From the IMG/VR virus record IMGVR_UViG_3300025647_000251, positions 1 to 24,781 of that record: a stretch of 24,781 nt of DNA. The stretch is one strand, 5' to 3'. Of this stretch, positions 1 to 24,781 are shown piece by piece; position 1 is the first letter of the stretch; each line of letters begins with the position of its first letter. The position numbers and the translations under genes are program-made. The notes under the pieces are model-generated. The model was not told the DNA's origin, made no database searches, and worked only from the letters and a program-made list of their open reading frames with translations. Source of the stretch: a virus.

Positions 1-1
1 T

Positions 2-448
2 GAAGCCAATCGTTTGGTTGATGGTCCATCTATTGGTGGTATGTATCACTTTCAATATGACCCAAAGCATAAGGCAACACTGCCTTATTATGATCGTTTC
101 CCGTTGATCTTTATGGTTGGTGGTGCTGCTGGCGGATTCTATGGATTGAATCTACATTATCTGCCACCTGTGCTTAGAGCAAAACTGATGGATCAACTGT
201 ACACATTGTCAACGAATCGTAAGTATGATGAGTCAACACGTATTGCTATGTCATATAGCATTCTTAGCAAGGCGAGTCGCTTCAAATACTTTAAACCAAC
301 ATTTAAGCATTACCTAAGCAAACATGTGAGATCTAGATTCATTTATATTAGCCCATCTGAATGGGATATTGCACTAATGCTACCAACGCAACGCTTCAGC
401 AAAGCAAGCGCAAGTCAAGTATATACAGACTCAGAGGCAAGAATCTAA
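2..448 (+). CDS. Conserved T4-like virion-cluster protein, 5' end cut by window
   Basis: The reading frame is open to the left edge, so the true start lies outside the window; a TTG at 14 is only an internal codon. The visible part has aromatic-rich blocks (YHFQYDPK, LPYYDRFPLIF, GLNLHYLPP) and a C-terminal WDIALMLPTQRF block. I remember this pattern as a conserved protein of T4-like marine phages, usually encoded beside tail and baseplate genes. I cannot assign a T4 gene number with certainty. The stop codon overlaps the next start (TAATG at 446-450), so the two are translationally coupled. No signal peptide or membrane segment is visible. A structural or assembly role is inferred from position only. 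Confidence 0.75.
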   Translation, partial: EANRLVDGPSIGGMYHFQYDPKHKATLPYYDRFPLIFMVGGAAGGFYGLNLHYLPPVLRAKLMDQLYTLSTNRKYDESTRIAMSYSILSKASRFKYFKPTFKHYLSKHVRSRFIYISPSEWDIALMLPTQRFSKASASQVYTDSEARI

Positions 449-1386
449 TGGCAAGTTTAGGTAAGTTGATTAAACAACAAGCTGGCGGATTAGTTGATGG
501 TGCAATCAACGGATTGCTGGGTGGCATCTTTGGTAATGGCGATTCAGGTCCTGGCTTTAATGTTGAGAATATGATCACCTCTCTGAATACTCAGGGTGTT
601 GCTAAGACAAGCCATTTTGAAGTTTATATTAATGCTGGTAGAGCAAGCGATGGTAAGCGTGAGCGTGAAATGGCATTTAGAATTGAAGCTGTAGATCTGC
701 CAGGAAGAAACCTTATCTTTACTGATCATAAATTCGGTAATCTTGGTCCAATTAATAAGATGCCTAATGGCGGACAAACCTATTCTGATGTAACAATGAG
801 TATTATTTGCTCTGAAGATTTGCGTGAGAAAGAATACTTTGAATGGTGGCATGAGCAAATGGTAAATACAGGTGCTTATGAAGGTACACCATACACTGGA
901 CTTGATGGCAGCTTAAATTCAGCCAAAACAGAACAAGAAAAAATGCTTGCTGAACAAGAAGCTGAGTTCTTTGATGGTCCAACTTCTAGCGTATTAAGTA
1001 ACTGGGACGTGAAGTATTTTACAAACTATATTGGTAATGTAGAAATTAGACAGTACGGTTTGGGTGGCGATCTTCGTTCGGTACATACGCTGCGTGAAGC
1101 ATATCCTATCTTTATATCTCCAGTTTCCATGTCTTGGGGTTCTGAAGATGTAGTGCGTTTACAGGTTACTTTTGCATATAGAAACTACAAGGTTGTATTT
1201 AACAGACAGGATCAGCCAAGTACGCTTGCTGGATTCTCGTTTAAACTTGGCAAGGATGGGTTGTCTGCTAATCTTAACATTCCAGGAATTGGTTCTCTTG
1301 GTTATAGCCCAGGAGCAGGTTTCGGCGGACAAGCAACAGGACTAGCAGGAAAAACGAAAAGCATATTTAAAAATATTTTGAAGTGA
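448..1386 (+). CDS. Tail-tube-fold baseplate protein (gp48/gp54 or gp19-like)
   Basis: I chose the ATG at 448 because it overlaps the upstream stop and begins the protein with MASLGKLIKQQAGG; the longer in-frame extension runs inside the previous gene. The 312-residue product has a Gly-rich N-terminus, then blocks typical of T4-like tail-tube-fold proteins: FRIEAVDLPGRNL near residue 75, then SIICSEDLREKEYFEWWHE, and a late AYPIFISPVSMSWGSED block followed by a beta-rich stretch ending in FAYRNY. In T4 the tube protein gp19 and the baseplate cap and initiator gp48 and gp54 share this fold. Length and the neighbouring gp26-like gene favour a baseplate initiator or cap over the major tube protein. 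The Gly-rich C-terminus (about residues 280-312) looks disordered. The exact T4 equivalent is uncertain. Confidence 0.7.
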   Translation: MASLGKLIKQQAGGLVDGAINGLLGGIFGNGDSGPGFNVENMITSLNTQGVAKTSHFEVYINAGRASDGKREREMAFRIEAVDLPGRNLIFTDHKFGNLGPINKMPNGGQTYSDVTMSIICSEDLREKEYFEWWHEQMVNTGAYEGTPYTGLDGSLNSAKTEQEKMLAEQEAEFFDGPTSSVLSNWDVKYFTNYIGNVEIRQYGLGGDLRSVHTLREAYPIFISPVSMSWGSEDVVRLQVTFAYRNYKVVFNRQDQPSTLAGFSFKLGKDGLSANLNIPGIGSLGYSPGAGFGGQATGLAGKTKSIFKNILK

Positions 1387-1396
1387 GGAGAATAGT

Positions 1397-2104
1397 ATGG
1401 CTTTGCCTAACATTGCGTCACCTACATTTGTGACAAAAATTCCATCAACTGGGCAGGATATTGAGTTCCGTCCGTTTTTGGTAAAAGAAGAAAAGATGTT
1501 GCTTATGGCTCTCGAAGGTCAAGATACCATTGAGATCACCAGAGCAACAAAGAAGATTATTGAATCGTGTGTAATTACTGAAATTGATGTTGATAAGTTG
1601 GCCACATTTGATGTTGAGTATTTGTTTTTGCAGTTGCGTGGTAAGTCTATCGGCGAAGTAATTGAACTTCGTGTTGGACATACTGAAGAAAATTCTTCAT
1701 GCGATCATAAGACTGACATCAAGATCAACATTGATGACATTAAGGTTCAAGGAATTAATACACACAACAAGATTATGATTACAGATCAGATTGGTGTGAA
1801 GGTTCGTTATCCTTCTTTGAATGATGTTACCAATTTGAACTTTGAAGATAAGGATGCTACATTTAAGATTATCGCATCCTGTATTGATGTTGTGTTTGAC
1901 TCCGATAGTGTTTATGATGACTTTAGCGGCGAAGAAATGGTACAGTGGTTGGAAGGGTTGAGTCAAAAGCAGTTTGATAAAATCGCTGCGTTTTTCTCAT
2001 CAATTCCATCGCTAAAATACACTGTCAAGTGGAAGTGTTCTAAATGTAAGAAGGAAGATCACTTTGACTTGGAGGGGTTGCATAGTTTTTTTACCTTTCT
2101 TTGA
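1397..2104 (+). CDS. 26: Baseplate hub / tail assembly protein, gp26 family
   Basis: This 235-residue protein opens with MALPNIASPTF and carries FRPFLVKEEKMLLMALE around residues 25-40, the hallmark of the T4-like gp26 baseplate family. LATFDVEYLFLQLRGKSIGE follows near residues 68-87. A C-terminal CSKC pair followed by LEGLHSFF completes the family pattern. A strong Shine-Dalgarno (AGGAG) precedes the ATG. The zero-frame product stops at 2102-2104, a few codons after a run of seven T, and a -1 shift there joins it to the gp51-like segment. In other tailed phages, a pair of tail-assembly chaperones made by frameshifting sits at exactly this position before the tape-measure gene. Confidence 0.85.
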   Translation: MALPNIASPTFVTKIPSTGQDIEFRPFLVKEEKMLLMALEGQDTIEITRATKKIIESCVITEIDVDKLATFDVEYLFLQLRGKSIGEVIELRVGHTEENSSCDHKTDIKINIDDIKVQGINTHNKIMITDQIGVKVRYPSLNDVTNLNFEDKDATFKIIASCIDVVFDSDSVYDDFSGEEMVQWLEGLSQKQFDKIAAFFSSIPSLKYTVKWKCSKCKKEDHFDLEGLHSFFTFL

Positions 2105-2144
2105 TACATGAGTCACTGGCAAACATGTATCAAATGAATTTTGC
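2086..2144 (+). promoter_or_regulatory. Programmed -1 ribosomal frameshift signal (gp26 to gp51-like)
   Basis: In the gp26 frame the heptamer T TTT TTT occupies 2086-2092. Eight bases later a perfect 10-bp stem begins: TTGATACATG at 2101-2110 pairs with CATGTATCAA at 2124-2133 around a 13-nt loop. Loop bases GCAAA (2119-2123) could also pair with TTTGC (2140-2144) to make a pseudoknot. Slipping back one base gives SFF followed by YLSLIHESLANMYQ and runs on into the gp51-like frame without a stop. A sequencing error in the T run could give the same picture, but the correctly spaced hairpin argues against that. Confidence 0.75.
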
Positions 2145-2271
2145 ACTTATGCAACATCATAAATATAGTTTGACTGAACTTGAAGAGATGATACCTTGGG
2201 AACGAGATATATATGTAACGCTCCTTAAGAACTATCTGGAAGAACAAGAAGAAAGGATGAAGAAAAGATAA
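2125..2271 (+). CDS. 51: gp51-like baseplate hub assembly segment (probable frameshift product)
   Basis: From the ATG at 2125 (or 2134) this frame gives a 48-residue peptide. It contains NFALMQHHKYSLTELEEM and PWERDIYVTLL, the conserved core of the gp51-type baseplate hub assembly proteins of T4-like phages. It is open upstream to at least 2092, in the -1 frame relative to gp26, so the natural product is probably a gp26-gp51 fusion made by slippage on the T run. Independent initiation is less attractive because no convincing Shine-Dalgarno precedes 2125, and the ATG itself lies inside the 3' arm of the hairpin. The C-terminus is charged (EEQEERMKKR). Its stop overlaps the next start codon (TAATG at 2269-2273). 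Confidence 0.75.
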   Translation: MYQMNFALMQHHKYSLTELEEMIPWERDIYVTLLKNYLEEQEERMKKR

Positions 2272-4133
2272 TGGCTGAAGAAACCTCAAATCTACCAGTT
2301 GTTAATGCTATCGGGAACTTGCAAAGAACAAGTTCCTCAGGTGACATTCAGATCAGCAACATTCTTAGTGGCGGATTTAATCGCCTCTCGAGAGGTATCT
2401 TCGGACTACAAGATTCATTTATTGATATATCGCAGCGTCAACAAGAATTTTCGCAACAGCAAATGCTTGCGCAGGAAAAATTCTTTGCAGACAGCATTCA
2501 AGCAACAATAAGTGCTCAGCGTGGTTTGAATTTGCTGAATACAATCTTTACCTTTATGACTACAAGTCAGACGCAAGAACTGCGTAGATTGACTGAACAA
2601 AGAGATAGTCTGCAGGCGCAAAATATTGATCAGCAAGGGAAAATTATTACTGTTACAGAAAGTGTACAACTAGCACTTAAAAAGGTAACAGACCAAACTG
2701 AACTTTCTCAGAGAATTATGGTAAAAATGTCTGGCGTTCTTGGTCAGTCAATTGAAACATTTAACATTATTAAATCAAGACTAGATCAGTTGATCAAAAG
2801 ATTTGATCAGATGTTGATGTTAAATGGTGAAATGGTTAGAATGTCTGCTAAGGCAAGAATGGACACGATGAAGACCAGACTTGGCGCACAACATGGATTA
2901 ACTCCAGAACAAGTAGAATCTATTTGGGAAGGTGTCAAATCTCAAATGCAGGGATTGAAGTTTAATGAAGTTGAGGATGCCAAGAAAAGATTTGGTCCAT
3001 ATATGGAAGGTCTTGTTAATCTTCAAGGATTACAGAAAAGAGTAGAAGAACAAGTTGAAGCAATTCGTGCTGGCGTAGGTGATAGCACTGAATCAATCGT
3101 CATAAACACTCGTGCTAAAAAACAAGAAGCAGAAGCGACAGAACGAGTTGTAAGAGCAAAACAAAGAGAAGAACAACAGATTCGTGAGACCATTCAAGCA
3201 CAATCTTGGTGGGAAAAGGTAAAGGAAGATCAAGAGAAAAATCAAAAATTCCAAGCATCTGATGAAGTGCGTATGGAACAAGCAAGAGCTGCAGCATGGT
3301 TGCGCTTTCAAAACGAATCACCTCTTGTAAAAAATATTATAGATTTTATTGCGACTATTAAGCAAGAAAGACTAGTGAAGAAACTGCGTGGCGAAGATAA
3401 AGCTATGCAACAACAAGCAGAAAGCGAAATTTATGGTATTGGTTTCGGAAAACTAGGTATCATACGACTTCTTGCTTCGCCATTACTTTGGAAAACTGCG
3501 ATTGCTGGTTTTGCTGCTTATGGTCTTTATAAAATCGGCTCTGGATTTATGGAGTTGTTCGATGAAAACAAAAAGAAAGAACGAGAAATTGAGAGAAAGC
3601 AATTTCTAGAAAGTCGTGGTCTTGAAGCTGATAATTGGAAAAGAAATTTGCTTGGTCCATTAGAAGGTTTGTTTACAAGCAATAATAAAGAACTAGAAAA
3701 AATTCAAGCATATCATCGTGAGGGATGGGAAGAAGGAAATTCCAATTGGCTTATTTCTTTGAAGGAATGGTGGGAAGGTATAAAAGAATGGTGGAATGGA
3801 CTTAGACTCAATCCATTCTCTGATGCAACCGCTGCGCCAGCGCAAAATGGACCATACGCTCCAGGATTCGCTCCAGTAGCTCCAAGAACGCCAAGTGAAA
3901 TGGGTGTACCACAAAGGAACGACGGTGCCGCAGTTAATGGCGCATCATCTGCAGCAGCTGCACAGGCGTCTCAGCCGATTATCGTTGACGGAAGCAAGGG
4001 TGGCGACATTACTAATATTGACCAGAGCGTCAATACTAAAGTACAGATGCCTAAGAACGTCGGCTTTACTAAACCAATGTCTCCTGATCCTAGTGGCATG
4101 TACGGTCGTAACTTCGGCTGGCTTGGTCCATAA
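2271..4133 (+). CDS. Long coiled-coil structural protein, probable tail tape measure
   Basis: This 620-residue protein directly follows the gp26/gp51-like pair, the usual place for the tape-measure gene. Residues about 40-360 are rich in Q, E, K and R with heptad-like spacing, predicting long coiled coils. A hydrophobic stretch near residues 395-425 (LLASPLLWKTAIAGFAAYGLY) could be a membrane-spanning segment, as tape measures often have. The C-terminal third holds a Pro/Ala-rich linker (APGFAPVAPRTP) and a short ordered tail ending NFGWLGP. The length is close to T4 gp29 (590 residues), which would suit a tail of about 100 nm. No enzymatic domain is seen. Another internal virion protein is possible. 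Confidence 0.55.
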   Translation: MAEETSNLPVVNAIGNLQRTSSSGDIQISNILSGGFNRLSRGIFGLQDSFIDISQRQQEFSQQQMLAQEKFFADSIQATISAQRGLNLLNTIFTFMTTSQTQELRRLTEQRDSLQAQNIDQQGKIITVTESVQLALKKVTDQTELSQRIMVKMSGVLGQSIETFNIIKSRLDQLIKRFDQMLMLNGEMVRMSAKARMDTMKTRLGAQHGLTPEQVESIWEGVKSQMQGLKFNEVEDAKKRFGPYMEGLVNLQGLQKRVEEQVEAIRAGVGDSTESIVINTRAKKQEAEATERVVRAKQREEQQIRETIQAQSWWEKVKEDQEKNQKFQASDEVRMEQARAAAWLRFQNESPLVKNIIDFIATIKQERLVKKLRGEDKAMQQQAESEIYGIGFGKLGIIRLLASPLLWKTAIAGFAAYGLYKIGSGFMELFDENKKKEREIERKQFLESRGLEADNWKRNLLGPLEGLFTSNNKELEKIQAYHREGWEEGNSNWLISLKEWWEGIKEWWNGLRLNPFSDATAAPAQNGPYAPGFAPVAPRTPSEMGVPQRNDGAAVNGASSAAAAQASQPIIVDGSKGGDITNIDQSVNTKVQMPKNVGFTKPMSPDPSGMYGRNFGWLGP

Positions 4134-4158
4134 AAAAAGGGGGAGCCGAAGCTCCCCC
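4132..4158 (-). terminator. Intrinsic terminator for the gp32 transcript
   Basis: An 8-bp GC stem (GGGGGAGC at 4139-4146 with GCTCCCCC at 4151-4158) closes a CGAA tetraloop. On the - strand it is followed by seven U (4132-4138). It lies between convergent genes. The U tract is on the gp32 side only, so it mainly stops leftward transcription. Confidence 0.9.
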
Positions 4159-4183
4159 AAAACTTACTCACATCAGAAAGGCA

Positions 4184-5086
4184 TCAATCTTCTTCTGCGA
4201 GTTTTTCAAAGAACGATAGATTATCGTCGTCATCATCCCCGAAGGAAACTTCATCGCTTACCTTTGGTGCTGGAGCAGACTTCATCTCAGGTGCCTTAGC
4301 AACTGGTGCTGGTTCATAATCTTCAGCACGAGCAGTTGTATCAGTTGCACCAAGTACACGATCCAACTTCGCCTTCAGTTCCTCATAAGACTTGAAGTGC
4401 TTACGATCAAGGAATTCCTGAAGACTGTACATTGAGTTGTACACCTTTTCAAGTTCGTCATCATCACCATTCAGAAGAGCAGCTGGGGAATCGAACTCTG
4501 ACTTATCATAGTTGCGATAACCTTCCAGATTGCGAATCTTCAGCTTGAATTCAGCACCACCCCAGAAGTCGAAAGGATTGATTGCATCCTCGTCTTCGAA
4601 CTGCGGATTCATTGCTTCGTTCAACTTATCCCAAATCTTCTTGCCATACTTGAACAGGAATACCTTACCTTCATTGGCAGGATTCGCTGGATCCTTTACG
4701 ACGTAGATGTTTGAGTAATAAGAAAGACGACGCTTCTGCTTACGAGCCTGTTCCTTACCAGCATCAGTACCATTGTTCCAAAGCATGCTGTTGTATTCGC
4801 CAACAGGATCCTTTTCGCCGATAGTTGTCAAAGAGTTTTCGATATACCAACCACCAGGACCTTGGAAACCATGGTCAAAGATACGCACGAATGGCAGATC
4901 TTCACCGTTTGGTTCAGGGAGGAAACGAATTACGGCATAACCATTACCAGACTTGTCCACTTCTGGCTTCCAGAAACGATCGTCCGCACCAGATGACTGC
5001 TGCTGACCGCTGGTAAGTTTGCTTGATTCTTGAACTAGACGTGACAGAGAATTGCCACGGGACTTTTTAAGAGATGCAAAAGACAT
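4184..5086 (-). CDS. 32: Single-stranded DNA-binding protein gp32
   Basis: The 300-residue product has the gp32 plan. A basic N-terminus (MSFASLKKSRGNSLSRL) serves cooperative self-association. The OB-type core includes FLFKYGKKIWDKLNEAM and EFKLKIRNLEGYRNYDKS. The tail is very acidic (FGDDDDDNLSFFEKLAEED) and in T4 binds replication partners. I see no Cys/His zinc site in the core, unlike T4 gp32; from memory this is usual for marine relatives. The ATG at 5086 follows AGGT, and the longer in-frame start at 5149 lies inside the promoter -10, so it cannot be used. The protein coats single-stranded DNA at replication forks and in recombination. It has its own promoter and a terminator just downstream. 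Confidence 0.92.
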   Translation of the reverse strand: MSFASLKKSRGNSLSRLVQESSKLTSGQQQSSGADDRFWKPEVDKSGNGYAVIRFLPEPNGEDLPFVRIFDHGFQGPGGWYIENSLTTIGEKDPVGEYNSMLWNNGTDAGKEQARKQKRRLSYYSNIYVVKDPANPANEGKVFLFKYGKKIWDKLNEAMNPQFEDEDAINPFDFWGGAEFKLKIRNLEGYRNYDKSEFDSPAALLNGDDDELEKVYNSMYSLQEFLDRKHFKSYEELKAKLDRVLGATDTTARAEDYEPAPVAKAPEMKSAPAPKVSDEVSFGDDDDDNLSFFEKLAEED

Positions 5087-5148
5087 ATGTATTACCTCGT
5101 ATTGCGTTGTATAAACTTCGTATCCACATTCACATAATATAAGAGACA

Positions 5149-5177
5149 ATTATACTATGATCTAGCATAAATGTCAA
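5149..5177 (-). promoter_or_regulatory. Near-consensus sigma70 promoter of gene 32
   Basis: On the - strand TTGACA (5172-5177) and TATAAT (5149-5154) are separated by exactly 17 bases, a perfect consensus pair. It lies at the 3' end of gene 59 and gives a leader of about 55 nt before the gp32 ATG, room enough for autogenous control by gp32 itself as in T4. Such a strong host-type promoter implies early expression. Confidence 0.88.
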
Positions 5178-5769
5178 GCACTAATTTACGAAACTTAGCA
5201 CTTTCAATTTGTACAGCGTTGTTTAGAAACGGTCTGTACTTATTCATCAGAAACACATGGTCTTGTAACATTTTATCACCGTGCTTTGACCACACTTTAC
5301 CATAACCAACCAAATCATCAAGAATGACCATGGTCTCCAACGAAATCTTTTGCCTCAGCCACGCACGATATAGCAATGGATGCATACCGAGCAATGGATT
5401 CAGCGCCACATCAAGATTTTCCTCTTGATCATTTAGATACATTATATCCTCTTTGAAGGTATAAGTCAAGGAGTCAATCCTCGCCTTCCATTTCTTCAAT
5501 GTAATCAGATTCTCGCCTGACATTAGATTACCAATCCAATGCTCGGAACCTGAGATGTAGTTGGATACAATAAACTCCATAAACTCATCACGCTTAAATT
5601 TGCGTGACATCTTCTCAAAGAAATATCGGTCTTTGCGACCGAGGAAAGTTTCTTCGCTGACTTTTACTTTGCCGTTGTATTTGAAGAAGTTATAGTTCTT
5701 GCGAGTAAAGTGCTGCTGCACCGCAAGATAAGTGCGATATGCATCAAACGCTGACATGTTTTCGCTCAT
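5155..5769 (-). CDS. 59: Helicase loader gp59
   Basis: This 204-residue protein is all-alpha and basic. It begins MSENMSAFDAYRTYLAVQQHF, matching the N-terminus of gp59 loaders, and carries NYNFFKYNGKVKVS and YFISGSEHWIGNL-type blocks, here NYISGSEHWIGNL. In T4, gp59 places the gp41 helicase on gp32-coated forks, and its gene sits next to gene 32 as it does here. I place the start at the ATG at 5769, which overlaps the gp33 stop (TGATG); a second ATG at 5754 (MSAFDAYR) is also possible. The gp32 promoter lies in its last codons. The family call is from recognition of sequence pattern plus gene order. Confidence 0.85.
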   Translation of the reverse strand: MSENMSAFDAYRTYLAVQQHFTRKNYNFFKYNGKVKVSEETFLGRKDRYFFEKMSRKFKRDEFMEFIVSNYISGSEHWIGNLMSGENLITLKKWKARIDSLTYTFKEDIMYLNDQEENLDVALNPLLGMHPLLYRAWLRQKISLETMVILDDLVGYGKVWSKHGDKMLQDHVFLMNKYRPFLNNAVQIESAKFRKLVLDIYARS

Positions 5770-5996
5770 CAAATAGGGAGTTTAGCGCAGGAGCCACCTT
5801 TGATGATGTTTAAATTCTGACACTCAACCATCATCTTTTCTTTGATCAATGGAGAGACCAACTTAGCAGCTGTCTCAACTTCCATTTCATTTTCTTCGCA
5901 CCAGTGTACGATAGCATCAAGATAGGATAGTCGGTAATCTCTTACCATGGTCTCTATAATAATAGAGAACTTGTCTTTCGTCATCACATCGATCAT
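5769..5996 (-). CDS. 33: Late-transcription coactivator gp33
   Basis: This 75-residue protein contains LSYLDAIVHWCEENEMEVETAAKLVSP, the pattern of gp33. In T4, gp33 bridges RNA polymerase and the sliding clamp so that late promoters (TATAAATA) fire. Several TATAAATA boxes in this window fit that system. The 33-59-32 order is the T4-like one. The ATG at 5996 overlaps the upstream stop (TAATG); an ATG four codons later (MTKDKF) is an alternative. Its 3' end overlaps gene 59, so the two are translationally coupled. Confidence 0.82.
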   Translation of the reverse strand: MIDVMTKDKFSIIIETMVRDYRLSYLDAIVHWCEENEMEVETAAKLVSPLIKEKMMVECQNLNIIKGGSCAKLPI

Positions 5997-6211
5997 TAGT
6001 ATCTCTCACAATCATTACAATTAGGAATATTGCATCCTTCACACTTGGTGATTAATGCTCTAGATTTGGTATATGTCCGCAACTTATTGTATGCGTCTTC
6101 GATTGTACTCGGATAGGCGATTATGTTAAAGCCATTGTGTATTTTGTAGTTGCCTCTGTCTGTATCATGATAAACGATATAATTCTGCATTGAGGCAACA
6201 TATTCGAGCAC
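5996..6211 (-). CDS. Small protein with C-terminal Cys cluster, unknown function
   Basis: The GTG at 6211 is preceded eight bases upstream by GGGAG, so I prefer it to the internal ATG at 6190. The 71-residue product has a mixed alpha/beta body (NYIVYHDTDRGNYKI) and ends with four cysteines in CEGCNIPNCNDCE, which could bind zinc or an iron-sulfur cluster. It is the first gene behind the promoter at 6245-6273 and overlaps gp33, so it is expressed with the replication and late-activation genes. I do not recognise a family. Confidence 0.7.
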   Translation of the reverse strand: MLEYVASMQNYIVYHDTDRGNYKIHNGFNIIAYPSTIEDAYNKLRTYTKSRALITKCEGCNIPNCNDCERY

Positions 6212-6244
6212 AGAAGCAACTCCCTTTCATTATTGGAAAGACTT

Positions 6245-6273
6245 AGTATATATCTGATTGTGGTTTTTGTCAA
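6245..6273 (-). promoter_or_regulatory. Sigma70 promoter of the gp33-gp59 operon
   Basis: TTGACA (6268-6273), a 17-base spacer and TATACT (6245-6250) on the - strand. It sits in the short gap just after the rhodanese stop, so the replication genes are uncoupled from the dsrA operon upstream. Transcription should start near 6238, about 27 bases before the GTG of the Cys-cluster gene. Confidence 0.85.
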
Positions 6274-6276
6274 GGA

Positions 6277-6564
6277 TCAATTAGAGCCGAGGCACTCTTT
6301 TAATTGATCATAACCACCAATGTTGATGGCATCAATATCCTTCATGCGAAGGAAGTTCTTTGCCGTCTCAGATCTTGCACCTGAGCGGCAATAGAGAAGA
6401 TACTTACCGAAGGAGTCTAGGCGTGCAAGATCTTCAGGTGCGCAGTGAATCGCTCCAGGAAAATGCCCATGGTAGAATTCGTGAGCGGTGCGAACATCTA
6501 CTATCGTCCACCCCTGCTCTTCTACCATTTGCTTCAGAATCTTGCATTGTTGCTTGTCTATCAT
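6277..6564 (-). CDS. Single-domain rhodanese (sulfane-sulfur transferase)
   Basis: The 95-residue product is a complete single rhodanese domain. It has the WTIVDVRTAHEFYHGHFPGAIH opening (residues 19-40), the active-site loop CRSGARS with the catalytic Cys at 59, and the closing INIGGY. The loop is the type seen in GlpE and sulfurtransferases that hand sulfane sulfur to other proteins. No signal peptide is seen, so it is cytoplasmic. Its ATG overlaps the dsrA stop (ATGA), so the two are translated together. In sulfur oxidisers a rhodanese-TusA-DsrE relay feeds sulfur to DsrC and DsrAB. Pairing it with dsrA suggests the same route, although tRNA thiolation or general persulfide handling cannot be excluded. 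Confidence 0.9.
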   Translation of the reverse strand: MIDKQQCKILKQMVEEQGWTIVDVRTAHEFYHGHFPGAIHCAPEDLARLDSFGKYLLYCRSGARSETAKNFLRMKDIDAINIGGYDQLKECLGSN

Positions 6565-7895
6565 CCAGCCTTACGCTCAAACCATTTGGCTGCTTCTTGA
6601 TCCCAACCGTCTGTTCTTACATAAGACGACTGGCGTGGTTCACTAACCATATTTGGATCAACATCCAAACCAACACCCTCCAAGAAATTAACAAGACCGA
6701 TACGCTCGATCATCTCACCAGTACGCTCATGCTCCAGTGCATTCTCAGCAAAGAAGTCTAGCGTTTCTTGTGCTAGATCAGCGAGTGCTTCGTAATCCTC
6801 TTCAGTATTTAGTTCCATGAACGGAACAACCACTGTACCCATTGAATCTCCAATCTTTAGGGTGCGCTTACCACCAACAAGAATGGTGACACCACGATCA
6901 TCCCCAGGAGCCAGAATCGGATCGCCTCCGAGACCGACATACTTCTCGGAAAGTGGAGAAGTTGCATTAAGGCAATGCATGCAGCGTACGCAACTGCTGT
7001 TGTCAACAGTAAGTCCATTGTCGTCCCCCAAACTCATTGCTTGTGTTGGGCAGCGAGATACAATGTTTTCCATTACATACTTGCGACCCTTATCTTCAAC
7101 CATTGCTTTCCAAGCGTCCTGATTGATTTTAATATCATCACGCCAAGTACCAATCACTGCGAAGTCAGAACGGTGTACTGCATTCATACAGTCATTTGGA
7201 CAACCAGACACCTTGACCTTAAACTTGTAAGGCAACGCTGGACGGTGCATGTCATCGAGGAACTGATTAACGAGAAGACGGTGTGCTTTTGCTTCATTAT
7301 GCAAACTCATTTCGCAACGAGCACCACCTACGCAAGACATACCAGTACGAACGGCAGGACCAGCACCACCAAGATCAAAACCAATTTCATTTAGTTCGTT
7401 GAAGATCTGTTGAACATGCTTAGTGTCTGCGCCTTGCATCATGATGTCGCCAGACTGACCATGGAATGCGATCAGACCAGATCCACCATTTGCTTCAAAG
7501 GTATCAACCAACTGACGCATCATCTTAGATGTATAGTGATTACCTGCTGGTGGTTGAACACGCAGCGTATGGAATTCAACAGCGTCAGGATACATGTAAG
7601 AACCATCAGAGTTCTTTAGTTCGGTGAAACGAGGAATGATGCCGCCACCATAACCAACGACACCAACGGTCCCACCCTTCCAGTAACCCTTTCGTGTTAC
7701 ATATGACTGTTCAAGGGTGCCGACAACACCTTTCGCCATTGCAGCACCTTCATGGGATCCCTGAGCGAGACGTTTAAGTCCTGAAACGAACGATGGCCAA
7801 GGACCACGCTCTAGTTCGTCAAGGTTTGGGGTTGCAATATCATTGACTTCTGGACGATTGATATTGAGTTTGGTATAACCTGAATTGTCAGCCAT
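6561..7895 (-). CDS. dsrA: Dissimilatory (probably reverse) sulfite reductase alpha subunit DsrA
   Basis: The protein is full length (444 residues) and keeps all cofactor ligands: C188 and C194 (CVGGARC), C232 and C236 (GCPNDC) for the siroheme-[4Fe-4S] site, and C282, C302, C305 and C308 (RCPTQ, CVRCMHC) in the inserted ferredoxin domain. The opening LDELERGPWPSFV and the end WDQEAAKWFERK are family signatures. DsrA pairs with DsrB in an alpha2beta2 enzyme. In sulfur oxidisers it runs backward and releases sulfite from sulfur carried on DsrC. No dsrB lies nearby, so the phage subunit must assemble with host DsrB. AGGAG five bases before the ATG supports the start. The oxidative direction is inferred from context, not read from residues. 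Confidence 0.95.
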   Translation of the reverse strand: MADNSGYTKLNINRPEVNDIATPNLDELERGPWPSFVSGLKRLAQGSHEGAAMAKGVVGTLEQSYVTRKGYWKGGTVGVVGYGGGIIPRFTELKNSDGSYMYPDAVEFHTLRVQPPAGNHYTSKMMRQLVDTFEANGGSGLIAFHGQSGDIMMQGADTKHVQQIFNELNEIGFDLGGAGPAVRTGMSCVGGARCEMSLHNEAKAHRLLVNQFLDDMHRPALPYKFKVKVSGCPNDCMNAVHRSDFAVIGTWRDDIKINQDAWKAMVEDKGRKYVMENIVSRCPTQAMSLGDDNGLTVDNSSCVRCMHCLNATSPLSEKYVGLGGDPILAPGDDRGVTILVGGKRTLKIGDSMGTVVVPFMELNTEEDYEALADLAQETLDFFAENALEHERTGEMIERIGLVNFLEGVGLDVDPNMVSEPRQSSYVRTDGWDQEAAKWFERKAG

Positions 7896-7929
7896 GAAAA
7901 CTCCTCAATACATTAGTAATTTACAAAGG

Positions 7930-7967
7930 TATTTATAGATTATATTCCCTGCCTCCATAAGAAGCAA
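7930..7967 (-). promoter_or_regulatory. dsrA promoters: T4 late box plus possible sigma70 promoter
   Basis: TATAAATA, the T4 late consensus, lies on the - strand at 7930-7937, about 35 bases before the dsrA ATG. Immediately upstream, TATAAT (7939-7944) sits 17 bases from TTGCTT (7962-7967), a weaker host-type pair. The operon may therefore be transcribed both early and late. The late box is the better match. Confidence 0.72.
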
Positions 7968-7994
7968 GGACTATAAAGGAATACCTCTTAAGGA

Positions 7995-8300
7995 TTACTT
8001 CTCGTTGGCAGCGTCCAGTGCCTTTTCTTTGAGGTTGTTATCGTTACCAGCAAGCATAATACCAGATAGTGTACCAGTCAAGAATGTTGCGAGAGGAATA
8101 ATCAATTCAAAGAACTTCTGGTCGATAGGACTCATAGCATCCAGTGGCTGAGCAACAAAGATCAGACTGTACAGTACAACAAACACAATACCAAACAAAG
8201 TAAGACCAAGAATAATACCGATGGTGAATTTAAGACGAGCCATCAGCTCTGCTTCGGTCATTCTTTCGCCTTTCTGTTTTTCAACTTTCTTGTCTTCCAT
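7995..8300 (-). CDS. Two-helix membrane protein, holin candidate
   Basis: The 101-residue protein has a charged cytoplasmic start (MEDKKVEKQKGER) and two hydrophobic segments, about residues 25-50 (FTIGIILGLTLFGIVFVVLY) and 66-85 (LIIPLATFLTGTLSGIMLAG). A charged tail follows. Two helices with both ends probably inside, small size, and position after a lipoprotein and a membrane-anchored coiled-coil protein would suit a class II holin. No lysis family signature is evident, and no endolysin is next door, so this remains a suggestion. The start overlaps the upstream stop (TAATG), with GGAGATGAA before it. Confidence 0.8.
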   Translation of the reverse strand: MEDKKVEKQKGERMTEAELMARLKFTIGIILGLTLFGIVFVVLYSLIFVAQPLDAMSPIDQKFFELIIPLATFLTGTLSGIMLAGNDNNLKEKALDAANEK

Positions 8301-8497
8301 TATTCATCTCCACACTTTAGTTTCTTGACAGGTGAGAGATGATGTGGACATTCACGATCAATCTCACATTGGTTTGATGTGCAGTATTCGCTATTCAGAT
8401 TTGCTGGATCTTGACAAAAATATCTGTAATTATAATTGTCGTCAGGATTGCATCCTGCTAGTGTTAATGCTGCCGCAGCAATAAGTATATATTTCAT
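8300..8497 (-). CDS. Small lipoprotein (o-spanin candidate)
   Basis: The 65-residue precursor begins MKYILIAAAALTLAGC, a signal peptide ending in a lipobox with the lipidated Cys at 16. The mature part is about 50 residues, polar, and has five more cysteines that could form disulfides in the periplasm. The ATG at 8497 follows GAGG by seven bases, and that Shine-Dalgarno overlaps the upstream stop. A lipoprotein beside a single-helix coiled-coil membrane protein recalls the Rz/Rz1 pair that joins the two membranes at lysis. The Cys content and low Pro content are unlike classical Rz1, so the role is open. Confidence 0.8.
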   Translation of the reverse strand: MKYILIAAAALTLAGCNPDDNYNYRYFCQDPANLNSEYCTSNQCEIDRECPHHLSPVKKLKCGDE

Positions 8498-8505
8498 TTG
8501 ATGCC

Positions 8506-8958
8506 TCAATTTGCTAGTGGGTTGTCTAATGCTTTTTGGATTTTATCTTCTAAGTCTTTCTGAGTCTTTTCTACTTTGCCTTCAAACTTATCCATCTTTC
8601 CTTCGAAGTACACAACCTTGTCATTGACTCGCTTTTCGATGTCATATGTCAGTTGCTTCGTGTCACGAAGGTTTTGTTCAATCGACTCTAACAACTTTTG
8701 CTGATTGTCAATTTTCTGATCAATCAACTGCATTTGTTGTTCATATGCACCCACATCAAGGTTGGCAATTTCTTCCACCTTTTGATACATAGTAAAGCCA
8801 CCATACAATGCACCAAGAACAGAACCGAGTGCGGCAATTGCCATACCGATTGTTGTTGGCGTCATCTTCATTCCAAAGAGATTAAACTCTTTGTTCTTTA
8901 GATTCTCGATGCCTTCCTCGATGTTTTCTAATTCTTGTCCGAGGTCTTTATCGCTCAT
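8506..8958 (-). CDS. Membrane-anchored coiled-coil protein (i-spanin candidate)
   Basis: The 150-residue protein has an acidic N-terminus of about 32 residues, one membrane segment near residues 33-57 (TTIGMAIAALGSVLGALYGGF), and then about 90 residues of Q/E/K-rich sequence with coiled-coil spacing (QLIDQKIDNQQKLLESIEQNL). There is no cleavable signal peptide. The plan of one anchor plus a long periplasmic coiled coil is that of an inner-membrane spanin, and a lipoprotein gene follows directly. A structural or membrane-scaffold role is equally compatible. It belongs to the operon starting at the late promoter near 11734. Confidence 0.78.
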   Translation of the reverse strand: MSDKDLGQELENIEEGIENLKNKEFNLFGMKMTPTTIGMAIAALGSVLGALYGGFTMYQKVEEIANLDVGAYEQQMQLIDQKIDNQQKLLESIEQNLRDTKQLTYDIEKRVNDKVVYFEGKMDKFEGKVEKTQKDLEDKIQKALDNPLAN

Positions 8959-8967
8959 AGTGGTTCC

Positions 8968-9387
8968 TTAGTTTTCAAACCCTTGACCGTCTCTTAACTT
9001 TCTAAGTGTCTCAAGTTCTTCTTGTAGTTTGAGCACTTCCAGTCTTTTCTTTCTCAACTCAAGTTCGTACAATGAGTTGCAGTTGATGCGTTCTTTTGGT
9101 GCATCAAGTGGTATGATAATTCTTGCATACACACCGATGTCCTTTGTTGTATCTACATTTGGATTGCTGCTACCAAATGGACTTTGATAGTTGTCCACGA
9201 TACCAGTCATTCCAATCTCGAAGTTCGTTGCACCACCGATAGCGTTCTTACAGTCCAGACCGTCACTTGTACGAATACTGTCTTGACCATATGTTGTGCC
9301 AGCAGATGGCAACTGCAAATTAAGTGAGTTGCTGTCTGCATATGCAGCGGCACTAAAGCACATTAACACAAACCAAAGTTTCTTCAT
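8968..9387 (-). CDS. Exported protein of unknown function
   Basis: A clear signal peptide (MKKLWFVLMCFSAAAYADS, cleavage probably after AYA) precedes about 120 residues. The first two thirds look like beta strands with two cysteines (LDCKNAIGG, INCNSLYEL). The last 40 residues form an amphipathic, probably coiled-coil helix (LRKKRLEVLKLQEELETLRK). It resembles exported proteins I recall from other T4-like marine phages, but I cannot name a family. It is one of six consecutive genes whose products are exported or anchored in the envelope. Confidence 0.78.
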   Translation of the reverse strand: MKKLWFVLMCFSAAAYADSNSLNLQLPSAGTTYGQDSIRTSDGLDCKNAIGGATNFEIGMTGIVDNYQSPFGSSNPNVDTTKDIGVYARIIIPLDAPKERINCNSLYELELRKKRLEVLKLQEELETLRKLRDGQGFEN

Positions 9388-9394
9388 ACTTTAC

Positions 9395-9766
9395 TCACTT
9401 AAACTTCGAACATATTCTAGAGGATACTGCCGTTTTGGTAGAATCTTCTTTTCTTAATTTTGATTTAGAGCAAATATAAGTTGCTCTGTTCTTATCAGCA
9501 GCACGAATATAGATGTCAAACTTTACATGTCCAAGATACTGCAGTTGAACAATCTTGTACGATGAGACAAATGGAATTGGTTTCCATTCATTATCAAAGA
9601 CTCCAATTTCGTACCATTCAACATCCTTTCGTTTGTTAAACATCTCCATGGTTGTCTTATAAATCCCACTCACATGAGACGATTCCAACTCAGGATAGGT
9701 TGGTGTCATCTCATGTGCAACCGCAGTACCAAACGCCATCATCAAAATCATAATGTATTTTTTCAT
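9395..9766 (-). CDS. Exported beta-rich protein, unknown function
   Basis: The 123-residue precursor starts with a signal peptide (MKKYIMILMMAFGTAVAHE, probable cleavage after AVA). The mature part alternates hydrophobic and polar residues (WYEIGVFDNEWKPIPFV, HVKFDIYIRAADKNRATYIC) and has two cysteines near the C-terminus that could form a disulfide. The FDIYIRAADKNRATYICSKSK block is faintly like the conserved strand of periplasmic pilus chaperones, but no clear family match can be claimed. It lies eight bases from the next gene, consistent with one transcript. Confidence 0.75.
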   Translation of the reverse strand: MKKYIMILMMAFGTAVAHEMTPTYPELESSHVSGIYKTTMEMFNKRKDVEWYEIGVFDNEWKPIPFVSSYKIVQLQYLGHVKFDIYIRAADKNRATYICSKSKLRKEDSTKTAVSSRICSKFK

Positions 9767-9775
9767 AGTGAACCT

Positions 9776-10279
9776 TTATTGTGCGATACACTCCGCAACA
9801 ACCATTGCTGTGTATGAGCCACCTGGGAATGCTTTAGAACCACCCATCGTTGCAACAGATTCAGTAGTGAACCATGTGGAACCAGTAGCAGTCAGATCAT
9901 ACTTGTCAGTCATGCCATATTCAACTTTGTCGGTTTCATACGAACCCATGTTTGCAGCGTCGGAAACGGCAGACACTTCGGTGTCACCTGTCCAAGTTAC
10001 AACATCAGGAAGGGATGGACTGGTTGAAAATGCTTCTGGAGCAGTGATTACTGCATAGTATGCATCCGCCAGAGTTACATCAAAACGAACGATAGGCTGT
10101 ACGCCACCATCTGCAGCAGCAGTAGTCAGTGTGTAAGCATTAGGGTTGCCATAAACACCTGGAGTATCAGTTGAGATCACGCAGCGTGACTGAACCTCAC
10201 CGTTGATTGGCACATTCTCAGCATATGCGCCAAAGGATGCGACACCCATAGCAGCAATAAGCATTGTTTTCTTGAACAT
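9776..10279 (-). CDS. Exported pilin-like beta-sandwich protein
   Basis: The 167-residue precursor has a signal peptide (MFKKTMLIAAMGVASFGAYAE, cleavage after AYA). The mature chain opens VPINGEVQSRCVI and ends YTAMVVAECIAQ; the two cysteines could link the first and last regions. The composition is rich in T, S, A, V and G with many short strands, like fimbrial subunits or spore-coat-U-type secreted proteins. No transmembrane anchor is present. GGAG eight bases before the ATG supports the start. Whether it decorates the virion, remodels the host surface or is released is unknown. Confidence 0.72.
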   Translation of the reverse strand: MFKKTMLIAAMGVASFGAYAENVPINGEVQSRCVISTDTPGVYGNPNAYTLTTAAADGGVQPIVRFDVTLADAYYAVITAPEAFSTSPSLPDVVTWTGDTEVSAVSDAANMGSYETDKVEYGMTDKYDLTATGSTWFTTESVATMGGSKAFPGGSYTAMVVAECIAQ

Positions 10280-10315
10280 TAGAGTTCTCCTTTTTGTTGT
10301 TGTATAACAATGCCA

Positions 10316-11227
10316 TTATCTATTATATTGCTGATCAATCATGCGGTCATGCAATATTTGCGAGGACATATTCATCCTACGACCTTGTTTGTTGTCTTGG
10401 AGTTGTCCTCCATCCAACACAATTGTTTCTTTATACTGCCCGCCATCAATTGTAGCGGCAGTATATGATTCCATATTTACAGCAGCGTTCATTGACTGAA
10501 GCATTGACGCTTGAGCAAATGATTGAGCAAACAAAGCAGTGTTGTCAACAGCGGCGAGTGCTTTTTCTAAACGCTCTTTGCTATCCTTTTCTTCTTCTGT
10601 TTCGTCTATCTCTTTCTCTTCTTTATTCTCGTATGTAACAGAATCGCACTTAACATCAGTGCTACCTTCTCTACACGCCTCAGCAATTTTCGCATCACTG
10701 TCAGTTGCATCATACAAACTATCAACATCCACAACTGGAATGTCTGGAATGTATGGCTCATACCCAGGACAGTTCGGATCAAACTGCGGATCATAACAAG
10801 GATCTACTCTATAACTGTAGATCACACTTGGATCCGTAACCGAACCGTTGCCCTCAACCTCAATCGAACCATCCCCCCAATATGATCTATGAATGTTTGG
10901 CAAACCAATTACTTTATTGATCTCAGTGCCACCCAATGACCCAGGACGCCATTCGTCCGTTTCTCTAAAGATGTATCCAGTTCCTAATGCATTTTCATTC
11001 TGCACATGGACTGTGACACTATCTTGTACTTGCTTTTGTATTGTATAGTTGTACAATACTGCATTCACCTCCAGCCCAGGAGGATCTGGGAACACGTTAT
11101 CCATGCTCCAACCCAAACCGTTGGAAGCGGCATTGCCTGTGTATCCGTAGTAAGGTGAAATGCTCTCAGAATAAGAGGAGCAAGGCACCAAGACCACCGA
11201 TACCATAAGTAGCAGCTTCTTCAACAT
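10316..11227 (-). CDS. Large exported protein with acidic helical middle, unknown function
   Basis: The 303-residue precursor starts MLKKLLLMVSVVLVPCSSYSES, a signal peptide. The N-terminal 130 residues look beta-rich. A Cys/Pro segment (DPCYDPQFDPNCPGYEPYIPDIP) follows, then a strongly acidic and lysine-rich helix around residues 200-220. The C-terminal region is rich in Met, Gln and Ala, with AAVNMESYTAATIDGGQY and RRMNMSSQILHDRM. The start codon lies 62 bases inside the upstream gene; the next Met would cut the signal peptide, so the overlap seems real. I recall similar proteins in marine T4-like phages but know of no assigned role. Confidence 0.72.
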   Translation of the reverse strand: MLKKLLLMVSVVLVPCSSYSESISPYYGYTGNAASNGLGWSMDNVFPDPPGLEVNAVLYNYTIQKQVQDSVTVHVQNENALGTGYIFRETDEWRPGSLGGTEINKVIGLPNIHRSYWGDGSIEVEGNGSVTDPSVIYSYRVDPCYDPQFDPNCPGYEPYIPDIPVVDVDSLYDATDSDAKIAEACREGSTDVKCDSVTYENKEEKEIDETEEEKDSKERLEKALAAVDNTALFAQSFAQASMLQSMNAAVNMESYTAATIDGGQYKETIVLDGGQLQDNKQGRRMNMSSQILHDRMIDQQYNR

Positions 11228-11708
11228 TTACTTTATCCGATTCTTCTAATTCTTTTCTAGTTGTTTCAACATGGGATTCCCACGCCAACTTCGCTTCCTC
11301 GCCAATCTTACCTTCATATGGGCAAGGAGTGCCAGCCATTCTCATACCTTCAAACACTGCTTTGTCCTGACACATAATGGACACTGCTGCAACTTTCATT
11401 CCCATATCGTACAGCGTCTTTGCTTTCTTGAGTCGAACGCAGTTCTCCTCTGTAAAGGTTGTACCAGCACTGATGCCAAGAATCTGTGTCTGTACTGCAC
11501 CAGCAACACCAACAGTACACAAGTCGCTGTTACTGCCTGCACTAAACTGGGGGGAGATTGCTGAAGGAGGAGGCTGCTTGATGGTGGTTTCCATACTGCC
11601 TCTTGTAGTGATATTACTATCAGCAGTGGATTCAGTTACAATGGGATCAACCGCATAAACTGATGCGGACAGAGTGAGTCCCAGCAATAAAGCGAATAAT
11701 CTTGACAT
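11166..11708 (-). CDS. Exported protein with conserved Cys motifs, unknown function
   Basis: The 180-residue precursor has a signal peptide (MSRLFALLLGLTLSASVYAVD, cleavage after VYA). The conserved core contains SDLCTVGVAGAVQTQILGIS, CVRLKKAKTLYDMGMKVAAVS and MAGTPCPYEGKIG with four spaced cysteines. The C-terminus (YGIGGLGALLLLF) is hydrophobic and could insert in a membrane. From memory this family is widespread in T4-like marine myoviruses without known function. It is the first gene behind the late promoter at 11734-11741, so the exported-protein operon is probably expressed late. Confidence 0.78.
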   Translation of the reverse strand: MSRLFALLLGLTLSASVYAVDPIVTESTADSNITTRGSMETTIKQPPPSAISPQFSAGSNSDLCTVGVAGAVQTQILGISAGTTFTEENCVRLKKAKTLYDMGMKVAAVSIMCQDKAVFEGMRMAGTPCPYEGKIGEEAKLAWESHVETTRKELEESDKVNVEEAATYGIGGLGALLLLF

Positions 11709-11733
11709 CCATCATCTCCATAGTGTTTTCCCA

Positions 11734-11741
11734 TATTTATA
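11734..11741 (-). promoter_or_regulatory. T4-type late promoter of the exported-protein operon
   Basis: TATAAATA on the - strand, about 26 bases before the start of the first exported-protein gene. It is divergent from the + strand late box 24 bases away, so both flanks of this gap are late genes. Confidence 0.75.
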
Positions 11742-11764
11742 TTGGCGTGTTTTCTAAGAGTTGT

Positions 11765-11772
11765 TATAAATA
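11765..11772 (+). promoter_or_regulatory. T4-type late promoter of the SpeD-like pair
   Basis: TATAAATA on the + strand. The expected start near 11782-11785 falls at the first bases of a 10-bp hairpin, so the mRNA would begin with a stem-loop. Confidence 0.72.
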
Positions 11773-11780
11773 CACTATGC

Positions 11781-11810
11781 AACACCTGCGAAAAGACGCA
11801 GGTGTTTTTT
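11781..11810 (+). terminator. Hairpin plus U tract at the 5' end of the SpeD-like mRNA
   Basis: AACACCTGCG (11781-11790) pairs perfectly with CGCAGGTGTT (11797-11806) around AAAAGA, and T residues continue to 11810. It has the form of an intrinsic terminator on the + strand, yet no + strand gene lies upstream. It may stop antisense transcription into this gap or cap the late mRNA with a protective 5' stem. Confidence 0.7.
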
Positions 11811-11850
11811 CATTTACATGCCATTTTGGCACTGGAGGTCTATACAGAAG

Positions 11851-12132
11851 ATGGAAGCAAAGATGTGGAACGCATCAGGTTGGATTGAAATTGGCACTTC
11901 AACCGATGCAGATATCGAATTCAAGTTCAATGATCTATTGAGAGATTCAGGATTTACTGTACTGAATTTTGTTGATCATGTATTTGAACCTTTTGGCTGG
12001 ACTGCGCTCTGGCTGTTGGGAGAATCTCACTTTGCGATTCATACATTCCCAGAAGAGAACAAGTATTATTGGGAACTGAGTTCGTGTATCGAAGATAAGT
12101 ACAACCTGTTCATGGAACATCTGGAGTATTGA
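11851..12132 (+). CDS. S-adenosylmethionine decarboxylase-like protein (short SpeD)
   Basis: The 93-residue product contains LLGESHFAIHTFPE, the hallmark of bacterial SpeD. In the family, Ser of ESH (S59 here) becomes the pyruvoyl cofactor after self-cleavage between Glu and Ser. FNDLLRDSGFTVLNFVDHVFEP before it and WELSSC after it (C79 at the spacing of the catalytic Cys) fit the same fold. SpeD supplies decarboxylated AdoMet for spermidine synthesis. The protein is shorter than the usual 110-130 residues, lacking part of the first strand. The start is uncertain: GGAGG lies 12 bases before the ATG at 11851, and ATGs at 11818 and 11863 are alternatives. Some SpeD relatives have become ornithine or arginine decarboxylases, so the substrate is open. 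Confidence 0.75.
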   Translation: MEAKMWNASGWIEIGTSTDADIEFKFNDLLRDSGFTVLNFVDHVFEPFGWTALWLLGESHFAIHTFPEENKYYWELSSCIEDKYNLFMEHLEY

Positions 12133-12133
12133 T

Positions 12134-12499
12134 ATGGCATACGAATACTGGGGATACCATCTGATGATGGACTGTTCAAAGGGTGTCGTAACGCTGGTGC
12201 GTGACGAGGCAAACATTCGTGCGTTCGCCAAAGAATTGGTCGAAGCAATTGATATGAAAGCATGGGGCGAACCTGTTGTAGAACATTTCGCTACACATAA
12301 TCCAGATGCTGCTGGTTATAGTTTGCTTCAGTTGATCGAGACAAGTAACATCGCTGGTCACTTTGTTGACAAGAACGGCGACTTCTATCTAGATATCTTT
12401 AGTTGTAAACCATATGATGTTGAGATTGCGAAGTCTGTGGTTGAAAAATACTTTCAACCGATGAAGATAAAAACAACCTACATTGAACGACAGGCATAA
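12134..12499 (+). CDS. Second SpeD-like protein with variant active-site motif
   Basis: The 121-residue protein starts one base after the previous stop, with GGAG seven bases before its ATG. WGYHLMMDC at the N-terminus, FAKELVEAIDMKAWGEP, and IETSNIAGHFVDKNGDFYLDIFSC match the SpeD fold. Where SpeD has ESH this protein has ETSN (E69, T70, S71), so the pyruvoyl-forming Ser may be shifted by one residue. C91 is present, but the distance from Glu to Cys is one residue longer. I recall similar proteins annotated as AdoMet decarboxylase in marine T4-like phages. It could be an active variant, a neofunctionalised decarboxylase or a regulatory partner of the first copy. Confidence 0.72.
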   Translation: MAYEYWGYHLMMDCSKGVVTLVRDEANIRAFAKELVEAIDMKAWGEPVVEHFATHNPDAAGYSLLQLIETSNIAGHFVDKNGDFYLDIFSCKPYDVEIAKSVVEKYFQPMKIKTTYIERQA

Positions 12500-12524
12500 A
12501 AAAAGGGGGACTTCGGTCCCCCTT
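12498..12524 (-). terminator. Terminator between the SpeD pair and pstS
   Basis: GGGGGAC (12505-12511) and GTCCCCC (12516-12522) close a TTCG loop, with AA/TT extending the stem. The - strand continues with U residues (12498-12504), so it ends pstS mRNA. It can also slow + strand transcription, but that side has no U run. Confidence 0.88.
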
Positions 12525-12544
12525 ATCACATTCAGCGAAGGAGA

Positions 12545-13498
12545 TTACTGAATTTTCTTCATCATCTTATCAGCCATATCTGCAGTCAGTGGCACATAAC
12601 CATCTTTCTCAACAATATGCTGCCCCTCTTTTGAAAGAACCATACGAATAAACTCATATGTCATCTTGTCAAGTGGCTTGTTAGGTGCTTTGTTGACATA
12701 GATGTACAGGAAACGACTAAGAGGATATTTGCCATTCAGTGCATTCTCTGGAGTTGCTGGAATAAACGCATCGCCTTCTTTCTTAGCAAGTGGCACTGCC
12801 TTTACGCCAGAAGTCTGATAACCCATACCCGAGTAACCGATACCATTCACAGAAGAAGTAACAGACTGAACCACAGACGCAGAACCTGGCTGTTCATTCA
12901 CGCTGTTCTTGTAGTCACCCTTACACAACCCCTTCTTCTTGAAGTAACCATAAGTGCCTGATACAGAGTTACGACCATACAACTGAATTGTTTTATCAGC
13001 GAATGCGCCAGTTACACCTACATCACCCCATGTCTTAGCATCTTTATCATAACCACACTTTCTTGTGCTTGAGAAAATCGCATCAACCTGTGGAATGGTC
13101 AATCCCTCAACAGGGTTGTCTTTGCTGACAAATACTGCCAACGCATCAATAGCAACAGGAATAGCAGTTGGTTTATATCCATACTTTGCCTCAAATGCTT
13201 GTAGTTCTTTATCCTTCATTTTACGAGACATTGGTCCAACATTAGAAGTGCCTTCTGTCAACGCAGGTGGTGCAGTAGAGGAACCTGCTGCTTGAATACC
13301 AACATTTACATTAGGATATTGCTTACGAAACTCTTCTGCCCAGAAGGTCATTAGATTTGCGAGAGTGTCAGAACCAACTGAGTTGAGATTACCAGAAACA
13401 CCAGATACTTTGTTATAAGAAGGAAGTTCAGCAGCGTTAGCTGAAACAGCATAGGCAGCAACCATTGCGATTGCACCAAGAAAGTTTTTTAAATCCAT
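12545..13498 (-). CDS. pstS: Phosphate ABC transporter substrate-binding protein PstS
   Basis: The 317-residue precursor has a signal peptide (cleavage near ANAAE, residues 20-24). The mature protein shows the PstS phosphate-binding signatures: [14 protein letters not shown] near residue 41, [11 protein letters not shown] near 70, [10 protein letters not shown], and [16 protein letters not shown] near 175. It binds phosphate in the periplasm for the host PstCAB transporter; no transporter genes accompany it. pstS is a known phage-carried gene in cyanophages, where host PhoB controls it. The tandem 11-bp repeats upstream suggest the same here. GGAG lies seven bases before the ATG. A terminator-like hairpin lies in its leader. 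Confidence 0.93.
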
Positions 13499-13518
13499 TT
13501 AATCTTCTCCAAACATAC

Positions 13519-13544
13519 AAAAAGGAATGCCCCCACGGCATCCC
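13519..13544 (-). terminator. Terminator-shaped hairpin in the pstS leader
   Basis: On the - strand GGGATGCC (13537-13544) pairs with GGCATTCC (13524-13531), one pair being G-U, followed by UUUUU (13519-13523). It lies between the Pho-box-like repeats and the pstS ribosome-binding site, so pstS transcription must read through it. It may be an attenuator, or a second terminator for the porin transcript. Confidence 0.7.
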
Positions 13545-13563
13545 CTCATAATTATTTAATAAA

Positions 13564-13618
13564 ATTATCAAAAAAAGGCATTACGAATACATTAAACTTT
13601 TATTAAGATTTGATTAAA
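13564..13618 (-). promoter_or_regulatory. Pho-box-like tandem repeats and promoter of pstS
   Basis: Four 7-base direct repeats on the - strand, TTTAATC (13612-13618), CTTAATA (13601-13607), TTTAATG (13590-13596) and CGTAATG (13579-13585), start exactly 11 bases apart. PhoB/PhoP-type regulators bind head-to-tail repeats with this 11-bp phase. Nine bases after the last repeat is GATAAT (13564-13569), a good -10, and there is no -35, as expected for a PhoB-activated promoter. Confidence 0.72.
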
Positions 13619-13642
13619 TAAAAAAGGGAGCCGAAGCTCCCC
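13616..13642 (-). terminator. Terminator of the porin gene
   Basis: GGGAGC (13626-13631) and GCTCCC (13636-13641) close a CGAA loop; on the - strand UUUUU and further A/U-rich sequence follow. The stem-loop closely resembles the terminator after gene 32 (same GAGC-CGAA-GCTC core), a recurrent terminator module of this phage. Its U tract abuts the first Pho-like repeat. Confidence 0.85.
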
Positions 13643-13664
13643 TTTGATCGCTCTAAGAATAAAC

Positions 13665-14504
13665 TTAGAATGCCATGTTCAGACCAACCATAGTGGTTGA
13701 ATCTGCGCCAGCAGCATCATTGTCGCTGTAGTTGACATAAGCAGCTACATTCTTAGAGAAGTTGTGAGCAACTTCAACAACATAAGTGTCAACACCATTT
13801 TCGATAGTTTCATAACCACCAGTCAGAGTGTTGTTGCCACCGATAGAAGTTGAACCAACAACGGTGTAAGTATCTACACCAGCGTCAGAACGCTCAGCAG
13901 TTGCACCAAGATTAAACTCACCAACAGAACCAGAGGCAGCAATTGCCTTAGTTACCGCATCAGTGGTCTTGTTCTTGCTGTAGTATGCAGTGACGGCAGC
14001 TGGACCAACATCGATGCCACCAGCGACTTCGTATGCGTCCATCTTATCTTCGCCTGCGTTGTCAGCAATTACTGAACCAGCAACACGAACAACACCAACT
14101 TCACCCATAACGGCAACGGCAGAATCTACACGACCAGCGTTGTCGGAAGTGAAAGAAGTACCATGGAAGGCATCAACAGTGTCAGAAACCTGAGACTTCT
14201 CAAGATTCTTAAAACGACCTGCCTGAACAGTAACACCAGACATGGACAGACCTACATACTGATCACGAGCAGTTGCAGTTGAACCAGTTTCAGTGCCCAG
14301 ATCCATGGACAATACTGCGAATGCAGAAGCACCGTTACCGAGATCTTCTACTGCCTTAACACCAAAGTAGTTGTCATCACCATTTACATTCCAAGCACTA
14401 TTGGTGCTTTCCAAACGCTGCTCAACATTACCGAACAGGGTAACATCAGCTTGAGCAGACATAGCAGCAGCGAGTACTGCGGTTGCAAGAATAGTTTTCT
14501 TCAT
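13665..14504 (-). CDS. Gram-negative outer-membrane porin
   Basis: The 279-residue precursor has a signal peptide (MKKTILATAVLAAAMSAQAD) and begins the mature chain with DVTLFGNVEQRLES, the usual first strand of proteobacterial trimeric porins. Alternating hydrophobic strands continue to a C-terminal Phe (TTMVGLNMAF), which the outer-membrane assembly machine recognises. FGVKAVEDLGNGASAFAVLS is the conserved second-third strand region. The chain is shorter than the usual 300-370 residues, so some loops are reduced. Phage-carried porins are rare; the lambdoid Lc porin is a known case. Next to pstS it may widen the path for phosphate, or change the receptors available to other phages. No promoter is visible between it and the hairpin 21 bases upstream. 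Confidence 0.88.
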   Translation of the reverse strand: MKKTILATAVLAAAMSAQADVTLFGNVEQRLESTNSAWNVNGDDNYFGVKAVEDLGNGASAFAVLSMDLGTETGSTATARDQYVGLSMSGVTVQAGRFKNLEKSQVSDTVDAFHGTSFTSDNAGRVDSAVAVMGEVGVVRVAGSVIADNAGEDKMDAYEVAGGIDVGPAAVTAYYSKNKTTDAVTKAIAASGSVGEFNLGATAERSDAGVDTYTVVGSTSIGGNNTLTGGYETIENGVDTYVVEVAHNFSKNVAAYVNYSDNDAAGADSTTMVGLNMAF

Positions 14505-14524
14505 TTTAACTCCTTTTTACTTGC

Positions 14525-14559
14525 AAAAAACTCCGCCCACCCCCATGGTGAACGGAGTT
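14525..14559 (-). terminator. Terminator after the sulfur-globule-like gene
   Basis: AACTCCG (14529-14535) and CGGAGTT (14553-14559) form the outer stem, with an inner CACC/GGTG stem. On the - strand four further U follow the stem. It stands 21 bases before the porin ATG, with no room for a promoter after it, so porin mRNA must come from read-through. Confidence 0.75.
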
Positions 14560-14573
14560 GTATTGGTTACTTC

Positions 14574-14852
14574 TTACTGTGCGTGGTAAGGTGCATAACC
14601 ATAGTATGGCTGACGATAACCATTACCGTACAGACCATTGTCACCAGCGAAGTGAGAGGTGCCGTCCATCTTAGCGGAACCTTCAGCATTAATTGCGATG
14701 CTGAACTTACCAGTGCCAGAGGCATTACCGTTACCAAAGCCAGCAGCTGTAGTATCGGTGTAGCCATTTACATTGCTGTCACCATCATTGCCATAAAAAG
14801 CGAAAGATGAAGTTGAAGCAAGGATAGCTGCGATTGCGATAGTCTTTTTCAT
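14574..14852 (-). CDS. Probable sulfur-globule protein (Sgp/CV1-like), exported
   Basis: The 92-residue precursor has a signal peptide (MKKTIAIAAILASTSSFAFYG, cleavage after SFA). The mature part of about 74 residues is rich in Gly, Asn, Tyr and Ala: a disordered start (FYGNDGDSNVNGYTD), a short strand-forming middle (GTGKFSIAINAEGSAKMDG) and a Gly/Tyr tail (GLYGNGYRQPYYGYAPYHAQ). There are no cysteines. Size, signal peptide, Gly/Asn/Tyr bias and the YYGYAPY end match the small envelope proteins of periplasmic sulfur globules in purple and SUP05-type sulfur oxidisers. This is pattern recognition; a low-complexity phage surface peptide is the alternative. The dsrA and rhodanese genes in the same phage support the sulfur reading. 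AGGAG eight bases before the ATG fixes the start. Confidence 0.55.
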   Translation of the reverse strand: MKKTIAIAAILASTSSFAFYGNDGDSNVNGYTDTTAAGFGNGNASGTGKFSIAINAEGSAKMDGTSHFAGDNGLYGNGYRQPYYGYAPYHAQ

Positions 14853-14928
14853 AAGATTTCTCCTGTATTTAGTGAATAAAAAAAGTCAAGTAGTAAAAAT
14901 CAAACGAACCGTTGTACAAACGATACGC

Positions 14929-15033
14929 TCAAAGAACTTCCCCAAGAAAATTTACAAGCGTTACAACATACATTACAGCACCGATTACAAACACTGTTAG
15001 ATGTCCTGGGTATTTGCAAACTTGTTTTAGCAT
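14929..15033 (-). CDS. 34-residue membrane peptide
   Basis: The frame reads MLKQVCKYPGHL and then one hydrophobic helix (TVFVIGAVMYVVTLVNFL) ending GEVL. AGGA lies nine bases before the ATG. It is the first frame behind the promoter at 15102-15130 and lies upstream of the sulfur-globule candidate on the same strand. The clean signal-anchor layout argues for a real gene; the small size keeps confidence moderate. Function unknown. Confidence 0.55.
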   Translation of the reverse strand: MLKQVCKYPGHLTVFVIGAVMYVVTLVNFLGEVL

Positions 15034-15060
15034 ATAACTAAATCCTTATATTTACATCCT

Positions 15061-15084
15061 AAGAAAAGGGGAATCGCTTCCCCT
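15061..15084 (-). terminator. Terminator-shaped hairpin just after a promoter
   Basis: On the - strand AGGGGAA (15078-15084) and TTCCCCT (15067-15073) close a GCGA loop, followed by UUUCUU. The start site of the promoter at 15102-15130 should be about 15095, only some ten bases upstream. Either it stops read-through from the nuclease gene and also this promoter's transcript, or it is a regulated leader element. Confidence 0.75.
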
Positions 15085-15101
15085 ATCTCATCATACATTG
15101 T

Positions 15102-15130
15102 ATTATACTAAATGCTTGAATAAAAGTCAA
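15102..15130 (-). promoter_or_regulatory. Sigma70 promoter of the sulfur-globule unit
   Basis: TTGACT (15125-15130), a 17-base spacer and TATAAT (15102-15107) on the - strand. An inverted repeat (GCTTGA at 15114-15119 with TCAAGC at 15127-15132) spans the -35 and spacer and could act as an operator or, on the + strand with its seven T, as a terminator for stray transcription. Confidence 0.8.
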
Positions 15131-15216
15131 GCGTTTTTTTCTTATTTCATTCTTTTTTTCGTTTTCGCCTGAAATACGCTACTTTCTAGATTCTTTTTAT
15201 TCTATCGTAAAGTATT

Positions 15217-15876
15217 TCAACTGTTGTTATATAGTCGAATCGTTTCTTGTAGATCACTGATCCAGTTGTCACGCTTTTCAATAAACACTTGAGCATCATC
15301 CTCGTGCTCAACGCCAATAATAATGACGATCTTATCTACAGGTATGCCTGTGCGCTCCTCAAACATCACACAGTACGCCGACGCCTGTTGAAAGTAAGAA
15401 TGAATGTATTCTTTTTTCTTCAGCTTGCCTGCCGTTTTGAAGTCGATGACGGAGACTCTTCCATCAAACTCAGCGATACAGTCGACTCGACCAGCCACGC
15501 CCAAGTATGCAGAGTACAACGGTTTCTCCTGCATATAAACAAGACCGACGTGTTCATCCAACACTCGTTTGATGCCGCTAAACATCTCACGCTCGTGTGG
15601 CAGGAACTTCTTTACATCAAGTTCGTTGTTGAGGTAGTCCTCGCACATTTGATGCACGTTAGTACCTCTGCGGGCAGCTTGGGTAGATATACGATTTGCT
15701 TCGGTCTCACCAACTCGCTTGCGCCACTCAGCAATTCCAGCACGAGAAAGAACACCAAGAACAGTAGTAATGGAGGGGAACTTGCCTTCAGGTGTAACAT
15801 ACAAACGGCGACCGTTCCCCTCCTCTGTTAGATACTCTTCTAATTGTAGATCTGTTTTGTGTTCAAATTTTCGCAT
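15217..15876 (-). CDS. PD-(D/E)XK nuclease of the RecB/Cas4 type
   Basis: The 219-residue protein shows the ordered motifs of RecB-like nucleases: RRGTNVHQMCEDYL with the metal-site His at 75, AGRVDCIAEF with D132, VIDFKTAGK with D145 and K147, and YFQQASAY as the QxxxY motif. N-terminal FPSITTVLGVLSR and EWRKRVGE are typical of phage exonucleases of this class. It probably degrades or processes DNA ends in recombination or host-DNA breakdown. Its start lies 37 bases inside phoH, so the two are translated together. The 3' end is followed by about 90 bases without a gene. Confidence 0.82.
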   Translation of the reverse strand: MRKFEHKTDLQLEEYLTEEGNGRRLYVTPEGKFPSITTVLGVLSRAGIAEWRKRVGETEANRISTQAARRGTNVHQMCEDYLNNELDVKKFLPHEREMFSGIKRVLDEHVGLVYMQEKPLYSAYLGVAGRVDCIAEFDGRVSVIDFKTAGKLKKKEYIHSYFQQASAYCVMFEERTGIPVDKIVIIIGVEHEDDAQVFIEKRDNWISDLQETIRLYNNS

Positions 15877-16619
15877 GCTAAAATGTATTCACGGACTAGC
15901 CCACTGCGGACAATATCGTCAGTCTGGAAATTAATTATATCAAAAGATTCCATATTTGTCAAGATATTTAAGAACTGCGAGAGTCCAGACGATTCTTTAA
16001 ATCGTTCAGAAGTGAGATCATCTTGTTTACCATCGCCGCATAGGATAATGCGAGAGTTCTCACCAACACGTGTGATGACAGAATGGAGTTCCTGGAAACT
16101 GAGATTCTGTGCCTCGTCAACCATGATGATAGCATCATCCCATGTTTGACCACGAATAAACGAAGTGGTGACAAACTCGATCTTTCCTTTGTTTTTGAGG
16201 ATGTCATATGCATCTCCCCTGTTAAACATACCTGCCAGCAGGTCACGGTATGGTGCTTCATATACTTTAGTCTTTTCGGTTATGTTCCCAGGAAGGAACC
16301 CCATATCTCTTGTTGGAACAACAGAACGAACAATAATGACCTTTTGTTTGCCATCAACTTTTTCTAGAACATCTCGAATGCCGAGATAAAGAGAAAGGAA
16401 TGTCTTTCCTGTTCCAGCGCAACCGTGAAGTACGATTTGATTGCCAGAACCGTATGATTCAAAAGCCATTCTTTGTGTGTATGTTAGAGGTTCAATTTCC
16501 TCCAGCTTCATACCAGATTGTTGTGTATGTTTTCGTTCTTTTCGTTCCTTTTTTCTCTGGTGTTTTTCGATATAGTATTCAAAGTCTTCTATATTACCGC
16601 CAGATAGATTGTAAGACAT
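15840..16619 (-). CDS. phoH: PhoH-like ATPase
   Basis: The 259-residue protein has a basic N-terminus of about 40 residues, then the PhoH P-loop domain. LTYTQRMAFES starts it, Walker A is GCAGTGKT (residues 67-74), IVRSVVPTRDMGFLPG follows, Walker B is IIMVDEAQN (164-172), and ILCGDGKQDDL is sensor-like. PhoH is among the commonest phage-carried host-like genes in the sea. It probably acts as an RNA/DNA helicase-type ATPase, and its old link to phosphate starvation is unproven in phages. No Pho-like repeat is visible before it. GGAG precedes the ATG. Confidence 0.92.
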   Translation of the reverse strand: MSYNLSGGNIEDFEYYIEKHQRKKERKERKHTQQSGMKLEEIEPLTYTQRMAFESYGSGNQIVLHGCAGTGKTFLSLYLGIRDVLEKVDGKQKVIIVRSVVPTRDMGFLPGNITEKTKVYEAPYRDLLAGMFNRGDAYDILKNKGKIEFVTTSFIRGQTWDDAIIMVDEAQNLSFQELHSVITRVGENSRIILCGDGKQDDLTSERFKESSGLSQFLNILTNMESFDIINFQTDDIVRSGLVREYILACENLNTKQIYN

Positions 16620-16639
16620 AGAGTCTCCTGTTGTTATGG

Positions 16640-16966
16640 TTATAGTCCCTCCATAGTATAAGACCCCTTCTTCCCATAACCAGCTTTCTTAACTGCTTTA
16701 TCAACCAACACTTGTTTAGAGGTCCTGCCCCCATTCACTTTTTCAGCGAGAGCAGAGTTTGGATGTGCTTCTGCGATGCGAGAAAGATTTTCTTTCCAGC
16801 CAGCATCGTTGGTCATTTTACCTGTTCCTCTAGCGAGAGACGGTGCGCCGAGGATAAGAGATTGGACATGAGGATTCTCTTCAAGGAATGTTTCCTTTTC
16901 AGAAATCTTCATAAATGTTGAAAACTGCTCACCAGTTTCGGTGTTCAAAAAATCATACAAAGGCAA
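16640..16966 (-). CDS. Small conserved phage protein, unknown function
   Basis: I choose a TTG start at 16966: GGAG lies seven bases upstream, and the product then begins MPLYDFLNTETGEQF, the usual opening of this family in T4-like marine phages as I remember it. The frame stays open further up, but inside the neighbouring gene. The 108-residue protein continues with FMKISEKETFLEENPHVQ and ends in a basic tail (KKAGYGKKGSYTMEGL). The opening resembles FmdB-type zinc ribbons, but the cysteines are missing. Function unknown. It overlaps the upstream gene by 14 bases. Confidence 0.72.
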   Translation of the reverse strand: MPLYDFLNTETGEQFSTFMKISEKETFLEENPHVQSLILGAPSLARGTGKMTNDAGWKENLSRIAEAHPNSALAEKVNGGRTSKQVLVDKAVKKAGYGKKGSYTMEGL

Positions 16967-17516
16967 GGTTGTTCTCCATTGCATCAGCAAACCACTTTGG
17001 GGTTGACCGATTTTTCCACTTAGCAAAGTTCTTCTTTTCAGTTATATAGTAATTCTTGTATGCCTCCACCACGTCAGAACGCTTACAATGATCAGGCATT
17101 GCCTGCGGTGGCTCGGTCATTGGACCAATAGGAATATTTTTTGGTGCAGTTGCAAGAAGTGTGCGCAACTTGGAGTCGGTAGCGTGTACTTTGCCGTAGC
17201 GGTGCGTGTATTCTTCGCAGAGTGCTACGAACAACTCGTACAGGTATGTGTAATTGCCACTGGACTCACGAAGCCAAACATTATCAGGATGATTAATGTG
17301 AGAAGCGAGGTAAAGAGTATCGTCACGCCAATCAGGAAGCGTGAATCGTTTAATCGATCGACCCGACTTAGTGTGTCCAAGTACACAATTGCCGTCAAGA
17401 ATACGATGAGTAGTAGATAGAAGTTGTGCATATTCAATAATCATTTTGACGACATGTTTGTCGCAGTGTTCTTGAGCGCATTGTACTGGATCATTATGAA
17501 GATAGAAGATGTTCAT
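16953..17516 (-). CDS. Conserved phage protein with CAxxHCDKHVVK motif
   Basis: The 187-residue product begins MNIFYLHNDPVQCAQEHCDKHVVKM, a strongly conserved opening I recall from T4-like marine phages. IIEYAQLLSTTHRIL follows, then HPDNVWLRESSGNYTYLYELF, and an IGPMTEPPQAMPDHCK block. The N-terminal Cys/His/Lys pattern has a loose likeness to pyrimidine-dimer DNA glycosylase families (N-terminal Thr/Met, DP, Lys), so a DNA repair role is conceivable but unproven. No membrane or export signal. It overlaps the genes on both sides. Confidence 0.75.
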   Translation of the reverse strand: MNIFYLHNDPVQCAQEHCDKHVVKMIIEYAQLLSTTHRILDGNCVLGHTKSGRSIKRFTLPDWRDDTLYLASHINHPDNVWLRESSGNYTYLYELFVALCEEYTHRYGKVHATDSKLRTLLATAPKNIPIGPMTEPPQAMPDHCKRSDVVEAYKNYYITEKKNFAKWKNRSTPKWFADAMENNLAFV

Positions 17517-17670
17517 TGGGCATAATACCGTTGGCTTTCGTAAACTCTTGCTTCAGCCAATCATAATAAAATGTTGTGTAATCGTCAAGCGTTTTTGGTG
17601 CTTCACCGTAGAGCAATGCTTCTTCTTTGTGGAGATACCACATCTGCAGTACGAATTCTTCAAACCTCAT
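17494..17670 (-). CDS. 58-residue protein, unknown function
   Basis: The ATG at 17670 is preceded by AAGGGG at six bases, so I start there rather than at the more upstream Met. The product (MRFEEFVLQMWYLHKEEALLYGE...) is short, mostly helical and acidic, with a YYDWLKQEF segment. Both ends overlap neighbouring genes, fitting the compact operon. I do not recognise a family. Confidence 0.62.
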   Translation of the reverse strand: MRFEEFVLQMWYLHKEEALLYGEAPKTLDDYTTFYYDWLKQEFTKANGIMPNEHLLSS

Positions 17671-18301
17671 TACGAACCCCTTCGGTATATTCCTCATCGT
17701 CATGTTCGTGTTCAATATAGTAATCTACTTCTTCTTGCAAAGTTCCCCAAACAACCTCGTCAATAAATTCACGAGTGTAATCCCACGCTAGACTTTGTCC
17801 TTCGTCAGTCCATTCTTCATCTTCTTCGTTCCACTCAGCTCGAAGATCTTCGTGTTGTTGAAGCATATGCTCTTGCATTTCTTCCCATTGCCACTCACGT
17901 CCTTCGTCCCAGCCACCATTGTTCCAAGTTGACCAACCCACAAAGTTCGGCATCTCATCTTCGTATGTGATCGAAGCAACCAGTTCAGGATCTACTTTAT
18001 AAATTTCTTCGAAGATATACTGAATGCCATCAAAAGGAACCGACCAAGCAGACTCAGTACTGAATCCATGATCGCCACAGTCCTCCATGTAGCACCACTT
18101 AGCACCAATGTTATCAATGTTCCAGCTGTATGTCCCTGGACCATCCTCAGATTCCTCCAGACCAAAGATGTCATGCATATTGAAGGAGTATGTCCCTTCT
18201 TTATCCCAACCATCCAGACGACTGCACAGTTCGGCAAAACGCTTCTGTCCAGCTTCGGAAATACGATTGAAATTTACATAGGTGTTTACATGATTCGCCA
18301 T
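17660..18301 (-). CDS. Acidic protein resembling YubB/Api92 ferredoxin-like-fold proteins
   Basis: The ATG at 18301 overlaps the upstream stop (TAATG) and gives MANHVNTYVNFNRISEAG. The region around residues 45-85 (FGLEESEDGPGTYSWNIDNIGAKWCYMED) resembles the YubB/Api92 family of plasmid and phage proteins with a ferredoxin-like fold, which are of unknown role. The C-terminal third is very acidic and Trp-rich (EWNEEDEEWTDEGQSLAWDY). An acidic, Trp-rich surface could mimic DNA or bind a host protein; that is speculation. 213 residues. Confidence 0.7.
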   Translation of the reverse strand: MANHVNTYVNFNRISEAGQKRFAELCSRLDGWDKEGTYSFNMHDIFGLEESEDGPGTYSWNIDNIGAKWCYMEDCGDHGFSTESAWSVPFDGIQYIFEEIYKVDPELVASITYEDEMPNFVGWSTWNNGGWDEGREWQWEEMQEHMLQQHEDLRAEWNEEDEEWTDEGQSLAWDYTREFIDEVVWGTLQEEVDYYIEHEHDDEEYTEGVRNEV

Positions 18302-18528
18302 TACTGTGACTCCCACCAATTGATTAAATTAGAAAAACCTGCTGAAAGAGGAGAGTATTCATTCAACTCTTCATCCCAAAACTTTTGTACTTCAGCGATT
18401 TGCTCTTCAGTCAAATCTTCGATCGCTTCAACATTATAGTGCTCAAGGACATATTCCTCAACCCACTCAGTTGCAGTGTTATAAAGATTGTCTTCCCACT
18501 TATGGATTCTTGGCCATTCAAACGCCAT
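18301..18528 (-). CDS. Acidic 75-residue protein, unknown function
   Basis: Begins MAFEWPRIHKWEDNL and is helical and acidic throughout (EWVEEYVLEHYNVEAIEDLTEEQIAEVQKFWDEEL). Five Trp in 75 residues is notable. It overlaps the next gene by one base and the previous one at its start, so it is part of the same transcript. Its bias resembles the acidic tail of the downstream protein. No family recognised. Confidence 0.68.
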   Translation of the reverse strand: MAFEWPRIHKWEDNLYNTATEWVEEYVLEHYNVEAIEDLTEEQIAEVQKFWDEELNEYSPLSAGFSNLINWWESQ

Positions 18529-18896
18529 TATCCTCTCCTCATCTTAGAAATTGCCTCAGCGTGTTCTTGCGAGATTACAGGTACAGCGTTGGACTTGTGC
18601 ATTGTAGCAATACCCTTTACCAGTGTTCCAGTATAGCGCATCGGCTCAATTTTGTCAACCATCATTTTGCCTGTGCCATAGTAACTCGGCACATGAGCAG
18701 TTTCTCGCCGATAGGTTTCGGCTGGTTTGTACTCACGATCGTTAGATATCTTGGGGGCGACATACTCGCCGTTTGGATTCATCCGCAATCCCATCTTTTT
18801 TGCGAACTGCTTTCTTGCTTTCAGCTTTCTTGCTTGCTCCAGTTCCCTTTCCCTTCGAAGACATTGGAGTTTCTTTTTGCTCATCATAAATGACAT
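18528..18896 (-). CDS. Basic conserved phage protein, unknown function
   Basis: The N-terminus is a lysine/arginine-rich helix (KLQCLRRERELEQARKLKARKQFAKKMGLR), followed by MNPNGEYVAP and a well-formed C-terminal block (PMRYTGTLVKGIATMHKSNAVPVIS and EAISKMRR). I recall this C-terminal block as conserved in T4-like marine phages. The basic helix suggests nucleic-acid binding. The start is uncertain: ATGs occur at 18896, 18887 and 18884, and none has an ideal ribosome-binding site. Its first half overlaps the 3' end of the upstream gene by about 150 bases. Confidence 0.7.
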   Translation of the reverse strand: MSFMMSKKKLQCLRRERELEQARKLKARKQFAKKMGLRMNPNGEYVAPKISNDREYKPAETYRRETAHVPSYYGTGKMMVDKIEPMRYTGTLVKGIATMHKSNAVPVISQEHAEAISKMRRG

Positions 18897-19047
18897 TGCC
18901 CTTTTCGTCAGTAATCACGGTGCGCCAAACCCAAGATAGTTCGGCTGATCGTTTGATCTCAGAATTTAAATTTTTTCTGGTTGGGAATACCTCAAACTCG
19001 TTCTCGAATCCGCCTTCCCAATAGTGCTTGCCTGTCCACATTTTCAT
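18742..19047 (-). CDS. 101-residue protein with long 3' overlap
   Basis: The ATG at 19047 overlaps the upstream stop (ATGA), which fixes the start. The first 65 residues look like a folded domain (MWTGKHYWEGGFENEFEVF, WVWRTVITDEKGNVIYDEQ). The last 35 (SSKGKGTGASKKAESKKAVRKK) are a basic low-complexity tail read from the same DNA that encodes the basic helix of the next gene in another frame. The ancestral protein may have ended earlier, near residue 65. Function unknown. Confidence 0.6.
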   Translation of the reverse strand: MKMWTGKHYWEGGFENEFEVFPTRKNLNSEIKRSAELSWVWRTVITDEKGNVIYDEQKETPMSSKGKGTGASKKAESKKAVRKKDGIADESKRRVCRPQDI

Positions 19048-19190
19048 TTGGTCACCGCCATCCACAAACCAACATTGGATAGCGCATATGCGAAGTATGC
19101 AATGCCCATAGGAATATTCCCCTTGAAGAATTGATCAATGCTGACAACCGAATAGATGGTGCCAGTAATCATAATCAAATATCCGCTCAT
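19044..19190 (-). CDS. 48-residue membrane protein
   Basis: Reads MSGYLIMITGTIYSVVSIDQFFKG and then MGIAYFAYALSNVGLWMAVTK, giving two short hydrophobic segments around a polar turn. Both ends overlap neighbours through ATGA junctions, which strongly supports a real gene despite its size. Function unknown. Confidence 0.65.
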   Translation of the reverse strand: MSGYLIMITGTIYSVVSIDQFFKGNIPMGIAYFAYALSNVGLWMAVTK

Positions 19191-19342
19191 TGAATCATCC
19201 TTGGTCCCATGGTGATGCGACCAAACTTTTCAAAGTAACCTCTAGCTTCTAGGTAATTTTTTGCGGCGCAGGTCATCCGTGTCGGGATGCCGTTCGGTGC
19301 GACCGAAGAAGTAACCACCACCATTGCTTCCCACTGGTGCAT
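19187..19342 (-). CDS. 51-residue protein, unknown function
   Basis: Reads MHQWEAMVVVTSSVAPNGIP and later AAKNYLEARGYFEKFGRITMGP. The start overlaps the upstream stop (TAATG) and the stop overlaps the downstream start (ATGA). The second half looks like a short helix with a basic end. No family recognised; the coupling at both ends is the main evidence. Confidence 0.6.
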   Translation of the reverse strand: MHQWEAMVVVTSSVAPNGIPTRMTCAAKNYLEARGYFEKFGRITMGPRMIQ

Positions 19343-19491
19343 TAACAACCCTCGTCAAACTCATCGTCGGCATAACCATTGAAGTGAGTATTCTCAATCA
19401 TAGCCGAATAGTCGTGTTCTGTCAACCACTGACCAGACTCAATCATGTACTGATCATACTCTTCCCAGCTTACTTCGATTGTATCATTCAT
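19342..19491 (-). CDS. Acidic 49-residue protein, unknown function
   Basis: Reads MNDTIEVSWEEYDQYMIESG and ends GYADDEFDEGC; strongly acidic and mostly helical. The start overlaps the upstream stop (ATGA at 19488-19491) and the stop overlaps the next start (TAATG). No family recognised. Confidence 0.62.
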   Translation of the reverse strand: MNDTIEVSWEEYDQYMIESGQWLTEHDYSAMIENTHFNGYADDEFDEGC

Positions 19492-19676
19492 AGTTTGATC
19501 TCCTTGAATGTGCGACCTTTCTTAGAAAAGATTCGAGATGGTTTGCTGAACATAATCTTGTCTTTCGTGCCTTCTTTAATATACCCCACACAAGAAGATC
19601 CGTCAAATATGTAAATGTGATTGGGAATGCGAGCATACGCATCCGACCAATCAGTAGTTTCCTGTAGATACTTCAT
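19488..19676 (-). CDS. 62-residue protein, unknown function
   Basis: I start at the ATG at 19676, preceded by AAGG at six bases. The product reads MKYLQETTDWSDAYARIPNHIYIF, then a small beta-rich middle (SSCVGYIKEGTKDKIMF) and a basic end (SKKGRTFKEIKL). The upstream in-frame extension overlaps another coding frame and looks non-coding. No family recognised. Confidence 0.62.
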   Translation of the reverse strand: MKYLQETTDWSDAYARIPNHIYIFDGSSCVGYIKEGTKDKIMFSKPSRIFSKKGRTFKEIKL

Positions 19677-19677
19677 A

Positions 19678-19833
19678 TCAACCTTCGTGTAAACGACCAG
19701 ACACGGTGTTCTTGTACACCTCGTCAGGATTGAATTTGTGTTTCGTGTAACCACGCTTTTCGTCTTTCTTGCGGTCACGCATCACTGCGGACTTATTGAA
19801 AGTGCCAGCGTTTTTTGCAACTGGATTATTCAT
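19678..19833 (-). CDS. Basic 51-residue phage protein
   Basis: Reads MNNPVAKNAGTFNKSAVMRDRKKDEKRG and then YTKHKFNPDEVYKN. Proteins opening with NPVAKNA and an RDRKK block are common in T4-like marine phages, as I recall, without known function. The strongly basic middle suggests RNA or DNA binding. The start overlaps the upstream stop (ATGA). Confidence 0.65.
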   Translation of the reverse strand: MNNPVAKNAGTFNKSAVMRDRKKDEKRGYTKHKFNPDEVYKNTVSGRLHEG

Positions 19834-20216
19834 GCTGCCTCCAAAATTGAATCCATCTCAGCGATCACTGGATGATTATACGGCAAACCAAGGTCATAAG
19901 CAACCTGCTCAGCACCATAGTATTTCAAAGAATCCTGATCGAATGAATCAAGAACCCAACGCAGAGCGGTCTTGCGATCGCCAGCACCGAGCGTGATATT
20001 CATCTCAATGCGAGACTCAAGCGCAGCAATCTGCTTTGCCTGATACTCACGCAACTCTGCTTCTTGTTCACGCAGAGTGTCAACCAAATAGTCCCACTGG
20101 TCTTGCTTCCGACCAGCGTCCAAAGACATCCAGTAGTCCCAGGCACTTTGCCCTGGACGGCAACCGAACACGTCTTTGTGAAGGTCAGAATAAAGTTCGT
20201 CAGAATAAGTCCACAT
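19830..20216 (-). CDS. 128-residue protein, unknown function
   Basis: I start at the ATG at 20216, directly behind AAGGAGAGAG and the promoter at 20244-20272. The product reads MWTYSDELYSDLHKDVFGCRPG, then a glutamine/glutamate-rich helix (DTLREQEAELREYQAKQIAALES) and a final helical region (LRWVLDSFDQDSLKYYGAEQ). The opening WTxxDELYxDLHxDVFGxRP is a pattern I recall from several marine phages. No enzymatic motif seen. The longer upstream frame crosses the promoter and is not real. Confidence 0.7.
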   Translation of the reverse strand: MWTYSDELYSDLHKDVFGCRPGQSAWDYWMSLDAGRKQDQWDYLVDTLREQEAELREYQAKQIAALESRIEMNITLGAGDRKTALRWVLDSFDQDSLKYYGAEQVAYDLGLPYNHPVIAEMDSILEAA

Positions 20217-20243
20217 ATCTCTCTCCTTTCTCAATATGCACCT

Positions 20244-20272
20244 ATTATATCCGATCCTGGGGCAAAAGTAAA
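20244..20272 (-). promoter_or_regulatory. Promoter copy 1 of a duplicated promoter unit
   Basis: TTTACT (20267-20272), 17 bases, TATAAT (20244-20249) on the - strand, with GATCGG before and AGGTGCATA after the -10. The same -10 context recurs at 20701-20729. Confidence 0.8.
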
Positions 20273-20282
20273 ATTCGGATTC

Positions 20283-20298
20283 TTTATGACCCCATAAA
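20283..20298. repeat. Operator-like palindrome, copy 1
   Basis: TTTATG-ACCC-CATAAA is a perfect 6-bp inverted repeat, 10 bases upstream of the -35 of promoter copy 1. An adjoining CATAAACTGAGTTTATG (on the - strand) makes a second overlapping inverted repeat. Copy 2 is at 20761-20775. Confidence 0.65.
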
Positions 20299-20304
20299 CT
20301 CAGT

Positions 20305-20472
20305 TTATGCTGCCTCAGCAGCTTCCAGCATGTATTCATACTCACTGTACACCCACTCAACAGGGCAGTCCAGCTTTTCAGCGATTTGCTCAAACGAAAG
20401 ACCGTTTGGCGCACCCACATTTTCTTCAATCATTTCTTGAAGATCAAATACAAAATTACCCATTTTAGACAT
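20305..20472 (-). CDS. Small helix-turn-helix-like protein
   Basis: The ATG at 20472 gives a 55-residue acidic protein, MSKMGNFVFDLQEMIEENV, followed by LSFEQIAEKLDCPVEWVYSEYEYML. The latter has the spacing of a helix-turn-helix (LSFEQIAEKLDCPVEWV). It could be a small DNA-binding regulator, and the palindrome-bearing promoters on either side are candidate targets. The Shine-Dalgarno is weak (AGAGAG). It shares the operon started at 20701-20729. Confidence 0.65.
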   Translation of the reverse strand: MSKMGNFVFDLQEMIEENVGAPNGLSFEQIAEKLDCPVEWVYSEYEYMLEAAEAA

Positions 20473-20485
20473 AATATACTCTCTC

Positions 20486-20659
20486 TTATACAAGTTCAAC
20501 AATGTTACCAGAAGTCGCTGCTATGCAGGCGATAGCATTTTCTTCTTTGTAGCGATCTTTGTAGTGAGCCAGAACGCTGGTGGTTTCAAAACGATATCCC
20601 TTTTTGTAACGACGATCTTTGACTGTCAGTTTTACTGGAATGGTGAAGTAAGTCAACAT
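20486..20659 (-). CDS. 57-residue protein, unknown function
   Basis: Starts at the ATG at 20659 behind AAGGAG. Reads MLTYFTIPVKLTVKDRRYKKGYRFETTSVLAHYKDRY, then AIACIAATSGNIVELV; a small basic beta-rich protein. It is the first gene behind promoter copy 2. No family recognised. Confidence 0.68.
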   Translation of the reverse strand: MLTYFTIPVKLTVKDRRYKKGYRFETTSVLAHYKDRYKEENAIACIAATSGNIVELV

Positions 20660-20700
20660 ATTTCTCTCCTTTTTTCTCTCATTTCTCAATTTATGCACCT

Positions 20701-20729
20701 ATTATATCCGATCGTGCGACAGTTGTAAA
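20701..20729 (-). promoter_or_regulatory. Promoter copy 2 of the duplicated promoter unit
   Basis: TTTACA (20724-20729), 17 bases, TATAAT (20701-20706) on the - strand, again with GATCGG before and AGGTGCATA after the -10. The leader ends in AAGGAG. Confidence 0.82.
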
Positions 20730-20760
20730 GTCCCCTGAGGAACTTTTTGCGATGGTATTT

Positions 20761-20775
20761 TTTATGACCCCATAA
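20761..20775. repeat. Operator-like palindrome, copy 2
   Basis: TTTATG-ACCC-CATAA, identical over 15 bases to copy 1 at 20283-20297. It lies about 30 bases upstream of the -35 of promoter copy 2, farther than in copy 1. Confidence 0.65.
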
Positions 20776-20958
20776 GTGGGGGGAGAAAGGTCTGATGCAA
20801 CTTACTGATTTGAAAGGTAAATTCAGACCGACTATCAATGACTTAGCAGCTTTTTGTTGCAGCTGCACGCTGGTGGGGGGAGTTGCCCCTGCGCACGAAA
20901 GAAATAGGGGCAACTCCTTACAAATCAATGACTTACGAGATTGGAGACGGAATGCAAG
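20776..20958. other. Structured non-coding stretch with repeats and a long hairpin
   Basis: No convincing coding frame is seen. GGTCTGA (20789-20795) pairs with TCAGACC (20823-20829). GGAGTTGCCCCT (20879-20890) pairs perfectly with AGGGGCAACTCC (20906-20917), a 12-bp stem with a 15-nt loop and no U run. The 12-mer ATCAATGACTTA occurs at 20834-20845 and 20924-20935, with a near-identical inverted copy at 20956-20967 that reaches into the next gene's 3' end. It could be a small RNA, a regulatory region or a replication origin. Confidence 0.6.
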
Positions 20959-21114
20959 TCATTGATTTTGCTTGATTTGTTTGTCCAGCTCTTCGAGCTG
21001 CTCTACTGGGGTTTTGTCTTTCTTGCCGAAAATCTTATCCCAATTATCTTCAAATTGTTTTCTATCGGAAATCGGTCTGGGTTTTGATCCTTTTCCGCCA
21101 TGCCATTTTGACAT
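20959..21114 (-). CDS. 51-residue phage protein, unknown function
   Basis: Reads MSKWHGGKGSKPRPISDRKQ, then FEDNWDKIFGKK and a charged helical tail (VEQLEELDKQIKQ). The MSKWHGGKGSxPRP opening is one I recall from small proteins of many tailed phages. GGAG-type bases occur before the ATG. About 100 bases upstream of it, to 21218, hold only short inverted repeats (CTGGT/ACCAG). Confidence 0.68.
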   Translation of the reverse strand: MSKWHGGKGSKPRPISDRKQFEDNWDKIFGKKDKTPVEQLEELDKQIKQNQ

Positions 21115-21218
21115 AATGTTATCTCCAATAAAATAAAAATAAAATGCTCAGTTTATCCACATGAGCTGGTGGCGAGGCTCGCTCCGACCAGTGCGCTTTT
21201 ATACTCATCACGAGAGTT

Positions 21219-21869
21219 TTAATCAATTTTTCTTCCTGCAATATAATCTTGTGGAATATTATCGCCTCTTTTTATCTTTTTGTTTTCTTTTCCATTAGTA
21301 ATCCACATTGTTCCATATTGTGAATTTTTCCTTGGATCAGATAATCTTTCCTTTGCCTTTTCGGACATAAGTTTTTTTGTACTTTCTTTATGCGATTTTC
21401 CGTAAAAAGTTCCTTTGGGATTATTTTTCTTCGAAGTTTTGTTTGCAAGTTTTAAATTTTCTTTGACTCGATTTCTAAATTCTTCATCACTATTGTATTT
21501 CGTTAACCATCTTTCGGTTTGCTCTGCTCTTGTCATTAAAGATGACAATCGGTTTTCTGTAAGAAATATTTCTGGATTTGAATTTATATAATCAAATCCG
21601 CCAAACCCACCAATCTTTAAATTATATGTGTTTTCTTCAGAAAGAAAATCTTCATTTACAATTTCTGCTTCCTTAGCATACATATCTTCTGGATTGTCAA
21701 ATACAAACAAAATTTGTTTTTCAAAATTTTCAACGCCATGTTTTTCGATAGAGCGTTTTAAATACTTTCCAGAACCCATATAGTTGTCATCAAGATCGTT
21801 GGTCTTATGCGAACCAATATAGAACTTGCCATTGATCTTGTTTGTTACTTTATAAATTAAATAATGCAT
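21219..21869 (-). CDS. GIY-YIG homing endonuclease (Seg-like) with NUMOD-type tail
   Basis: The 216-residue protein opens MHYLIYKVTNKINGKFYIGSHKTND, the GIY-YIG nuclease signature (LIYKVTN and FYIGSH), with YLKRSIEKHG and AEIVNEDFL further on. The C-terminal half has the DNA-binding repeats usual in these enzymes: FYGKSHKESTKKLMSEKAKERL (NUMOD3-like) and MWITNGKENKKI. Such enzymes cut an allele lacking them and spread by repair. It is free-standing, next to tRNA-Pro, and plainly more A/T-rich than its neighbours, suggesting recent arrival. The longer upstream frame runs through the tRNA and is not real. A late promoter lies 20 bases before its ATG. Confidence 0.9.
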   Translation of the reverse strand: MHYLIYKVTNKINGKFYIGSHKTNDLDDNYMGSGKYLKRSIEKHGVENFEKQILFVFDNPEDMYAKEAEIVNEDFLSEENTYNLKIGGFGGFDYINSNPEIFLTENRLSSLMTRAEQTERWLTKYNSDEEFRNRVKENLKLANKTSKKNNPKGTFYGKSHKESTKKLMSEKAKERLSDPRKNSQYGTMWITNGKENKKIKRGDNIPQDYIAGRKID

Positions 21870-21888
21870 AAGAATCCTCCTATACAAG

Positions 21889-21896
21889 TATTTATA
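21889..21896 (-). promoter_or_regulatory. T4-type late promoter of the homing endonuclease
   Basis: TATAAATA on the - strand, 20 bases before the endonuclease ATG and just after the tRNA-Pro gene. Late control of a homing gene is also seen in T4 seg genes. Confidence 0.7.
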
Positions 21897-21928
21897 AAGT
21901 TCAAGTCTTGACAACAAGACTTTTGTGT

Positions 21929-22000
21929 CTCCCTGCGAGGATTTGAACCTCGGACACATGCTCCCAAAGCATGGATGTTACCAGACTACACCACAGAGAG
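21929..22000 (-). tRNA. tRNA-Pro (anticodon UGG)
   Basis: Acceptor stem CTCTCTG with CAGGGAG (one G-U), anticodon arm CATGC-TTTGGGA-GCATG with UGG, and T arm CGAGG-TTCAAAT-CCTCG. CCA is not encoded, unlike the other three tRNA genes in the window. 72 bases. Confidence 0.92.
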
Positions 22001-22010
22001 ATATTTTTTT

Positions 22011-22559
22011 TCAAGAGGAATTAGAATTCCAATCTACAATTAAGTGTATTCTATTTTCTGAAGATTCATTACGAACGCTATGTACAGCAGAATTGTTTAT
22101 CTCAACAATTTCGCCTGTTTGTATATTTTTTTCTTCATTATCTACAACAAATATTACATTGTTGTTTGTCAAAATTGGTATATGTATTCTGTTATTTGAC
22201 AGAAGACTTTCTCCAGAGTCAGCGTGACTTAATATTGAAGAATTAGGATTTAAGTTTGAAAATAAAATTCTAACAAAATATCCCTCTCCATTGTAAAACG
22301 CATTTAATATTTTCTTTAGTTCTAAGAAAAACTCTTCATTATAATACGAATCAAAAAAACTTGTTTTTGGCGCAACAATATTTCTATTTGCAATTAAAGA
22401 ATCTTTTGACCAAAGAATAGGAATTACACTAGTGTTGACATGTTGCTCATATTCATAATTTCTTCTTTTGGTATATATGTTTTCCCAATCGTTTTTATGC
22501 GAAAACAAATTTTGATAATATGAAACATCAATGTTGCCAATAAAGTTGTAGTTTTTCAT
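22011..22559 (-). CDS. 2-oxoglutarate/Fe(II) dioxygenase-like (aspartyl hydroxylase-type) protein
   Basis: The 182-residue protein has SHADSGESLLSNNRIHIPIL near residues 113-132 and VEINNSAVHSVRNESSENRIHLIVDW at the C-terminus. This is the His-x-Asp ... His ... Arg-Ile-His layout of aspartyl/asparaginyl beta-hydroxylase-like enzymes (H114, D116, distal His, Arg for 2-oxoglutarate). Target unknown: perhaps a virion or host protein. It is markedly A/T-rich and sits alone between two tRNA genes, so it may be recently acquired cargo. No clear Shine-Dalgarno precedes its ATG. Confidence 0.75.
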   Translation of the reverse strand: MKNYNFIGNIDVSYYQNLFSHKNDWENIYTKRRNYEYEQHVNTSVIPILWSKDSLIANRNIVAPKTSFFDSYYNEEFFLELKKILNAFYNGEGYFVRILFSNLNPNSSILSHADSGESLLSNNRIHIPILTNNNVIFVVDNEEKNIQTGEIVEINNSAVHSVRNESSENRIHLIVDWNSNSS

Positions 22560-22579
22560 TATTGTTTCTTTATTTAATT

Positions 22580-22655
22580 TGGTGCCGACAGAGAGACTCG
22601 AACTCCCAACCTACTGCTTACAAGGCAGTTGCACTACCAATTGTGCTATGTCGGC
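22580..22655 (-). tRNA. tRNA-Thr (anticodon UGU)
   Basis: Acceptor GCCGACA with TGTCGGC, anticodon arm ACTGC-CTTGTAA-GCAGT with UGU, T arm GGGAG-TTCGAGT-CTCTC (one G-U), then A and encoded CCA. 76 bases. Confidence 0.95.
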
Positions 22656-22661
22656 AAATTC

Positions 22662-22901
22662 TTAAACTTCTCTTGATGGATTATATACTGCTGCCAACGA
22701 AAGTTCTTCAACAAATTTCTTTTGGTCTTCAATATAGGCAAGCAATCTTTTAATAAACATATCTGCTCTTGGATCAACCAGAACTTCTTCTACTTTGCCA
22801 TGAGAATAAACCCCAGTTGGATCGTCATAATCTGTATAAAACCCACCGCAATCCATAGCGCAATTCGGTTTCTGCAACTCTTTTAATTCTTCATTAATCA
22901 T
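22662..22901 (-). CDS. 79-residue protein, unknown function
   Basis: Reads MINEELKELQKPNCAMDCGGFYTDYDD, with a Cys-x3-Cys pair, then VLVDPRADMFIKRLLAYIEDQKKFVEEL, a helical half. The ATG overlaps the upstream stop (ATGA), and the stop lies six bases before tRNA-Thr. No family recognised. Confidence 0.68.
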   Translation of the reverse strand: MINEELKELQKPNCAMDCGGFYTDYDDPTGVYSHGKVEEVLVDPRADMFIKRLLAYIEDQKKFVEELSLAAVYNPSREV

Positions 22902-22990
22902 AGTCCGATAATCCTTAAAAATGCGTTTCCAATAATCACACCCAGAGCAATAATTATAACCTTTCTCGCATCAATCGTCAATCGTTTCAT
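22898..22990 (-). CDS. 30-residue membrane peptide
   Basis: Reads MKRLTIDARKVIIIALGVIIGN and ends AFLRIIGL: a basic start and one hydrophobic helix. AAGGA lies before the ATG, and the stop overlaps the next start (ATGA). The same DNA contains a promoter-like TTGACG-17-TATAAT, so the frame might be fortuitous; the ribosome-binding site and coupling favour a real gene. Confidence 0.5.
   Translation of the reverse strand: MKRLTIDARKVIIIALGVIIGNAFLRIIGL
22953..22981 (-). promoter_or_regulatory. Sigma70-like promoter inside the 30-residue gene
   Basis: TTGACG (22976-22981), 17 bases, TATAAT (22953-22958) on the - strand. It could drive the 79-residue gene, tRNA-Thr and the dioxygenase-like gene. 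Confidence 0.65.
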
Positions 22991-23010
22991 AACATCCTTG
23001 TTATTATAAT

Positions 23011-23084
23011 TGGCGCAGCGACAAGGAATCGAACCTCAACTTGTGGTTTTGGAGACCACCGTCATGCCATTAGACCATCGCTAC
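23011..23084 (-). tRNA. tRNA-Trp (anticodon CCA)
   Basis: Acceptor GTAGCGA with TCGCTGC (one U-G), anticodon arm GTGGT-CTCCAAA-ACCAC with CCA, T loop TTCGATT, discriminator G and encoded CCA. 74 bases. Confidence 0.93.
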
Positions 23085-23087
23085 AAC

Positions 23088-23163
23088 TGGTGCCCTCGGC
23101 TGGACTCGAACCAGCAACCTACAGCTTAGAAGGCTGTTGCACTATCCATTGTGCTACGAGGAC
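23088..23163 (-). tRNA. tRNA-Arg (anticodon UCU)
   Basis: Acceptor GTCCTCG with CGAGGGC (one U-G), anticodon arm ACAGC-CTTCTAA-GCTGT with UCU, T arm GCTGG-TTCGAGT-CCAGC, discriminator A and encoded CCA. It reads AGA codons, frequent in A/T-rich phage genes. Only three bases separate it from tRNA-Trp. Confidence 0.95.
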
Positions 23164-23171
23164 GGAATTTG

Positions 23172-23239
23172 GGCTGCCCTATCTCCACGCATCGAAACGA
23201 AGAGATTTGAATTCTTCTCATGCCGACAGCCAACATGAG
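23172..23239 (-). ncRNA. Structured tRNA-sized element, not a recognisable tRNA
   Basis: On the - strand GGCTGTC (23225-23231) pairs with GGCAGCC (23172-23178) over seven bases with one U-G. Inside, GCAT (23220-23223) pairs with ATGC (23189-23192), enclosing a GAAGAA/CTCTTC hairpin with a TTCAAAT loop. A competing perfect stem CTCATG/CATGAG spans 23217-23239. The pairing is better on the tRNA strand than on the other. It may be a decayed tRNA or a small RNA. Confidence 0.45.
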
Positions 23240-23274
23240 TATATCTGATCAACCACGGTGTCAATTCACCGTCA

Positions 23275-23306
23275 GGAAACCGCTGAGATCAGCTTCAGCG
23301 GTTTCC
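23275..23306. other. Perfect 12-bp inverted repeat between tRNA block and next gene
   Basis: GGAAACCGCTGA (23275-23286) and TCAGCGGTTTCC (23295-23306) enclose an 8-base loop. No U run follows on either strand. It lies downstream of the winged-helix-like gene and upstream of the tRNA block, so it could terminate with a factor or mark a processing site. Confidence 0.7.
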
Positions 23307-23329
23307 CTATTTACCCTATGCGGGATAAA

Positions 23330-23596
23330 TTAGGCAGCGAAACCAGCAGCGTATGCTGCGGCAACCATCGCACGAGACGGAGTGCCCAGACGATAGAAAG
23401 TCTTGGTTTCACCCTTAGAGTTGGTCTTTGCGTTTGCATAGATCGCATAACCCTGGTGACGAACCTGACGAACGACTTCGTACGGATTCTTCGCATTGAA
23501 GCGAGCACGAATCTGCTTAGCAGTCAGTTCTTCGCCTGCCTTGAAAGCAGCCAGTACACGATCAGCCTGAGAAGCAACAACAGTCTTAGTAGCCAT
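23330..23596 (-). CDS. Winged-helix-like small protein, possible DNA-binding regulator
   Basis: The 88-residue protein has SQADRVLAAFKAGEELTAKQIRARFNA followed by PYEVVRQVRHQGYAIYANAKTN and a hairpin with TKTFYRLG. Helix, helix-turn-helix (TAKQIRARFNAKNPYEVVRQV) and a basic beta wing give a winged-helix layout. The C-terminal tail is Ala-rich. It may be a transcription regulator; related small proteins are, as I recall, common in marine phages but uncharacterised. GAGG precedes the ATG. Confidence 0.7.
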   Translation of the reverse strand: MATKTVVASQADRVLAAFKAGEELTAKQIRARFNAKNPYEVVRQVRHQGYAIYANAKTNSKGETKTFYRLGTPSRAMVAAAYAAGFAA

Positions 23597-23627
23597 GATA
23601 TAATATCCTCAATAAAATAAAAACAAA

Positions 23628-24203
23628 TTAGCCAACGATCCGAGCATAGATTTCTTTCCAGCTGCGGACTCGATCGACATTTTCACTTACATGATCCAAG
23701 TTATGATCATGTTCCATCAGTAAAGGACGCAACCCCATTTGGAAACCAAGTTCCGCATTTTCTGGTTTGTCCTCAACCCACCAGCACTCTGAGTCACGAT
23801 AGAACTCAAGAGCCTGATCCTTGTCGGCACCAGTGTCGAGATAGATATAACGCTCGAACACTGTATCGCCAAATAATTCACGCAAGTTTTTAGTACGCAG
23901 ATGCTGACTATATTCGTCATCACTCAGCGAACTGATGCAATGGAAAACATACCCATGCTCTTCGTGTAACTTCTTTACATACTTGATGGCATCCTTATGC
24001 GGAGGCAGCTTACGAATCCAAGCAGACTCGTTGAACATCTTTGCCAGTCGCTTACCATCACTCGTTTCGTAACGAACCGCAACACTATATGCGTTTGGGT
24101 TTGTTACATTATAACCATGCCTCTTCATCCACATGTCGAAGGCATATACCCAGTCAAGCAGGACGCCATCAGCGTCAGTCAAAATCACTTTATTATGCAT
24201 CAT
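23628..24203 (-). CDS. HAD-superfamily phosphatase (5'-nucleotidase-like)
   Basis: The ATG at 24203 overlaps the upstream stop (ATGA) and gives a 191-residue protein opening MMHNKVILTDADGVLLDWVYAF. DADGV is the catalytic DxD loop of HAD phosphatases. YVFHCISSL near the middle fits motif II (Ser at the strand end), and WWVEDKPENAELG near the C-terminus fits the acidic motif IV. The small size and cap suit a nucleotide or sugar-phosphate phosphatase; in a phage, nucleotide salvage is the simplest role. The substrate is not determined. Cytoplasmic. Confidence 0.82.
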   Translation of the reverse strand: MMHNKVILTDADGVLLDWVYAFDMWMKRHGYNVTNPNAYSVAVRYETSDGKRLAKMFNESAWIRKLPPHKDAIKYVKKLHEEHGYVFHCISSLSDDEYSQHLRTKNLRELFGDTVFERYIYLDTGADKDQALEFYRDSECWWVEDKPENAELGFQMGLRPLLMEHDHNLDHVSENVDRVRSWKEIYARIVG

Positions 24204-24355
24204 GACAATACCACCACAGCGGCGATAAAGTATAACAAACCAAGTTGTTCGTTTCCACTCCGACCCTCTGTCCACATCTTGTACGCAAAATACACAGCCA
24301 GAAGAACCGAAATACCCTTGCCGATCATCGGCAACATTTCACTCACATTCATCAT
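24200..24355 (-). CDS. 51-residue membrane protein
   Basis: Reads MMNVSEMLPMIGKGISVLLAVYFAYKM and, after a polar turn (WTEGRSGNEQ), LGLLYFIAAVVVLS, giving two membrane helices. GAGG lies before the tandem ATG, and the stop overlaps the phosphatase start (ATGA). Function unknown. Confidence 0.65.
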   Translation of the reverse strand: MMNVSEMLPMIGKGISVLLAVYFAYKMWTEGRSGNEQLGLLYFIAAVVVLS

Positions 24356-24366
24356 ATATCCTCAAA

Positions 24367-24687
24367 TCAAATTCTAATTGAATCCAGTACTTTTGTCAAC
24401 CCCTCTGTCGTCTGAATTTTTTTGATGATCTCCAAACGACGAGGAGAGTCCATATTAAAAATAGCATCACGGATCATCTTCGCTTCTTTCGGATGAACCA
24501 TAATCTCGTGACCATTATCAGTGATCACCGTGTTCACAGGTTTAAACTTAGCAGGATCCACAACTTCACGAGCGGACTCGGAGTCTAGAATCTTGCCCAG
24601 CTGTTCCATCATCGATGCGTTTTTGAATGCTGGATCAAAGTCCATCTCGCCGCACTCACCGTGCATAGCGTATGCGTCATACCACAT
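24367..24687 (-). CDS. 106-residue protein, unknown function
   Basis: Reads MWYDAYAMHGECGEMDFDPAFKNAS and then LGKILDSESAREVVDPAKFKPVNTVITDNGHEIMVHPKEA, ending in a charged helix (RRLEIIKKIQTTEGLTKVLDS). Mixed alpha/beta, cytoplasmic. The ATG overlaps the upstream stop (TAATG), and GGAG lies about a dozen bases before it. No family recognised. Confidence 0.7.
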   Translation of the reverse strand: MWYDAYAMHGECGEMDFDPAFKNASMMEQLGKILDSESAREVVDPAKFKPVNTVITDNGHEIMVHPKEAKMIRDAIFNMDSPRRLEIIKKIQTTEGLTKVLDSIRI

Positions 24688-24779
24688 TACTTGGTCTCCT
24701 TCAGGATTTCATCAGTCAGTCGGCGAATCGCTTCCTTCTTCGCTTCACGCTGCGGACGATTTGATTCATAAATCTGTCC
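24687..24779 (-). CDS. Basic protein, N-terminal part outside the window
   Basis: The last 30 codons are visible, reading GQIYESNRPQREAKKEAIRR and ending LTDEILKETK. The frame is open to the right edge, and its stop overlaps the next start. A charged C-terminal helix is all that can be said. Confidence 0.6.
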   Translation of the reverse strand, partial: GQIYESNRPQREAKKEAIRRLTDEILKETK

Positions 24780-24781
24780 AG

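Follow-up and report, generated by a model that had tools for sequence, protein, structure and literature searches.

A putative auxiliary dsrA of oxidative type beside a rhodanese gene in a T4-like phage, and dsrAB pairs in other T4-like phages

The closest described systems are phages and bacteria that encode the alpha subunit of dissimilatory sulfite reductase. The Lau218 podophage (Lauvirus lau218; rdsrA in KJ183191-KJ183193; L009) encodes, like the virus studied here, an oxidative DsrA with the insert of SUP05-type bacteria. The sulfur phages surveyed by Kieft 2021 (PMC8190135) carry auxiliary dsrA with intact motifs and dN/dS <1, many of them in Myoviridae, as is also the case here; NifU, IscA, GrxD and TusA are found near their sulfur genes. 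Rhodanese goes unmentioned in the main text of that survey, which did not identify dsrB and questioned the absence of the dimer partner of DsrA. T4-like ocean phages carry A-type carrier (ATC) and IscU genes (Nishimura 2017, PMC5332604), as do relatives of the present virus, and Fe-S cluster genes in Thioglobus viruses from the Ross Ice Shelf, whose hosts are of SUP05 type, have been proposed to boost sulfur oxidation (PMC10721903); the main text of the former makes no mention of dsrA, dsrB or dsrC, and that of the latter none of dsrA or dsrB. In DsrAB itself, the active siroheme-[4Fe-4S] centre is described as lying in DsrB, the site in DsrA being inactive and structural, with a Thr in place of the Arg of assimilatory enzymes (PMC10229431).

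We analysed a stretch of 24,781 bases (the window), which is an entire virus record and is treated as a virus fragment; contigs and loci compared with it carry L numbers. The minus strand of the window reads, in order, TATAAATA, dsrA, rhodanese, 71-aa ORF, gp33, gp59 and gp32:

7930..7937, minus strand: T4-type late promoter motif TATAAATA, 42 nt before the dsrA ATG
6561..7895, minus strand: dsrA, predicted oxidative-type dissimilatory sulfite reductase alpha subunit, 444 aa (open reading frame, TIGR02064, trees)
7215..7217, minus strand: codon 227 of dsrA, Val in the KFKxK motif (F227V; Val in 5/5 window-clade rows, Phe in 80/80 bacterial rows, the best 80)
6909..6968, minus strand: codons 310-329 of dsrA, loop with the 12-14 aa insert common to SUP05-type DsrA (alignment)
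6277..6564, minus strand: single-domain rhodanese, 95 aa, Cys59 in a CRSGAR loop (PF00581)
5996..6211, minus strand: 71-aa ORF between rhodanese and gp33, also in L002, L007, L008 and L145
5769..5996, minus strand: gp33, late-transcription regulator (phrog_254)
5155..5772, minus strand: gp59, helicase loader (phrog_269, PF08993)
4184..5149, minus strand: gp32, ssDNA-binding protein (phrog_224, PF08804)

Over its whole length the window DsrA scores 513.9 bits against the dsrA model TIGR02064, above the curated cut-off of 392.85, and just 114.3 bits against the dsrB model TIGR02066, below the cut-off of 341.5; phmmer matches it to Archaeoglobus fulgidus DsrA (3mm5_A) with an E value of 2.8e-93. 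A preliminary description of this DNA had claimed a full-length DsrA with eight cysteines, and its coordinates, length and cysteine positions are all correct: residues 188, 194, 232, 236, 282, 302, 305 and 308 supply the CX5CXnCX3C motif and the ferredoxin-domain cysteines. These eight columns, together with R112, R183, K224-x-K226-x-K228 and H389-E-R391, match 80 of 80 bacterial rows (the best 80). The family is already present in PHROGs (phrog_24411, function unknown), and Lau218 DsrA is 72.6% identical over 95% of the window protein, its record, like the window, holding no dsrB over the cut-off. The window gene, as had been proposed, is thus of a known kind, being a further case of phage auxiliary dsrA, here borne by a T4-like phage next to a rhodanese gene. 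An AlphaFold2 model built on a 7-row alignment had a mean pLDDT of 39.5, too low to be used.

Maximum likelihood trees were built from 95 of the 136 aligned rows (larger tree, SH-aLRT support) and from 52 rows (smaller tree, UFBoot/SH-aLRT support), with DsrA matches <300 residues removed, including that of L005. The window DsrA falls in a phage-only clade with L003, L007, L008 and, in the larger tree, L002 (99; 99/99), which has a long stem in the 52-row tree; its sister group consists of DsrA from SUP05-type bacteria (Pseudothioglobaceae) and from phages of these, the Lau218 type included (joint group 99; 100/100). The window clade stands outside the SUP05 DsrA as a whole, as their sister, whereas DsrA of Lau218, a podophage by name, is nested within them. 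The window DsrA is split from two reductive DsrA with support of 100/100 in the 52-row tree and from three, A. fulgidus added, with 100 in the 95-row tree. The reductive-type reading was rejected on this separation, and on these two or three references the trees identify the window DsrA as oxidative (reverse) type. The tree check called for in the preliminary description therefore returned a phage-only placement beside the SUP05 type, and neither a reductive nor a bacterial-only one. DsrA of L005, too short for the trees, was assigned to the window clade by gene order and identity (96% over 260 residues), and L002, with a dsrA identical to that of the window, probably represents the same virus population. 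Near-identity among several viral contigs means that the contig counts given here do not equal independent events. A second phage-only DsrA clade (clade 2; 99; 100/99) lies among other gammaproteobacteria, its exact place being weakly supported (91/74).

The insert common to SUP05-type DsrA, which sits behind the CxxCxxC motif, is present in 41 rows (5 window-clade, 19 other phage and 17 bacterial), absent in 93 and unscorable in 2. Bacterial Pseudothioglobaceae/SUP05 DsrA (for example L058 and L066) belong to the same family and share the insert, at 68-74% identity to the window; they differ in having dsrB directly behind dsrA, while the window dsrA has no dsrB in its record. In the order to which the genome of L066 belongs, 49 of 83 genomes gave a DsrA match, and whole-length matches are an even 68-74% identical, which makes none of the species examined the direct source. 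The nearest bacterial DsrA among the matches listed is 74% identical to that of the window, the bacterial set being the best 80 from a genome scan, so that nearer ones may exist. IscU of L007 is 80-85% identical to its counterparts in 16 of 18 genomes, which is uninformative on the host. Taken from sequence, the host is probably a gammaproteobacterial sulfur oxidiser related to SUP05.

Some records in the trees have titles at odds with their DsrA. L114, titled Candidatus Thioglobus MED-G172, groups with Arenicellales-type gammaproteobacteria and L135, titled Halobacteria archaeon, with Chromatiaceae/Chromatiales-type gammaproteobacteria; the titles look wrong for dsrA, or the bins are mixed. 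Also, L014, L015 and L016 carry tandem dsrA pairs. The two copies of L014, and likewise those of L015, lie in different branches of the SUP05 group (L016 is outside the trees), and this placement suggests two captures in L014 and L015, not duplication.

The carrier can be recognised from its gene content as a T4-like phage, since gp33, gp59 and gp32 stand together next to dsrA and rhodanese and the window also encodes a tail tube (phrog_45) and a baseplate hub (phrog_150). The viral origin that had been read from these bordering core genes is upheld. Elsewhere in the window are two host-type genes, for a PstS-like phosphate-binding protein (PF12849; 12545-13498) and a Gram-negative porin (PF13609; 13665-14504), as well as PhoH (15840-16619), an aspartyl/asparaginyl hydroxylase-like protein (PF05118, 57.9 bits; 22011-22559) and a SegE GIY-YIG-like ORF (21219-21959) that scores below its cut-off.

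The earlier proposal that dsrA is late-promoted holds at the level of the motif. TATAAATA has four copies on both window strands against 0.95 expected (300 first-order Markov draws), and because nearly one copy is expected by chance, a single copy is weak evidence alone. The motif also lies at -41/-42 of dsrA in L002, L007 and L008, and within 200 nt of the dsrA of L004, L006, L010, L014, L015, L016, L022, L023, L052 and L055. It is missing upstream of dsrA in L003, and no exact copy precedes any of the clade-2 dsrA scored by 200 nt or less; late expression is thus not a general property of phage dsrA.

A gp33 gene follows dsrA on the same strand, within 1.3 kb, in 28 of the 49 viral contigs that hold the dsrA 3' end (57 less 8 cut within dsrA); five of these 28 belong to the window clade and 23 to clade 2, a second T4-like lineage. 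Since gp33 is 35-39% identical between the two lineages and their DsrA clades lie apart, two distant T4-like groups hold differently derived bacterial dsrA in the same place. The slot was inspected at 9 of 80 gp59 loci. In L154 it is empty (L154:4567-4774): the neighbours are of window type (36-68% identity upstream, 69% for gp33 and gp59) with neither dsrA nor rhodanese between them, and dsrA is therefore optional. Among the other loci inspected, L144 and L145 are of window type with rhodanese, and their contigs end before dsrA; in L149-L151 and L153 an A-type carrier gene closely precedes gp59, and dsrA is absent from the 3.6 kb listed; and both genes are missing before gp59 in L147 and L152.

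The dN/dS of dsrA (Nei-Gojobori) between the window and L005, L007, L008 and L003 is 0.09, 0.076, 0.066 and 0.067, respectively, the values for L008 and L003 being rough as dS is >1. The codon-level check suggested beforehand thus gives purifying selection (0.07-0.09), which together with the phage hallmark flanks marks the window dsrA, by its sequence, as a phage auxiliary gene. No internal stops were found in the viral dsrA matches, that of L053 being split into two. The window keeps 141 of 142 columns that are invariant in 79 bacterial DsrA (from the best 80, L078 omitted), column conservation being a proxy only for the DsrA-DsrB interface; in a leave-one-out comparison, single bacteria lack 0 to 3 of 142-145 such columns. 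The single column lost by the window is F227V.

The rhodanese scores 46.5 bits against PF00581 (cut-off 22.2), and its neighbours are dsrA, the 71-aa ORF and gp33. Cys59 is presumably the active-site cysteine, and the alignment agrees. Coupling of dsrA to rhodanese had been claimed, and the rhodanese start does overlap the dsrA stop by 4 nt (ATGA), but in some relatives the rhodanese lies within a longer Fe-S module. The order in L007 and L008 is dsrA, ErpA-type carrier, IscU, rhodanese, 71/73-aa ORF, gp33, gp59 and gp32, with ErpA and IscU above their curated cut-offs, and in L003, in another phage context, dsrA is followed by a different rhodanese (45% identical to that of the window), IscU and two A-type carriers. 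We searched 50 records (the window and 49 of 56 viral dsrA records, L012, L013, L016, L019, L023, L053 and L055 being omitted): IscU genes are found in 10, A-type carriers in 26 and rhodanese in 6, which are the six window-clade records. Rhodanese dN/dS between the window and L005, L007 and L008 is 0.109, 0.116 and 0.117; the L002 gene differs by 2 bases, and its value of 0.263 is meaningless on so few.

The order dsrA-erpA-iscU-rhodanese in two close relatives suggests a possible place for the rhodanese in an Fe-S/sulfur module. The window, L002 and L005 have the rhodanese without an IscU or A-type carrier gene, and from its gene neighbourhood the window can be read as a reduced form of a cassette serving DsrA cofactor supply. 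Nearly as likely, and compatible with the role for DsrA that we favour below, is that the rhodanese is unrelated to Fe-S assembly and takes part in a relay of the Rhd-TusA-DsrE2 type feeding DsrC. The Dsr oxidation step is described as requiring rhodaneses of this kind (PMC8359478), and DsrEFH is reported to hand sulfur to DsrC in Allochromatium vinosum (PMC3397948). The relay accounts less well for the rhodanese adjoining iscU, with one or two A-type carriers, in L003, L007 and L008, or for the lack of DsrC in the records of the window, L002, L005, L007 and L008 (the L003 record has two).

The window DsrA had been presented as lacking DsrB, with a search for dsrB or dsrC elsewhere proposed; neither dsrB over the cut-off nor DsrC was found in the incomplete 24.8-kb record, and dsrB over the cut-off is lacking in 47 of the 50 records searched. 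This is, however, no rule for T4-like phages. Three contigs of another lineage, from three metagenomes, have a full-length dsrB (TIGR02066) behind dsrA and before gp33 and gp59:

L043:3397-4500, phage dsrB
L050:997-2079, phage dsrB
L057:259-1332, phage dsrB

These genes score 541-546 bits against TIGR02066 (cut-off 341.5), overlap dsrA by 4 nt in L043 and L057 and by 8 nt in L050 if the first GTG is the start, and have pairwise dN/dS of 0.05-0.10; L057 also carries gp32. They form one clade (SH-aLRT 99) within a gammaproteobacterial group (99) much like the group around clade-2 DsrA. In all, dsrB is found in 3 of 49 viral contigs with the dsrA 3' end, always lying between dsrA and gp33, or in 2 of 48 without L057, which was itself recruited by the dsrB scan; in bacteria it follows dsrA in 77 of 80 loci (best 80), two of the misses (L064 and L097) stopping near the contig end. 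The third, L078 (titled Thiohalomonas denitrificans), has no dsrB in the 10 kb behind dsrA, a stretch long enough to hold it, and its DsrA has a long branch. IMG/VR scans with patterns from a narrow and a broader DsrB alignment gave no further dsrB, although such scans need exact short peptides and may miss divergent genes; none was found in the phage GenBank collection, and no published report of phage dsrB was found in the open-licence PMC literature. The complete dsrAB in T4-like phages is a more surprising result than the window dsrA.

Twenty clade-2 contigs without dsrB have a TTGACA...TATAAT-like stretch (by eye) right behind dsrA, before gp33 or a DsrC-like ORF, and a similar stretch follows dsrB in L043, L050 and L057 (also by eye), which fits joint capture of dsrAB and later loss of dsrB. 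In the 52-row tree L043 and then L050 branch before a dsrB-free group, a suggestive order of events for loss of dsrB after joint capture in clade 2; L050 is placed differently in the 95-row tree, the DsrA of L057 is too short for placement, and L024 and L027, also outside the dsrB-free group, have no dsrB and no gp33 found downstream. A DsrC/TusE-like ORF of ~100 aa lies directly behind dsrA in L025, L028, L029, L032, L041 and L042. We offer tentatively, at somewhat less than even odds, a history in which T4-like phages took whole dsrAB into the slot upstream of gene 33, L043, L050 and L057 kept both in overlapping frames, the more numerous relatives dropped dsrB, and the window lineage independently filled the slot with a SUP05-type dsrA and its own Fe-S/rhodanese module.

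The preliminary description took the intact cysteines to mean that the gene is no relic. The relic reading is indeed rejected, since dsrA is intact with dN/dS of 0.07-0.09, but a working enzyme is not implied, as the catalytic site is that of DsrB, the one in DsrA being structural. The position of Desulfovibrio vulgaris alphaThr136 is Ser148 in the window, located by counting on the phmmer alignment, and is Thr or Ser in 136 of 136 rows, never Arg. With a non-catalytic site, a complete DsrA is half an enzyme: it depends on DsrB, its own contribution being structure, clusters and positively charged contacts, and extra DsrA helps only where DsrA, not DsrB, limits. The reading we favour, with a probability of about 0.65, is that the phage dsrA is an auxiliary metabolic gene whose late-made product would join host DsrB and support DsrAB activity during infection. 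DsrA would be made late, from dsrA behind the late-promoter motif, and would receive [4Fe-4S] clusters from the host and, in relatives, also from phage ErpA/IscU. The resulting DsrAB of phage DsrA and host DsrB could then sustain or raise the oxidation of DsrC-bound sulfur to sulfite, providing electrons for the infected cell, while the rhodanese may move sulfane sulfur to Fe-S assembly or into an Rhd-TusA-DsrE2-DsrEFH-DsrC relay feeding DsrAB. Against this reading stand the 74% identity of the nearest bacterial DsrA among the matches listed, F227V, the non-catalytic nature of the subunit, the patchy late motif and, for the part given to the rhodanese, the different rhodanese of L003.

Several of these points can be turned to an alternative, which we consider unlikely, in which phage DsrA replaces host DsrA or titrates DsrB, DsrC or siroheme, slowing or redirecting the enzyme. 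It draws on the far more frequent retention of the non-catalytic-site subunit (dsrB in 3/49 viral contigs against 77/80 bacterial loci, best 80) and on F227V, fixed within KFKxK in the window clade. However, the motifs that Kieft 2021 names (KxKxK, HeR, CxgxxxC and CxxdC) are retained, many records have Fe-S maturation genes along with dsrA, and dsrB under purifying selection in three T4-like contigs of the other lineage fits support better than blocking. Less probable again is that phage DsrA acts without DsrB, as a homodimer or as another siroheme/Fe-S protein; the 47 of 50 records with no dsrB over the cut-off are what it would predict, but the structural-site signature is kept (Ser148 here; Thr or Ser throughout) and nearly all columns conserved in DsrAB-forming bacteria are retained. 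A recently captured passenger heading for loss would explain the empty slot in L154, yet it is very improbable given low dN/dS over a deep divergence (dS 0.37 to above 1) and the long stem of the phage-only clade. The least weight of all goes to host contamination or a chimeric contig, even for a record that is metagenomic and not from an isolate: L002 and L005, which come from two different metagenomes, share the order dsrA-rhodanese-gp33-gp59, and L007 and L008, both of one metagenome, have it with two extra genes, while bacterial loci have dsrB beside dsrA. The chimera was rejected on this recurrence.

The window adds to the slot upstream of gp33 a second lineage of dsrA, one that in relatives is accompanied by maturation genes, and the empty site of L154 offers a natural control. 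The dsrA-only and dsrAB phages of one lineage are natural pairs for testing the role of the lone subunit. If dsrAB was indeed captured and dsrB dropped, phages would select for the supply and maturation of DsrA, and not for the catalytic subunit.

Follow-up and report, generated by a model that had tools for sequence, protein, structure and literature searches.

The gene at positions 14574-14852 of a 24.8-kb virus record quite probably encodes a phage version of a sulfur globule envelope protein (SGP), which would be exported, deposited on sulfur globules, and serve to maintain sulfur storage. The record, called here the window over its entire length, carries T4-type genes for a DNA end protector, tail tube, baseplate hub, single-strand DNA-binding protein, PhoH, and exonuclease. 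The gene lies in a genuine phage genome, is a homologue of a host storage gene, and, as judged from the dN/dS of its relatives, belongs to a family under selection, as is expected of a phage auxiliary metabolic gene. The same phage also encodes DsrA, the alpha subunit of dissimilatory sulfite reductase (6561-7895, minus strand; TIGR02064, 2.6e-154, 514 bits), and an adjoining rhodanese-domain protein (6277-6564, minus strand; PF00581, 5.4e-12), both of which had been named in the original prediction.

Reading Frame, Protein and Expression Signals

The open reading frame check recovered the frame exactly where it had been predicted and placed it on the minus strand (14852-14574), which the prediction had left out. 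Its product of 92 aa reads MKKTIAIAAILASTSSFA/FYGNDG...GYRQPYYGYAPYHAQ, with the slash at the end of the putative signal peptide. By inspection, the N-terminus consists of MKK, a hydrophobic stretch, and SFA/F, consistent with a Sec-type signal peptide of approximately residues 1-18 with an AXA-type end (SFA). The mature part of about 74 aa has the C-terminal end QPYYGYAPYHAQ and contains 20% G, 12% A, 11% Y, 11% N, and 16% F+Y+W, with no Cys, so that composition and predicted signal peptide agree with the earlier description of an exported, Cys-free, Gly/Asn/Tyr-rich protein of this size. Absence of Cys is a property of all 31 SGPs compared. Only two Pro (3%) are present in the mature protein, and a short QPYYGYAPY tail is the sole trace of Gly-Tyr-Pro repeats; regularly spaced prolines and repetitive Gly-Tyr-Pro stretches were not found in it, nor were the Trp-rich start (AWWG), high Pro content, and long GYAPYG repeats of classical SGPs. 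Structure prediction, which had been proposed as a check, was run and gave a mean pLDDT of 40 with no confident fold.

The gene is preceded by a non-coding region of approximately 360 nt (14853-15216, minus strand), in which a Shine-Dalgarno-like AGGAG, the likely ribosome-binding site, is located about 10 nt 5' of the ATG. Further upstream are a sigma70-like box (15130-15102) and, between the box and the gene, a terminator-like hairpin (15084-15067), while the phage late-promoter motif CTAAATAC was tested and not found to be enriched upstream of the gene. Directly 3' of the stop codon is an intrinsic terminator (14536-14556, minus strand, 14556-14536) composed of a hairpin and a T tail (-21.2 kcal/mol, z -3.36).

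Directly downstream of the SGP gene is a porin gene (Porin_4; 13665-14504, minus strand; PF13609, 1.3e-19), followed in the same block of exported cargo by a PstS-type phosphate-binding protein (12545-13498, minus strand; TIGR02136, 4e-85). The porin and PstS genes each have their own terminator-like hairpin (12524-12503 for PstS), and the arrangement of the three genes resembles that of cargo ("moron") genes. The best cellular match of the porin among 369 gammaproteobacterial genomes was only about 32% identical.

Homology to Sulfur Globule Proteins

The Pfam match of the window protein was to PF17228 (sulfur globule protein), with an E value of 1.9e-4. Its score of 22.6 bits falls short of the gathering cut-off of 26.7 bits and was treated only as a lead because such sequences are of low complexity. 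Since it falls below the Pfam cut-off and has none of the Pro-rich and Trp-rich classical features, the protein is classified by these comparisons as a divergent homologue of the PF17228 family, not as a curated member. It probably works like an SGP. That its likeness to SGPs might reflect nothing but a shared amino acid composition (Gly/Asn/Tyr-rich with a signal peptide) is highly improbable. The sub-threshold score would fit such a reading, as would the weak false matches that biased composition gives to other models. However, none of 2000 shuffled mature sequences reached the score of the window protein when the HMM was built from 18 cellular SGPs, and none of 5000 did so with an HMM built from 12 other viral SGPs, where the window protein scored 49.4 bits and the shuffles at most 13.1. 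Likewise, none of ten shuffles of the window protein matched PF17228. The order-specific identity to its closest viral relative, P0002, including the QPYYGYAPY tail, argues against composition as well, and so do profile searches between viral and bacterial SGPs, in which recovery worked in both directions. A profile built only from viral SGPs retrieved bacterial SGPs with E values to 1.6e-14, and 20 of its 26 matched genomes were PF17228-positive (55 positive among 369). On the strength of shuffles and reciprocal searches, composition as the sole explanation is largely refuted, and the similarity to SGPs is, at the level of these sequences, order-dependent and in excess of composition.

The profile search recommended with the original prediction thus pointed to homology with SGPs of dsrA-bearing bacteria, with the window score itself under the Pfam cut-off. 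The matches were SGPs of dsrA-bearing bacteria and of viruses carrying dsr/tus genes, and the outcome named beforehand as refuting, in which the best matches would all be unrelated exported proteins of low complexity from phages with non-sulfur hosts, was not seen. Relatives surfaced only via dsrA neighbors and profiles. A PDB sequence search with the window protein gave a best E of 0.47, tblastn found no match at E 1 in GenBank phages and only noise in plasmids, and a search of phages with P0002 returned no relatives; peptide patterns taken from the window protein alone and scanned against viral contigs, or taken from viral SGPs and scanned against genome contigs, also returned nothing. Real SGPs matched the TrAA12 model with E values down to 6.5e-5; these weak matches were judged to be low-complexity artefacts and a TrAA12 identity was rejected.

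Viral Relatives and Their Gene Neighborhoods

In total, 18 SGP-bearing viral contigs were identified, about 17 besides the window: L003/L010, L009, L011, L012, 12 more obtained when viral contigs were searched with an alignment of bacterial SGPs, and L122, found with a DNA pattern for the SGP tail. Another pattern match, in an unrelated virus (L119), had no SGP reading frame at the match and was dropped. The L003 virus, whose DsrA is 90% identical to that of the window, encodes P0002, whose 156 aa comprise two SGP units and which matches the window protein with 46% identity across 84 aa. With 33.3 bits against PF17228, P0002 exceeds the cut-off, as do P0003 (34.2 bits) and the SGPs of L122-L127 and L131 (30.6-55.4 bits); altogether nine of the viral copies scanned lie above it. 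Genes for PhoH, exonuclease, topoisomerase, DNA ligase, tail sheath, and terminase neighbor the SGP genes of the relatives and mark T4-like phages, and the SGP of L131 is located on a contig of 147.6 kb.

The viral SGPs comprise at least three types. One of them (L128, L132-L134) shares 64-78% identity over about 80-90 residues with the bacterial type of genomes G308 and G192, whereas the identity of the window copy to the closest bacterial sequence is about 40%. This pattern suggests repeated capture from hosts. Among the relatives, four viral SGP pairs, the window copy excluded, gave dN/dS values of 0.06-0.25, which indicates that the viral relatives are kept as functional proteins.

The gene neighborhoods repeatedly include sulfur metabolism. 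L009 and L011 share one arrangement, in which the SGP is followed by a small exported protein, TusA, and DsrC, while L126 and L127 carry a canonical DsrC, and L123 a shorter DsrC-like protein, near the SGP. One SGP-bearing relative, L003, also has dsrA. In L127, the SGP is followed by an ammonium transporter, DsrC, a phosphate-binding-type protein, and then homologues of two exported proteins of unknown function of the window, at 11166-11708 (minus strand, 68% identity) and 10316-11227 (minus strand, 59%). The L127 phosphate-binding protein gave no BLASTP alignment with the window PstS and has only the kind of gene in common with it. A porin follows the SGP in L133 and L134, in the same order as in the window and with 36% and 38% identity to the window porin. 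An SGP gene also adjoins a gene of the DsrC/TusE family in one bacterial genome, G308. The original proposal of a sulfur globule envelope protein is thus supported by profiles, relatives above the cut-off, two-way recovery, dsr/tus neighborhoods, and purifying selection.

Two further observations concern these contigs. The ammonium transporter of L127 (1861-3012; Pfam, 1.8e-88) is present in a viral contig together with SGP and DsrC, and behind dsrA and rhodanese in L003 (11592-12627) an IscU-like and two IscA/HesB-like Fe-S assembly proteins can be read from the sequence.

Cellular Sulfur Globule Proteins and the Host

When two genome lists were compared by reading, dsrA was found in 49 of the 55 carriers of PF17228 and in 118 of the 369 gammaproteobacterial genomes overall (Fisher p 9e-22, with genome relatedness ignored). 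PF17228 thus tracks sulfur oxidation, and together with the phage dsrA this places the family with the rDsr sulfur-oxidation pathway. Cellular SGPs contain 16-36% G, 8-25% F+Y+W, and no Cys; Pro makes up 7-14% of PF17228-positive cellular SGPs and 2-5% of the G308 type. SGP-type paralogues of the dsrA-bearing genomes G308, G192, and G407 (L067 1501-1824, L069 1501-1818, and L071 1420-1758) are below the PF17228 cut-off or unmatched, and one branch of the family therefore escapes this model.

The closest cellular matches of the window DsrA (72-74%) are in Thioglobaceae-type genomes, which makes Thioglobaceae the likeliest host as judged by this protein. However, PF17228 was detected in none of 83 Thioglobaceae genomes, so either the host belongs to another group, or the phage SGP acts in a host with unrelated globule proteins of its own, or the phage DsrA and SGP have separate sources. 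SGP-like Thioglobaceae matches to a wider profile (A2) covered almost only the signal peptide and were not counted. The window PstS shares 69% identity with its counterpart in G226, a genome with both SGP and dsrA. Separately, a small Asn/Gly/Tyr-rich exported protein, AFWNN...YGYNPYDFWDPRWY.., was seen in Thioglobaceae genomes (L100 1282-1626, L101 3-257, and L109 1495-1887). It had no Pfam match in L100 and L109, and the SUP05 group may have in it a globule protein not yet described.

Proposed Role and Alternative Explanations

The sulfur globules of Allochromatium vinosum are periplasmic, with an envelope of SgpA, SgpB, and SgpC (PMC10386293). Loss of both SgpB and SgpC leaves the cells without inclusions and without oxidation of sulfide and thiosulfate (PMC10386293); therefore, SGPs matter for the pathway. 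The stored sulfur is then oxidized by way of rDsr, and phage DsrA and DsrC have been proposed to enhance this step (PMC8190135). From the homology, spread, gene context, and purifying selection of this reading frame we infer export, globule binding, and a benefit to the phage. The gene, which has a ribosome-binding site and a terminator to itself, would be expressed after infection, and its product would pass into the periplasm and settle on the host sulfur globules as SgpA/B/C do in Allochromatium. Because host gene expression is probably shut down by a T4-like phage, an envelope protein supplied by the phage would keep sulfur storage working or enlarge the store. Meanwhile, the phage DsrA in the window, or DsrC and TusA in the relatives, may speed the burning of stored sulfur, and the sulfur feeding a phage-boosted rDsr oxidation would stay stored and usable.

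A different outcome of the same homology is conceivable, namely that a shortened, Trp-less coat protein shrinks or opens the globules so that sulfur is released faster to DsrA/C. Two marks of classical SGPs, the Trp-rich start and the long GYAPYG tail, are missing from the window copy and several other viral copies, the phages also encode a sulfur-consuming step (dsrA, dsrC), and A. vinosum without SgpC forms much smaller globules, coat composition thus altering globule size (PMC10386293). However, the nearest cellular relatives of the window SGP (the G342, G230, and G308 types) depart from classical SGPs in the same direction, so these changes are not phage-specific, and we consider such remodeling unlikely. 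Even less probable is a low-complexity exported protein with another task in the envelope, such as surface masking, partnership with the porin, or superinfection exclusion, and with no role at globules. Homology is no proof of retained function, and the location in an exported block with porin and PstS, together with the recurring SGP-porin order in L133 and L134, is compatible with such a task; the repeated position of viral copies beside dsrC and tusA speaks against it, as does the existence of at least three viral SGP types, some with 71-78% identity to bacterial ones across about 80 residues, which would be expected from repeated capture of a useful host function. A globule envelope protein that maintains storage is thus the reading we prefer, and it is likely that phages of sulfur oxidizers have repeatedly captured globule-envelope genes and use them to control the host sulfur granule during infection.

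Comparison with Known Systems

The window protein resembles A. vinosum SgpA/SgpB/SgpC (PF17228) in being small, exported, Cys-free, and Gly/aromatic-rich, with an aromatic mature N-terminus and profile homology, and that family occurs in dsrA-bearing sulfur oxidizers. It differs in being phage-encoded, shorter, without Trp, with few Pro, below the Pfam cut-off, and only a putative globule binder. The nearest bacterial relatives of the viral copies are the SGPs of G342 and G230 (above the cut-off) and of G308, G192, and G407 (below it), which have the same size, the same start (MKK-I-AIAAI...A/F), a central F-S-M/I-x-I/F...G motif, and the PYY tail, but are chromosomal, with several paralogues per genome, and about 33-44% identical to the window copy. 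Sulfur auxiliary genes previously described in phages of sulfur oxidizers (dsrA, dsrC/tusE, soxYZ, soxC, and soxD; Kieft et al. 2021, PMC8190135) act in the same pathway and often occur in the same genomes as viral SGPs. They encode enzymes or sulfur carriers, whereas the window SGP homologue, which is absent from PMC8190135, would be a structural protein of a storage granule. In the open-access literature searched, phage dsrA, dsrC, and sox are reported but no paper names phage genomes as SGP carriers, in keeping with the earlier statement that no phage sulfur globule protein had been described.

If the proposed role is correct, these genes would represent an auxiliary class aimed at an intracellular storage inclusion, not an enzyme, and often paired with dsrA, dsrC, or tusA to burn the store. 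Oxidation is the step targeted by the phage sulfur genes described to date; with a globule protein, viruses would be managing the energy store on which those enzymes draw as well. The idea that sulfur phages make use of elemental sulfur in storage could thereby be put to a direct test. The gene is compact and testable, because sgp mutants of A. vinosum and mCherry fusions are available, and it would provide extra markers for surveys of sulfur phages, in which an SGP gene would be called hypothetical.

Other Features of the Window

At least eight genes with apparent signal peptides are located on the minus strand between 8968 and 14852 (8968-9387, 9395-9766, 9776-10279, 10316-11227, 11166-11708, PstS, porin, and SGP), which is unusually many for a T4-like phage. 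Inside the cargo block, on the opposite (plus) strand, there are two adjacent S-adenosylmethionine-decarboxylase-like genes (11818-12499). Four tRNA genes (Pro, Thr, Trp, and Arg) are found at 21927-23163.
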